Positions 1-56,215 of a DNA stretch of 56,215 nt are shown here, in pieces. Positions within the stretch are counted from its first letter, which is position 1; every line of letters starts with the position of its first letter. The DNA is taken from positions 1-56,215 of the forward strand of contig JADBJK010000022.1 in the NCBI GenBank assembly GCA_014874485.1, written 5' to 3'. Under the pieces are notes generated by a model that was not told the DNA's origin, did no database searches, and saw only the letters and a program-made list of their open reading frames with translations. Made by a program: the position numbers and the translations under genes. This DNA is from Chloroflexota bacterium (GTDB lineage: Bacteria; Chloroflexota; Anaerolineae; DTLA01).

Positions 1-885
1 GGGGGGCGGGGCGTTTGGAACACGAAATGCGGGAAAGGGCGCGAAAGGGGCGGGGGCCGTGCGTTCCCTCGCCCGCCGGGAGAGGGCCAGGGTGAGGGGC
101 GGCCGCGCGGGGCTAAAGCCGCCGCGCTGAGAGGGCGAAGCCCCGTTGGGGCTGGGGGTGCGGCATGTTGTTCGCCTGCCATCAGCCCGCAGGGCTTTGC
201 CCGTTCAGCCCGATGGCTTCGGCCTCGGGCGGGGGCGGCCGCGCGGGGCTGAACCCCCGCGCTGAGAGGGCGAAGCCCCGTTGGGGCTGGGGGGCGGGGC
301 GTTTGGAACACGAAATGCGGGAAAGGGCGCGAAAGGGGCGGGGGGCCGTGCGTTCCCTCGCCCGCCGGGAGAGGGCCAGGGTGAGGGGCGGCCGCGCTGA
401 ACCCCCGCGCTGAGAGGGCGAAGCCCCGTTGGGGCTGGGGGTGCGGCGTTTGGATCACGAAGGGCGCGGAGGGCGCGAAAGGCGCGAAAGGGGGGCGGCC
501 GCGCGGGGCTAAAGCCGCCGCGCTGAGAGGGCGAAGCCCCGTCGGGGCTGGGCGCGGCATGTTGTTCGCCTGCCATCAGCCCGCAGGGCTTTGCCCGTTC
601 AGCCCGATGGCTTCGGCCTCGGGCGGGGGCGGCCGCGCGGGGCTGAACCCCCGCGCTGAGAGGGCGAAGCCCCGTTGGGGCTGGGGGTGCGGCATGTTGT
701 TCGCCTGCCATCAGCCCGCAGGGCTTTGCCCGTTCAGCCCGATGGCTTCAGCCTCGGGCGAGGGCGGGCCGCGCGGGGCTAAAGCCGCCGCGGTGTGTAG
801 GGGCACAGCATGCTGGGCCCCTACGTGCAGCCCGCAGGGCTTTGCCCGTTCAGCCCGATGGCTTCGGCCTCGGGCGGGGGGGCGA
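1..885. repeat. GC-rich higher-order repeat block
   Basis: No credible gene. The block is built from a few motifs repeated in direct order. One begins ATGTTGTTCGCCTGCC near 164, 559 and 693; another begins GCGTTTGGAACACGAAATG near 10 and 299. Both alternate with stretches such as GAGAGGGCGAAGCCCCG. AGCCCGCAGGGCT is itself a palindrome. Related motifs recur near 20248-20471 and 37075-37185, so this is a dispersed family. Long open frames across it are low-complexity by-products. Confidence 0.8.
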
Positions 886-3800
886 TCATCGTGCCATCAT
901 CATGGTGGCCAGCGTGGTAACCTCGCCGGTTGTGGCCAACTTGTACGGGTCCAGGGTGTCGGGCGCGTCCAGCGGCGTGTGGAGATTCTCCGCGTTGGGC
1001 CAGAACAGGAGCACCGAGGGGACGCCGCGGTCGCGGAAGACCGCATGGGTGTTGCCGCCTTTGTACGCCTCGGGCGACACGCGCCGCTCCAACAGGTCGG
1101 CGGCCAGGCGCAGGTTGAACAGCAGCGTTGCCTCCAGGCCGTCCTTCTCGCCCTCCAGGTTCAGGTAGTAACTGCGTGCCGCGCCGACGGTGTCCAACTC
1201 CAGGAGACCCAGGGTGCCCTCCAGCGGGACGGGTGGCTGGTCGGCGTAGAGGCGGGAACTGGCGAGTCCTGCCTCTTCCGCGCCCCAGGCGACGAAGTAG
1301 ATGGGCCGCGACGGGCGGAATCCGCTTTCGGCCAGCACCCGCGCCACCTCCAGCATGACGGCGACGCCCGATGCATTCTTGTTCGCGCCTGGGTACAGCG
1401 TGCCATCGGGCAGGCTGCCCACGCCGTCGTAGTGCGCGCCGATGACCAGCGGGCGGGCGTCGGCGCGTTCGCCTGGGAGCACGCCGATCACCGTCAGCGC
1501 CTGCGCGGCCTGCGGTGCGCTGTAGGGCACGGTCAGGTGCGCTTTCAGGGAAAGCAGCAGGGCGCGCGGGGCGTTGTTGGCTTCGTACGGCGTCAGCCCC
1601 GCCATCTTGATGAGGTCGCGCCAGGTGCTTTCCTGAATCTGCACGACGGGGATGGTCTCGGCGTTCAGCGCCCGCGACGGCACGGTGCGCTCGCGCAGGT
1701 TCAGCGACGCGTCCTTGACCACCAGGATCAGGCCGCCCGCGCCGTGGGCCCACGCGGCCTCGGCTTCGGCGGCGGGGTCGGCCGACTGGTACTTGAGGGC
1801 GATGCGCCCGCCCAGGCGGACACCCTCGGGGAACTCCTTCGGCAGCCAGACGAGTTCGGCCGTTCGGTCGCCGCCGCCTGCGAATCCGCCGACGACCTCG
1901 CGGAAGTCCTCGCAGTAGGCCAGGGCCACCTCGCCGCTGGTTACCGTGTCGGTGAAGCGCACGGCGGGCATGGCCGTGAGTTCCGCGTAGGAGACGGGAA
2001 CCGCCTGGAAGAACGAGCCGTCGGGCGCGCCGGGCTGCAGGCCGAGCGCCTGCATCTGTTCTGCGATCCAGCGGGCGGCGGCTTCTGCGCCGGGACTGCC
2101 TGCCCTGCGGCCTGCGAAGTCCTCGGAAGCCAGCGCCCGCACCGTGCCCAGCGCCCGGTCTGCGCTGAAGCTCTGGGCCGCGCGGATGAGTTCCGCGGGC
2201 ACACCGCCCAGCCGCACGGCCTCCTGCCACTGCGGCTCCCAGTCGGAGAACGGCATGCGCGCCGCCACGGCGAACGCCTGCGCGAACCCCCGGCCTTCGC
2301 CCATGGCGCGCAGCAGGCGGTTCAGGCTGTCCAGCCCGAACTGACGGACGAACTCGTTCACGAACATCCATGACTGGCCGTAGTAGAGCGTCGTGTCCTG
2401 CTCGGCCACTTGGTCATAGGTGGGCATGTTGGCCCAGTCCAGCAGTTTCTGCGTGCGCTGGGCTTCGCGGACGGCGGGCACATACCGCGCCTGTGCCGAG
2501 GCTGCGGTCTCCGGTGCGGCCCGCATGCTCTCAAACACGGCGACGCCTTCGTGGAGCCACTCCAAGTCCACTCCCAGGTCAAACAGCGCGCGGTGCGTGA
2601 ACTCGTGGGCGATGAGGCTCACGAAGTCCAGTCCCTTGGCTCCCGTCCAAATCTTGATGGCCTCGCCGGGCTCGTACCAGCCCTTGGCCCACGAGGGCAC
2701 GGATAGCAGGATGGACGCCAGCATCGCGGACTGGTCGTCGTACAACTTGATTTCGGTAACCGACGCGGGCGCGTAGTCCAGGTCGGCGGTTACCTGGGCG
2801 TAGGCGCGTTCGGCAGCGTCCAGGACGGCGCGGGCGGTCTCCTGCGTCGTCGGGGGCGTGTACTTGACCACGAAGTGCTCGCCCTGCTCTGCCGTCCAGT
2901 CCGGCCCGGCCAGCACCCAGCGGTCGCCGACCTTGACAAAGCGGACCGGATGCCAGGCGTGGATGGATTTGCCGCTCTCCTTCAGCACGGCGCTCATTTC
3001 CAGATTGACCAGCGCGCCGCCTTTGTCCAGGCCCAGGAGTTGGGCGTTGAGGTCGTAGGAACTCACGGGGTGTTTCGCCAAATCGTCAAACCAGTGGCCC
3101 TCTTCGGCCAGGAACACGGCGTCGTCGGGGTTGACGGTAGCGAGGAAGGCGGCTTTGTCGCCCGTCCGCACGGCGTCCTCGCGCTGGCGTAGCGTTTGGT
3201 CTATGCCCGCGCGGGCCTCGGCGAGCGGGGCCATGACCGCGGTCTCCCAAGCCTGGGCGAAGGCGTCGGGCGTGGTGTCCAGCGCCGCGAAGGCTCCCCC
3301 CTGCGTTCCCGTCCGCGCCCAGCCCGCGCAGAACTTGCGGACCCCGTCAGGCCCGTAGGTGCGCATGAAGTAGTCGGTCAGGCTCCAGGCCACCGCACTG
3401 CTGCGCTCGTCAAAGGCGTCGGCTGTCAGGGTGAGCACCCGCTGGGCCGACACCGTGCCGTCCAGCAGGGGCGTCATCTCGCGGGCGAGGGCGCGCTGCG
3501 CGTCGGGGTCGCCCGCTGCCGCTATCCATCGTATGAGGCCCACACCGAGCCACGCGCCCTCCTGCGGGGGCATGCCGAGTTCGGCGCGCACCAGGTTGAC
3601 CGCGGTCGGCGTGATGGCGTCGGTGCGGGCGATGTGGTATCCCGGAAGGGGCGAGTATTCGCCGATGCCCGCGCCCGCCAGCCACGAGAAGGTGTTCCTA
3701 TCCGGGTACACGGTGAGGGTGATGGGTTGCGGGTTGCGCAGGCCCAGGGCCAGCGCCACGCGAAGCCGCGCCTGAGCCAGCGAATCGGCCCAGTCCTGGT

Positions 3801-5745
3801 CGGTCTCGCTCCCGCGCACCATCTGAACCGTGAGCGCGGGCGCCTTGATCGTGCTGGCGATGGGCCAGGTGGCGTACCATTCCGCCGCGCGACGCACCAT
3901 CTGGGCGGGGTACGTGGCGAGCACCGACCGTCGGCCGTCCTTGTCCAGCGAAGCCGCGGTAACGTCGGCCTGCGCGGTGTCGCCCGAAACCAAGAGATTG
4001 CTCACCGTGAGGGTGTAGCCTTGACGCACGTCCACGGGCCGCGTCGCCAGCCAGTCCTGCCCGGCCTGGCGGAGCGCAGCGTCGGCGGGGTCCAGCGTGG
4101 CGACGTAGGCGTCGGCGTCGCCCGCGGCGATGGCCTGGGACTGGGAGTCCAGCAGGGCACGCAGGCGCGGCTGCACCGTGGACAGGACGATGGCGGCATG
4201 GGACGCGATGGCCCCCGCCTGGCGCAAGCGTTCGGGCTGGAGCGTGTCGGGCGTGTCCTGGGGCGTGTGGTAGTAGGGCACGTCGGCGTTGTCCCAGATG
4301 AGCAGCGCAGCGGGGACATTGGCCCGAAGGAAGGCCGCGTGGTCGCTGCCGCCCTGGAACGAGACCTCGCCCGTCGTTACGCCGAACAGCGCCGCGCTGG
4401 CCTGCAACTGCCGCCCCACGGCGTTGTTGATGCCATCCAGGGTCAAGATGCCATCGGATGCCAAGCCCACCATGTCCAACTGGATCATGCCGACGGTGGC
4501 GGTGAGGGGGTAGCGCGGGTTCTGCACGTAGTGCTCCGCGCCCAGCAGCCCCTGCTCCTCGGCATCCCACGCGGCGAAGACCACCGTCGTGTCGGGGACG
4601 AACCCGGCGGCCTGCCACGAGCGGGCGATTTCCAGCAGGACCGCCGTGCCCGAAGCGTTGTCGTTCGCGCCGCGGTAGATGTCGCCGTTGGCGTCGGTGC
4701 CCAGGTGGTCGTAGTGGGCGCCGATGATGACGACCTTGTCGCGCTGGGTCGGGTCGCGGCCCGGCAGCACGCCCAGGACGTTCCGGGCTTCGGCCTCGCC
4801 CGGCTCGTTTAGGGACACCTCAAAATGCGCCGAGACATTCAGCGGTACGGCGCGGTACAGGAGCGACAGGTCGTCCAGCGTGTAGCCGCTGTCGGCCAGA
4901 AGGGCCTCGGCCACCTGGGGCAGCACGATGAGGGTGGGCAGGCTCTTGGGCAGGTAGTTCGGCTGGCGGTACGTGCGGATGCGGTCCACGCGACTCTCGG
5001 CGTCGGTGAGCAGGATGAGGCCGCTCGCGCCGTGCTCCAGCGCCTGGCGGTACACCTCGTCGCTGGCCGAGAAGCGGCAGAAGGCGATCTGCCCGGCCAC
5101 ATCCACGCCGCGGAAGTCCTCGGCGCGGCAGTCGTTGGCCCAAACCACGCGCCCGCTGGCGGTCCCGCCCCCGGCGTACCCGCCCCAGGCGAAGGCGAAG
5201 TCCTTGCGGTACACGAAGTCGTCGTACACCGTGCCGGTCGTGGTGGTGAAGACGAAGGTGGGCACGCCCGTGATTTCGGCGAACGGGACGGTGAACGGCT
5301 GGAAGTAGCCGTCAGTTCCGGCAGGTTGCAGGCCGAACTCCTGGAACTTCTGGGCGATGTACTCGCCCGCGGCACGCCCGCCGTCGGTGCCGGGCTGTCG
5401 CCCCCCGAGTTCCGGCGCAGCGAGCGTTTCCACGAAGTCCATGGCCTCTTCGGCGTCAAAAGAGCGGGCGACGGCCAGCAGGTCGCCGCTCGCCACCGCC
5501 GGCCCGGGTTCGCGCACCACCGGCTGCACGGCTGGCGTCTGCACGGGCGCGGGCGTGGGCTTGCCGGGCGCGGGCGTCGTCGTGGGGCGCGGCTTGACGG
5601 CGGCAGGCGTCGGGGCCACCGCAGAGGGCGCAGCATGGCGTTGCAGGGCCTGCGCCCCGGCCCAGATAAGCCCCGCTTCCAGCACAAGCAGCGCCGCAAT
5701 CAGGGCGATGAGTACGTTTCGGTTCAGGTTGCGTAGTTTGGTCAT
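886..5745 (-). CDS. Exported multi-domain metallopeptidase (M28, degenerate MA-like, MA-type gluzincin, second M28)
   Basis: A 1619-residue protein with an N-terminal signal anchor (about residues 9-30) and a Pro/Thr-rich linker. The first M28 aminopeptidase domain (about 100-540) keeps every expected dizinc residue: H344, D362, E396/E397, D424 and H493. A second segment (about 660-850) resembles a peptidase-MA fold but lacks HExxH. A third domain (about 970-1200) has HEFTH at 1047-1051 followed by WLHEG, a complete gluzincin site. A second M28 copy (about 1230-1600) keeps H1438 and E1490/E1491, but the bridging Asp of the GANDN motif is Lys1456 (codon AAG). It is the last gene of a four-gene minus-strand operon with two permeases and a TolB-like protein. 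Likely role: extracellular peptide hydrolysis. Substrate unknown. Confidence 0.85.
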   Translation of the reverse strand: MTKLRNLNRNVLIALIAALLVLEAGLIWAGAQALQRHAAPSAVAPTPAAVKPRPTTTPAPGKPTPAPVQTPAVQPVVREPGPAVASGDLLAVARSFDAEEAMDFVETLAAPELGGRQPGTDGGRAAGEYIAQKFQEFGLQPAGTDGYFQPFTVPFAEITGVPTFVFTTTTGTVYDDFVYRKDFAFAWGGYAGGGTASGRVVWANDCRAEDFRGVDVAGQIAFCRFSASDEVYRQALEHGASGLILLTDAESRVDRIRTYRQPNYLPKSLPTLIVLPQVAEALLADSGYTLDDLSLLYRAVPLNVSAHFEVSLNEPGEAEARNVLGVLPGRDPTQRDKVVIIGAHYDHLGTDANGDIYRGANDNASGTAVLLEIARSWQAAGFVPDTTVVFAAWDAEEQGLLGAEHYVQNPRYPLTATVGMIQLDMVGLASDGILTLDGINNAVGRQLQASAALFGVTTGEVSFQGGSDHAAFLRANVPAALLIWDNADVPYYHTPQDTPDTLQPERLRQAGAIASHAAIVLSTVQPRLRALLDSQSQAIAAGDADAYVATLDPADAALRQAGQDWLATRPVDVRQGYTLTVSNLLVSGDTAQADVTAASLDKDGRRSVLATYPAQMVRRAAEWYATWPIASTIKAPALTVQMVRGSETDQDWADSLAQARLRVALALGLRNPQPITLTVYPDRNTFSWLAGAGIGEYSPLPGYHIARTDAITPTAVNLVRAELGMPPQEGAWLGVGLIRWIAAAGDPDAQRALAREMTPLLDGTVSAQRVLTLTADAFDERSSAVAWSLTDYFMRTYGPDGVRKFCAGWARTGTQGGAFAALDTTPDAFAQAWETAVMAPLAEARAGIDQTLRQREDAVRTGDKAAFLATVNPDDAVFLAEEGHWFDDLAKHPVSSYDLNAQLLGLDKGGALVNLEMSAVLKESGKSIHAWHPVRFVKVGDRWVLAGPDWTAEQGEHFVVKYTPPTTQETARAVLDAAERAYAQVTADLDYAPASVTEIKLYDDQSAMLASILLSVPSWAKGWYEPGEAIKIWTGAKGLDFVSLIAHEFTHRALFDLGVDLEWLHEGVAVFESMRAAPETAASAQARYVPAVREAQRTQKLLDWANMPTYDQVAEQDTTLYYGQSWMFVNEFVRQFGLDSLNRLLRAMGEGRGFAQAFAVAARMPFSDWEPQWQEAVRLGGVPAELIRAAQSFSADRALGTVRALASEDFAGRRAGSPGAEAAARWIAEQMQALGLQPGAPDGSFFQAVPVSYAELTAMPAVRFTDTVTSGEVALAYCEDFREVVGGFAGGGDRTAELVWLPKEFPEGVRLGGRIALKYQSADPAAEAEAAWAHGAGGLILVVKDASLNLRERTVPSRALNAETIPVVQIQESTWRDLIKMAGLTPYEANNAPRALLLSLKAHLTVPYSAPQAAQALTVIGVLPGERADARPLVIGAHYDGVGSLPDGTLYPGANKNASGVAVMLEVARVLAESGFRPSRPIYFVAWGAEEAGLASSRLYADQPPVPLEGTLGLLELDTVGAARSYYLNLEGEKDGLEATLLFNLRLAADLLERRVSPEAYKGGNTHAVFRDRGVPSVLLFWPNAENLHTPLDAPDTLDPYKLATTGEVTTLATMMMAR

Positions 5746-5872
5746 TGTACGAGCCTTTAGCGATCAGCCATTGGCCGTTCGCCATTGGCCTTTAGCCCTT
5801 GGCCTCTTGCCCGTTACACGTGGGTACGGGCCGATGGCTATCGGCTAATGGCCAAAGGCTACTGGTCAAAGG
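5746..5872. repeat. Intergenic short-unit repeat (TTGGCC/TTAGCC type)
   Basis: Fills the whole gap between two operon genes. The left half is 7-8 bp units such as CATTGGCC and TTTAGCCC. The right half carries the reverse-complement units GGCTAATGGCC and AAAGGCTACTGG, so the RNA can fold into a long imperfect hairpin. The same element fills 7064-7148 and 9582-9680 and recurs near 25670-25715. Confidence 0.7.
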
Positions 5873-7063
5873 CTACTGGCTTCCTGGCCTCCACACGGCC
5901 AGCGCTTCCAGGCCGGGATTGTCCGGGAACGCGAACAGCGCGCCCGTCTTGGTGTCCAGAATCCACAGGTTCCCGTCGGGGAGCGAGCCTTGCCCCTCCC
6001 AGAAGAGGGAATAGGACAGGTACACCCCGTCGGGCGACCAGGCCAGGTCCTGGGGCGAGGACTGGCGGTCGCCTGCGATTGGGAACGTGGCAGCCATCCC
6101 GTCTTCCAGCGTGTAGATGTACAGCACGTAGGCCCCCTGGCCGTCGTCCCAGGCGGTCGCTGCCAGCCTCGCGCCGTCGGGCGACCAGGCCAAGTCCATG
6201 ACGTAGCCCCGCTCCAGCAGCGCGTGGTCGCCCGTCCCGTCGGGCCGCACCAGGCGCACGCCGTTGCCCTTCTCCACGTTCGTGTACGCGAGCCACTCGC
6301 CGGTCGGGGACCAGCGCACCTGCGTCGCGTCTCGGGCGGCGAGGGACAGCGTGCGGTCGGTCAGGCGATACACCCAGGCGGCTACGGGGATGGGGCTGCT
6401 CTCCGGCAGCGTGGGCGCGCGACCCGGCGGGACGTTGATGACCCCCGTGTACGCGATAAGGGCCAGCGATTGGCCGTCGGGCGCCCAACTCACCGCCGTC
6501 GCGCTGACGGTCGGCGTGAGCGGCTGGGTCTCCGTGGCCAGCGTCGCCGCGTTCACGATGACCAACTCACCCGTGATGGGGCCGCCTTCCCGCCCAGGCG
6601 CAACCATACGCAGCCAGGCGACGCGCCGCCCGTCGGGAGACCATGCCGGTTCTACCCACCCGAAGTCCGATAGATCACCAAGTCGGCGCTCCACGGGCTT
6701 GGCGCCGTCCAGGGTCATCAGGTACACGCCACTGGCGGAGTCTCCGCCGCCCCGCGTTGTTGCAGCAACCCGCAAGAAGGCCAGCATCTTGCCGTCTGGC
6801 GACCAGGCCGGGTACACCTCGTGTTCGGGCGTCTGGGTCAGCGGCTTGATGGTGCGACCCGCCGGGTCGGCCAGGTACAGGTCCAGGCTGCCCTCGGTGC
6901 CGACGGCGGCGTAGGCGATCTGGCGCCCGCCCTGCGCTTCCGACGGCGGCCGCAGCCACAGGTACGCCACGGCCGCGGCGGTGAGGAGCACGCACACCCC
7001 CAGCGCCACGACGACGCGGGCGAGGATGGTATTCAGTTTGCTCGGTAGCGCGTCGGTGTTCAT
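5873..7063 (-). CDS. Membrane-anchored TolB-like beta-propeller protein
   Basis: A 396-residue protein with one N-terminal transmembrane helix (about 14-36). At least six PD40/WD40-like repeats follow, each with a variant of W-S-P-D-G, for example AWSPDGKMLAFL, PAWSPDGRRVAWL, RWSPTGEWLAY and AWSPDGVYLSYS. This is the TolB/DPP-IV-type propeller family, which binds proteins or peptides and has no catalytic residues of its own. Third gene of the permease-peptidase operon. Probable role: an outward-facing scaffold or recognition module working with the M28 proteins around it; the specific partner is inferred from context only. Confidence 0.8.
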   Translation of the reverse strand: MNTDALPSKLNTILARVVVALGVCVLLTAAAVAYLWLRPPSEAQGGRQIAYAAVGTEGSLDLYLADPAGRTIKPLTQTPEHEVYPAWSPDGKMLAFLRVAATTRGGGDSASGVYLMTLDGAKPVERRLGDLSDFGWVEPAWSPDGRRVAWLRMVAPGREGGPITGELVIVNAATLATETQPLTPTVSATAVSWAPDGQSLALIAYTGVINVPPGRAPTLPESSPIPVAAWVYRLTDRTLSLAARDATQVRWSPTGEWLAYTNVEKGNGVRLVRPDGTGDHALLERGYVMDLAWSPDGARLAATAWDDGQGAYVLYIYTLEDGMAATFPIAGDRQSSPQDLAWSPDGVYLSYSLFWEGQGSLPDGNLWILDTKTGALFAFPDNPGLEALAVWRPGSQ

Positions 7064-7148
7064 AGTCCTCAGCCATTGGCCGTTTGCCTTTGGCCTCTAG
7101 CCCTTGTCGTCGGCCAGAAGCTGACGGCTAGAGGCTAACGGCTCTCGG
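7064..7148. repeat. Intergenic short-unit repeat (TTGGCC/TTAGCC type)
   Basis: Second copy of the hairpin-forming repeat that separates genes in this operon. Left units are CATTGGCC and TTTGGCCTCTAGCCC; right units are GGCTAGAGGCTAACGGC. It fills the gap between the stop of the fused permease gene and the start of the propeller gene. Confidence 0.65.
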
Positions 7149-9581
7149 CTAGTAATGGTACTGCCTGCTGGCGGTGATGAGCGCCAGGTTCACAATCTGG
7201 CCGACCCTGCCGATGCGGGCGGCCTCTGCGTCGTCGGGCGCGCCGCCCCGGAAGGCGTCGGGCGCACCGTCCCAGGCCAGCGTGGCCGATTTGTCGGCCA
7301 GTTCTCTGCAATAGGCATGGGCGCAGGCGGTCCCCCTGATGACGGAAGCGCCCGTAACCTGGCCGCTGCGCTTCAGCAACTCGCTCAGGGTATTGCTCTT
7401 GGCCTCGGCCAGGAGCGGGTCCTCACCGCCGCCTACGCTGCCCAGGTGAATCACCGCGTTGCGGTCCAGCGAGCGGTAGGGCGTGAACTCGGCCAGGTAC
7501 GTTTGGGCGCCGGACGTGTCGGCGTACCCCGCCGCCCACACGTTGAACAGCACCGTGCGGCGCGGCTTGAACTGCTCGGCGTGCCACAGGCGCGCGATCT
7601 CCAACAGGATGCCCACGCCTGCCGGGCCGTCGCTGGCCGACAGGAACGGGCGGTCCGGGTCCGGCTCCGGCATGTCGTAGTGCGTGGACACGACCAGCGC
7701 CTCTTTGTCCAGTGCCGTGTCGTTTCCGGGCAGGATGCCCAGGACGTTGTAGCCGGTGCGCTCCTGCGGTTCGGCCAATTCCACCCGCGCGCGCACCTGC
7801 ACCGCCAGCGTCTGCGTGAACCAGGGCCTGTCGGGGGACGACGCCGCGAACTCGTCCACCAGCGCCTGCAGGTCGGCCACGGTGTAGCCCGCCAGTTGCA
7901 GCAGGCGGTCGGCGGCTTCGGGGCGGACGTGCAGGATGGGGATCGTGGGCTTCTCCATGAAGCCGAACTCGCCCGATGGCCAATCGGTGTGCGGCGCGGC
8001 GTCGTCGGCAACGATGAGGATGGCCTGCGCGCCGCGGATGAGCGCCTCGGTGTCAAAGGCGGAGGGCATGTTCTTGCCCAGCACCAGCGCAACCTGCCCG
8101 CGCAAGTCCAGCCCGCGGAAGTCGGCGTAGCGCACGTTCTGCCGCGCGAAGCCCACGAAGGTGAGCGGGGCGTCGGCGCTGCCCGAACCGCCGTGCCGAT
8201 ACACCTGCTCGCCGAAGTCTGCGCCGTGGGTCAGGGCCACCGTCTGCCCCGCCGCCTCGGCTTCCAGGATCGGCGTGCGGATGCGCGGGGCGATCATGCG
8301 GGTTACCTCTTGCAGGTAACTCTGCCCACCTCCCGCAGGCAGAATGCCATAGGCTTCCATCTGCTCCGCGATGTACTCGGCGGCGGCGCGAGAGCCTTCG
8401 GTGCCGAAGCCTGGGTCGGCTTGCTGGAGTTCTACGATGCGCGTGGCATGCCCCAGGGCGCGCTCGGCGTCAAACTGGCTCGCCAGTTTCGCGTAGGACA
8501 CGCCCGGGCTGATCTGGTTCACGATGTACCACGTGAGGAGCGTGATGGCGGCGACGACCACCACCATGCGCTTGGAGATGATGGCGGCGGTGTTGACCCC
8601 GGCCTCGCGGACGATGCGCCGCAGTCCCTCGCCCATCAGGTTGAACCCCAGGACGGCCACGAAGAAGGCCATGGCCGGCCAGAAGACCATCCAGGGCGAC
8701 GTGCGGATGTAGGCGCGTGCGCCCGCCAGCATGGCGCCCCACTCGGGCACGTCGGCGATGGCAACCGTCCCGCTGAACCCCTCGGTCTGGGAACCGCCGC
8801 CGATGAACACGCCCACGAACCCCAGTTCGCCCAGGATCATCAGCACGGCGCCCATCTCCAGCAGCGTCAGCACCACCAGCGCGGGCAGGACGTTGGGCAG
8901 GATGTGGCGCACGATGATGCCGCCCTCGGTGAGGCCGATGACCCGCGCGCCTTCCACAAAGGGCCGCTCGCGCAGACTGACGAACTCGCTGCGGATGTAC
9001 TGGGCGATCTCGCCCCATCCCACCAGGCACAGCGCGATGAGGAAGGCCGACAGCCCTTTGCGGATGTCCAGCGCCAGGATGAGGATCATGCCGGTCAGGA
9101 GCATGGGCAGCGACGACAGGATTTCCACCAGGCCCATGATGATGCGGTCGGACAGGCTGCCGGGCCGCCAGCCGGCGATGGCCCCCAGCCCGAACCCCAA
9201 CAAGAGCCGCGCCATGGTTACGAACAGGCACGCCACCAGCGTGTTGCGCGCGCCGTACAGCAGCAGGCTCAACACATCCCGGCCCCACTGATCCGAACCC
9301 AGCGGGAACTCGTCCGACGGCGGGAAGGGCGGGAAGACCAACTGCCCGTTGATCATCTCGGACGAGCGCTGGGCCGACAGGTACGGGTTCTGCGACGCGA
9401 AGCGCGGCCCGACCACCGCCACCGCCAGCAGGAACACCACGATGAGCATTCCCGCCATGAACGGGAAGTTGAGCGTGATGAGCCGCCAGCGGAACCGCCC
9501 CGTGCGGATGGGCGCGTCGGGGTCGCTTTTGTCGCGCGGCTTCTGCCCTATTCGTTTCAGGCTATCCAGCAGTCGTAACAT
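7149..9581 (-). CDS. OppC/DppC-type ABC permease fused to a degenerate M28 peptidase ectodomain
   Basis: An 810-residue protein. Residues 1-330 are a typical peptide/nickel ABC permease of the DppC family: N-terminal helix at 41-58, a further helical core, and the EAA loop (EGARVIGLTEGG into HILPNVLP) at 210-233. An extra helix at about 338-356 leads to a C-terminal M28-like domain (360-810) predicted outside the cell. That domain keeps H634 and D651, but the catalytic and zinc glutamates are Gly685 and Tyr686, the next Asp is Gly714, and the last His aligns with Arg778. It is therefore very likely not a peptidase and may bind peptides instead. The start was chosen at MLRLL because upstream in-frame codons are intergenic repeat. 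No ATPase gene lies nearby. Confidence 0.85.
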   Translation of the reverse strand: MLRLLDSLKRIGQKPRDKSDPDAPIRTGRFRWRLITLNFPFMAGMLIVVFLLAVAVVGPRFASQNPYLSAQRSSEMINGQLVFPPFPPSDEFPLGSDQWGRDVLSLLLYGARNTLVACLFVTMARLLLGFGLGAIAGWRPGSLSDRIIMGLVEILSSLPMLLTGMILILALDIRKGLSAFLIALCLVGWGEIAQYIRSEFVSLRERPFVEGARVIGLTEGGIIVRHILPNVLPALVVLTLLEMGAVLMILGELGFVGVFIGGGSQTEGFSGTVAIADVPEWGAMLAGARAYIRTSPWMVFWPAMAFFVAVLGFNLMGEGLRRIVREAGVNTAAIISKRMVVVVAAITLLTWYIVNQISPGVSYAKLASQFDAERALGHATRIVELQQADPGFGTEGSRAAAEYIAEQMEAYGILPAGGGQSYLQEVTRMIAPRIRTPILEAEAAGQTVALTHGADFGEQVYRHGGSGSADAPLTFVGFARQNVRYADFRGLDLRGQVALVLGKNMPSAFDTEALIRGAQAILIVADDAAPHTDWPSGEFGFMEKPTIPILHVRPEAADRLLQLAGYTVADLQALVDEFAASSPDRPWFTQTLAVQVRARVELAEPQERTGYNVLGILPGNDTALDKEALVVSTHYDMPEPDPDRPFLSASDGPAGVGILLEIARLWHAEQFKPRRTVLFNVWAAGYADTSGAQTYLAEFTPYRSLDRNAVIHLGSVGGGEDPLLAEAKSNTLSELLKRSGQVTGASVIRGTACAHAYCRELADKSATLAWDGAPDAFRGGAPDDAEAARIGRVGQIVNLALITASRQYHY

Positions 9582-9680
9582 TGAAAACGCTCTTGGCCGT
9601 TGGCAGTTAGCCTCTGGCCGTTGGCCGTTAGCCAATGGCCAGAACCTGACCGCTAACGGCTGACGGCTGTAGGCCACGGG
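9582..9680. repeat. Intergenic short-unit repeat (TTGGCC/TTAGCC type)
   Basis: Third copy of the operon's gap-filling repeat: CTTGGCCGTTGGCAGTTAGCC on the left and reverse-complement CTAACGGCTGACGGCT units on the right. It fills the space between the two permease genes and would put a spurious leader on the fused permease if read as coding. Confidence 0.65.
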
Positions 9681-10601
9681 CTAAAGGCTCTTCTTCAGCC
9701 TCGGATCCACATACCGATACGAGATGTCCAGCAGCAAGTTCACGAGCATGAACGTGAGTCCGATGACCAGCGCCATGCCCGCCACGCCGATGTCCTGGCG
9801 GTTGCGGATGGCGTCCAGCAGGGCCGCGCCGATGCCCGGCCAGCCCAGGAAGTACTCCACCACCGGCAGACTCCCCAGCGAGAACCGCAGCGACACGCCC
9901 AGCGCCGTCAAGATGGGCACGGCGGCATTGGGATAGGCGTGGCCGCGGGTTACCATGGATTTGTACAGGCCCTTGGCGTGGGCCGTGCGGATGTAGTCCT
10001 GCTCCAGAATCTCCGAGAACGCCATGTAGGCGATGCGGGCCAGGTGGGCCAGGGGCCGCGCCGCCAGCACCAGGGTCGGGATGACCAGGTGGGCGTCCCA
10101 TCCGAACCCGCCGACCGGCACGAGCCGCACGCCCGTGGCCCGGAACCAGTAGATTTCCGCGATCTGGAGCAGGGCGGCGGCGAAGAAACTCGGGACCGAG
10201 ACGCCGATGAGGGTCAGCGTCATCGTGCCGAGCGAGACCGGCGACCGGCGGTGGATGGCCGCGAAAACGCCGACGGGGATGCCGATGAGCGCCGCCACCA
10301 GGAGCGAGATGAGCAGCAAGCCCATGCTCTTGGGGTAGGTGTCGCCGATGGTTGCGGCCACGCTCACCTGCCGCGACGAGCGCCCGGAGCGCACCGTGAT
10401 GGCGCCCATGTCGCCATGCAGGAGACGGCCCACGTAGTCCAGCGTGGACGTCCAGGCGTACTCGGCGGCGGGGATGGGGTTGTACGACGGCGCGGGCGAT
10501 GTGGAGTTGCGCGCCATGCGCATCCCGAAGAAGGCGAAGAACACAATCCCCAGGCTGACCGCCAGGATGAAAACCAGCCTCTTGAGCGCGAATCGGATCA
10601 T
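9681..10601 (-). CDS. OppB/DppB-type ABC transporter permease
   Basis: A 306-residue integral membrane protein of the binding-protein-dependent permease family (DppB type). It starts MIRFALKRLVFILAVS, has five or six further hydrophobic segments, and a cytoplasmic loop reading EQDYIRTAHAKGL before LTALGV, the usual EAA-type contact for the ATPase. The in-frame Met 20 codons upstream was rejected because MIRFALKR is the canonical family start and has AGAGAG upstream. First gene of the operon. It would form the translocation channel with the downstream OppC-M28 fusion. The oligopeptide-binding protein and the two ATPases are absent from this window. Confidence 0.88.
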   Translation of the reverse strand: MIRFALKRLVFILAVSLGIVFFAFFGMRMARNSTSPAPSYNPIPAAEYAWTSTLDYVGRLLHGDMGAITVRSGRSSRQVSVAATIGDTYPKSMGLLLISLLVAALIGIPVGVFAAIHRRSPVSLGTMTLTLIGVSVPSFFAAALLQIAEIYWFRATGVRLVPVGGFGWDAHLVIPTLVLAARPLAHLARIAYMAFSEILEQDYIRTAHAKGLYKSMVTRGHAYPNAAVPILTALGVSLRFSLGSLPVVEYFLGWPGIGAALLDAIRNRQDIGVAGMALVIGLTFMLVNLLLDISYRYVDPRLKKSL

Positions 10602-10632
10602 CGGACTCTCTGCTAGAGCTTGCTTTGGCCCC

Positions 10633-10661
10633 AGTATACGCCGAAGGGCGCTTTCAGGCAA
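10633..10661 (-). promoter_or_regulatory. Candidate sigma-70 promoter of the permease-peptidase operon
   Basis: Minus strand: TTGCCT at 10661-10656, 17-bp spacer, TATACT at 10638-10633. Expected start about 25 nt ahead of the OppB start codon. Confidence 0.5.
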
Positions 10662-10745
10662 AGGCGTTCACAACATGTACAAGGGGCGGCGCGCGCCGGT
10701 TCAACGGTGCAGAGTACCCGCCGCGGCGTCGCTGCGTTGAGCCTA

Positions 10746-10775
10746 TTGACGGTTGGGATTCCCATCCGCTAGAAT
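10746..10775 (+). promoter_or_regulatory. Candidate sigma-70 promoter of the S74 repeat-protein gene
   Basis: TTGACG at 10746-10751, 18-bp spacer, TAGAAT at 10770-10775. It leaves a roughly 110-nt leader before the ATG at 10892, which is preceded by AAAGGAG. Confidence 0.6.
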
Positions 10776-10891
10776 GCAGTATCGGCATGTACCACAAGGC
10801 GGCGGGCGGCGTGGGCAACCCCTCGGAGCATGAGCCACCACCCGCCACAGTTGCAGGCATCTGTCGTCCGCACGACGAAAGGAGCGCAACC

Positions 10892-13063
10892 ATGAAGATG
10901 CGGGTTTTCCTCACTCTGCTTGTCCTCTCGGTGCTCTTGGTTACCCCTGGCATGGCCCAGGGACCCGAACCCCAGATGACGGTGGGCACGCCGTTCACCT
11001 ACCAGGGCGTCCTGCGCAGCAACAACAATCCCGTCAGCGGGACGTGCGACTTCCAGTTCAGCCTGTGGGATTCGGCATCGGGCGGGTCGCAAGTCGGGGC
11101 GACGTGGCCCCAGGCGGGCGTTACGGTAACGCGGGGGCTGTTCACCGTCCTGCTGGACTTCGGCTCGGCGCCGTTCCAGGGCGCGAACCGCTACCTGGAG
11201 GTGGCCGTCCGCTGCCCGGCGGGGAGCGGTGCGTACACGACGCTGTCGCCGCGCCAGGCGCTGACGCCCGCGCCCTACGCGCTGTACGCTGCCGCGGCGC
11301 ACTGGGCCAACCTGCTGGGCATACCGGCGGGGTTCGCCGACAACGTGGACAACGACACCACGTACACGGCGGGCGCGGGTCTCACGCTCGTGGGCACGCA
11401 GTTCAACGTGGTCTTCGCGGGAACGGGCACAGCGAGCACCGTGGCGCGGTCGGATCATGACCACGACGCCCGCTACTGGAAACTGGGCGGCAACAGCGGC
11501 ACGACGCCGGGCGTGAACTACCTGGGCACCAGCGACAACACGCCGCTGGAACTGAAGGTGAACAGCCTGCGCGCCCTGCGCCTGGAGCCAAGCAACATCA
11601 GCCCCAATGTCGTCGCGGGCTTCCCCGGCAACAACGTCATCGCGGGCGGCGCGGGCGGCACCGTGAGCGGCGGAGGCGGGTCGGGCACGACCAACCGGGT
11701 AACCGATTCCTACGGGACGGTGGGCGGCGGGTCCGACAACCAGGCGGGCAATGGCAATACGGATATCGCAGACGCCATGCATGCGACGGTGGGCGGCGGC
11801 TTCCGGGGCACCGCCGGCGCGGCGTATGCCACCGTGGCAGGGGGCTATGGGAACACGGCAAACAACACATTCACCACGGTGGGCGGCGGGAACACCAACA
11901 CGGCCAGCGGGCTGATTTCAACGGTCGCCGGCGGTTGGGGCAATGAAGCCAGCGGCGCGCAAGCCACGATTGCCGGAGGCTGGGGCAACATCGCCAGTGG
12001 ACAGCAGGCCACCGTTGGTGGTGGAAAGACCAACACTGCCAGCGCTATGGCAGCCACCGTGGGCGGCGGCCAGGAGAACAGGGCGCAATCGCCGTTCTCC
12101 ACCATCGGCGGCGGGCTGAGCAACCAGGCCAGCGGCGAGCGTGCTACCATCGCGGGCGGTGCGGGCAACCTGGTTACCGCCTATGCCGCGACGGTGGGCG
12201 GAGGAATGTACAACGTCGTGGCTGGTACGCGCGGGACCATTGCCGGCGGACAGGACAACGTCGTCAGCGGCACCCACTCGTTTATCGGCGCGGGCACGGG
12301 CAATGTGATCACGAATTCATACGCAGTGGTCGGCGGGGGTTGGCAAAATACAGTGGCGCACGATTATGCCGTTGTCGGCGGCGGCCACCGCAACGCCGTT
12401 ACAGGCCAGTACGCGGTGATCGGCGGCGGCATGAGCAACTCCGCGAGTGCTCCCTGGTCTGTGGTCCCCGGCGGAAGCGGCAACTCGGCTGCCGGTTCCT
12501 ATTCCTTTGCGGCGGGCCGGCGCGCCCAGGCGAACGCGCAAGGGTGTTTCGTCTGGGGCGATTCCACCGATGCGGACGTGGCGTGTAGCGCCGCGAACCA
12601 GTGGGTGGTGCGGGCCAGCGGCGGCGTGTACTTCTACAGCAACTCCGCTCTGACCGCAGGGGTGTACCTGCCTGCAGGGGCCAGCGCCTGGCAGCCGGTC
12701 CCAGCGCCCAGCGACCGCAACCTGAAGGAAAACATCCAGCCGGTGGACGTGAAAGACATCCTGAAGCGCCTGCAACAGGTGCCCATCGCCAAGTGGAACT
12801 ACATCGCGGACCAGCCAGTGCCGCACATCGGCCCGATGGCCCAGGACTTCTACGCGGCGTTCGGCGTCGGAGAGGATGAACTGCACATCTCCACGATTGA
12901 CGCCAACGGCGTGGCCCTGGCCGCCATCCAGGGGCTGTATCAGATCGTGCAGGAGAAAGACGCGCAAATCGCTGCCCAGCAGAAGCAGATTGACGACCTG
13001 CAGGCCCGGCTTTCGGCGCTGGAGGCGCTGGTGGCGCAGTTGGCGAAGGAGGGAGGGCGGTGA
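10892..13063 (+). CDS. Secreted tail-fibre/adhesin-like repeat protein with C-terminal S74 intramolecular chaperone
   Basis: A 723-residue protein with a signal peptide ending near AQG. An N-terminal domain (about 30-155) begins GTPFTYQGVL and is shared with the 40543-42849 gene. Residues about 240-590 are a long array of 14-16-residue repeats of the type TVGGGxxNxASGxxAT, like YadA/Hep-Hag head repeats that form trimeric beta-prisms. The C-terminus is a Peptidase_S74 domain: S607-D-R-N-L-K612 carries the Ser and Lys pair used for self-cleavage in phage endosialidase chaperones, followed by GPMAQDFYAAFGVG and a terminal coiled coil. Likely a trimeric surface or secreted fibre. No phage genes are nearby. 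Its stop codon overlaps the next start. Confidence 0.85.
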   Translation: MKMRVFLTLLVLSVLLVTPGMAQGPEPQMTVGTPFTYQGVLRSNNNPVSGTCDFQFSLWDSASGGSQVGATWPQAGVTVTRGLFTVLLDFGSAPFQGANRYLEVAVRCPAGSGAYTTLSPRQALTPAPYALYAAAAHWANLLGIPAGFADNVDNDTTYTAGAGLTLVGTQFNVVFAGTGTASTVARSDHDHDARYWKLGGNSGTTPGVNYLGTSDNTPLELKVNSLRALRLEPSNISPNVVAGFPGNNVIAGGAGGTVSGGGGSGTTNRVTDSYGTVGGGSDNQAGNGNTDIADAMHATVGGGFRGTAGAAYATVAGGYGNTANNTFTTVGGGNTNTASGLISTVAGGWGNEASGAQATIAGGWGNIASGQQATVGGGKTNTASAMAATVGGGQENRAQSPFSTIGGGLSNQASGERATIAGGAGNLVTAYAATVGGGMYNVVAGTRGTIAGGQDNVVSGTHSFIGAGTGNVITNSYAVVGGGWQNTVAHDYAVVGGGHRNAVTGQYAVIGGGMSNSASAPWSVVPGGSGNSAAGSYSFAAGRRAQANAQGCFVWGDSTDADVACSAANQWVVRASGGVYFYSNSALTAGVYLPAGASAWQPVPAPSDRNLKENIQPVDVKDILKRLQQVPIAKWNYIADQPVPHIGPMAQDFYAAFGVGEDELHISTIDANGVALAAIQGLYQIVQEKDAQIAAQQKQIDDLQARLSALEALVAQLAKEGGR

Positions 13064-13362
13064 ACAGCAATCAGCAATCAGCCGTCAGCCGTCAGCGGCT
13101 GGCTGTCAGAATCGGCGTGGTCGCCTCGGTTGCGCTGCTCCTGATGGTGGGCGCGGCGTTGGCGAACGGCGGGTACGAGGTTCCGTGGTTCACGGTGGAC
13201 GGGGGAGGGGGCGAGAGCGCGGGCGGCGGGTTCACGCTGGCGGGCACGGTGGGCCAGGCCGACGCGGGCGTCCTGTCGGGCGGGTCGTACACGCTGGCGG
13301 GCGGGTTCTGGCCGGGCGCGGGCGCCAACTTCCTGCGCTTCCTGCCGATTGTGATGAAATAG
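13060..13362 (+). CDS. Small exported GTxGQ-DAG / GGFW protein, partner of the repeat protein
   Basis: A 100-residue protein starting in an ATGA overlap with the S74 gene, so translationally coupled. Signal peptide to about residue 36. The mature part has the pattern W-F-T-V-D-GGGG, then GTVGQADAG, then YTLAGGFW, ending FLPIVMK. The same pattern and ending occur in the 40231-40524 protein, which follows the paralogous large gene. The first ~18 codons lie in a CAGCCGTCAGC-type repeat, so the n-region of the signal peptide appears to be made of repeat DNA. Function unknown; the pairing suggests an accessory or cap for the secreted fibre. Confidence 0.75.
   Translation: MNSNQQSAVSRQRLAVRIGVVASVALLLMVGAALANGGYEVPWFTVDGGGGESAGGGFTLAGTVGQADAGVLSGGSYTLAGGFWPGAGANFLRFLPIVMK
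13064..13112. repeat. CAGC(G/C)GTCAGC-type short repeat inside a coding region
   Basis: Units CAATCAGC, CGTCAGC and CGTCAGCGG in direct order. The same family lies at 14624-14672, 19085-19145 and 38216-38333, always at gene ends or starts. Here it encodes the N-terminus of the small exported protein. Confidence 0.6.
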
Positions 13363-13408
13363 CAGTCGGCAGGCCGAGTTCCACGTGCGGCGCAGGCGCG
13401 TCTGGGCA

Positions 13409-14608
13409 TCACCCTTTGTCCAGCGCCTGGCGCAGGTCGGCGATGATGTCTTCGGGGTCCTCAATGCCCACCGACAGGCGCACCAGGCCGTCGCCGATGC
13501 CGATGGCCTTTCGCTGCTCCGCCGTGAGGGCGCGGTGCGACGAGCGGGCGGGATACAGCGCCTCGGTGTACAGGTCGCCCAGGGTTGTTGCGGGGATGCA
13601 CAACTCCAGCGATTCCAGGAACTGGAAGACCCTGCGGCGGCCCGCGCCCGCAATCTCAAAGGAGACGATGGCCCCGCACAGCCCGCCTGCAAACAGGGCG
13701 CGGGCCAGGTCGTACTGGGGGTGGCTCTTCAGGCCAGGGTAGTACACGCGCGCGACTTTGGGGTGCGCCTCCAGCCACGCAGCGATCCAGGCCGCGCTCT
13801 TGCACTGCCGCTCCACGCGCAAGGGCAGGGTCTTCAGCCCGCGCAGGGCTAGGTACGCCTCGTTGGGGCCCAGGATGCCGCCGACGGTTTTCGCCACGTC
13901 GCGCAGCGCGGCACCGTTGGCCGCGCTGGACACGACGACACCTGCCATCACGTCGCCGTGGCCCGACAGGTACTTCGTCGCGCTGTGCACGACGTAGTCG
14001 GCTCCGAGTTCCAGCGGGCGCACCAGGCACGGCGTGGCGAAGGTGTTGTCCACGATGACCGCGGCCCCCACGCTGTGGGCGAGTTCGGCGATACGGCCGA
14101 TGTCGGCCAGGCGCAGCAGGGGGTTGGACACGGTCTCCAGCACGAGCGCGCGCGGCCGAACGGCGTTGAGCATCCGCCGCACGCTGGAGATGTCGGTGAA
14201 GTCGGCGAAATGCACTTCCACGCCCTGCGCGGCGAAGACACGAGACAGCAAGGCCGTGGTCGCGCCGTACAGGTCGCGCGCCGCCAGCACACTCTCGCCC
14301 GCATGCACGCCCGCCGCCAGGAGCGCGGCGTGGATGGCCGCCATGCCCGACGCGAACGACACAGCGGCCTCGCCCCCCTCCAGCGAGGCGACGGCGGCCT
14401 CAAATGCCGCGCAGGTGGGGTTCCCATGGCGCGAGTACACGAACCCATGCGCGGGGTCATCAAACGCCTGGTCCAGCAGTTCCATGTCGGGATAGACGTA
14501 GGCCACGGAGTTGTACACGGGCGTGGCGACGGGGGTGAAGGTGGGCCGCGGCGGGCGCTCGCCCGCATGCACGGCGCGGGTTGCCAGTTTCCAGGTCGTC
14601 TTGTCCAT
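13409..14608 (-). CDS. Cys/Met-metabolism PLP-dependent enzyme (cystathionine gamma-synthase / methionine gamma-lyase family)
   Basis: A 399-residue fold-type I PLP enzyme of usual family length. It opens TRAVHAGERPPRP and carries VYSRHGNPT (substrate and PLP contacts), VIVDNTFATP with the pyridine-nitrogen Asp, and the Schiff-base lysine K212 in HSATKYLSGHGD. The family covers cystathionine gamma-synthase, cystathionine gamma-lyase, methionine gamma-lyase and O-acylhomoserine sulfhydrylase; I cannot separate these by eye. Stands alone on the minus strand, convergent with the small exported gene. A CAGCGGTCAGC repeat lies just upstream of its start. Confidence 0.85.
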   Translation of the reverse strand: MDKTTWKLATRAVHAGERPPRPTFTPVATPVYNSVAYVYPDMELLDQAFDDPAHGFVYSRHGNPTCAAFEAAVASLEGGEAAVSFASGMAAIHAALLAAGVHAGESVLAARDLYGATTALLSRVFAAQGVEVHFADFTDISSVRRMLNAVRPRALVLETVSNPLLRLADIGRIAELAHSVGAAVIVDNTFATPCLVRPLELGADYVVHSATKYLSGHGDVMAGVVVSSAANGAALRDVAKTVGGILGPNEAYLALRGLKTLPLRVERQCKSAAWIAAWLEAHPKVARVYYPGLKSHPQYDLARALFAGGLCGAIVSFEIAGAGRRRVFQFLESLELCIPATTLGDLYTEALYPARSSHRALTAEQRKAIGIGDGLVRLSVGIEDPEDIIADLRQALDKG

Positions 14609-14623
14609 AGTTGCACTCCTGTA

Positions 14624-14672
14624 AGCGGTCAGCGGTCAGCAGTCAGCGGTCAGCGGTCAGCGGTCAGCCATC
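14624..14672. repeat. CAGCGGTCAGC short repeat
   Basis: About six units of GGTCAGC/GCGGTCAGC between the PLP-enzyme start and the DNPH1-like stop. The last codons of the DNPH1-like gene run into it. Confidence 0.65.
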
Positions 14673-15116
14673 GGTGGCGGATGGTTGTTCGCCGCTCGCG
14701 GATTGGCGCGACAGGAACTCGTCCACCAGGGCCAGCGCCTCGGCTTCGTCGGCGTAAGCGCGCACGGTGATGCCCGGCTCGGTGCAGCCCAGGATCATCT
14801 TGGACAGGGGCCGCCCCTGCTGGTACAGGCACAGCACGGGTTTGCCATGCGTCAGGGCATAGCAGATTTCGTAGCCCACGCCCAGCGACGGGGTGGAGAC
14901 CTCGGCCACCAGGCAATCGCTCGCGCGAATCCAGGCCACGTCGCGCTCGTACACCTGCTGGGGCGTGTTGGCCGCCTCCTCGTCCAGCACGTTGTCGCGG
15001 GTTACGTGGACGGTGGGGACGGTGTGGCCCCGCGACTGGATGTGCGCCACGATGCGGCGGAACGTGGCGACATGGGTTCGCTCTCCCATGATGGTTCCCG
15101 CGAAGTACACTTGCAT
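14664..15116 (-). CDS. DNPH1-like 2'-deoxynucleoside 5'-phosphate N-hydrolase / nucleoside deoxyribosyltransferase family
   Basis: A 150-residue protein of the nucleoside deoxyribosyltransferase superfamily. It begins MQVYFAGTI, the phosphate-binding strand of the family, and has AEVSTPSLGVGYEI, in which the Glu just after Ala and the later GVGYE match the catalytic region of DNPH1/RCL. The family cleaves the N-glycosidic bond of deoxynucleoside monophosphates and so sanitises the nucleotide pool; it belongs with salvage, as does phosphopentomutase nearby. Start supported by CAGGAG twelve nucleotides upstream. The last ten residues are low-complexity and overlap a repeat, so the original C-terminus may have been extended. 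Confidence 0.75.
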   Translation of the reverse strand: MQVYFAGTIMGERTHVATFRRIVAHIQSRGHTVPTVHVTRDNVLDEEAANTPQQVYERDVAWIRASDCLVAEVSTPSLGVGYEICYALTHGKPVLCLYQQGRPLSKMILGCTEPGITVRAYADEAEALALVDEFLSRQSASGEQPSATDG

Positions 15117-15148
15117 GGCGTGCTCCTGGGTATGGGTCTAGCCGATCG

Positions 15149-16336
15149 TCAGGTGCGGTAGGACTGGATTAGACCAGCGTTGTCCACATGGCCTTCACAC
15201 AGCGGCGCGATGGGGCAAGCGCCGCAGAGAGGCTCACCGTGATTGAGGCAGAACTCGGTGCCGATGTACATGAGCCCGTCGTCCAGCTCGCCCGGCGTGT
15301 GCGTGCGGCCGGATAACAACAGCGCCGGGGGGATGCGCTGAATCTCAATTTTCTTGGGCAACTTCCGGTGAGTCCGTAAGTGATTCACGCATAGGTCCTG
15401 GTAGGCTGCGACCAGGTTCGCATTGGCTGCGGCGATGGTGCTCCCCTTGCTTCGGATGTTGGTGATGCGCAGGTAGTGCAAGCCGCCCTTGCCTTGCCCG
15501 GGCTGGATCACTTCCCACTTGCGGTATTCTTCTTCGGATGCCCACTGCAACAGAAAGCCTGTCCGCCAGAGCACACGACCTGCGTTGCTGTCAAAGGGAA
15601 CCTCAAAGCTGTACGGCCCCCAGCTCGGGCCATCACGGGTTGAGAGCGCGTACGAGTACACGATCCACTTGGCAAACAGGTGCGCGGCTTTGTCGCCGAT
15701 TGCCTTTCCGAGACCGTAGCGGTTGTGATCTTTGACTTGCTGCGACATGATCTCGGCGGAAGGCCAGCTCTGAAGGTAGTCCAGGAGAGCCCGCGACGTA
15801 TCGCTTCCGTCGGGCGCGTCCTTGGTGAGCAGGAGCGGCACGGCTAGGCTCGTGCCCCACCGGAACATGGCGTAGCCGAGAACCTGCCGTGTGTTGTCCA
15901 GGAACAGGTTGTACTTGCTGGCGCGGGACTGATTGGCCTCGGCCCACTCTGCCGCCCGCATCTTGGTTACCGCTTTGTGCACGTCCGTGATCTGGTCCAC
16001 CGCGATGCCGAGTTCTCTGAAAAAGTCCTCTGGACGATGGAGAAAGCGCACCTCTCGGCGGTACAGCTCGTTGGTAACCTGAACCAGCAGCATGCGCACG
16101 CCCGTCGTGTCCGGTCCCTGATCCAGCACGGCGTTGAGAAGCAGATAGCGGACGAGCAGTTCTCGCCGCGAGCAGGCTCCGTCGCGCCTGTCAAGGTCTG
16201 TGAACCGCCCTTCGGCATCAAAGTAGTGCTGGAATATCTCCACACCCCGCAGGTCGGGCCTAGAGGGGAATGAATGCCCGACCCGCGCAATGGCGGTTAC
16301 CAGTTCAGATGCCCATTCATGCTTCCGTAGATTCAT
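15149..16336 (-). CDS. Probable type II restriction endonuclease with C-terminal Cys4 cluster
   Basis: A 395-residue protein whose start (two adjacent ATGs at 16339 and 16336) lies inside the end of the upstream DNA methyltransferase gene. That tight overlap is the main reason for calling it the cognate nuclease. I recognise no catalytic motif with certainty. The C-terminus has C363-x7-C371-x2-C374-x5-C380, very close to the Fe-S loop spacing of endonuclease III (C-x6-C-x2-C-x5-C), so it may bind an iron-sulfur cluster or zinc. The larger open frame starting at 16468 is rejected because it would overlap the methyltransferase by 150 nt. Confidence 0.65.
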   Translation of the reverse strand: MNLRKHEWASELVTAIARVGHSFPSRPDLRGVEIFQHYFDAEGRFTDLDRRDGACSRRELLVRYLLLNAVLDQGPDTTGVRMLLVQVTNELYRREVRFLHRPEDFFRELGIAVDQITDVHKAVTKMRAAEWAEANQSRASKYNLFLDNTRQVLGYAMFRWGTSLAVPLLLTKDAPDGSDTSRALLDYLQSWPSAEIMSQQVKDHNRYGLGKAIGDKAAHLFAKWIVYSYALSTRDGPSWGPYSFEVPFDSNAGRVLWRTGFLLQWASEEEYRKWEVIQPGQGKGGLHYLRITNIRSKGSTIAAANANLVAAYQDLCVNHLRTHRKLPKKIEIQRIPPALLLSGRTHTPGELDDGLMYIGTEFCLNHGEPLCGACPIAPLCEGHVDNAGLIQSYRT

Positions 16337-17318
16337 CATCACTGGCCTCGTACGTGTCCGTGCCGGATTCTCGCAGGGGGGCGAAGCCGGGCAGCGTGAA
16401 TTGGCCAGCCTCGCGTTGGCTGTGCTGATCCGCCAGATACGCCTGGTCCCGCACGGGCAATTTCTCAAAGCGAGCGATCAGTTGCTCGCGCAGGTGGAGA
16501 GGCTCTGTAAGGCGCTTTCGCGCGATCTCAAGGTATGTTTCGTGCACTTCGTAGCCCGCGCAGCGCCTGCGCAGCGCCCGAGCGACCTTCGCCGTCGTCC
16601 CTATGCCGAGGAACGGATCCAGCACGAGGTCGCCAACGTAGGAATAGAGGCGGATGAGCCTGTAGGGGATTTCCTCCGGGAAGGGGCACGGGTGCGGCAG
16701 GTGATTGGGGGGCACCGGCGCGATGTGCCACACGTTGTTGGCGATCTCGCGGGTGAAGATGTCGTCTATTTCGTAGCGGCTTTCCTCTTTTTCGGACTCG
16801 GTTCGGTTCTCAAAAATCTTGGGCCCGGGTTTCCTGAACACGAGGATAGATTCCGTCATGATGTTCGGGTTGAAATACCCCGGGAAGGGTTTCTGGATTG
16901 TAACCCCCGCCCGCTTGACGCCGCCTGTTACCTTGTGCCATACGATGTGCTCGTGGAAAACGTAGCCGATGCGCTCCATCATCACGGTGAAGTCTTGAGG
17001 CACGGGGTACTGTCGGCCATTCTGAAGCACGGTGCCGATTACCACGGCGCAGAACCCGCCCGGCTTCTGTACGCGCAGAATCTCCCTGAAGCACCGCTCC
17101 ATGAAGGCAAGATACTCCTCATACTCTGTGCCGCGGCGCGTGCGATACCAGGCCGACGGGTCTTCTACGTGCTGGTCATAGTCAATGGCGTTCCAGTACG
17201 GCGGGCTGGTTACGACCAGGTCCACAGTCCCGTCGGCCAGCTCGTCCATGCGCTCACATGACTTGCAGTACAGGCGGCAATCCCACCCTGCATTTCCGCC
17301 GATGTCATGGTCTCCCAT
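16317..17318 (-). CDS. DNA methyltransferase, N4-cytosine/N6-adenine type, of a restriction-modification pair
   Basis: A 333-residue amino-methyltransferase. TSPPYWN at residues 37-43 is catalytic motif IV, with the SPPY form typical of N4-cytosine enzymes. DPFLGIGTT followed by a CAGYEV strand near the C-terminus is the AdoMet-binding region, so the order is motif IV before motif I (beta-class layout). A small Cys group, C14-x3-C18-x2-C21, precedes motif IV. Start chosen at MGDHD, with GGAGACGAGA upstream; in-frame codons further upstream are TCATTGCGA repeat. It overlaps the nuclease gene by about 20 nt, so the pair is expressed together with the methylase first. Confidence 0.85.
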   Translation of the reverse strand: MGDHDIGGNAGWDCRLYCKSCERMDELADGTVDLVVTSPPYWNAIDYDQHVEDPSAWYRTRRGTEYEEYLAFMERCFREILRVQKPGGFCAVVIGTVLQNGRQYPVPQDFTVMMERIGYVFHEHIVWHKVTGGVKRAGVTIQKPFPGYFNPNIMTESILVFRKPGPKIFENRTESEKEESRYEIDDIFTREIANNVWHIAPVPPNHLPHPCPFPEEIPYRLIRLYSYVGDLVLDPFLGIGTTAKVARALRRRCAGYEVHETYLEIARKRLTEPLHLREQLIARFEKLPVRDQAYLADQHSQREAGQFTLPGFAPLRESGTDTYEASDDESTEA

Positions 17319-17369
17319 TCTCGTCTCCGCACCGTGGTCTAGTACTTTACCACAGGATTCTTGAGAGTT

Positions 17370-17590
17370 TGTCATTGCGAGAGCGCGCAGCGCCCGAAGC
17401 AATCCCAGTAGATTGTCATTCTGAGGCGCGGAGCGCCGAAGAATCTCGCCAACCGAGGTGCTGAGCGAGGCGAAGCATGACAGATGACTCTGTCATTCTG
17501 AGGCGCGCAGCGCCGAAGAATCTCGCTAACCGAGATTGCTTCGCTTCGCTCGCAATGACAACAGGCAATTTCCCTGTGGTCAAGTACTGG
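17370..17590. repeat. TCATTGCGA / GAATCTCGC dispersed repeat cluster
   Basis: Several partial units of a widespread bacterial repeat: TCATTGCGAGAGCG, TCATTCTGAGGCGC, GAATCTCGCCAACCGAG and the reverse-complement CTTCGCTCGCAATGACA. No gene. Confidence 0.75.
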
Positions 17591-17728
17591 CCGATCCGCT
17601 TGGCTAACTTCGTCTGCTCTCTCGCTCATGATTATACGATGGCTTCGGGCGTCTGGCAAAGCAGAACTGCAGCTCAGTCGCCTGGGTCTCGCATCTCATC
17701 CCCATTCGCCTCGGCGCAAGGGATGGCG

Positions 17729-17734
17729 TATAAT
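17729..17734 (+). promoter_or_regulatory. -10 element (TATAAT) before phosphopentomutase
   Basis: Perfect TATAAT 22 nt ahead of the start codon; no convincing -35 at the right distance. A GGAGGA ribosome-binding site follows at about 17745-17750. Confidence 0.5.
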
Positions 17735-17756
17735 GGCCCCGAACGGAGGAGGCCCG

Positions 17757-18932
17757 ATGTCGCATGTCAACCGCGTGATTCTCATTGTCCTGGATAGCGT
17801 GGGCATTGGCGCGCTGCCCGACGCCGACCGCTACGGCGATGCCGGCAGCCATACGCTGGCTAACACGGCCCGCGCCGTGGGCGGTTTGCGCCTGCCCAAC
17901 ATGGGCCGCATGGGGCTGGGCCGCCTGGCCGACATCCTGGGCGTGCCGCCTGACCCTGCGCCCATCGGCGCGTTCGGGCGCATGGCCGAGGCGTCGGCGG
18001 GCAAGGACACCACCATCGGCCACTGGGAACTGATGGGCATCTACTCGCCCAGGCCGCTGCCCACGTATCCCAACGGCTTCCCGCCCGACCTGATGCGCCG
18101 CTTTGAGCAGGCCATCGGGCGGGGGACGCTGGGCAACTACCCGGCCTCGGGCACGGAGATCATCAAGGAACTGGGCGAGGAGCACATGCGGACGGGCAAG
18201 CCCATCGTGTACACGTCCGCCGACAGCGTGTTCCAGATCGCCGCGCACGAGGATGTCATCCCGATTGAGGAGTTGTACGCCATGTGCCGCACGGCGCGCG
18301 CCTTGCTCACGGGCGAGCACAACGTGGGGCGGGTCATTGCGCGGCCCTTTGTGGGTGAACCGGGGCACTTCACCCGCACCGAGCGGCGGCGGGATTTCTC
18401 GGCGCCCCCGCCCGCCCCGACGGTGCTGGATTCCCTGACGAGCGCGGGCATCCCTGTCATCGCCGTCGGCAAGATTGAGGACATCTTCGCGGGGCAGGGC
18501 ATCACCGAGGCCGTCCACACCAAGGACAACGCCGACGGCATGGATCAGACGCTGGCGTACATGGATCGCGTGGAGCGCGGCCTCATCTTCACGAACCTGG
18601 TGGACTTTGACATGGTGTACGGGCACCGCAACAACGCCGAGGGATACGCCCGCGCGCTGGAAGAGGTAGACGCGCGGCTGCCGGAGTTTCAGGCCCGGCT
18701 GCGCCCAGGCGACGTGCTCATCCTCACCGCCGACCACGGCTGCGACCCCACGACGCCCAGCACCGACCACTCGCGGGAGTACGTGCCGCTGCTCGTCGCC
18801 GGTCCGGGGATTCGCGCGGGCGTTGACCTGGGCACGCGGCCCACGTTCGCCGACCTGGGCGCGACGGTAGCCGAGTTCTTTGGCGTCCGGGGCACGGGGT
18901 TCGGGACGAGTTTCGCCCGTTCGGTGTTGTGA
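17757..18932 (+). CDS. deoB: Phosphopentomutase
   Basis: A 391-residue enzyme of the alkaline-phosphatase-like metalloenzyme family that interconverts (deoxy)ribose 1-phosphate and 5-phosphate in nucleoside breakdown. Metal-binding residues are visible: [15 protein letters not shown] at the N-terminus, [10 protein letters not shown] with the phosphorylatable Thr, and [16 protein letters not shown] near the C-terminus. Length matches DeoB. The ATG at 17757 has GGAGGA just upstream; the longer frame to 17628 is rejected because it would start ahead of the promoter. Works in the same pathway area as the DNPH1-like hydrolase. Confidence 0.95.
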
Positions 18933-19046
18933 TAGGCGTAGGGCAGTCTGCCAACGGTTTTGGGACTTGTTGGGGACTGCCAGAGGCTGGGGGTTCAGTT
19001 GCGACGCCCCTGCCGCTTCTCGGCGCACCCTGCGGCGCACGCAAAA

Positions 19047-19077
19047 GACCCCCGAGGCGCGAACATCCTCGGGGGTC
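19047..19077 (+). terminator. Hairpin terminator after phosphopentomutase
   Basis: Arms GACCCCCGAGG and CCTCGGGGGTC (11 bp, perfect) around a 9-nt loop, preceded by AAAA. No clear T-run follows, but a near-identical hairpin ends the 47170 gene. Confidence 0.6.
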
Positions 19078-19084
19078 TCGCTGT

Positions 19085-19145
19085 CCACTGATGGCTGATC
19101 GCTGACCGCTGACGGCTGATCGCTGATCGCTGACCGCTGTTCGCT
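19085..19145. repeat. CTGATCGCTGACCGCTGA short repeat
   Basis: About seven units of GCTGA(T/C)CGCT/GACGGCT between the deoB terminator and the phosphofructokinase stop. Same family as 14624-14672 in the opposite orientation. Confidence 0.65.
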
Positions 19146-20174
19146 CTAGAAGAACACCTTCGCCAGTTCGTACAGTTCCAGATCAACCTTCTTGTTGGAC
19201 GCCACGGCGTGCTCCAGTTCCACGGGGACGATCTTGTTGCCCTTGAGCGCGGCCATGTAGCCGAAGCGCCCCTCGCGGATGAGGTCAACGGCGAAGACGC
19301 CCAGGCGCGTGGCCAGCACGCGGTCAAAGACCGACGGGCTGCCGCCGCGCTGCAAGTGCCCCAGCACCACCGTGCGCGCCTCAAAGCCGATGCGCCGCTC
19401 AATCTCCTTGGCGACGCGCTCGCCCAGGCTGCGCTTGTCCAGCCGCACGTGGCCGAACGCATCCACCTCGCCCAGGTCTTCCGGCTCGGGCAGGTCGGTG
19501 ATCTTGGCGCCCTCGGCCACGACGACGATGGCGAAGTTCTTGCCGGCGTCGCGGCGGTTCTTCAGGTGGGCGCAGATGGCGTCCATGTTGGTGGGCGACT
19601 CGGGCACGGCGATGAAGTCGGCCCCGCCGGCCAGCCCGCCGACCACGGCCACCCACCCGGCGTCGCGGCCCATCACCTCCACGACGATGACCCGGTGGTG
19701 GGCGGTGGCGGTCGTGTGCAGTTTGTCCAGCGCGTCGGCGACGGTGGTCGTGGCCGTGTCAAACCCGATGCAGTAATCGGTCTCGGCCACGTCGTTGTCC
19801 ATCGTCTTGGGCACGCCCACCGCGGGCAGGCCCTTGGCGGCCAGCGCCGCTGCCACGCTCAACGTGTCGTCGCCGCCGATGGCGACCAGGCCGTCCAGTT
19901 GCATGGCCTTGAAGTTGGCGAAGACCTTCTCCATCATCTTGGGGTCTTTCAGCGGGTTGGTGCGGGACGTGCCCAAGATGGTGCCGCCAACGTGCAGGAT
20001 GCCCGACACCGACTTGGGCGTGAGCGGCTCGTAGATGCCTTCCACCATGCCCTGCCAGCCGTTGCGGATGCCTACGACTTCCCAACCGTACTGGAACGCC
20101 CGGCGTGCTACAGCGCGGATGGCCGCGTTGAGGCCCGGGACGTCGCCTCCTCCTGTCAAAACTCCGATTCTCAT
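19146..20174 (-). CDS. 6-phosphofructokinase, pyrophosphate-dependent type
   Basis: A 342-residue PFK. It phosphorylates fructose 6-phosphate in glycolysis. It starts MRIGVLTGGGDVPGLN with GGAGGG upstream; the frame to 20252 is rejected as a non-family extension. The donor-site residues are diagnostic: GGDD at 100-103 and PKTMDND at 122-128. An Asp after GGD together with Lys in PKT marks PPi-using enzymes, while ATP enzymes have Gly there. The catalytic Asp is in TMDND, and MGRDAGWVA follows as expected. A short gap separates it from class II aldolase, the next glycolytic step. Confidence 0.88.
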   Translation of the reverse strand: MRIGVLTGGGDVPGLNAAIRAVARRAFQYGWEVVGIRNGWQGMVEGIYEPLTPKSVSGILHVGGTILGTSRTNPLKDPKMMEKVFANFKAMQLDGLVAIGGDDTLSVAAALAAKGLPAVGVPKTMDNDVAETDYCIGFDTATTTVADALDKLHTTATAHHRVIVVEVMGRDAGWVAVVGGLAGGADFIAVPESPTNMDAICAHLKNRRDAGKNFAIVVVAEGAKITDLPEPEDLGEVDAFGHVRLDKRSLGERVAKEIERRIGFEARTVVLGHLQRGGSPSVFDRVLATRLGVFAVDLIREGRFGYMAALKGNKIVPVELEHAVASNKKVDLELYELAKVFF

Positions 20175-20247
20175 GTTGTACCCTCCGGTAGAATCCTGTG
20201 TACTACAAGATTGCTGTGAATTGCGTCCAGAGACGCCTTGCATTTTG

Positions 20248-20471
20248 GGCACCCAGCCCGACGCTGAAGCATCGGGCTGAACGGGCGAAGCCCTGCGGGC
20301 TGCTCGTAGGGGCCCAGCATGCTGTGCCCCTACACACCGCGGGGATTCAGCCCCGCGCGCTCCGTCCCCTCACCCCACCCCTCTCCCGGCGGGCGAGGGA
20401 ACGCGGGCCGCGGCACCCAGCCCGACGCTGAAGCATCGGGCTGAACGGGCGAAGCCCTGCGGGCTGCTCGT
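20248..20471. repeat. 60-bp direct repeat pair with palindromic core
   Basis: Identical 60-bp copies at 20248-20307 and 20412-20471. Each holds the hairpin GCCCGACGCTGAAGCATCGGGC (arms GCCCGA and TCGGGC) and AGCCCTGCGGGCT. Between them lies CTCACCCCACCCCTCTCCCGG, another dispersed motif. No gene in 20175-20546. Confidence 0.8.
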
Positions 20472-20546
20472 CATCCCATGGCGGTACCATGTGGGTCGGG
20501 TATGGTGCCCGACGCAGCGCCAGGCAGCAGCCCGACCTGCGGCCCG

Positions 20547-21470
20547 TTACTCCTCCGCGCCGCCCAGATGGGCGCTGCGGAACTGCCTGGGCGCGTCCAC
20601 GAACCCGCCGCTGGACGAGATGCGCCCCGCCGACTTGAACAGGCGGATCTTCTCGCGGACGCGCTCCTTCACGCGCTCGCGGGCCACGCTCAACGCATGG
20701 CGCGGGTCCACCGAGTCGGGATGCTTGGCCAGCCCTTCCTTGATGCCCTCGGTGAACGCCTCGTTGAGGTACGTCGCCACGTTGATCTTGGCGATGCCGT
20801 ACTGGATGGCCTCCTCAATGCTGGACTCGCGGACTCCCGAAGACCCATGCAGCACCAGCGGGATGCGCGTCTTCTCGTACACGGCCTTGATGCGGGCGAT
20901 GTCCAGTTCGGCCTCCTGGCTGCGCATGGCGTGCACCGAGCCGCAGGCGACGGCCAGCGAGTCCGCGCCGGTCAGGCGGATGAACTCGGCGGCCTGGTCG
21001 GGGTCGGTCATCAGCGCCTCTACCTGCTCCTTGGTGAGGTGCTCGTCGGACTGCGCCACGCGGCCCAGTTCGGCCTCCACAGGGATGCCGACGATGTGGG
21101 CGATGTCGCAGATTTTCTTGGTGATGGCGACGTTCTCCTCAAACGGCAGTTTGGAGCCGTCAAACATGAGCGACGTGAACCCGGCGTGCAGGCAGCGCAC
21201 GTTCTGCTCGTAGTCGGTCCCGTGGTCCAGGTGGAGCACCACCGGCACGTCCACCAGGCTAGCGGCGATCTTCACCAGGCTGGCGGCGTAGGCCAGGCCC
21301 GCGTAGCGAATTGCCCCCTGGCTCACCTGCAGGATGACCGGCGCGCGCTCCTCCTGCGCCGCCTCCACAATGGCCTGCACCTGCTCCATGCAGTTCGCGT
21401 TGAACGCGCCCACGGCGAAATGGTCCTGGACAGCACGTTGCAACAATTCCTTGCTCGTTACCAATGGCAT
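20547..21470 (-). CDS. fba: Class II fructose-bisphosphate aldolase
   Basis: A 307-residue zinc aldolase that cleaves fructose 1,6-bisphosphate to dihydroxyacetone phosphate and glyceraldehyde 3-phosphate. Family marks: AFNANCMEQVQAIVEAA at the N-terminus, VLHLDHGTDY with the zinc and catalytic residues, VEAELGRV, and VLHGSSGV with a later zinc His. GAGGAGAAAAGC precedes the ATG. The last 25 residues (RISSSGGFVDAPRQF) are variable and end in Glu. The tagatose-bisphosphate branch of the same family cannot be fully excluded, but the adjacent PFK favours glycolysis. Confidence 0.9.
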   Translation of the reverse strand: MPLVTSKELLQRAVQDHFAVGAFNANCMEQVQAIVEAAQEERAPVILQVSQGAIRYAGLAYAASLVKIAASLVDVPVVLHLDHGTDYEQNVRCLHAGFTSLMFDGSKLPFEENVAITKKICDIAHIVGIPVEAELGRVAQSDEHLTKEQVEALMTDPDQAAEFIRLTGADSLAVACGSVHAMRSQEAELDIARIKAVYEKTRIPLVLHGSSGVRESSIEEAIQYGIAKINVATYLNEAFTEGIKEGLAKHPDSVDPRHALSVARERVKERVREKIRLFKSAGRISSSGGFVDAPRQFRSAHLGGAEE

Positions 21471-21505
21471 ACGCTTTTCTCCTCTAAGGCAGTCGTGTCT
21501 ATCGG

Positions 21506-22369
21506 TCAGGATCTCGTCCTGCGGAACCGGAGCACCCAGCGATGGTGGTACGGGCCTTCAATCTCCGGACATGGCTCGTCCGAAGTCCGAATGCCCCGCA
21601 CGATTTCGCTGCCCTCGGTTCCGACGGTTACGCTGTATTCCACCCCGCGCTCGGCGACGAAGTCGGCATAGCCGGGGTTCACCTCCGGCTTGAGGCCGGT
21701 GTAGAACGCATCGGCCCCGCCGGCCCAGGTTACCTCAATGCGGATGCCCGGCACGCCGCGCTCGTCCTCGTCCAGAAGGAAGACGGCGATGATGTCGGGG
21801 CCCGCACCGGGCGCGCACACGTAGTCCTTGCCCACGAGCCGGAAGACCTGCGCGGATGGCCCCTGTGTCGGTGTCGGCGTGAGCGTGGGCTCCGGCGTCG
21901 GCGTCTGTGTCGGCCTGGGCGAAGGCGTCGCGGTCGGCGTCGGCTGGGGCGTCGGGGTGGCCGTGGGCGTGGGCGCGGGCGTGGCGATGTATACCAGAAG
22001 CCGCGCCGTGATTCCGCCCAATCGCTCGGCCAGCCGGGCCATCGCCCGCACGTGCTGGAGGCTCGCGCCCTGGTCCAGGCGCGTCTCCGCGACCTGCGCG
22101 ACGAACGCGCCCGGGTCGCTCACACCCAGCAGGTTCAGGCGCGCCCGCGCCGCGTCCAGGTCGCCGGTCAGCGCGTAGCCATCGGCCACCAGGTCGGCCC
22201 ACAGCGCCTTGCGCTCCGCCATCAGGTCCGATGGGTCGGTCTCCGTGTACTGCACGGGCCACACGACCCACGCGAGGACAAGCCCTGCGGCCAGGCCCAG
22301 CACCAGGCCCAGCAGCGCCCAGAGTCCGACCTTCGCGCGCCGCGGCGTCTGCACCGATACGGGCCTCAT
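21506..22369 (-). CDS. Membrane-anchored protein with Thr/Pro linker and Ig-like C-terminal domain
   Basis: A 287-residue protein starting in an ATGA overlap with the gene upstream. One N-terminal transmembrane helix (LWALLGLVLGLAAGLVLAWV), a conserved helical region beginning WPVQYTETDPSDL, then a long linker of TPTATPTPQP repeats. A C-terminal domain of about 110 residues starts QVFRLVGKDYVC and looks like a small beta-sandwich. The first half is a paralogue of the upstream gene's protein. No known function. The helical part may be a stalk or sensor with the beta domain outside the cell. Confidence 0.75.
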   Translation of the reverse strand: MRPVSVQTPRRAKVGLWALLGLVLGLAAGLVLAWVVWPVQYTETDPSDLMAERKALWADLVADGYALTGDLDAARARLNLLGVSDPGAFVAQVAETRLDQGASLQHVRAMARLAERLGGITARLLVYIATPAPTPTATPTPQPTPTATPSPRPTQTPTPEPTLTPTPTQGPSAQVFRLVGKDYVCAPGAGPDIIAVFLLDEDERGVPGIRIEVTWAGGADAFYTGLKPEVNPGYADFVAERGVEYSVTVGTEGSEIVRGIRTSDEPCPEIEGPYHHRWVLRFRRTRS

Positions 22370-22701
22370 GGCTGTTTCAGCGCCTCCATCAGTTTCAGCA
22401 CCCGCAGCGCGGCACGGGCGTCGCCCCGCGCTTCCAGGGCCGCGACCGCCTGCTCCAGCGTCTGCCCGGCCTGCGGGCCCAGCAGGGAGACGGCGGCGCG
22501 AGCCTGGGCCAAGTCGCCGGTCAACTCCCACTGCTCGCTGACCATCTGGACGTACAGCACCTGATGCTCGGTGCGGAGGTCCGGCAGGTCGGTGTTGTAG
22601 TACTGCACGGGCCACACGACCCAGCCGATGACCCCGCCCAGCGCCAGGCCGATGACCAGGCCGATGAGTACGGCCAGCGCCCGTTTCGCCCCCACAGGCA
22701 T
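22366..22701 (-). CDS. Short membrane protein, paralogue of the downstream gene's N-terminus
   Basis: About 111 residues: one transmembrane helix (ALAVLIGLVIGLALGGVIGW), then WPVQYYNTDLPDL and a helical segment LTGDLAQARAAVSLLG. The downstream 287-residue protein has the matching WPVQYTETDPSDL and LTGDLDAARARLNLLG, so the two arose by duplication. The ATG at 22699-22701 is preferred because GGAGGG lies upstream; an in-frame ATG six codons earlier (22719) has no ribosome-binding site. Translation is coupled to the downstream gene by the ATGA overlap. Function unknown. Confidence 0.7.
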   Translation of the reverse strand: MPVGAKRALAVLIGLVIGLALGGVIGWVVWPVQYYNTDLPDLRTEHQVLYVQMVSEQWELTGDLAQARAAVSLLGPQAGQTLEQAVAALEARGDARAALRVLKLMEALKQP

Positions 22702-22786
22702 GTGCGCGATTCCCTCCATGCGGCGCGGTGCAGGCTCAAAAAGAGCGGGGGACTTCCCCCCGCTGCCACGGTGCGCGCGACGCCAA

Positions 22787-22816
22787 TTGTCAACCCATGC
22801 GCGACTCTGCTATAAT
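22787..22816 (+). promoter_or_regulatory. Promoter-like sequence antisense to tRNA-Leu
   Basis: TTGTCA at 22787-22792, 18-bp spacer, TATAAT at 22811-22816, pointing into the antisense strand of the tRNA gene and on toward the sigma-factor gene. Could be coincidence. Confidence 0.35.
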
Positions 22817-22825
22817 AGTCCCGTC

Positions 22826-22913
22826 TGGTGCCGAAGGTGGGAGTCGAACCCACATGAGGAGTGATCCTCAACGGTTTTTGAGACCGTCGCGTCTGCCATT
22901 CCGCCACTTCGGC
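22826..22913 (-). tRNA. tRNA-Leu (anticodon CAA)
   Basis: Class II tRNA. The 7-bp acceptor stem pairs GCCGAAG with CTTCGGC and CCA is encoded. The anticodon stem ACGGT/ACCGT holds loop CTCAAAA, giving CAA, which reads UUG. A long variable arm (TTGAGGATCACTCCTCA) and T arm GTGGGTTCGACTCCCAC follow. Confidence 0.95.
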
Positions 22914-22945
22914 GCACCGCAGGTGAACCTGCTGAATTCGCGCGA

Positions 22946-22974
22946 AGTATAGCGCAACAGGTAACTTTCGTCAA
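22946..22974 (-). promoter_or_regulatory. tRNA-Leu promoter
   Basis: Minus strand: TTGACG at 22974-22969, 17-bp spacer, TATACT at 22951-22946; start about 25 nt before the mature tRNA 5' end. Confidence 0.7.
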
Positions 22975-22987
22975 GTTACCCGGCCGG

Positions 22988-23275
22988 AAGGGATTCGGGC
23001 CCGAGATGCTCCGCTTCGCGCACAATGACGTGAGAAGGCACGTGCGACGCACCTCGGAGGTGCGTCGCACGTGGGGATGCTTCGCTCGCAATGGCAAGCG
23101 GGGGTTGTCATTGCGAGGGCGCAAAGTGCCCGAAGCAATCCCGGTAGTCTGTCATTCTGAGCGGCGAAGCCGCGAAGAATCTCGCCAACCGAGATGCTTC
23201 GCTTCGCGCACAATGACGTGAGAAGGCACGTGCGACGCACCTCGGAGGTGCGTCGCACGTGGGGATGCTGCGATG
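22988..23275. repeat. Two ~80-bp direct repeats carrying a 35-nt palindrome, with TCATTGCGA units
   Basis: A near-identical ~80-bp segment occurs at about 23003 and again 188 bp later. Each holds a palindrome at 23039-23073 and 23227-23261 with 16-bp arms CACGTGCGACGCACCT and its complement around CGG. Other copies: 27984-28018, 36753-36787, 37232-37266 and 37711-37745. Between the copies lie TCATTGCGAGGGCGC and TCATTCTGAGCGGCG units. Confidence 0.85.
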
Positions 23276-23362
23276 ACGCATGACGGGCCGCATCTAGGAG
23301 CCGGCCTGGTTGACAGCGGGTCAGCCGCAGGGGGACTCGCCGCCCCTGCAGTTCGGAGCGTT

Positions 23363-23959
23363 ATGGACGAGCAACGCCTCATCGCGCAGGCTCAACGGGG
23401 AGACCTGCACGCTTTCAACCAACTGGTGCTCGCGTACCAGTCCACGATGTACAACGTGGCCTACCGCATCCTGGGCGACCCGGACGCGGCCGCCGACGCC
23501 ACGCAAGACGCCTTCGTGTCGGCCTACAAGGCCATCGCCCGCTTTCGGGGTGGCTCGTTCAAGGCGTGGCTGCTCCGCATCGTTACCAACGCCTGCTATG
23601 ACCAGTTGCGGGTCAAGCAGCGCCGCCCCACGGACTCGCTGGACGACATGCTGGTGGAGCCGGAGCACGACGCCACGCTTCGCGATGACTCCGAAAGCCC
23701 CGAGGAGTTCGTGCTTCGGCAGGAGTTGGGCGCGGCCATCCAGCAAGGATTGAGCACCCTGCCCCCCGACCAGCGCATCACGCTGGTGCTGTCCGATATT
23801 GAAGGGCTGAGTTACGACGAGATCGCCGAAGCGACGCAGGTCTCCCTCGGAACGGTCAAATCCCGGCTCAGTCGCGCGCGCTCCAAATTGCGCGACTACC
23901 TGCTCCACAATGGGGAACTTTTGCCCGCCGCCTATCGTCTTCAAGGCGGTACAGGCTAG
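23363..23959 (+). CDS. ECF-type RNA polymerase sigma factor
   Basis: A 198-residue sigma-70-family (SigE/RpoE-like) factor with region 2 (AADATQDAFVSAYKAIARFRG) and region 4 (LPPDQRITLVLSDIEG, then SYDEIAEATQ and a helix-turn-helix reading LGTVKSRLSRARSKL). Start chosen at MDEQRLIAQA with GGAG 7 nt upstream; the frame to 23273 runs into repeat sequence. The anti-sigma gene starts 12 nt after the stop, so the two form one unit. Signal unknown. Confidence 0.9.
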   Translation: MDEQRLIAQAQRGDLHAFNQLVLAYQSTMYNVAYRILGDPDAAADATQDAFVSAYKAIARFRGGSFKAWLLRIVTNACYDQLRVKQRRPTDSLDDMLVEPEHDATLRDDSESPEEFVLRQELGAAIQQGLSTLPPDQRITLVLSDIEGLSYDEIAEATQVSLGTVKSRLSRARSKLRDYLLHNGELLPAAYRLQGGTG

Positions 23960-23971
23960 AGGAGCCGGTTC

Positions 23972-24796
23972 ATGGCATTCTGGAACAGGAAGAAACACAA
24001 GCGAATCAAAGATAATCTGTCGGCGTACCTGGACGGGCGTCTGAACCCGAAGCAGGCCGCAGAAGTGGAAGCGCACCTGGAATCCTGCGCCGAATGCGCG
24101 TGGGAGAAGCAGACGCTGGAGCAGACGCGGCGGCTGGTGCAGATGGCCCCACGGGTCGCCGTTCCGCGTTCGTTCATCCTCAGCCCGGCGCAGGTGGAGA
24201 AGCCGGCCCGCCGGAGCCCGTTGGTGCCTGCGCCGCTCATGGCCCTGCGAACGGCCACGGCAGCGGTGGGCATCCTGCTGGCGTTTGTCATCGCGGGCGA
24301 CCTGTGGCTGCGTCCCCTCGCACCTGCGCCTGGGGCCGCGCCGATGGTGAGCGCGCCGCTCACTCCTTCTGGCGACATATACGCATTCGGCACGACGCCC
24401 CCGCCTGCGGCCGCACCGATGGTGGGCGTGCCGCCGACTCCTTCTGGCGACATGTACGCATTCGGCACGACGCCGACGCCTCTGCCCACGGAGGAGGCCA
24501 CGATGAAACTGGCAGCCGTGCCGCAATCGGAGACGCCGACGCCCGTGGCCGGGATGGAGGGCACTGCGGCTGCGGCGCTCCCTTCGGAGGAGGGTCGCGG
24601 GGGCGGGGAACCGGAGGTGACCCCACCGACGGAGGCCGCGGCCCAGGAGTTCCCCGTTCGGGAGCGCGGAGAGGTGCGAGCGCCTGTGTGGGCCGAGGTG
24701 TGGGTGTGGCGCGTGGCCGAAGGGGCGCTGGGCGCGATGTTCGTGGCGCTGCTGGTCATCACGGTAACGGGCTGGCGCCGCGTCGCCCGCATGTGA
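23972..24796 (+). CDS. Anti-sigma factor with zinc-finger-like N-terminus
   Basis: A 274-residue membrane protein directly after the ECF sigma gene. The N-terminal 50 residues form a ZAS-type anti-sigma domain with HLESCAEC (H-x3-C-x2-C), preceded by NLSAYLDGRL. Two hydrophobic helices (about 88-108 and 250-268) flank an external Thr/Pro-rich region. That region holds a tandem duplication: PMVSAPLTPSGDIYAFGTT followed by PMVGVPPTPSGDMYAFGTT. Expected to hold the sigma factor at the membrane until a signal releases it. Confidence 0.82.
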   Translation: MAFWNRKKHKRIKDNLSAYLDGRLNPKQAAEVEAHLESCAECAWEKQTLEQTRRLVQMAPRVAVPRSFILSPAQVEKPARRSPLVPAPLMALRTATAAVGILLAFVIAGDLWLRPLAPAPGAAPMVSAPLTPSGDIYAFGTTPPPAAAPMVGVPPTPSGDMYAFGTTPTPLPTEEATMKLAAVPQSETPTPVAGMEGTAAAALPSEEGRGGGEPEVTPPTEAAAQEFPVRERGEVRAPVWAEVWVWRVAEGALGAMFVALLVITVTGWRRVARM

Positions 24797-25008
24797 ACCG
24801 GATTCACTGCAGAACGCAGAGACCGGATTCACCGCAGAGCGCGCGGAGAGCGCAGAGATTTGCCATGAATTCCCTGCGCTCCCTGCGTCTCTGCGGTGAG
24901 AAGCCCACCCACGAAACCAGATTCACCGCAGAGAACGCGGAGACCGCAGAGATTCATCTGGACTCCTCTGCGTTCTCTGTGTCTCTGCGGTGAATCAGCC
25001 TATTCAGC
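24797..25008. repeat. TTCACCGCAGAG dispersed repeat
   Basis: Direct and inverted copies of TTCACCGCAGAG...CGCGGAGA. The reverse-complement TCTCTGCGGTGAA near 24982-24994 allows a long hairpin. Same family near 27060-27112, 40138-40185 and 52323-52395. No gene. Confidence 0.75.
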
Positions 25009-25641
25009 CTATATCCAGCCCAGGATGCCCGCGAAGACGATGAGGCACGCCAGGTCAAACCCCAGGATGGTGCCGACGGTGATGGCCTTCTTGCGCACGC
25101 TCTCCATGTCGTACACCCAGAACGACACCAGGAAGAACGGCAGGTAGCCGATGAGAAAGATGAGCCACGGCGCGCCCGCGTTCCACCAAGGGTACTCCCA
25201 CGTCAGCGCGTTGGCCGCGTTCAGCAGAATCTCCACGATGACGCAGAAGATGGAGCCTGCGATGGCGAAGAACAGGCGATTGGGGATGCCCAGCACCTTC
25301 ATCCGTTTGTCGGGCGGGAGCATCTTGGCGAACCCGATGCCCGCCACGGCGAACATGAAGCAGATTTCAATGTTCAGCCCGATGAGGATGAGGTAGGCCG
25401 TCGCTCCGGGCGCACCCCACACCGGCGCGTACTGGGTGAAGTGGAACACCAGGCCGTTCCAGATTTCGTTGAACCAGTCCATGCCCCAGTAGGCCAGCCC
25501 TGCGAACACCAGGCTCCAGTTGCGGCGCTCTATCTCGTTGGCGTACACGATGACCACGAGGGCAAACAGGGGGATGACGTACCACTTGAACTGCGTCGGG
25601 TCTCGGAGAATGCTCAAGGCTTGCGCTGCGGACTCTGCCAT
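25009..25641 (-). CDS. Polytopic membrane protein of unknown function
   Basis: A 210-residue protein with about six transmembrane segments, for example YVIPLFALVVIVYA, AYLILIGLNIEICFMF, LFFAIAGSIFCVIVEILL and FDLACLIVFAGILGW. A conserved-looking stretch, YWGMDWFNEIWNGLVFHFT, is rich in aromatic and acidic residues within the membrane region. The ATG at 25641 has GGGGAGGGG upstream and is preferred to a GTG five codons earlier. I do not recognise the family. Single gene between repeats; convergent with the anti-sigma gene. Confidence 0.7.
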   Translation of the reverse strand: MAESAAQALSILRDPTQFKWYVIPLFALVVIVYANEIERRNWSLVFAGLAYWGMDWFNEIWNGLVFHFTQYAPVWGAPGATAYLILIGLNIEICFMFAVAGIGFAKMLPPDKRMKVLGIPNRLFFAIAGSIFCVIVEILLNAANALTWEYPWWNAGAPWLIFLIGYLPFFLVSFWVYDMESVRKKAITVGTILGFDLACLIVFAGILGWI

Positions 25642-25669
25642 GCTACCCCTCCCCACAGATGTCTATTTG

Positions 25670-25715
25670 CCATGGCCAGAGGCCCAGGGCGAACGGCCAA
25701 AGGCTAATGGCCCAC
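25670..25715. repeat. GGCCAAAGGCTAATGG repeat
   Basis: Fourth site of the TTGGCC/TTAGCC family. It overlaps the last few codons of the phosphoesterase gene (C-terminus WPPVGH). Confidence 0.5.
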
Positions 25716-27035
25716 CGGCGGCCAGGTCAGGCTCTCCTTCAGCGTGGCCGACCAGGTTTCAAACGACGGGAAGCCGCGCCGCTCCTTTCCCGGCGGCAAA
25801 TCCTCATCCTCGGCGTGGAAGACGGCATAGGCCATCTGCTTCCACGACACGAAGCCCCCGTCGGCAGCCTCCACGTGCCGCGTGCCCCAGCAGCCGGTAT
25901 TCAGGTACACCCGCTCCAGTGGCTTGCCGTCGGCGGTCTCGCCAATCCCAATGGGAACCTGAACCGGCTGGTGGGTGTGGCCGTACACCAGGTAGTACAC
26001 GTCCGGGTCTGCCTGGGCCAGTTCCTTGCGGGCGGCCTCCTCGGCGGGCCTGGGGCGGATGCCCTTCAGCGCCTCGGCCAGCGCCAGCAGCCCGCCCATC
26101 CGCGTAACCCGGAACTTGTCCAGCAGGAACAGGACGGTCTGAATCTGGTCGGCCTCATCCAGCGGGTTGGGCCAGCGGTCGTGGCGGCGATACCAGTCGC
26201 GGACAAACGGCAGGTTGTTGAAGCGGGCCACCACCTCGTCAATGGCGTCCTCAACCACGCCGCGCAGCCATTCGTGCTGCTGCACCTGGTAGAAGAGCCA
26301 GTGCAGGGTGGCGTGCAACGGGCGGACGTTCTCAATCTGCTGGAGATTGCGCCGCAGGGCTTTCTGGGTCGCCGCGGGGAGCGCCCGAGCTTTCGGATGC
26401 GCCATGATGGTGTAGGGCAGGCGCGCCACCAGTTCGGTCGTGATCACGTCGCCGATGGGAACTTGCGCGTAGTCCTCGTCGGAGAACGACGCGCCGCCCT
26501 CGTAATTGAACACGTCGCGCTCGTGCCCATGTCGGGCCAGGACGCCGTAGCGGGAGTCGCGGTACACGTGGAGCACGGGCGCGGGTGCGGCTCCCAGCGC
26601 CGCCTGGGCCTTGCGCAGCAGCGAGGGGAACTGCGCGCACAGACGGTCGTGATTGCCGGCGACATAGATGCGCTCCGGCTCCGTGGCGAAGAGGGGGAAG
26701 CGCTCCTTCAGGCTTCCGCTCAACAGGGCGAACGTCTCGCGGTTGACCGGATGCACCAGGATGGCCTCCAGAATCTGGCCCGCGTGGCGCTCCAGCGCGT
26801 CGGGCGAAGCATTGCGGAGTCCCCACGGGCGCTCGTCTTCGGGGACATCAAACCACATCTCGGTGCGCAGGAGGTCAAAGATGTCGCCGAGGAACACGAT
26901 CTTGACCTCGGTGGCGCCAGACGAGCGAGAAGCCGCGGCCAGCGCCTCCAGGAACCCCTCAAAAGCGCGGGTAGAGACGTTGTGCTCGCCCGCTGTGCCA
27001 TCGCGGAAGTGCAGGTCGCTTACGATGACCAGCAT
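25704..27035 (-). CDS. Metallophosphoesterase (calcineurin-like)
   Basis: A 443-residue cytoplasmic protein with all five metallophosphoesterase motifs in order: SDLHFRDG, GDIFD, GNHDR, RHGHE and YGHTHQ. These bind two metal ions and hydrolyse phosphate esters. The middle of the protein (about 190-330) is an unusual helical insertion, richer in Arg and Trp than the core. It is longer than typical single-domain members. Third gene after the 101- and 55-residue genes on the same strand, with a repeat between. Substrate unknown. Confidence 0.85.
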   Translation of the reverse strand: MLVIVSDLHFRDGTAGEHNVSTRAFEGFLEALAAASRSSGATEVKIVFLGDIFDLLRTEMWFDVPEDERPWGLRNASPDALERHAGQILEAILVHPVNRETFALLSGSLKERFPLFATEPERIYVAGNHDRLCAQFPSLLRKAQAALGAAPAPVLHVYRDSRYGVLARHGHERDVFNYEGGASFSDEDYAQVPIGDVITTELVARLPYTIMAHPKARALPAATQKALRRNLQQIENVRPLHATLHWLFYQVQQHEWLRGVVEDAIDEVVARFNNLPFVRDWYRRHDRWPNPLDEADQIQTVLFLLDKFRVTRMGGLLALAEALKGIRPRPAEEAARKELAQADPDVYYLVYGHTHQPVQVPIGIGETADGKPLERVYLNTGCWGTRHVEAADGGFVSWKQMAYAVFHAEDEDLPPGKERRGFPSFETWSATLKESLTWPPVGH

Positions 27036-27054
27036 GGGCCAGACCTCTCAAAAT

Positions 27055-27118
27055 TGACGATTCCACCGCAGAGGCGTGTCCGTTTCCCCGCGGCGGTCTC
27101 CGCGGTGAACGCTTACCC
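27055..27118. repeat. CACCGCAGAGG / CCGCGGTGAA repeat
   Basis: Degenerate copy of the TTCACCGCAGAG inverted repeat, between the 55-residue gene and the phosphoesterase. Confidence 0.55.
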
Positions 27119-27145
27119 CTCGCCCTCACGGGGCGGAGCGGCCCG

Positions 27146-27313
27146 TCAGCATCCAGGCTCGCCGAAGTTGCCGCAGCATGACTTGCCGGTGCGGATCTTC
27201 TTCCAGTTGTTGCGGATGAACAGGCGAATCTTGCGCCCAAGCGGCATAGGCTGGCGCAGGTTCTGGATGGTCTCGCTGACGTTGGGCCCCTCGTGGGAAT
27301 GGCCGTCGCACAT
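27146..27313 (-). CDS. 55-residue Cys-rich small protein ending CCGNFGEPGC
   Basis: A short open frame 9 nt after the 101-residue gene, with GAGGTG upstream of its ATG. The N-terminus MCDGHSHEGP is Cys/His-rich. A basic amphipathic stretch LGRKIRLFIRNNWKKIRTG follows, then the tail SCCGNFGEPGC. The C-C-G-N-x-G-x-P-G-C tail is reminiscent of a small protein family I have seen in Chloroflexota and Firmicutes; that is from memory and unconfirmed. The Cys/His residues suggest metal binding. Function unknown. Confidence 0.65.
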   Translation of the reverse strand: MCDGHSHEGPNVSETIQNLRQPMPLGRKIRLFIRNNWKKIRTGKSCCGNFGEPGC

Positions 27314-27322
27314 GGGAGCACC

Positions 27323-27628
27323 TCACGGCGATTGGTGTTGCAGGGTCTGGATCAAAGTCTGCAAGAGGTACCGCGATTGGACAAGGCCGCGCTGGAACGC
27401 GATCCGCCTGTCGTCGTCCGAAAGACATGCGGCGTGGGTCAGCGGCGTGAAGCGCACTTGCACGAAAGCGGCCGCCTCCCGCGATGTGTCGCCGAAGATG
27501 CGCCGGATGGTGGCCTCGGCCTCATCGCGCCACGCCAGGAAGGCGGGCGTGGGTTCACCCTCCCGCTCCAGTTCGTCCAGGCAGGCCAGCAGGTCGCTCA
27601 GTTGGCGGATGGCATCCGCGTCGGTCAT
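27323..27628 (-). CDS. Small helical protein, unknown function
   Basis: A 101-residue all-helical acidic protein: LSDLLACLDELEREG, then WRDEAEATIRRIFGD, VQVRFTPL and FQRGLVQSRYLLQTLIQTL. The layout resembles the helical N-terminal region often joined to TIR-like nucleotide-binding effector domains, but here it stands alone; that likeness is weak. The ATG at 27628 has GGGAGG upstream and a strong promoter lies just ahead, so this is the first gene of a small operon with the 55-residue protein. Confidence 0.6.
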   Translation of the reverse strand: MTDADAIRQLSDLLACLDELEREGEPTPAFLAWRDEAEATIRRIFGDTSREAAAFVQVRFTPLTHAACLSDDDRRIAFQRGLVQSRYLLQTLIQTLQHQSP

Positions 27629-27657
27629 GTTGGCACTTGCCTCCCTACGTGTGAGGC

Positions 27658-27686
27658 ATTGTAACATGTCGCACGAGCGGTGTCAA
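27658..27686 (-). promoter_or_regulatory. Promoter of the 101-/55-residue operon
   Basis: Minus strand: consensus TTGACA at 27686-27681, 17-bp spacer, TACAAT at 27663-27658. Confidence 0.75.
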
Positions 27687-27689
27687 GGC

Positions 27690-27728
27690 GAAAAAACTCT
27701 CCCGCAGGTGCGCTGCCCGCGGGAGAGT
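27690..27728 (-). terminator. Rho-independent terminator
   Basis: Minus strand: arms ACTCTCCCGC and GCGGGAGAGT with a 13-nt loop, followed by TTTTTT. It stops transcripts from the peroxiredoxin side just before the next promoter. Confidence 0.85.
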
Positions 27729-27769
27729 GGGATATTCTCGTAACACGGTGAGACGAATGGTTGGCCACA

Positions 27770-28135
27770 GAGAGAATGGCTCATTGTCATTGCGAGCGAA
27801 GCGAAGCATCGCGGTTGGCGAGATTCTTCGCGGCTTCGCCGCTCAGAATGACAGAGCGGGGCTGTCATTGCGAGCGAAGCGAAGCAATCTCCGGCCTGTG
27901 CAGGGATTGCTTCGGGGCTTCGCCCCTCGCAATGACAACTTGTGCCTGTCATTGCGAGCGAAGCGCAGCAATCTCGGTCGGCCCACGTGCGACGCACCTC
28001 CGAGGTGCGTCGCACGTGCCTCCTCACGCCATTGTGAGCGAAGCCTCTCGGTTGGCGAGATTCTTCGCGGCTTCGCGCCTCAGTAGGGACAATTCATGAA
28101 TTGTCCCTACGAGCGCTGGGCGCTCTCGCAATGAC
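27770..28135. repeat. TCATTGCGAGCGAAGCGAAGC repeat array
   Basis: At least four direct units of TCATTGCGAGCGAAGCGAA(GC) alternating with GAGATTCTTCGCGGCTTCGCC and reverse units ending GCAATGACA, plus one copy of the 35-nt palindrome at 27984-28018 and a GGGACAATTCATGAATTGTCCC hairpin near 28085-28106. No gene. Confidence 0.85.
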
Positions 28136-28164
28136 ACGCTGTCAGGAATCCCTGTGGCGAAGGG

Positions 28165-28875
28165 CTAGAACGCGTTTTCGGGTTTCCAGACTTTCCACAC
28201 TTTGCCAGCCAAATCAGGGCCTGGCTTCAGGGTGGGCTTCCCCGGCTGCCAGCCCGAAGGCAACACCTCACCTGTGGCGCGATTGTGCTGATAGGCCTTC
28301 AGTTGGCGGATCAGTTCGGACACGTTGCGGCCCACGGGCGGCGTGAGCACCTCCATGGCCTGGATCACGCCGTCGGGGTCAATGAGGAAGCGGCCGCGAA
28401 TGTCCACGCCGGCCTCCTCATCGTACACGCCGTATGCGGTGCCGACGCGCCCACCCTGATCCGATAGCATCGGATAGGGAACGCCTCCCGGCACCATCTG
28501 CGACAGTTCGGTTTCCTGCCAGATCTTGTGGGTGAAGCGGCTATCGGTGCTCACAGACAGGACTTCGGCACCCAGCGCCTTGATCTCGGGGTACTTGACG
28601 GCGACCGCCGACAATTCGGTCGGTCAAACGAAGGTGAAGTCGCCGGGGTAGAAGCACAGGATCACCCATTTGCCTCTGTAATCGGACAGTTTGATGTTCT
28701 TGAACCCGCCGTCCACGAACGCGGGCAACTCAAAATCGGGTGCAGGTTTGCCAACTCTTGCCAACATTTTGGGAGCCTCCTTCATCTGGGGGGTTGGGGC
28801 CGAGGCGGACGCCGCCTCAGGCGGTGCGATGATACCTTTTGCCGGGGTAACACACTGATCTTTTGCTTCAGGCAT
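28165..28875 (-). CDS. Selenocysteine-containing peroxiredoxin (AhpC/Prx family), UGA at the peroxidatic position
   Basis: Two same-frame segments are separated only by TGA at 28626-28624. Read through, they give a 236-residue peroxiredoxin: [23 protein letters not shown], [U84], PTELSAVAV, then the rest of the thioredoxin fold to the C-terminus. In Prx/AhpC the residue between TFV and PTE is always the peroxidatic Cys, so UGA replaces exactly that codon. A SECIS-like hairpin follows. The usual resolving-Cys motif VCP is VLP here, so it looks like a 1-Cys type. Two starts are possible: 28875 (AAGGAGG upstream, 36-residue extension) and 28767 (AAGGAGG upstream, Sec at residue 48, the usual place). 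Reduces peroxides in the cytoplasm. Standard annotation would split it into two fragments. Confidence 0.85.
28597..28626 (-). promoter_or_regulatory. Bacterial SECIS element of the Sec-peroxiredoxin
   Basis: Directly after UGA the mRNA can fold GUCGGC-GGUC-GCCGUC: four C/G pairs, a U-U mismatch and a closing G-C. The apical loop is GGUC, 18-21 nt after UGA (28606-28603). The E. coli fdhF SECIS has GGUC in its loop 19-22 nt after UGA, which binds SelB. Confidence 0.75.
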
Positions 28876-28955
28876 CGGATACCTCCTTTCTTCTGGACTA
28901 CGTGTAGTGCACGCCGCCGAGACTGCCCTAGCGCGCGTCGTTCCCGTGTGCCTTT

Positions 28956-28984
28956 ATTATACCATAGAAGTGTCATTTTGTCCA
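28956..28984 (-). promoter_or_regulatory. Peroxiredoxin promoter
   Basis: Minus strand: TGGACA at 28984-28979, 17-bp spacer, TATAAT at 28961-28956; leader about 75 nt. Confidence 0.7.
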
Positions 28985-29065
28985 GTATTTCTTGTAAGTT
29001 TTAATATTCAACTTCTCCGGCGAGGGCGGGGTCGCGTAGAACCGCAGTGCCCAGCCAACGGGCGC

Positions 29066-29094
29066 TTGCGTCGTGCATGGGCATCGTGTAGAAT
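29066..29094 (+). promoter_or_regulatory. Promoter of the Fic gene
   Basis: TTGCGT at 29066-29071, 17-bp spacer, TAGAAT at 29089-29094; GAGGAG precedes the ATG at 29148. This decides the start against the upstream in-frame ATG at 29073. Confidence 0.6.
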
Positions 29095-29147
29095 GGAATC
29101 ACGATGGGGCGTTCCGCTCTCCCAGTCGCGCCCCGGCAGAGGAGACG

Positions 29148-30308
29148 ATGAATCCCGAAACGTTCACCAACCCCTCGGGCCAGGTAATGCGAGTAGAACA
29201 CGAGGGCAAGGCGTTCTGGGCCTTCGTGCCCGACCCGCTGCCGCCCGACGTAACGCTGGATGCAAGGCTCGTGCGCGTCCTGTCGGACGCCGACCGCGCC
29301 CTGGGCGAACTGGCCGGGCTGGGCCGTGCCATCCCCAATCCCCACCTGCTCATCGGCCCGTTCACCCGCCGTGAGGCCGTGCTGTCCTCGCGCATTGAGG
29401 GCACCCAGGCCGACATCGCCGACGTGTACGCCTACGAGGCGGGCGCGCTGGGCAATCGCGATACCGACGCCCGCGAGGTGGTCAACTACGTCCGCGCCAT
29501 GAACCACGGCCTGCAGCGCCTGGCCGAGGTGCCCGTGAGCCTGCGCCTCGTCCGGGAACTCCACGCGCACCTGATGGAGGGCGTGCGCGGTGGCGCGGCG
29601 ACGCCCGGCGAGTTCCGCCACGTGCAGAATTACATCGGTCGGCCCGGCTGCACCGTGGAGACCGCCGACTTCGTCCCCCCGCCCGTCTCCCAGATGATCC
29701 CCGCGTTGGAGGACTGGGAAGCCTACCTGCACACCGACGACGGCAACCCGCCCCTGGTGCGCCTGGCGTACATCCACTACCAGTTTGAGACCATCCACCC
29801 GTTTCTGGACGGCAACGGGCGCATCGGTCGCCTGCTCATCCCGCTGTTGCTGGTGGAGTGGAATCTCCTGCCGCTGCCCCTGTTGTATCTGAGCGCGTTC
29901 TTTGAGCAGCACCGCAGCGAGTACTACGACCTGCTGTTGGCGGTGAGCCAGCGGAGCACGTGGGAGGACTGGCTGCTGTTCTTCCTGCGCGGCGTGGAGG
30001 AGCAGGCGCGGGACGCCATCGCGCGGGCGCGGCGGCTGCAGGATTTGCAGCGCGCGTGGCGCGAGCGGCTCCAGGCCCGGCCCTACACGGCTGCGGCCCT
30101 GCTGAGACTGGTGGACGAGTTGTTCGTCGCGCCGACGGTTACCGTGCCCCAGGTGCAGGACATCCTGGGCGTTACGCACCGCGCCGCGAACCAGACCGTG
30201 ATGCGGCTGGTGGAGGAGGGCATCCTGGTTCCCATTCCAGGCCGCGCCCGCAATCGCCAGTTCGTCGCCCAGGCCATTGTGGACATCCTCACCGGCGACG
30301 GGGAATGA
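29148..30308 (+). CDS. Fic family protein (class II, with inhibitory helix and C-terminal winged helix)
   Basis: A 386-residue Fic/DOC protein. The Fic motif HPFLDGNGRIGR starts at H217 and is complete, so AMP- or NMP-transfer to a target protein is possible. An N-terminal inhibitory motif SSRIEG (residues 80-85, pattern S-x-x-x-E-G) marks a class II enzyme held off by its own Glu84. The last ~70 residues (VPQVQDILGVTHRAANQTVMRL in part) form a winged-helix DNA-binding domain, which suggests autoregulation. No separate antitoxin gene. Dyad symmetric sequences follow its stop. Confidence 0.9.
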   Translation: MNPETFTNPSGQVMRVEHEGKAFWAFVPDPLPPDVTLDARLVRVLSDADRALGELAGLGRAIPNPHLLIGPFTRREAVLSSRIEGTQADIADVYAYEAGALGNRDTDAREVVNYVRAMNHGLQRLAEVPVSLRLVRELHAHLMEGVRGGAATPGEFRHVQNYIGRPGCTVETADFVPPPVSQMIPALEDWEAYLHTDDGNPPLVRLAYIHYQFETIHPFLDGNGRIGRLLIPLLLVEWNLLPLPLLYLSAFFEQHRSEYYDLLLAVSQRSTWEDWLLFFLRGVEEQARDAIARARRLQDLQRAWRERLQARPYTAAALLRLVDELFVAPTVTVPQVQDILGVTHRAANQTVMRLVEEGILVPIPGRARNRQFVAQAIVDILTGDGE

Positions 30309-30362
30309 TACTTGGGTATCACACGCAGAGCGTTATGATACTTTTTGTGCGAAAAGTATCAT
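30306..30362. promoter_or_regulatory. Two TGATAC dyads after the Fic gene (operator or terminator)
   Basis: TGATAC-TTGG-GTATCA overlaps the Fic stop codon at 30306-30321. ATGATACTTTT-TGTGCG-AAAAGTATCAT lies at 30335-30362 with perfect 11-bp arms. The same half-site occurs four times. The second could end transcription in either direction, or bind the Fic winged helix. Confidence 0.5.
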
Positions 30363-30452
30363 AAGGCACTTGCTAAGTCAAAGAGGTCGCATTCGCAGGC
30401 GGCCTGGGGTGAGCCAACCTGATGAGAGATCAGAGGCTTTGCAGGTGGGAGC

Positions 30453-31211
30453 ATGACACACTACGATCCCGGAAGGCATCATAGGCGGTCCATCCGCCTG
30501 AAGGGGTACGACTACTCGGAGCGCGGTGCGTACTTTATCACGGTCTGCATTCAAAACCGAGAGCCCCTCTTGGGGGAGATCGTGGGCGAGGAGTTGCGCT
30601 TGAACGACGCGGGGCGCATGGTCGAAGAGGAATGGCTACGTCTGGCCAGTCAATTCCCATTCGTTGAGACGGATGCCTACGTCGTCATGCCAAACCATTT
30701 CCACGGAATCCTGTTTATCGTCGGTGAGAACGCGGAGGCAAACCCACCATTCACCCCCAATTCTGCCAAGGGCACGCACGCCGCAGGGGCGAACCTCGTG
30801 TTCGCCCCTGCCTCCGATGGCGAGGCGCGAGGCGCTCACAAAGAGGGCGATCACAAGAGGGGCGATCACAAGAAAGGCGATCACAAGAAGGGCGATCACA
30901 AGAAGGGCGATCACAAGAAGGGCGATCACAAGGATCGCCCTTACGCGGCCCGGCCGTGCGGCACGCTCCCCGGGAGCCTCGGCCGTGTCGTCCAGGCATT
31001 CAAATCGCGCACCACCCACAGGTATGTCATGGGTGTTCGTTACCAGGGTTGGACGCCGTTTCCCGGGCGCCTATGGCAACGCAACTACTACGAACATATC
31101 GTCCGCAACGAGGCAGATCTCAATCGGATTCGGGAGTATGTCGCGACGAACCCTCTGCGCTGGACACTTGACCAACTCAATCCTGCGAATCCACCACCGG
31201 CCAGCGGCTGA
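30453..31211 (+). CDS. REP-associated tyrosine transposase (RAYT, IS200-like Y1) with internal repeat insertion
   Basis: A 252-residue Y1 transposase. It starts in the typical RAYT way: SIRLKGYDYSERGAYFITVC. The HUH metal site is MPNHFHG; the C-terminal part YYEHIVRNEADLNRIREYV carries the catalytic Tyr region, and NPLRW ends the domain. Between these parts, about residues 108-170 are not of the family: they are encoded by an inverted repeat at 30784-30810 and six 15-bp repeats encoding GDHKK at 30846-30935. RAYTs act on REP palindromes. Activity after this insertion is uncertain, but the frame stays open. Confidence 0.85.
   Translation: MTHYDPGRHHRRSIRLKGYDYSERGAYFITVCIQNREPLLGEIVGEELRLNDAGRMVEEEWLRLASQFPFVETDAYVVMPNHFHGILFIVGENAEANPPFTPNSAKGTHAAGANLVFAPASDGEARGAHKEGDHKRGDHKKGDHKKGDHKKGDHKKGDHKDRPYAARPCGTLPGSLGRVVQAFKSRTTHRYVMGVRYQGWTPFPGRLWQRNYYEHIVRNEADLNRIREYVATNPLRWTLDQLNPANPPPASG
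30784..30810. repeat. Palindrome inside the transposase gene
   Basis: Arms CAGGGGCGAAC and GTTCGCCCCTG (11 bp, perfect), loop CTCGT. Inserted in frame. Confidence 0.85.
30846..30935. repeat. Six 15-bp tandem repeats inside the transposase gene
   Basis: GGCGATCACAAGAAG units starting at 30846, 30861, 30876, 30891, 30906 and 30921; followed by GATCGCCC, the complement of the unit start. Because 15 is a multiple of 3, copy number can change without breaking the frame. Confidence 0.9.
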
Positions 31212-31229
31212 ACGCTGGCTGCCCGCGCC

Positions 31230-32903
31230 CTACATCCTCTCCGGCGCGGCGACGCCCATCAACCGCAGCACCCGCGCCAGCACGACCTTCGCCGCCAGCA
31301 CCAACTTCAGCCGCGCGCGGCTCACTTCGCGGTCCTCGGGCAGCGACGAAATCACGCGGCACTCCTTGTAGAACGAGTGGAACGTCGCTGCCAGGCTCTG
31401 GGCGTAGTGTGGCAGCAGGTGCGGCGCCAGTTTCGTCGTCGCCTGCTCCAGCACCTCCGGCAGTTCCAGCATCTTGCGGATGAGCGCCTGCTCGGGCGGC
31501 GTCGTCAGCAGGCTCACGTCGCCGCCGGCGTAGTCGGCCATCCCCTGCTCCTCGGCGTAGCGCAGGATGCTGGCAATGCGCGCGTGCCCGTATTGCACGT
31601 AGTACACCGGGTTCTCCTGCGACTGCTCCTTGGCCAGTTCCAGGTCAAAGTCCATCTGCGAGTCGGCGGTGCGGGCCAGCAGGAAGAAGCGCACCGCGTC
31701 CGGGCCGACCTCGTCTAGCACCTCGCGCAGGGTGATGATGTCGCCCGTGCGCTTGGAGATGCGCACGATTTCGCCCCCGCGCCGTAGCGTTACCAACTGG
31801 TACAGGATGATGGTCAGCCGGTCGGGGTCAAGCCCCAGGGCGGGCATCATCGCTTTCATGCCGGGCACGTGGCCCTGATGGTCGGCCCCCCACACGTCAA
31901 TGACCCAGTCAAACCCGCGCAGGACGAACTTGTTGTAGTGGTACGAGATGTCCGACGCGAAGTACAGCGGCGTCCCGTCGGAGCGGATGAGCACCTCATC
32001 GTCGGGCAGGTCGGGCGACGTGAACCAGATGGCGCCTTCTTTCTCCACGACGTAGCCGCCCTCGCGCAGGATGGTCATCACACGACCGAACGTGCCATCG
32101 TCGTACAGGCTCTGCTCCGAGAACCAGTTATCATAGTGGATGCCCATGCGGGCCAGGTCTTCCTTGGCCTGCTTCAGGATCAACTCCAGGCCCAACTTCC
32201 CCAGTTGGGGCAGGGCCTGCTCCTTGGGCATCTCCAGGAAGCGCGCTCCCTCGCGGGCCACGATTTCGGCGGCCATGTCCACCATATACCGTCCGTGGTA
32301 GCCGTCCTCGGGCACGGGCACGTCGCGCCCCAGCGCCTGGGCGTAGCGGGCGTAGAGTGTCTCGTAGAACGCGCGCATGCGGCTGCCCGCGTCGTTGACG
32401 TAGTACTCGCGGTGCACGCTGTACCCCGCCGCCTCCAGCACGTTGGCCAGCGTATCGCCGATGACCACGTTGCGGCCCGTGCCCATGTGGAGCGGGCCGG
32501 TGGGGTTGGCGCTGCCGTACTCCACCTGCACGCGCTTGCCCCGCCCGATGTCCAGCCGTCCGAAGTTCTCGCCCGCCTGCAGAATCGCGTCCACCTGGCG
32601 GCAGACCCAGCCCGTGTCCAGCGTGAAATTGAGGTACCCCGGATGCGCCACCTCCACCTTGCCCACGAAGTCGGCCTGGGGCAGGTGGGCCACAACGATC
32701 TCGGCGATCTTGACCGGCGCCATGCGGGCGTACTTCGCCAGGCCCATGCAGACGGCGGTGGAGTAGTCGCCGTGCGTCTCCTGCTTAGGCCGCTCCACGA
32801 CGATTTCCGGTATGTCAAAGGCGGGCAGGTGGCCTTTCTTCTGGGCTTTCCTGATGGCCTTCGTAACGAGGTCGGCAATCTGCTGGCTGATCAATCCCGT
32901 CAT
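31230..32903 (-). CDS. argS: Arginyl-tRNA synthetase
   Basis: A 557-residue class I synthetase that charges tRNA-Arg. It has the N-terminal Add-1 domain (KQETHGDYSTAVCMGLAK), the HIGH-type signature in EYGSANPTGPLHMGTGRN, a second signature region VRISKRTGDIITL in place of KMSKS, as often seen in ArgRS, and an anticodon-binding helical domain ending with RVLRLMGVAAPERM. Its start overlaps the polA stop by 4 nt (ATGA), so it is translated from the polA transcript. Confidence 0.95.
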   Translation of the reverse strand: MTGLISQQIADLVTKAIRKAQKKGHLPAFDIPEIVVERPKQETHGDYSTAVCMGLAKYARMAPVKIAEIVVAHLPQADFVGKVEVAHPGYLNFTLDTGWVCRQVDAILQAGENFGRLDIGRGKRVQVEYGSANPTGPLHMGTGRNVVIGDTLANVLEAAGYSVHREYYVNDAGSRMRAFYETLYARYAQALGRDVPVPEDGYHGRYMVDMAAEIVAREGARFLEMPKEQALPQLGKLGLELILKQAKEDLARMGIHYDNWFSEQSLYDDGTFGRVMTILREGGYVVEKEGAIWFTSPDLPDDEVLIRSDGTPLYFASDISYHYNKFVLRGFDWVIDVWGADHQGHVPGMKAMMPALGLDPDRLTIILYQLVTLRRGGEIVRISKRTGDIITLREVLDEVGPDAVRFFLLARTADSQMDFDLELAKEQSQENPVYYVQYGHARIASILRYAEEQGMADYAGGDVSLLTTPPEQALIRKMLELPEVLEQATTKLAPHLLPHYAQSLAATFHSFYKECRVISSLPEDREVSRARLKLVLAAKVVLARVLRLMGVAAPERM

Positions 32904-35683
32904 TCCATCTCTCCCCAGTTGCGTCCGAGTTTGATATCCACTTTCAGCGGCGCGTCCAGTTTCAGCGCGCCTTCCATGATGGCCTTCACCAGGGCCGAAG
33001 TCTGCTCCAACTCATCGTCGGGGGCTTCCAGCACCAACTCGTCGTGCACCTGCAGGATGAGTTTGGCGTGGAGTCCCCGCTCGTCCAGCGCCTTCTGAAG
33101 CCGCACCATGGCGATTTTGATGATGTCGGCGGCGGTGCCCTGGATGGGCATGTTGATGGCCATGCGCTCGGCGGCGGCGCGGGCCTGGGCGTGCATCGGC
33201 GCGGTGGACTTCAGTTCGGGGAAGTAGCGCCTGCGCCCCAGCAGCGTCTCTACCCACCCGCGCTCGGCGGCTGTCTTCTTGGTGCGGTCCAGGTACTCCT
33301 TGACCTTCGGGAAGCGCGCGAAGTAGTTGCGGATGAACTTCTCGGCCTCTTCCTGGGACATGCCCGTGCTCTGGGCCAGGCCATAGCCGGTAACGCCGTA
33401 GGTTACGGCGAAGTTGGCGGTTTTGGCCACGCGGCGCAATTCGGGCGTAACCTCGGACAGCGGCACGCCGTACACCGCCGCCGCCGTCGTGGCGTGGATG
33501 TCCTCGCCCCGCGCGAAGGCTTCCAGCATGGCCGGGTCCTGCGACACATGCGCCAGGATGCGCAACTCCACCTGCGAGTAGTCGGCCTTGATGAGCGACC
33601 AGCCCGGCTCGGCGATAAAGGCGTTGCGCACCCGCCGTCCCACCTCGGTGCGGACGGGGATGTTTTGGAGATTCGGGTCGCTGGACGAGAGCCGCCCCGT
33701 AACCGTGCCGGTCTGGTTGTACGACGTGTGAACGCGGCCCGTTTTCGTGTTCACCAGTTTGGGCAGCGCGTCCACGTAGGTGGACTTGATTTTGGACAGT
33801 TGGCGGTGCTCCAGAATCAGGTTCACGACGGGGTGCTTGTCCTTCAGGCTCTCCAGCGTGTCCACGGCCGTGGAATACGAGCCCGACGAGGTCTTGCGCA
33901 GGCCGGTGGCGGGCAGGCCCAGTTTGCCGAACAGGGCGTCGCTCAATTGCTGGGTGGAGTTGATGTTGAACTCGTAGCCCACCCACCCGTAGATTTCCTT
34001 CTCCAGTTCGCCTAGCCGCTGGGCCAAATCCCACGACATCTCCGACAGGAGCGCCAAGTCCAGCGCGACGCCGTTCCGCTCCATGCGGGCCAAGACCGGC
34101 ACCAGCGGCATCTCCACTTCCTCAAACAGACGCCACAGTTCCCGCGAGCGGAGTTCCGGCTCCAGCGCCGCGACCAGGCGAAGGGTCATGTCGGCGTCAG
34201 CGCCCGCATACCGGGCCACCCGCTCCACGCTCACCGCCCCCATGCTGATCTGCCCCTTGCCCGAGCCGATGAGGTCGGCGATGGGCGTCATGTCCACGCG
34301 CAGGCGCGCCCAGGCCAGGTTCTTGAGGCCCAGGTTGCGGCTGGCCGGGTCCACCAGCCACTCGGCGATCATGGTGTCAAAGGCGATGGGCGACAGATCC
34401 ATGCCGTGGTTCTGCAACACCATGAGGTCAAACTTGCCGTTGTGGGTGTACTTGGGAATGGCCGAGTCCGCCAGGATGGGCCCCAGCGTCTTGCGCACCT
34501 CGGCGAGCCGCACGTTGCGGGCGGCAGGCGAGTCGTGGCCCACCGGCACGTAGTAGCCCGCGCCGGGTCGGTCGCTCAGGGCGATGCCCACGAGGTCCGC
34601 CGTCATGGCGTCGGTGGAGGTCGTCTCCACGTCCACGGCGAGGCACGTGGCCTTCTGCAACTGCTGGGCCAGGTCGCGCAGGGCCTCTGGCGTGTCCACC
34701 GCGCGGTACTCGCCCGGCGGCAACGCCGAAGGCTCCGACGGAGCGCAGGCCGCCGCCTCGGCCGTGTCAAACAGCGACATCTGCAGCGGCGCGGCCGGGC
34801 GGGGTTCGGGCGGCTGCTCCCCCGGCAGGCGGCTGATGAGGGTGCGGAACTCCAGGTCGCGGAACAGGGACACTACCTTCTCGCGGTTGTAGTTGCTGAC
34901 GCGGCACGCCTTCAAATCCAGGCGGATGGGTGCGTCGCGGACGATGCGCACGAGGTCGCGGCTTCGGAATGCGGCGTCGCGGCCCTGCTCCAGGGCGTTG
35001 CGCACGCGCTTGTTGTCTATCTCGTCCAGATGCTCGTAGATGCCCTCCAGCGTGCCGTACTTCTGGAGCAGTTGCGCCGCGGTCTTTTCGCCGATGCCCG
35101 CCACGCCCGGGATGTTGTCCGACTTGTCGCCGGTGAGGCTTTTGAAGTCCACCAGTTGGCCGGGCTTGAGGCCGTACCGCTCCACGATGGCCGCTTCGTC
35201 GTACAGTTTCGTGTCGGAGAACTGGCGGCCCGACGTGTAGACCTTGGTGTTCTCGTCAATCAGTTGAAAGGCGTCGGTGTCGCCGGTAACGATGATGGTC
35301 TCAATCCCCTGCTCGGCCGCCTGGCGGGACAGGGTTCCCAGGATATCGTCGGCCTCGTACCCTTCCAGTTCAAAGACCGGGATGTTGAAGGCCGAGACGA
35401 GTTCCTTGATGCGGTTCATCTGGACGGCCAGTTCGTCGGGCATCTTGGCGCGGGTGGCCTTGTAATCGGGCGACATGTCGTGGCGGAAGGTGCGCCCCAC
35501 GTCAAAGGTAACGGCGATATAGTCGGGCTTGAACTCCTGAAGGACCTTTAGGAGCATGGAGGCGAACCCGAACGTCCCGCTGGTCAGCTCGCCGTCGCGG
35601 GTGCTCAGGTTCGGCGGCAGCGCGAAATAGGCCCGATACGCCAGTGCGTGGCCGTCCAACAGCACCAGTCTCGGTTTGGTCAT
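32900..35683 (-). CDS. polA: DNA polymerase I
   Basis: A 927-residue family A polymerase for gap filling and repair. The N-terminal 5' nuclease has LLDGHALAYRAYFAL, EGYEADDILGTL and DKSDNIPGV. The 3'-5' proofreading domain looks intact: AVDVETTSTD, THNGKFDLM and YAGADADMT contain the expected acidic residues and Tyr, unlike many thermophilic PolI enzymes that lose them. The polymerase domain has DYSQVELRILAH and the terminal QVHDELVLEAP. A strong promoter lies upstream and argS follows by overlap. Confidence 0.96.
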   Translation of the reverse strand: MTKPRLVLLDGHALAYRAYFALPPNLSTRDGELTSGTFGFASMLLKVLQEFKPDYIAVTFDVGRTFRHDMSPDYKATRAKMPDELAVQMNRIKELVSAFNIPVFELEGYEADDILGTLSRQAAEQGIETIIVTGDTDAFQLIDENTKVYTSGRQFSDTKLYDEAAIVERYGLKPGQLVDFKSLTGDKSDNIPGVAGIGEKTAAQLLQKYGTLEGIYEHLDEIDNKRVRNALEQGRDAAFRSRDLVRIVRDAPIRLDLKACRVSNYNREKVVSLFRDLEFRTLISRLPGEQPPEPRPAAPLQMSLFDTAEAAACAPSEPSALPPGEYRAVDTPEALRDLAQQLQKATCLAVDVETTSTDAMTADLVGIALSDRPGAGYYVPVGHDSPAARNVRLAEVRKTLGPILADSAIPKYTHNGKFDLMVLQNHGMDLSPIAFDTMIAEWLVDPASRNLGLKNLAWARLRVDMTPIADLIGSGKGQISMGAVSVERVARYAGADADMTLRLVAALEPELRSRELWRLFEEVEMPLVPVLARMERNGVALDLALLSEMSWDLAQRLGELEKEIYGWVGYEFNINSTQQLSDALFGKLGLPATGLRKTSSGSYSTAVDTLESLKDKHPVVNLILEHRQLSKIKSTYVDALPKLVNTKTGRVHTSYNQTGTVTGRLSSSDPNLQNIPVRTEVGRRVRNAFIAEPGWSLIKADYSQVELRILAHVSQDPAMLEAFARGEDIHATTAAAVYGVPLSEVTPELRRVAKTANFAVTYGVTGYGLAQSTGMSQEEAEKFIRNYFARFPKVKEYLDRTKKTAAERGWVETLLGRRRYFPELKSTAPMHAQARAAAERMAINMPIQGTAADIIKIAMVRLQKALDERGLHAKLILQVHDELVLEAPDDELEQTSALVKAIMEGALKLDAPLKVDIKLGRNWGEME

Positions 35684-35739
35684 GGTCTTATCCTCCCGCG
35701 CGCAGGGGCAGAGAGCCGTTTGCCCGTGCTGCGGGCCTC

Positions 35740-35767
35740 ATTCTATCGCAACGGGGCGAAAAGTCAA
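35740..35767 (-). promoter_or_regulatory. Promoter of the polA-argS operon
   Basis: Minus strand: TTGACT at 35767-35762, 16-bp spacer, TAGAAT at 35745-35740. Confidence 0.65.
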
Positions 35768-35931
35768 CCGCGGGCGAGGGGCGAGGGGCATCGGGCATGC
35801 GCGGCCATGCCGGCGAAGCGACGCATCTCGGACAGGGGCCGCGTTTCGTGCATCAGAATGGCCGTGCCAACAACGGACGCTGAAACGGACTCGCGCTGTC
35901 CGGGCGGCTGTACGGCAGCGCCCTCTTGTGC

Positions 35932-35937
35932 TATACT
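35932..35937 (+). promoter_or_regulatory. -10 element (TATACT) before the matrixin-like gene
   Basis: TATACT 37 nt ahead of the ATG; no good -35. GGAGG at 35961-35965 serves the start at 35974. Confidence 0.4.
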
Positions 35938-35973
35938 GAGCACGCTATTCAATTCTGTGCGGAGGTGGGTGAG

Positions 35974-36702
35974 ATGAAACGAATTCTGGCGGTTGTGTTG
36001 GTCATGATCTTGGTGGCGCTGGCCGCGGCCCCGGCCATGGCAGAGCCGCCTGCGGACGGCCAGGATACGATCAAACTCAAGGTGTACATCCATTACCCCA
36101 AGCCTGGGAAGCCCCAGCCGCAGCCCGGCGTGTGCGACCCAACCCAGTACGAGACGAACAACTACGGCCTGGCGGGCTGGAAGCGGTCAGGGACGGTGAT
36201 CTACCGGGTCAACTATTCGTCCATCCCAAGCACTGTCGTGAACCCGCAGCCGGCCATCAGCAACTCCTTTGAAGTGTGGGAGCAGTACACCGGGGGCAAG
36301 GTTGATTTCGTAGAAGGCGAACCCACAACCCTTACGCGCTACAAACTGGACGGTGTCAACCTTGTGGCCTGGGGGCGGGTGTCCGCATCCGGGGCCATCG
36401 CCGTAACGTACACGTGGTACAACTCCAGCACGGGCGAGGCGGTGGAGCAGGACGTCATCATGAACTCCAAACTGCCGTGGAAGCAGACCTACGCATCCAA
36501 CCCTGATGCCACCTGCGGCGACCTGTACGCCTATGATGTGCAGAACATCCTCACCCACGAGGTGGGCCACTGGGTCGGCCTGGACGACCTGTACAACAGC
36601 GTGGACCAGGACCTGACGATGTACGGGTACGGGGACAAGGGCGAACTGAAGAAAGTAACCCTGGGACTCGGCGACATCGCGGGGATGAACGTCCTCTATT
36701 AG
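35974..36702 (+). CDS. Secreted matrixin-like zinc metalloprotease
   Basis: A 242-residue protein with a clear signal peptide (MKRILAVVLVMILVALAAAPAMA). The mature part ends with the zinc site HEVGHWVGLDD: H195, E196, H199 and, at the third ligand position, D205 instead of His, as in snapalysin-like and some bacterial metzincins. LTMYGYG some 12 residues later is a plausible Met-turn. Length is typical of a minimal metzincin without a propeptide switch. Secreted protease or peptidase; substrate unknown. Single gene with GGAGG upstream. Confidence 0.85.
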   Translation: MKRILAVVLVMILVALAAAPAMAEPPADGQDTIKLKVYIHYPKPGKPQPQPGVCDPTQYETNNYGLAGWKRSGTVIYRVNYSSIPSTVVNPQPAISNSFEVWEQYTGGKVDFVEGEPTTLTRYKLDGVNLVAWGRVSASGAIAVTYTWYNSSTGEAVEQDVIMNSKLPWKQTYASNPDATCGDLYAYDVQNILTHEVGHWVGLDDLYNSVDQDLTMYGYGDKGELKKVTLGLGDIAGMNVLY

Positions 36703-36711
36703 GAGTTGACT

Positions 36712-38008
36712 ACAGAGAGAATCGCCCGTTGTCATTGCGAGCGAAGTATCCCCACGTGCGACGCATCTCGGAGGTGCGTCGCACGTGCCTTCTCCATGCA
36801 GTGAGGCCGTGGGTCATCGCGGGGGCGCAGGGTGCGCGGTGAGCGGCCGGAGACTTGGAGCGCGAAAGGCGCGAAACCTCACGAAAGGCGCGAAATGGGT
36901 TCGCGTCTTTCGCGTTCTTTCGCGGCTTTCGTGTTCCAACCCCTCTGCCTGTCATTGCGAAGCGCCTCAGTTGGCGAGATTCTTCGCGGCTTCGCCGCTC
37001 AGAATGACACCCTGCGGGGATTGCTTCGGGCGTTGCGCGCCTCGCAATGACTATCAAGAGGCCCCGTGGTAAAGTGCTACGCCAGCCCTGAAGGAACGTC
37101 GCCCGTTCAGCGCGGGGTTCGTCCCCGCATGCCGCCCGATGCTGAAGCATCGGGCTAAACGAACAAAGCCCTGCGGGCTAGTACCTGACCACAGAGAGAA
37201 TCGCCCGTTGTCATTGCGGGCGAAGTATCCCCACGTGCGACGCACCTCCGAGGTGCGTCGCACGTGCCTTCTCCATGCAGTGAGGCCGTGGGTCATCGCG
37301 GGGGCGCAGGGTGCGCGGTGAGCGGCCGGAGACTTGGAGCGCGAAAGGCGCGAAACCTCACGAAAGGCGCGAAATGGGTTCGCGTCTTTCGCGTTCTTTC
37401 GCGGCTTTCGTGTTCCAACCCCTCTGCCTGTCATTGCGAAGCGCCTCAGTTGGCGAGATTCTTCGCGGCTTCGCCGCTCAGAATGACACCCTGCGGGGAT
37501 TGCTTCGGGCGTTGCGCGCCTCGCAATGACTATCAAGAGGCCCCGTGGTAAAGTGCTACGCCAGCCCTGAAGGAACGTCGCCCGTTCAGCGCGGGGTTCG
37601 TCCCCGCATGCCGCCCGATGCTGAAGCATCGGGCTAAACGAACAAAGCCCTGCGGGCTAGTACCTGACCACAGAGAGAATCGCCCGTTGTCATTGCGGGC
37701 GAAGTATCCCCACGTGCGACGCACCTCCGAGGTGCGTCGCACGTGCCTTCTCCATGCAGTGAGGCCGTGGGTCATCGCGGGGGCGCAGGGTGCGCGGTGA
37801 GCGGCCGGAGACTTGGAGCGCGAAAGGCGCGAAACCTCACGAAAGGCGCGAAATGGGTTCGCGTCTTTCGCGTTCTTTCGCGGCTTTCGTGTTCCAACCC
37901 CTCTGCCTGTCATTGCGAAGCGCCTCAGTTGGCGAGATTCTTCGCGGCTTCGCCGCTCAGAATGACACCCTGCGGGGATTGCTTCGGGCGTTGCGCGCCT
38001 CGCAATGA
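36712..38008. repeat. 479-bp tandem repeat, 2.7 copies
   Basis: Copies at 36712-37190, 37191-37669 and 37670 to about 38008 (partial). Each unit joins four repeat families: a TCATTGCG unit, the 35-nt palindrome, a GCGAAAGGCGCGAAA inverted repeat whose complement is TTTCGCGTTCTTTCGCG, and a CTGAAGCATCGGGCT hairpin. Copies 2 and 3 agree almost perfectly; copy 1 differs in the palindrome (GCATCTCGG for GCACCTCCG). No gene. Confidence 0.92.
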
Positions 38009-38135
38009 CATTTGGTACGTGTCATTGCGAGCGAAGCGAAGCAATCTCGGTTCACGAGATTCTTCGCGGCTTCGCCGCTCAGAATGACAGCCTGCGGGGA
38101 TTGCTTCGGGCGTTGCGCGCCCTCGCAATGACAAT
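38009..38135. repeat. TCATTGCGAGCGAAGCGAAGC units
   Basis: Two further TCATTGCGA / GAGATTCTTCGCGGC units and a reverse GCAATGACA unit after the tandem array. Confidence 0.75.
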
Positions 38136-38215
38136 GGTTACTTCCCCCATGGTCAAGTGTTCGGACGCGACGGCAGGGGCGGACCAGTCCTCGCCCCTGC
38201 CTGCTTCCGCCGACC

Positions 38216-38333
38216 AGCGGCCGACCGCTGATCGCTGACTGCTGGCTGCTGGTCGCTGACCGCTAACTGCTGATCGCTGACTGCTGACTGCTGACCGCTG
38301 ACGGCTGGTCGCTGACCGCTGCCCGTTACCGCT
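38216..38333. repeat. CTGATCGCTGACTGCTG short tandem repeat
   Basis: About eleven 7-10-bp units of CTGA(T/C)CGCT and CTGCTGA, ending at the CapA-like stop codon. Same family as 14624 and 19085. Confidence 0.7.
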
Positions 38334-40047
38334 TCGGCGCGGCGTCAAAGATGCTCTTGAGGATGCCCGCGCGCTCCTCGGGCGTGGCCCAGCGCGGTTG
38401 CGCGTAGTCCTCCAACACGCCCGTCAGAATCTCCGTGCTCAACAGCCGCCCGTCGTAGATGGTGTGGCGGGCGTACAGTTCTGTGCGCGTCTCCCACGAC
38501 CACATCTGGTCAAAGAACAGGTTGCCCAGGCCGTACACGATGATGCCAGGGCCGCCGGGTTCCGACGCGCCGTAAGGCTCCATCGCCTGGGGGACGTGGC
38601 TCTGGACGCCGGTAACGATGTCCGCCCCCGCCGCGCGCAGTTCGCGGAACTCCTCCACCTGCTTGTCGGTGGGGTAGGGGTTGTACGTCTCGTAGTACTG
38701 CAACTCCACCGCCACGATGTCCACCTTCTGGCTCAGTTCGGCCACCTTCTTCAGGATTTCCTCCTTGTGGTCGTAGTAGTAGCAGGCGCCCGGCTCGGTG
38801 TCGGTGGCCCAGGCGTACCAGGGGTCAAAGGCCAGCGCGGCGATGAAGGCGAAGGTGTTGCCGTTGTGTTCCCACATCAGCGGCGCGCATGCCTCGGCAG
38901 CGTTCATGCCAGAGCCGTAGATGGGGATGCCGTGTTCGCGGTACCAGGTGAGCGACGTGCGCGCGCCCTCGGTGCCGAAGTCGTTGACGTGGTTGCCGCT
39001 GAGGCCGACGATGTCCGTTCCGATGGCCTCCAGCGCAGCCCAGTACGTCGTGTCGCTGCACATGGTCAGGTTGCCCGGCGTGGGGTCCACCTTGCACCCT
39101 GGGATGAAGGGGACCTCGTTGCTGACGTGGGTGATGTCGGCGGCGCGCAGCGTGGCGGAGATAATCTCGGCGGGATAGGTGTAGCCGTGCTGCTCCATCT
39201 TCAGCGCGGTCATGCGGGTCATGGCCGTTACGCCCGTCATGATGAGCGTGGTCAGTTTGGCGGGGTCGCGGTTGGTCGCGGGTCGGATGGCATCGGCAAG
39301 CCGGTCGGCGAGCAGGGCCGCGTCGGGTCCCTCCACGGCCACGCCCACCGCCAGCGGGTAGGTCTTGGCGTCCAGGTGGTTGTCCAGGACGTTGACGCCG
39401 TCCACGGTGAGCACCTTGAAGCGCGGGTCCAGCCGGTCAAAGGGCACGATGCCGACAGCCTGGGGCGCGGCTTCCAGGCGGGCGAGCATCTCCTCGGCGG
39501 GGACGACCTCGGCGGTGCGTTCGGTGCCCAGCACGGCGGCCAGGTCATCGGCGGCGTCCTGGGTTACATACAGGATGCCCTGGCTGGACACGCCTGCCCA
39601 CCGCCCGCGCAGGTCATCCAGCGCGATGTCGTCGGTGATGGTTGGGAACGGCACCACGACGGCGTAGAACCGTTCGGCCAGGGGGTTCTGCGCCACGGGC
39701 AGCGGGACGAGGGCCAGGCGCACCGTGGCCTGGTCGGCGGCGTCCACGACCGCAACGGGGCGCTCGGCCCCGCCGTCGGCAACGGATGGGATGGCGGCGA
39801 GGGCGGCGCGAAGCGGCTCGGCGTAGGTTTCGGGCAGGCCCGCCATCGCCACGGTTACCGGCTTGGGGGCCGGCGTGGGCGAGGGGGCGGGCGTGGCCGT
39901 GGGCCGGGGCGTCGTGGCCTGCGGCGCACCGGAAGGCGACGCCACGGACGGCGATGCCGCCGGGGTGCAGGCCGCCAGCAGGGCCGGAATCAGCAGCGCG
40001 GCGACGGTGGCCGCGAAGGTTCGCTTGACGGTGATCTTGCAGCGCAT
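38326..40047 (-). CDS. CapA-like (poly-gamma-glutamate capsule family) lipoprotein
   Basis: A 573-residue lipoprotein: signal peptide with lipobox LLAAC followed by a Pro/Thr linker. The N-terminal half (about 60-260) resembles a periplasmic-binding-like module. The C-terminal half is a CapA/PgsA domain of the metallophosphoesterase superfamily with NEVPFIPGC, GLSGNHVNDFG, VELQYYETYNPYPTDKQ, TGVQSHVPQ and YGLGNLFFD. In CapA proteins this domain is needed for capsule polymer attachment or export, but many members are unrelated to capsule. Own promoter; no cap/pgs genes nearby, so the role here is open. Confidence 0.82.
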   Translation of the reverse strand: MRCKITVKRTFAATVAALLIPALLAACTPAASPSVASPSGAPQATTPRPTATPAPSPTPAPKPVTVAMAGLPETYAEPLRAALAAIPSVADGGAERPVAVVDAADQATVRLALVPLPVAQNPLAERFYAVVVPFPTITDDIALDDLRGRWAGVSSQGILYVTQDAADDLAAVLGTERTAEVVPAEEMLARLEAAPQAVGIVPFDRLDPRFKVLTVDGVNVLDNHLDAKTYPLAVGVAVEGPDAALLADRLADAIRPATNRDPAKLTTLIMTGVTAMTRMTALKMEQHGYTYPAEIISATLRAADITHVSNEVPFIPGCKVDPTPGNLTMCSDTTYWAALEAIGTDIVGLSGNHVNDFGTEGARTSLTWYREHGIPIYGSGMNAAEACAPLMWEHNGNTFAFIAALAFDPWYAWATDTEPGACYYYDHKEEILKKVAELSQKVDIVAVELQYYETYNPYPTDKQVEEFRELRAAGADIVTGVQSHVPQAMEPYGASEPGGPGIIVYGLGNLFFDQMWSWETRTELYARHTIYDGRLLSTEILTGVLEDYAQPRWATPEERAGILKSIFDAAPKR

Positions 40048-40090
40048 ACGGCATACTCCTCAGTGCATAGGGTAGAGTCGCATGACGGGG

Positions 40091-40119
40091 AGTATAGGAC
40101 GGCGCGGCGGAATGGTCAA
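40091..40119 (-). promoter_or_regulatory. Promoter of the CapA-like gene
   Basis: Minus strand: TTGACC at 40119-40114, 17-bp spacer, TATACT at 40096-40091. Confidence 0.65.
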
Positions 40120-40230
40120 AACTGGCGCGCTCGGCGTCTCTTACCGCAGAGGCACCGAGCGCACACACAGAGGGCGCACACGCCGGAGCGCCCTAGGACA
40201 CGCCGCATTGCCAGATTGCGCCGCCAATCG

Positions 40231-40524
40231 TTATCGCAGGATGACCGGCAGGTAGGCGTAGGCGTTGGGCCCCGTGGCGGCCCAAAAGCCGCCGGCCAGG
40301 GTATAGTTTTCGCCCGACACCGAGCCCGCGTCTGGTTGACCAATCGTCCCACCCACGCTGTACACGCCGCCACTGCTGAAGGTGTGCCCGCCGGCGTCTA
40401 TCGTGTTCCATTCCAGGTTGTACCCGCTGCCAGATTGGGCCAGGAGAACCGCCGGGAAAAGCAGCAGGACAAGGCACAAAGCCAGGCAAAGCGAGAGCAC
40501 TTGGACGTTTCTTAAAGGAGACAT
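40231..40524 (-). CDS. Small exported GTIGQPDAG / GGFW protein, partner of the second repeat protein
   Basis: A 97-residue paralogue of the 13060-13362 protein. Signal peptide (LSLCLALCLVLLLFPAVLLAQ), then WNTIDAGG, GTIGQPDAG, YTLAGGFW and the ending YLPVILR. It starts 18 nt after the large gene's stop. Aligned with its paralogue, the W-x-T-(V/I)-D, G-T-(V/I)-G-Q-x-D-A-G, Y-T-L-A-G-G-F-W and aromatic-L-P ending are all kept, although the rest differs. Function unknown; it belongs to a two-gene module. Confidence 0.8.
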   Translation of the reverse strand: MSPLRNVQVLSLCLALCLVLLLFPAVLLAQSGSGYNLEWNTIDAGGHTFSSGGVYSVGGTIGQPDAGSVSGENYTLAGGFWAATGPNAYAYLPVILR

Positions 40525-40542
40525 CGCTTTCTTCCTTCGCCC

Positions 40543-42849
40543 TTACGGAACCTGCAAACAGGTGATATAGGCCTTAATCCACCAGGAAACGCCGCTTGGC
40601 ACCAACCTGGCGTAAGTGCACATCCATCCGTCTGGACCAGCAGGCATTGATTTTGTCAGCATAAAGTTGCCATTGGTGGCGTATTCAGTTTCACATCCGC
40701 CGCCAATCCGAATTGTGCCTGCCGAACATTGGGCTAAACAATCCCCATAATTATCGCTAAAAGACCTTTGGCAGAACGATGTCACTATAGTCACTGTCGG
40801 CTCTGCGCAAGTCACCGAGCCATCGGCGTTGATGGCTTTGAGATATTGACCTGCCGGGCAGGCGCCGCTCACGCGGCGCTGGAGATAATTGGTATCCGCC
40901 GCGAGAGTGACATCGCCGCTCGCGCCGCCGCCGGTTAGCCCTGTTCCGGCGGAGACGGCGGTGATGTCGCCGCTCCCGCCAGAAGCGCACGTCCAGGCGC
41001 TGCCGTTCCACTGGGCTACCTGACCATTGGTACAGGTTTGCGGCAGTTGGTAGGATGTGGCAAGGCTGAACTGGTTGCCGTTCAAGGACAGCCCCGTCCC
41101 GGCCGTGTAGGTGGTGTTGTCATCTGGCTCACAGGTCACCGTGCCGTCGGCGTTGATGACGCGGATGGCGTTGCCGCTGCTGCACGACCCGGTCACCCGC
41201 GCCTGAATGACCGCAGTGTTGACGCTGAACTGATTGCCGCTCAAGGACAGCCCCGTCCCGGCCGTGTAGGTGGTGTTGTCATCTGGCTCACAGGTCACCG
41301 TGCCGTCGGCGTTGACGGTGCGGATGCTGGAGCCGGCGGTGCAGGTGCCCTCAATCCGCCTCTGGAAATAGACGCTGTCGTGGCCGTCCAGCAAGTCGGC
41401 GTCCAGGCCAGAGCCGGAGCCTTCCAGCACGTTGAACCTGGTCCCGACGAGGCTCAACTGGTTGCCCGCGGAGTAGGTGGTGTCGTCGTCGGTCTCGCAG
41501 ACCACGGTGCCATCGGTGTTGACGGTGCGGATGCTGGAGCCGGCGAAACAGGTGCCGGAGACCCGCTGCTGGTAGAAGTCCCCGTGCTGGCCGTCCAGGA
41601 GGTCGGCGTTGAGGGTGGCCTGGAGGGTACCGTTGTTCTGGGCCAGGTCGCCCGCCGCGTCGCCCAGGTAGCCCTCGGCGCCCAGGTCGGCGTAGGCCGA
41701 GAAGCGGTCGGTGGACAACATGCCGGAGATGATGTTGGCCGCGTTGTGGGTGTGAATTACCGGCGCGAAGGCGGTGGAGTCCAGGCCATCCAGCAAGTCG
41801 GCGTCCAGGCCGGAGCCGGAGCCTTCCAGCACGTTGAACCTGGTCCCGACGAGGCTCAACTGGTTGCCCGCGGAGTAGGTGGTGTCGTCGTCGGTCTCGC
41901 AGACCACGGTGCCGTCGGCGTTGACGGTGCGGATGCTGGAGCCGGCGGGGCAGGTGCCCTCAATCCGCCTCTGGAAATAGACGCTGTCGTGGCCGTCCAG
42001 CAAGTCGGCGTCCAGGCCGGAGCCTGCGCCGTCGTCGTCCAGAATCTCGGCCAGCGTCGCGCCGTCGGCGATCTTGACGGCGGTTACGGCCCCGTCGCGC
42101 AGGTCCCAGACGGTAACCGCGCCGTCCCAGATCATGGCGGAGGTGATGCTGTTGGGCTGGCCCTCGTTGACGTAGGCGGCGTCGTGGTCGTGGTCCGAGC
42201 GGGCGGCAGTGGTGGCGGTGCCGGTCCCGGCGAAGGCGACGGAGAACTGGTTGCCCGCAAGCACCAGGCCATCGCCAGCCGTGTAGACGGGTTGCGAGTC
42301 CTCGTCCGCGGCGCAGGCCCAGGTGGTGCCGTTCCACTTGGCCACCTGGCCGGGCGCGCACATGAGTTTGGCGAGGGTATCGTCGTCGCCGTCATCCAGC
42401 CCGGCGGGGCGGTTCAGGAGGCCGGCCCAGGGGGCGCTGGCGGCGAAGATGGCGTAGGGTGCGGGCGTCAACGCCTGGCGCGGGGCGAGGGGTGTGTAGT
42501 CGCCTGCGCCTGCGGGGCAGCGGACGTCAATGCCCAGGTAGCGGGCGTCGCCGTTGAAGGCGTAGGGGCCGAAGTCCAGGAGGACGGTGAAGAGGCCCCT
42601 GGAGACGGCGACGGTGCTCTGCTCCAGAGTTGCGCCGACCTGGGAGCCGTCGGTCTCGGCGTCCCACAGGGAGAAGCGGAAGTCGCAGGTGCCGGAGACG
42701 GGGAGGCCGTTCTGTTTCAGTTGGCCCTGGTAGGTGAAGGCCGTGCCGACGATGCCTTGCGGCACGGGGCCTTGGGCCTGGCCAAGCCCGATCATGGAGG
42801 ACATCAGCAGAAGCGAGAGGACGACAAGCAGGGAAAGGCGAGTCTTCAT
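40543..42849 (-). CDS. Secreted repeat protein, paralogue of the S74 protein
   Basis: A 768-residue protein with a signal peptide and an N-terminal domain nearly the same as the S74 gene's ([46 protein letters not shown]). The central part has repeats of the form [17 protein letters not shown], [16 protein letters not shown] and DDxTTYxAGxxLSLxGxxFxV, common in phage-fibre-like proteins. It lacks an S74 domain. The C-terminus is Cys-rich ([18 protein letters not shown]). Some repeats are nearly identical in DNA, so they were copied recently. Start at MKTRLSLL has AAAGGAG and a consensus promoter. Likely a secreted fibre or surface protein. Confidence 0.85.
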
Positions 42850-42989
42850 GGCGAATCTCCTTTCGCACAGTGTGTGGGCGGGAAGCGGGCGAAAGGAGCT
42901 CCGCGGCTTACAGCCATGCGATAAGCGCCCATCGTCTGCCTCCTGCAAGGGCCTATACGATAGGGGCACGCTCAACGGTAACCGATGGG

Positions 42990-43018
42990 AATATACCACA
43001 GGGGAATGGAAATGTCAA
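42990..43018 (-). promoter_or_regulatory. Promoter of the second repeat-protein locus
   Basis: Minus strand: consensus TTGACA at 43018-43013, 17-bp spacer, TATATT at 42995-42990; leader about 135 nt. Confidence 0.78.
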
Positions 43019-43117
43019 AAAGAAAATGAGCCTGCGCGCGCCACCTGGTGCAAAATTGACACCTGGGGCCTTCGGTGGCATCCTATGACGTCGCAAATCC
43101 TTCGTGGGAGGCGTTGC

Positions 43118-43960
43118 ATGTCCTACCGAGGCACCCTGATGGCCGTGTATGCACACCCGGACGACGAGTCGTTCGGCACGGGCGGAACCCTGGCCCTGTA
43201 CGCCGAGCGGGGCTACCGCGTCGTCCTCCTTACCGCCACGAAGGGCGAGGCGGGCGAGATTCAGGACCCCACCATGCGGTCGGACGAACCCATCAGCGAA
43301 ATCCGCCAGCGCGAATTGAAGTGCGCCTGCGAGATTCTGGGAATTGAGGGGCCGTACTACCTGGGCTACCGCGATTCGGGCATGGCAGGCTCGCCCGACA
43401 ATGAGCGGCCGGACTCCTTTTTGCAGGCCGACCTGGACGAGGCGACCGGGCGCGTGGTGGAGGCCATCCGTCGTTTCCGACCGGACGTGATCATCACCTT
43501 TGAGCCGGGGGGCGGGTACGGCCACCCCGATCACATCAAGGCGAACGAGGTGGCGACCCGCGCGTTCCACCTGGCAGGCGACCCGGCCCGCTATCCGGAG
43601 CAGGGCCTGCCACCGTGGCAGCCGCGGAAACTGTACTACACTGCCCTGCCCCGCCGCCTGTTCCGCGCCATGGCCCAGCGCATGCGCGAGGCGGGCATTG
43701 ACCCGGCGCAGCGCGGCTACAACTACGAGGAGCGCGGGATGCCCGACGAGGTCATCAGCACCGAGATTGACGTGAGCGGCGTGCTGGACAAGAAGACGCG
43801 GGCCTTCCTGTGCCACCGCAGCCAGATTTCGCCCAACGGGATCATCGCGCAACTCCCCACCGAGGCGATGCAGGAGTTCATGCGCACCGAGTACTTCTGG
43901 CGCGTGGTGCCGGAATCGCCGGTGGAAGGCGTGGAGCGGGATTTGTTCGCGGGACTCTAA
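43118..43960 (+). CDS. PIG-L/LmbE family N-acetyl-sugar deacetylase
   Basis: A 280-residue zinc deacetylase of the LmbE family. Metal residues: AHPDDESFGTGGTLALY at the N-terminus and YGHPDHIKANEVATRAFHLA further on. Members remove acetyl groups from GlcNAc conjugates, as in mycothiol, bacillithiol or GPI biosynthesis, or from small metabolites; the substrate here is unknown. The ATG at 43118 has GGGAGG upstream; ATGs further upstream lie before the family start. Its stop overlaps the HAD gene's stop, so the two converge. Confidence 0.88.
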   Translation: MSYRGTLMAVYAHPDDESFGTGGTLALYAERGYRVVLLTATKGEAGEIQDPTMRSDEPISEIRQRELKCACEILGIEGPYYLGYRDSGMAGSPDNERPDSFLQADLDEATGRVVEAIRRFRPDVIITFEPGGGYGHPDHIKANEVATRAFHLAGDPARYPEQGLPPWQPRKLYYTALPRRLFRAMAQRMREAGIDPAQRGYNYEERGMPDEVISTEIDVSGVLDKKTRAFLCHRSQISPNGIIAQLPTEAMQEFMRTEYFWRVVPESPVEGVERDLFAGL

Positions 43961-44571
43961 GGCGCGTCGCCGTCCAGAATGCGCCGCACGTCGGCGAGGG
44001 TCTGCTCGCGGGTGCGGAACTGTACGGCGCGCATCCCCAGCGCGCGGGCGGCGTCCACGTTGGCGGCCATGTCGTCCACGAACACGGCCTCGTCGGGGCG
44101 AACGCCCAGCCGCTGCAGGGCGATGTGGTAGATGGCGGGGTCGGGCTTGGCGACGCCTTCCTCGGCGGAGATGATCATCTCGTCCACGGCGTCGGCCAGA
44201 TTCCACCGCTCGGTCAGGGCCCTGCGCGCGCCGGGCCAGGCGTTGCTCAGGATGGCGGTCCTGTAGCGGGGCCTCAGGCTGCGCAGGAAGCCTGCCAGTT
44301 CGGCGTCGGCGCGGTCGCCGGACCAGAAGTCGCGCCGCAGTTGGCGAAGGGTCTCGCCATCCAGCCCGAAGCGGCTTGCCACGTGCGCCCACACGTCCTC
44401 GTCGGTGGCAAGGCCCACCGTGGCCTTCTGCGAGACGGGTGAGTTGAAGACGATTTCCGCCAACTCGCCCTCGGCAAGCCCCAGGCGCTGCTCCCATTTT
44501 CTGCGCCCGTCTTCGTTCTCCGAACGCAGCAGGACGCCCCCCATGTCAAAGATGACGGCCTTGATGCTCAT
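43957..44571 (-). CDS. HAD-superfamily hydrolase (subfamily IA)
   Basis: A 204-residue haloacid-dehalogenase-type hydrolase. Motif I is VIFDMGGVLL, motif II is AILSNAW, and motif IV is FVDDMAAN, preceded by GVAKPDPAIY (motif III Lys). The second residue of the DxD pair is Gly, as in YihX-like phosphatases. A helical cap lies between motifs I and II. Likely a phosphatase on a small phosphometabolite. Own promoter; start at MSIKAVIFD with GAGGAG upstream. Confidence 0.88.
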   Translation of the reverse strand: MSIKAVIFDMGGVLLRSENEDGRRKWEQRLGLAEGELAEIVFNSPVSQKATVGLATDEDVWAHVASRFGLDGETLRQLRRDFWSGDRADAELAGFLRSLRPRYRTAILSNAWPGARRALTERWNLADAVDEMIISAEEGVAKPDPAIYHIALQRLGVRPDEAVFVDDMAANVDAARALGMRAVQFRTREQTLADVRRILDGDAP

Positions 44572-44598
44572 AGTCTCCTCGGTGAGCGGATTGAGGCT

Positions 44599-44627
44599 AT
44601 CATAGCGCAGGCGGGCGTTGGCGTCAA
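44599..44627 (-). promoter_or_regulatory. Promoter of the HAD hydrolase gene
   Basis: Minus strand: TTGACG at 44627-44622, 17-bp spacer, TATGAT at 44604-44599. Confidence 0.55.
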
Positions 44628-44702
44628 TGCGCGCGGCCATGGGGGTGCATTTCCATTTTGGGGCGAAAACGACCGAATGTCGTAGGTTGTCGCGCAGAAT
44701 CT

Positions 44703-45065
44703 ACCTCACCTATCCTCACCCCGGCCCTCCCCTTTCCTCTCCGCGGGCGGAGAGGAAAGGGGAGGGTGTGGGAGGGGTTAGGTGAGGTCAAGCAGCCCCT
44801 TCGCTGTACATCGGGCGGCGAAAGTGGATTTCGTTGGTGGGGAGCGGCTCACGGCCTGCTCCGACGTGCCCATTGCAGCAGGCTTGCCCCCGAACTGAAA
44901 TGCACCTGGCCATGGCATGCTCGCGCTTCTGCTCGGAACTGCGCGCACACCCGCCTGTTCTGTCATGCTGAGCGAAGCGAAGCATCTCGGTTGGCGAGAT
45001 TCTTCGGCGCTCCGCGCCTCAGAATGACAGAGTCCGGGGGCACTTCGCGCGTTGCGCACCCTCGC
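44703..45065. repeat. Long hairpin and TCATGCTGAGCGAAGCGAAGC unit
   Basis: Arms CCCTCCCCTTTCCTCTCC (44725-44742) and complement (44749-44766), 18 bp perfect, 6-nt loop; flanked by CCTCACC at 44704 and GGTGAGG at 44781. A TCATTGCGA-type unit follows at 44961-45031. No gene. Confidence 0.8.
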
Positions 45066-45102
45066 ATGACGCAGCCATCACACTCTGGAACTGCGTGCCG
45101 AC

Positions 45103-45131
45103 TTGACCAAACGACGCTTGCTGTGTAGAAT
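45103..45131 (+). promoter_or_regulatory. Promoter of the AbrB-like/arsM unit
   Basis: TTGACC at 45103-45108, 17-bp spacer, TAGAAT at 45126-45131. Confidence 0.65.
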
Positions 45132-45181
45132 ATCAGACGAGTCAGAAGCAACAGTTTTTTCAGAAAACAAGGAGCAAGGCA

Positions 45182-45460
45182 ATGGCACGGGAAGCCGATG
45201 ACGAGAAATGCTGCCAGCCGCAGGGCGAAGGGGCTGGCTGCTGTTCGGTGCAGGCCGTGGTCAGCGTGGACGAGCGCGGGCAGATGGTGATCCCCAAGGA
45301 CGTGCGCGAACGGGCGGGCATTCGTCCCGGCGACAAGTTCGCGCTGGTAACGTGGGAGAAGGACGGCGAGGTCTGCTGCCTGTCCCTTGTGCGCGCCGAG
45401 AACCTGGCCGAGATGGTGCGCGAGATGCTTCAGCCCATCATGCAGGGCATCGTACGATAG
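45182..45460 (+). CDS. Cys-rich AbrB/MazE-type regulator next to arsM
   Basis: A 92-residue protein. The core (VVSVDERGQMVIPKDVRERAG with GIRPGDKFALV) is a SpoVT/AbrB swapped-hairpin DNA-binding domain. It carries unusual Cys pairs: C10-C11 and C20-C21 before the domain and C65-C66 within it. Similar Cys-rich AbrB proteins are annotated as HgcAB-associated; no hgcAB is seen here. Adjacent to arsenite methyltransferase, it may sense arsenite or another soft metal through the Cys pairs. Stop to next start is 73 nt. Confidence 0.82.
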   Translation: MAREADDEKCCQPQGEGAGCCSVQAVVSVDERGQMVIPKDVRERAGIRPGDKFALVTWEKDGEVCCLSLVRAENLAEMVREMLQPIMQGIVR

Positions 45461-45533
45461 AGGTCTCATCGCGGGGCGCGGTGGCATTCCTCGTGGGCCC
45501 TACGTTGCGCAACTACATACACGGAGGCACGCA

Positions 45534-46292
45534 ATGAACGACGAAGACATCAAGCGGATCGTGAGGGAGAGTTACGGCCAGCGGGCCGTGAGCGGAACTT
45601 CCTGCTGTGGATCGGGTTGCGGCTGCACCCCGTACCCGCAGGACATCAGCCGCGCCATCGGCTACACCGAGGCTGACCTGCAATCCGTGCCCGAAGGCGC
45701 GAACCTGGGCCTCGGATGCGGCAACCCCGTGGCGCTGGCGGGTCTGCGCGAGGGAGAGACCGTCCTTGACCTGGGTTGCGGGGCCGGATTTGACTGCTTC
45801 TTGGCTGCCCAGCGCGTGGGGCCGACCGGCCGCGTTATCGGTGTGGACATGACGCCGGAGATGATCGCCCGCGCCCGCGAGAACGCTCGCAAAGGCGGCT
45901 ATGCCAACGTGGAGTTCCGGCTGGGGGAGATTGAGCACCTGCCCGTTGCCGACGCGTCGGTGGATGCGGTGATCTCCAACTGTGTCATCAACCTATCGCC
46001 GGACAAGGCGGCCGTGTTCCGCGAGGCGTATCGCGTCCTGCGGCCGGGTGGCAGGCTCCTGGTGTCCGACGTCGTGCTCTTGCGCCCCTTGCCGGACGTC
46101 GTCCGCCGGTCCATGGACGCGTATGTGGCGTGCGTGGCCGGTGCAAGCCTGAAGGGTGAATACCTGGACGCCATCCGCGGGGCCGGGTTCCAGGACGTGT
46201 GCGTAGTGGGCGAGACCGTGTACGCCGAGGATGAGGGGCTGGGCATCCACGCGGCCAGCGTGCAGGTGGAGGCATGGAAGTTGTCGCGTTGA
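45534..46292 (+). CDS. arsM: Arsenite S-adenosylmethionine methyltransferase
   Basis: A 252-residue class I methyltransferase that methylates As(III). The AdoMet site is VLDLGCGAGFDCFLAA with GVDMTPEMIARAR. Conserved arsenic-binding cysteines are visible in SNCVINLS and YVACVAGA. The N-terminus has an extra Cys group (C24, C25, C29, C31 in GTSCCGSGCGC). GGAGG precedes the ATG at 45534. Likely cotranscribed with the AbrB-like regulator; products are methylated, often volatile, arsenicals. Confidence 0.92.
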   Translation: MNDEDIKRIVRESYGQRAVSGTSCCGSGCGCTPYPQDISRAIGYTEADLQSVPEGANLGLGCGNPVALAGLREGETVLDLGCGAGFDCFLAAQRVGPTGRVIGVDMTPEMIARARENARKGGYANVEFRLGEIEHLPVADASVDAVISNCVINLSPDKAAVFREAYRVLRPGGRLLVSDVVLLRPLPDVVRRSMDAYVACVAGASLKGEYLDAIRGAGFQDVCVVGETVYAEDEGLGIHAASVQVEAWKLSR

Positions 46293-46316
46293 CGGGGCGC
46301 CTCTTGCTGGTACAAT
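46289..46316 (+). promoter_or_regulatory. Promoter of the PPDK/PEPS regulator gene
   Basis: TTGACG at 46289-46294 (overlapping the arsM stop), 16-bp spacer, TACAAT at 46311-46316. Confidence 0.6.
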
Positions 46317-46354
46317 ACGGGGCACATACACCCTGCCGCGGGAGGGGATAGCCC

Positions 46355-47170
46355 ATGCGCCACATCCTGATCGTCTCGGACGGAACGGGCGGGACGGCGG
46401 AGCAGGCGGTGCGGGCCGCGCTGACTCAGTTCCCGGATACGGAAGTCGCCATTGAACGCCGCTCCGAGGTCCGCACGGTGGAACGGGTGGTGGAGGCTGT
46501 CCAGCACGCCGCCCGAATTGGCGCCTTCATCGTGCACACCATCGTGTCCCAGGACCTGCGCAATGCCATGGCCGAGCAGGGCCGCCTTCACAACGTGCCC
46601 ACCATTGACCTGATGGGGCCGCTCTTGGCGCAACTGGCCCAGCACCTGGCGCACTCGCCTGCCGAGAAGCCCGGCCTGTTCCGCGAACTGAACCGCGAGT
46701 ACTTCCGCCGCATTGAGGCAGTGGAGTTTGCCCTGCGCCACGACGACGGCCAGCGTGCCCACGAACTGGACAACGCCGACATCGTGCTGGTAGGCGTGTC
46801 GCGCACGTTCAAGACACCCCTGAGCATCTTCCTGGCGTTCAAGGGATGGATGGTCGGGAACGTGCCGGTCATGCTGGATGCGCCGCTGCCGCCCATCCTG
46901 GAGCAACTGCCGCCTTCCAAGGTCTTCTGCCTGACGACGGATGCGGTGAACCTGGCGGAACTGCGGCGGGCGCGGCACAAGCACCTGGGCGGGGCCACAG
47001 GCTCCTACGCGGACCCGGAGTTTGTTCAGCGGGAACTGGCCTACGCCGAGATGTTGTTCCGAAGCCATCCGGGCTGGTCGGTGATTGAGGTAACCTACAA
47101 GCCGATTGAGGAGATCGCGTCGGAGATTCTGGCCATCCTGCGGGCGAGGAACCGCACGGCCAGCGCGTAA
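46355..47170 (+). CDS. PPDK/PEP-synthetase regulatory protein (DUF299, kinase and pyrophosphorylase)
   Basis: A 271-residue protein of the bifunctional family that inactivates pyruvate phosphate dikinase or PEP synthase by phosphorylation and reactivates it by phosphorolysis. Marks: SDGTGGTAEQAVRAAL at the N-terminus, VGVSRTFKTPLSIFLA (P-loop-like site), and ARHKHLGGATGSYADP near the end. Length is normal. It governs flux between pyruvate and PEP, so it suits an organism with a PPi-dependent PFK. The target enzyme gene is not in the window. Confidence 0.92.
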   Translation: MRHILIVSDGTGGTAEQAVRAALTQFPDTEVAIERRSEVRTVERVVEAVQHAARIGAFIVHTIVSQDLRNAMAEQGRLHNVPTIDLMGPLLAQLAQHLAHSPAEKPGLFRELNREYFRRIEAVEFALRHDDGQRAHELDNADIVLVGVSRTFKTPLSIFLAFKGWMVGNVPVMLDAPLPPILEQLPPSKVFCLTTDAVNLAELRRARHKHLGGATGSYADPEFVQRELAYAEMLFRSHPGWSVIEVTYKPIEEIASEILAILRARNRTASA

Positions 47171-47189
47171 GGGGCAGTGCCGACAAGCG

Positions 47190-47225
47190 CAGACGCCCGA
47201 GGGCTGTGGGAACCTCGGGCGTCTG
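47190..47225 (+). terminator. Hairpin terminator
   Basis: Arms CAGACGCCCGAGG and CCTCGGGCGTCTG (13 bp, perfect), 10-nt loop, between the regulator gene and the tRNA 3' end; may serve both. Core CCCGAGG as in the hairpin after deoB. Confidence 0.7.
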
Positions 47226-47230
47226 TCGTC

Positions 47231-47308
47231 TGGTCGGGGCGAGTGGACTTGAACCACCGACCTCAGCGTCCCGAACGCTGCGCGCTAGCCGGTCTGCGCT
47301 ACGCCCCG
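47231..47308 (-). tRNA. tRNA-Pro (anticodon CGG)
   Basis: Acceptor stem CGGGGCG with CGCCCCG, encoded CCA, anticodon stem CAGCG/CGCTG with loop TTCGGGA, T arm GGTGGTTCAAGTCCACT. Reads CCG codons. Confidence 0.95.
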
Positions 47309-47319
47309 ACAACGGTGGC

Positions 47320-47347
47320 ATTATAGCACAAAGCGCGGGATTCGCAA
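47320..47347 (-). promoter_or_regulatory. tRNA-Pro promoter
   Basis: Minus strand: TTGCGA at 47347-47342, 16-bp spacer, TATAAT at 47325-47320. Confidence 0.6.
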
Positions 47348-47432
47348 ACTTTGGTTTGCAGAGTGAAATCTGGTAAAGCGGACGTTGCAGACCTATGTAC
47401 GTCCCGTGTAAGGGTCGCCCCTCGGGCTACGT

Positions 47433-48947
47433 CTATCTGAGCAACAGAAGAGACGAGAGTGGAAGCGTAACGATGCGCGGATCTGCCACGGGTCTCTCGT
47501 CAGTCAGCGTAACGAGAACGCCGAAAGGCGCATTGTAGGCAGTCTTCTCGACAAATGCTCGGAGCCCCAATGTATCTCGGTGCCCGTCAATGTGCTTCCG
47601 ATACTTGATTTCCAACGGGATGCGGAACTCGCCTATCGTGAGCACAAAGTCCACCTCTGGTTCAGCGCCCCGTTCCGGGAACCAAGCAACGTCCAGGCCG
47701 GGAATGCTGCTCAGGAAATATCCCACAATGCTTTCCGCCAAGTGCCCCGCCAAATCGCTCAAGTGAGGCGAGCGTTGTAGGTCATCCGCCGCAAGGGGGA
47801 TCACCTCTTGCAACCAACTCTCACGCAACGAGTGGTCGCACAGGCATATTTTCATATGCCCTTTCTGCCGTTTCAGTCGCAGTTCCAGGGGACGTACAAG
47901 GCGGAGGAGTAACGTATCGTTGAGAAACCGTAGATAGGCCAAGACGCGCTGCCATCCGATGTTCGCAGATAGTGCCGACCGCAGTTCCTGGATGAAGATG
48001 GCCTGCCCAGGAGCCTGGCCCGCGTACCTACAGGATAGACGGAACACCTCCTCAAGCAGGCTCTGATCTCGTTTCCGCCCCCGCTCTCCCAGCCTAAGGT
48101 CGTGCTGGATTACACGTCGGATCACGGTCTCGTTCAGATGGTCAGCCAATTCCGCCCACGGGAGGTCCGCGTGAGCCTGGGCGACTGGGTAACCGCCGCG
48201 TTCGGAGAAGGCGGCAAATGCCCGATCCCGTAAATCCTTGTGCTTCAAGCCTTGTTCGCGTAACTCTTCCCAAAACTCCCGTTGTTTGAGGGCACCCAAC
48301 CCATTTGGAGGGAGCAGCGGCGATATCTCGCCCCAACCGCGGATGGCTGCAATTTCTCGCAACAGAAGTGTACCGAGTTCAAGTGTGGTGATACGTCCCG
48401 CCAAGCTGTCCCTACCTTGCTCAATCCGCAGGGCGGAACTTCCGGTGAGCAGTACGCGAACGGAGTGGTGATCCACGAGGGACTTGACTTGTGGCGCCCA
48501 GTCTGCCAAGTTTTGCACTTCATCAAAGAAGAGGTACGCCGGCTCGCCCTTATGTGCCCATTCGTTGAAGGTGCCTCCGAGTACCTTGTCTTGAAACCAC
48601 CGACTGAGGTCCGCGATGGGGCTTCCGAGTTCCCTCAATGGGGGGATTTCGTCAAACTGAACACGGAAGATACGCTTTGGGTTCACACCGTCGTGCTTTA
48701 GCAGGTGGCTGATGATCTGCTCCTGTAGGGTGGTCTTACCCACCTGGCGGGGCCCGCGCAGTACGGTAACAGGCGCAGGGCCTGCGCGCAGACGCTGCAA
48801 CGCGGGTTCAAATAACCATCTCCGATACGGGGGTAGTATGCGCATCGGCTTGCCACGCCACCAGGGGTTTGCTTCCCCCAGAAAACGTTCCAGTTCTGCC
48901 GGCAGTCGCACCCCGAACAAGGTGTCTTGGACCGTCTCCTCTCTCAT
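47433..48947 (-). CDS. AAA-type ATPase with DUF4143 nuclease-like C-terminal domain
   Basis: A 504-residue protein of the archaeal-type AAA_14/DUF4143 family. Walker A is RGPRQVGKTTL, Walker B is YLFFDEVQN, and sensor LLTGSSALRI follows. A winged-helix middle part leads to a C-terminal DUF4143 region with EVDFVLTIGEFRIPLEIKYR, a PD-(D/E)xK-like pattern. Family members are common, mobile and of unknown function. The ATG at 48947 has AAGGAGG 9 nt upstream. The gene is less GC-rich than its neighbours and sits next to a tRNA, which suggests past transfer. Confidence 0.85.
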   Translation of the reverse strand: MREETVQDTLFGVRLPAELERFLGEANPWWRGKPMRILPPYRRWLFEPALQRLRAGPAPVTVLRGPRQVGKTTLQEQIISHLLKHDGVNPKRIFRVQFDEIPPLRELGSPIADLSRWFQDKVLGGTFNEWAHKGEPAYLFFDEVQNLADWAPQVKSLVDHHSVRVLLTGSSALRIEQGRDSLAGRITTLELGTLLLREIAAIRGWGEISPLLPPNGLGALKQREFWEELREQGLKHKDLRDRAFAAFSERGGYPVAQAHADLPWAELADHLNETVIRRVIQHDLRLGERGRKRDQSLLEEVFRLSCRYAGQAPGQAIFIQELRSALSANIGWQRVLAYLRFLNDTLLLRLVRPLELRLKRQKGHMKICLCDHSLRESWLQEVIPLAADDLQRSPHLSDLAGHLAESIVGYFLSSIPGLDVAWFPERGAEPEVDFVLTIGEFRIPLEIKYRKHIDGHRDTLGLRAFVEKTAYNAPFGVLVTLTDERPVADPRIVTLPLSSLLLLR

Positions 48948-49023
48948 CCCGCCTGACCTCCTTACGGAACGCAAGGTGGCTTCCCCTCTTTCCGCCATTG
49001 CGAGGCCATGTACTCCCGAAACT

Positions 49024-49053
49024 ATTCTAGCACGCACGGCACAGGCGGGTCAA
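49024..49053 (-). promoter_or_regulatory. Promoter of the DUF4143 ATPase gene
   Basis: Minus strand: TTGACC at 49053-49048, 18-bp spacer, TAGAAT at 49029-49024. Confidence 0.55.
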
Positions 49054-49068
49054 ACCCTGGGTGGTTGC

Positions 49069-49863
49069 CTACGCCCCCGGCGGCAGAAGCACCAACTGCG
49101 GGCGCGGGCGGACGGGATGCGGCTGGACGCGCACCTCGGCGCGGAACACGCGGCGGATGGTATCCTCGCGCAGCACCTCCCCCGGCGAGCCGCTGGCCAC
49201 AATCCGCCCCTCGTCCAGCAGCACCAGGCGGTCAAAGTACAGCGAGGCCAGGTTCAGGTCGTGCATCGTGGCGAGGACCGTCAGCCCCGCCTGGCGGTTC
49301 AGCCGGCGGATGAGTTCCAGAATCTCTATCTGGTGGTTCACGTCCAGGTGCACCACCGGCTCGTCCAGCAGCAGCACCTGCGGCTCCTGGGCCAACGCCA
49401 TGGCGATGATGACGCGCTGCTGTTCGCCGCCCGACAGTTCGTTGAACGGCCGGTGGGCCAGCGGGGCCGTGTTCGTCAGGGCCAGCGTGCGCTCCACCAC
49501 CTCGTGGTCCTGGGGCGTCATCCCGCGCAGGTGGCGAACGTAAGGGGTGCGGCCCAACATGACCATCTCGCGCACGGTGAAGTCAAACGGCACCGACAGT
49601 TCCTGCGGCACGAGCGCCACCTCACGCGCGATCTCCCGGCGCGACAGGCGGCCAACCTCCCGCCCCGACAGGAGCACCCGCCCCCGCTTGGGTTTCAGCA
49701 AGCCGCAGAGAATCTTCAGCAGCGTCGTCTTGCCCGAACCGTTGGGCCCGATGAGGCTCACCATCGCGCCTGGCGCCAGGGTCAGGGTAACATCCCGAAG
49801 TACCAGGCCGTTGTAGTACGAGAAGTCCACGCCTTGAGCGGCGACAATCGGCTCGTCAATCAT
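49069..49863 (-). CDS. btuD: Cobalamin ABC transporter ATP-binding protein
   Basis: A 264-residue ATPase of the Fe-siderophore/B12 type. Walker A is GPNGSGKTTLLK, signature is LSGGEQQR, Walker B is VLLLDEPVVHLD and the switch His is in ATMHDLNLA. It drives import with the permease and binding protein just upstream on the same strand. The B12 riboswitch ahead of the operon assigns it to cobalamin rather than iron. The last 20 residues (HPVRPRPQLVLLPPGA) are a Pro-rich tail outside the family. Confidence 0.88.
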   Translation of the reverse strand: MIDEPIVAAQGVDFSYYNGLVLRDVTLTLAPGAMVSLIGPNGSGKTTLLKILCGLLKPKRGRVLLSGREVGRLSRREIAREVALVPQELSVPFDFTVREMVMLGRTPYVRHLRGMTPQDHEVVERTLALTNTAPLAHRPFNELSGGEQQRVIIAMALAQEPQVLLLDEPVVHLDVNHQIEILELIRRLNRQAGLTVLATMHDLNLASLYFDRLVLLDEGRIVASGSPGEVLREDTIRRVFRAEVRVQPHPVRPRPQLVLLPPGA

Positions 49864-49873
49864 GGCATCGCTC

Positions 49874-50902
49874 CTAGAAACTGTACTCCCTGCGCGCCTT
49901 GCGGAGCAGGTAGATGAAGAACGGCCCGCCCACCAGCGCCGTGATGATGCCCACCGGCAGTTCGGCAGGCGGCATGAGCGACCGCGCCAGCAGGTCTGCC
50001 AGCACCAGGAACACGCCCCCCACCAGCGTGGACGCCGGCAGGAGCAGGCGGTGGTCCGGCCCCAGCACCAGGCGCACCACGTGGGGCACCACCAGCCCCA
50101 CGAACCCCACCAGCCCGCTGACGGATACCGCTGCCGCCGTGAGCCACGAACCCAGGGCGAGGAAGGTCAACTTACGGCGCTCCACGTGCACGCCCAGCGA
50201 CGCGGCCTGCTCATCGCCCAGCAGGAAGGCGTTGAGGTCGGGCGCGAGGGCGTAGGTGAAGGCCAGCGCGATGAGGATGGCGGGGATGACCACCGCCAAC
50301 TGCAGCCATCCCGTGCCCGACAGCCCGCCCATGGTCCACAGGATGATGCGGCGCAGCGCGTTGTTGGAGATGAACATGAGGAACGACATGATGGCGGCCA
50401 GGACGGAACTCAGCGCGAAGCCGGTGAGCAGGAGCGTGGTAACCGGCGTGCGCGGGCCGACGCGGGCCACGTTGTACACCACCAGCACAGCCCCCAGCGC
50501 CCCCGCGAAGGCGGCGATGGACACGAACGTGAATCCGAACAGGCTGACCTGGATGGGTACCATGAGGGCGATGGTCGCGCCCAGGGCCGCCCCGCCCGAC
50601 GTGCCGATGATGTATGGGTCGGCCATGGGGTTGCGCAGAAGGCCCTGGAACACGGCGCCTGCGGTGCTCAAGGCCCCGCCCACTACCGCGGCAGTGAGCA
50701 CGCGGGGCACGCGAATCTGCCAGATGATGGTGTCGGCGGCGCCGCCCGACGCAGCGCCCGCGAGCCTGGAGGCGAGGGCGCGCACCACCTCGCCCAGGGG
50801 CAGGGACACGGAGCCGATGGCCGTGGCCAGCACAATCGCCACCGCCAGGACGCTCCCCAGGACGGGCAGCACGATGACCCTACGCCTCCAGTTCGCTCGC
50901 AT
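49874..50902 (-). CDS. btuC: Cobalamin ABC transporter permease
   Basis: A 342-residue FecCD/BtuC permease with about ten hydrophobic helices. Recognisable stretches are SLPLGEVVRAL, GAVFQGLLRNPMADPYIIG, the loop GFVGLVVPHVVRL that meets the ATPase, and PAELPVGIITALVGGPFF near the end. The ATG at 50902 has GGAGGAG upstream and is preferred to an in-frame ATG 7 codons earlier. Middle gene of the btuFCD operon. Confidence 0.9.
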   Translation of the reverse strand: MRANWRRRVIVLPVLGSVLAVAIVLATAIGSVSLPLGEVVRALASRLAGAASGGAADTIIWQIRVPRVLTAAVVGGALSTAGAVFQGLLRNPMADPYIIGTSGGAALGATIALMVPIQVSLFGFTFVSIAAFAGALGAVLVVYNVARVGPRTPVTTLLLTGFALSSVLAAIMSFLMFISNNALRRIILWTMGGLSGTGWLQLAVVIPAILIALAFTYALAPDLNAFLLGDEQAASLGVHVERRKLTFLALGSWLTAAAVSVSGLVGFVGLVVPHVVRLVLGPDHRLLLPASTLVGGVFLVLADLLARSLMPPAELPVGIITALVGGPFFIYLLRKARREYSF

Positions 50903-50941
50903 GGCTCGTTCTCCTCCGGCCAACAGGTGTCGGCCGATGCG

Positions 50942-51919
50942 CTACTTCAACTCCGGGTGAATCAGCGCCGCCAGCGCCTTCAGCCCTTCCAGGATGCGCG
51001 GGCCAGGACGGCTGATGATGTCGCCGTCAATAGGGTACACGGCGCCGGTCTTCACGGCGGTGATCTGTTCCCAACCCGGCCTCGCCTTCACCTGCTCCGG
51101 CGTAACGCCATAGGCTGCATCGGTCAGGATGATGACCTCCGGATCCTTGGCGATGACCTGCTCGGCGCTGAGTTGCGGGTAGGGGTTGTCGGCGTCCGCG
51201 GCGATGTTGGCACCGCCCGCCAGTTCTATCAGCGGGTGGATGAACGACCCAGGGGCCACGGTGTACAGCGTCTCGTCCAGTTCCACGAAGACGCGCGGCT
51301 TGGTGGTGGCCGCCTTCAGCCGCTCTTGGAGCGCCTGGAGTTCGGCCCGCAGGGAAGCCGCCAACGCGTTGGCCGACTCCTCCATCCCGACGGCCTTGCC
51401 GACCAACTCAATGTTGGTGAAGATGCCTTCCAGGTCGGTGCGGTTGATGATCATCACCTTCAACCCCAGGCCCTCCAACTTGGCGATGTCGTCGGGGCTG
51501 GTGATGTCCGCGCCGATGCACAGGTCGGGCTGGAGCGACGCGATGAGTTCGTAGTTCAGCGGGAACCCGCCGACCTTGGGCAACGAGGCGGCCTCCGGCG
51601 GGTAGTTGCTGAAATCCTGGACGCCCACCACCTTGTTGCCCGCGCCGATGGCAAACAGAATCTCGGTTACGCTGGGCGCGAGGGACACGATGCGCTGGGG
51701 CATCTTGGGCAGGGTCAGGGCCTTGCCCAGGTCGTCGGTAACTTGAACCGGCGCGGGCGTGGGCGTCGGCGGGACGGGTGTCGCGGTGGGCGGCGCGGGG
51801 GTAGCCGTAGGGGCGGCCTGCTGCGGCGCGCCCCGCATCCACGACGCCAGGGCGACGATCACGACAATCAATAACAGGGCCACGAGGACCCCGGCAACGG
51901 TGCGAGTTCGCGTGTTCAT
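50942..51919 (-). CDS. btuF: Cobalamin-binding protein of the ABC transporter
   Basis: A 325-residue class III substrate-binding protein. An N-terminal transmembrane anchor (GVLVALLLIVVIVALASW) is followed by a Pro/Thr linker and a BtuF/FhuD-type fold: QRIVSLAPSVTEILFAIG, VGVQDFSNYP, LIASLQPDLCIGA and HPLIELAGGANIA. The anchor replaces a lipobox, fitting a cell without a conventional outer membrane. ATG at 51919 with AAGGAG. First gene of the operon, under the riboswitch. Confidence 0.9.
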   Translation of the reverse strand: MNTRTRTVAGVLVALLLIVVIVALASWMRGAPQQAAPTATPAPPTATPVPPTPTPAPVQVTDDLGKALTLPKMPQRIVSLAPSVTEILFAIGAGNKVVGVQDFSNYPPEAASLPKVGGFPLNYELIASLQPDLCIGADITSPDDIAKLEGLGLKVMIINRTDLEGIFTNIELVGKAVGMEESANALAASLRAELQALQERLKAATTKPRVFVELDETLYTVAPGSFIHPLIELAGGANIAADADNPYPQLSAEQVIAKDPEVIILTDAAYGVTPEQVKARPGWEQITAVKTGAVYPIDGDIISRPGPRILEGLKALAALIHPELK

Positions 51920-51977
51920 GTCAAGTTCTCCTTGCATCAGGTTGGGTTGAAGCGGGACAGAGCGGGTGCCACAGAAA

Positions 51978-52007
51978 CGAAAATCCCCTTGCCGCTGGGA
52001 CAAGGGG
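51978..52007 (-). terminator. Riboswitch expression-platform terminator
   Basis: Minus strand: CCCCTTG...CAAGGGG (7-bp arms, 9-nt loop) followed by ATTTTCG, between the riboswitch and the btuF start. Confidence 0.65.
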
Positions 52008-52069
52008 ACAACTCAAATGCAGATTCTCATCTTCATCTTCCAGCCCCCTTTCTCGCGAAGGTACTTGGA

Positions 52070-52245
52070 ATCGCGGTGAGGCGGGTATCCTGGCTTGTCT
52101 GGGGGCCGCGGCGCACGACCTGGCGTGGCGCGGCGGTTCGGCCCAGACCTACAGTTGCGGGACAGCGCCGGACTTTCCGCGTGGGCGGAGCACCGGACTT
52201 CCCCCGTTCGGCCCAGCCTTTCGGACAGGGTCACCTCACCGGTGG
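52070..52245 (-). promoter_or_regulatory. Cobalamin riboswitch
   Basis: Read on the minus strand: GGGGGAAGTCCGGTG, then AGTCCGGCGCTGTCCCGCAACTGTA (the conserved core runs as GTCCGGCGC and CCCGCAACTGTA), and finally AGCCAGGATACCCGCC, all in the order of the B12 riboswitch. The P1 stem pairs CGGTGAGG near 52241 with CCTCACCG near 52074. It controls btuFCD by B12 feedback. Confidence 0.93.
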
Positions 52246-52278
52246 AGCGATATGGTGATGTTCATGTACTATAGCCTC

Positions 52279-52307
52279 ATTATAGCACGGCGGTGTGCCG
52301 TTCGCAA
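52279..52307 (-). promoter_or_regulatory. Promoter of the riboswitch-btuFCD operon
   Basis: Minus strand: TTGCGA at 52307-52302, 17-bp spacer, TATAAT at 52284-52279. Confidence 0.7.
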
Positions 52308-52322
52308 ATGACGGCGGTTTGG

Positions 52323-52395
52323 ATTCACCGCAGAGCACGCGGAGGGCGCGGAGAGAATCTTGAAGTCTCTGCGTTCTCTGTGTCTCTGCGGTGAA
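52323..52395. repeat. TTCACCGCAGAG inverted repeat
   Basis: TTCACCGCAGAGCACGCGG on the left and TCTCTGCGGTGAA on the right form a long hairpin between the kinase stop and the btu promoter. Confidence 0.75.
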
Positions 52396-52436
52396 AACCC
52401 GCTTTCGTGTTGTTCGCGCGCATTCGCGGATGGGGC

Positions 52437-56057
<3,621 letters not shown>

Positions 56058-56126
56058 CAGGCTCTCCCAGCCCCCTTGGGCGTCAATTTCCTCCTTAGTT
56101 AACCAATGGTGCTAGTTTGACAGAGT

Positions 56127-56183
56127 CATGGGGCTTCTCCAAACTGTGGTTGACAGACCATACAGAAAGGAGAATGCCCCATG
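56127..56183 (+). promoter_or_regulatory. Stem-loop covering the transposase start
   Basis: CATGGGGCTTCTCC (56127-56140) pairs with GGAGAATGCCCCATG (56169-56183), one bulged base. The second arm contains the ribosome-binding site and ATG, so RNA read in from outside would hide the start. Confidence 0.6.
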
Positions 56184-56215
56184 ACCACAGAAGATTTTAT
56201 CATAACTTTGTTCTG
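56181..56215 (+). CDS. Transposase, first 11 codons only
   Basis: ATG with AAAGGAG upstream, encoding MTTEDFIITLF before the window ends. The start is reminiscent of DDE transposases of insertion sequences in this kind of genome. Family not determined from so few residues. Confidence 0.5.
   Translation, partial: MTTEDFIITLF

Follow-up and report, generated by a model that had tools for sequence, protein, structure and literature searches.

An Opp/Dpp-type ABC permease fused on one chain to an M28-type aminopeptidase domain that has lost its active site has been identified in a 56,215-nt stretch of DNA from a Chloroflexota bacterium (below, the window), and alignment or an HMM confirmed the fusion in about 84 Chloroflexota proteins, mostly from Anaerolineae (45 in alignment A1 and 39 more; the total is approximate, as a few genes are counted twice via two collections). 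That these fused permease–pseudo-peptidases constitute a real family we consider virtually certain. The ectodomain of the family is a former protease, its active site lost and its fold preserved, and it is probably a built-in site at which peptides are caught or docked, not an enzyme.

The window gene occupies positions 7149–9581 of the minus strand, which also carries all other window features described below unless stated otherwise, and encodes 810 aa from the ATG at 9581; the GTG start at 9677 yields 842 aa, reaching the intergenic repeat. In the same frame Pfam identifies BPD_transp_1 at residues 129–317 (6e-19) and Peptidase_M28 at residues 612–737 (2.5e-10), and full-length orthologues are present in independent assemblies. 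The sequence-only reading had described a DppC-type permease, an extra helix and an M28-like domain on one chain, and the single uninterrupted 810-aa frame, together with Pfam, the alignment and AF2, bears this out. Its 450-residue M28-like domain is indeed predicted to have the M28 fold, while the size and content are amended to a PA insert plus M28, about 454 residues (357–810).

The same reading had named a frameshift or assembly join between two genes, and relatives with separate permease and M28 genes, as observations that would speak against it. Neither is seen. Same-genus orthologues in two other assemblies (G001, G002) carry the same unbroken fusion with 87% and 93% identity, as do L006–L010 from independent assemblies (44–93% identity), and L011 comprises the permease part only, after which the contig ends. 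The permease-only query against 392 genomes of the class yielded 88 matches at E≤1e-70, held by 69 genomes; 86 of the 88 lie in open frames of 601–1501 aa, the two exceptions being cut by the contig end (G023) or by an in-frame stop (G243), and no close relative with separate permease and M28 genes was observed among them. Weaker permease matches begin at 5e-51 and form a group of their own, 14 rows whose frames measure 305–791 aa. Whole-protein matches at E≤1e-60 were found in five of 400 genomes evenly sampling the phylum; outside the phylum, the fusion architecture was searched for with close-relative patterns. A literature search, with subscription papers outside its reach, found no paper on a permease–M28 fusion. 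The in-frame stop in one of 88 relatives would fit an artefact, in which two genes were linked by an assembly join, a frameshift or an overlooked stop, but the same fusion is present in dozens of independent assemblies, including the single-contig genome G250, and substitutions are synonymous-biased on both sides of the junction and across it. These observations refute a join or frameshift for the family, and the probability of an artefact is negligible.

The permease part comprises residues 39–327 with TM1–TM6 (8601–9467; Pfam and profile matches, AF2). NikC, DppC and OppC profiles match it at residues about 40–323, with scores far under every equivalog cut-off. The EAA-type coupling loop covers residues 200–232 (8886–8984) and contains EGARVIGLTEGGIIVRHILPN; its G216, H226 and P229 are invariant across 45 fused proteins. 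The window has the C-type permease core, the OppB partner and the loop for ATPase docking that characterize Opp/Dpp-type importers, and since the coupling loop is conserved, ATP-driven transport by the fusion permease is likely, judging by sequence. The protein resembles C subunits of Opp/Dpp/Nik permeases (BPD_transp_1, OppC_N) in the profile match, the OppB partner and the EAA loop, and differs from them in having TM7 and a 454-residue ectodomain, and in having no SBP or OppD/F gene close to the window operon. The additional helix TM7 is predicted to span residues 338–356 (8514–8570; AF2 and K/R distribution). The mean number of K and R residues is 4.1 before TM7 and 1.5 after it, the former exceeding the latter in 44 of 45 proteins, so TM7 runs from inside to outside and the PA+M28 ectodomain (residues 357–810; 7152–8513; Pfam, AF2, structural matches) is extracytoplasmic, in agreement with its earlier placement outside the channel.

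The AF2 model of the window protein, based on the alignment of 45 family members (pLDDT 82.9, pTM 0.77), has an ordered M28 fold after TM7, with a PA-like insert at about residues 440–600 (7782–8264), seen in the predicted secondary structure and in PA-containing structural matches. The PDB structures nearest to the predicted ectodomain are 2EK8, BSAP (6HC6), PaAP (8AC7) and transferrin receptor 1, and Pfam, AF2 and structural matches agree in assigning the PA-M28 fold; a PDB sequence search with the window ectodomain gave no match at E≤0.01. Out of the two-zinc site residues of active M28 enzymes (H, D, catalytic E, E, D, H), only H634 (7680–7682) and D651 (7629–7631) are retained in the window protein. 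The catalytic Glu-Glu is replaced by G685-Y686 (7524–7529), the third metal-binding Asp by G714, and no counterpart can be recognized for the final His motif (SDH in active paralogues); the alignment thus agrees with the initial description of Gly-Tyr in place of Glu-Glu, with loss of further ligands and retention of H634 and D651. Compared to PA-domain M28 aminopeptidases (2EK8, BSAP, PaAP), the family domain is predicted to fold in the same way, PA insert included, but has lost the catalytic Glu and most metal-binding residues, and is tethered to a permease.

Of the 84 fused domains, 81 have G, S, A, T or L in the column of the catalytic Glu. The Glu is retained in L112 and L113, where other residues are missing, and in L211, which has all five aligned catalytic positions; four of the five are kept in eight fused proteins. 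These eight, and L211 with its H, D, E, E, D and terminal His motif, are what could be expected if the fused domain had kept enzymatic activity, be it with a changed chemistry or in certain members only, but this is highly unlikely given the general loss of the catalytic Glu and the absence from the window protein of this residue, its neighbor, the third Asp and the terminal His motif. The H634 position is kept in 19 of 45 fused proteins; as the old cleft is this poorly conserved, no binding chemistry stands out as common to the members. In comparisons with G002 and G001, dN/dS is 0.15–0.19 for the ectodomain, 0.05–0.06 for the permease, lower than for the ectodomain, the PD40 protein and the giant protease encoded nearby, and 0.12–0.14 for the first M28 domain (M28a) of that protease. 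As the ectodomain values are close to those of the active M28a, the dead domain is maintained by purifying selection.

The gene order in the window is OppB, OppC::pseudo-M28, PD40 propeller, giant M28-MA-M28 protease, all on the minus strand. The OppB-type partner permease (9681–10661, with the ATG at about 10601 as the likely start; BPD_transp_1, 7.5e-31) is syntenic in double-fusion loci. The PD40/WD40-like propeller (5873–7063; PD40, 6e-25), with an N-terminal membrane anchor predicted by sequence, is a recurring neighbor. The giant extracytoplasmic protease (886–5745), identified by Pfam, active-site residues and synteny, consists of an intact M28, a Peptidase_MA (HEFTH...WLHEG) and a second, partly degenerate M28. 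This order is found again in many double-fusion loci, and the first M28 of the giant protease is intact in 15 of 15 cases; in the triple-fusion loci opened the giant protease is absent. In the second M28 of the window's giant protease the bridging Asp is replaced by K (ANKNASG) and Glu-Glu is kept; relatives differ in how degenerate this domain is. Arrays of 7/14-base repeats (e.g., GTCAGCGGTCAGC) at 5750–5820, 7055–7111, 9593–9649, 13070–13111 and 14621–14676 are intergenic and separate genes of the fusion operon and its neighbors. On the plus strand, an ORF at 10625–13063 has GGGxxNTASG-type repeat units, and its C-terminal part, by our reading of the sequence, resembles an intramolecular-chaperone domain.

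In 42 loci, neither an SBP_bac_5 gene nor an OppD/F-type ATPase gene was found next to the fusion; 22 of these loci extend 5 kb or more to each side of it. The SBPs of the window's genome supplied the SBP search profile, whose controls scored about 1e-230; such OppD/F-like matches as the 42 loci contain are weaker and seem to come from other ABC families. Across the window's genome there are 14 SBP_bac_5 and 12 oligo_HPY matches, and contigs C99 and C93 carry none of these. Multi-genome SBP and ATPase lists, which stop at about 150 rows, did not enter any count. An orphan ATPase pair on contig C15 was considered as the cognate ATPases and rejected, as it follows a canonical DppC at the contig end. 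In a later set, an SBP_bac_5 gene adjoins OppB::OppC::M28 in L174 and L182, so the ectodomain is not an SBP substitute everywhere, and a canonical Opp permease adjoins the triple fusion in L176, L182 and L187; given these neighbors, some members may use ordinary SBPs. Near several triple fusions we also observe a lipoprotein-like protein of about 600 aa without a Pfam family above the cut-off (L187, 2268–4148; L192, 2255–4045; L191, 991–2802; L176, 2218–3981; L174, 3265–5022).

The single chain OppB::OppC::M28 is the commonest form among the loci opened, and the second copy in the window's genome, on contig C93, is of this type; such a chain is predicted, with good confidence, as a single unit (pLDDT 86.7, pTM 0.73). 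In six loci (L047, L111, L112, L113, L172, L173) a LolD-like ABC domain is added at the N-terminus, giving LolD-like ABC::OppB::OppC::pseudo-M28. The LSGGQ signature is absent in all six; L047, L172 and L173 retain Walker A, which L111–L113 have lost. In L047, L111, L112 and L113 the gene comes after a MacB-like permease and an HlyD-like adaptor. Without LSGGQ and next to MacB/HlyD genes, this ATPase is unsupported as a general partner of the family.

Locus L211 (G615:C15, 6737–10090), from a distant relative in another family of the phylum, encodes OppC::M28 with H, D, E, E, D and the SDH motif, and a second intact M28 is encoded just downstream. Its sequence shares the TM7-GP...Y...FD...A junction. 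A 98* branch of the M28 tree sets the dead fused domains apart, and the intact domain of L211 groups with the active enzymes; in the permease tree the placement of the G615 OppC is unsure due to a long branch. As L211 keeps the fusion with an intact active site, its sequence suggests a fused ancestor with an active peptidase.

We tentatively favor, with a probability of about 0.4, a tethered pseudo-peptidase receptor that takes peptides released by the co-encoded protease and delivers them to OppBC, the ATPases being shared in trans. By this scheme, a C-type subunit of an Opp/Dpp-type ABC transporter would have gained TM7 and a tethered, non-cutting PA-M28 domain at its C-terminus; the old substrate cleft of this domain would bind peptides or peptide ends, including those freed by the active M28/MA protease of the same operon, and the domain would pass them to the OppB–OppC channel for import. 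The ATPases would be supplied by other Opp operons; a precedent is the sharing of ATPases between type I importers (PMC7658222). The receptor role fits the anatomy read from the sequences: the 42 loci lack an SBP, the coupling loop is intact, and the operon also encodes an active, secreted M28/MA protease. As the non-catalytic fold is retained, selected, tethered outside and located near such a protease, a receptor or docking platform is the best reading, and of these two the receptor is preferred. On the other hand, the old cleft chemistry is poorly conserved, and some members may work alongside ordinary SBPs. The stronger proposal, that a dead aminopeptidase domain replaced the SBP in a new importer class, having descended from an active peptidase that was anchored at the entrance of the channel (cf. 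G615), is possible but doubtful.

The main rival, a docking or regulatory platform, with the pseudo-peptidase gating the channel or keeping the giant protease, the propeller or an SBP at its mouth, and the transported peptide left unbound, seems somewhat unlikely. It agrees with the recurrence of the four-gene operon in many double-fusion loci, with the likewise degenerate second M28 of the giant protease, and with the SBP or canonical Opp permease adjoining some triple fusions, but the giant protease is missing from the triple-fusion loci opened and so is not an obligate partner. Still less probable is that OppBC no longer transports and is a membrane scaffold or sensor, its ectodomain serving signaling or adhesion: the lack of a nearby ATPase or SBP, and the quadruple fusions, with no LSGGQ in their ABC domain and four of them beside MacB/HlyD genes, point in this direction, but the invariant coupling-loop residues, the low dN/dS of the permease and the lack of an attached signaling domain argue against it.

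Transferrin receptor 1 and nicastrin, eukaryotic single-pass proteins and not ABC permeases, offer a parallel in working, a dead M28 fold acting as a receptor, with kinship claimed for the M28 fold only. Nicastrin has been described as a substrate receptor whose ectodomain is aminopeptidase-like (PMC2647162). The importers GlnPQ and OpuA carry a receptor domain on the permease chain, as here, but theirs are SBP folds (for GlnPQ, extracytoplasmic receptor domains fused to the permease, PMC8025302), in place of which this family has a pseudo-peptidase. Nicastrin and GlnPQ are thus parallels for a possible way of working, not for kinship.

The natural OppB::OppC::M28 chains would be convenient single-chain targets for structure work. 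If the receptor reading is true, ABC importers would capture substrate with a fold other than that of SBPs, and one family would contain a series from enzyme to receptor, comprising the intact outgroup G615, dead doubles, triples and ABC-bearing quadruples. Moreover, the family would be a bacterial, testable parallel to the dead M28 receptors transferrin receptor 1 and nicastrin.
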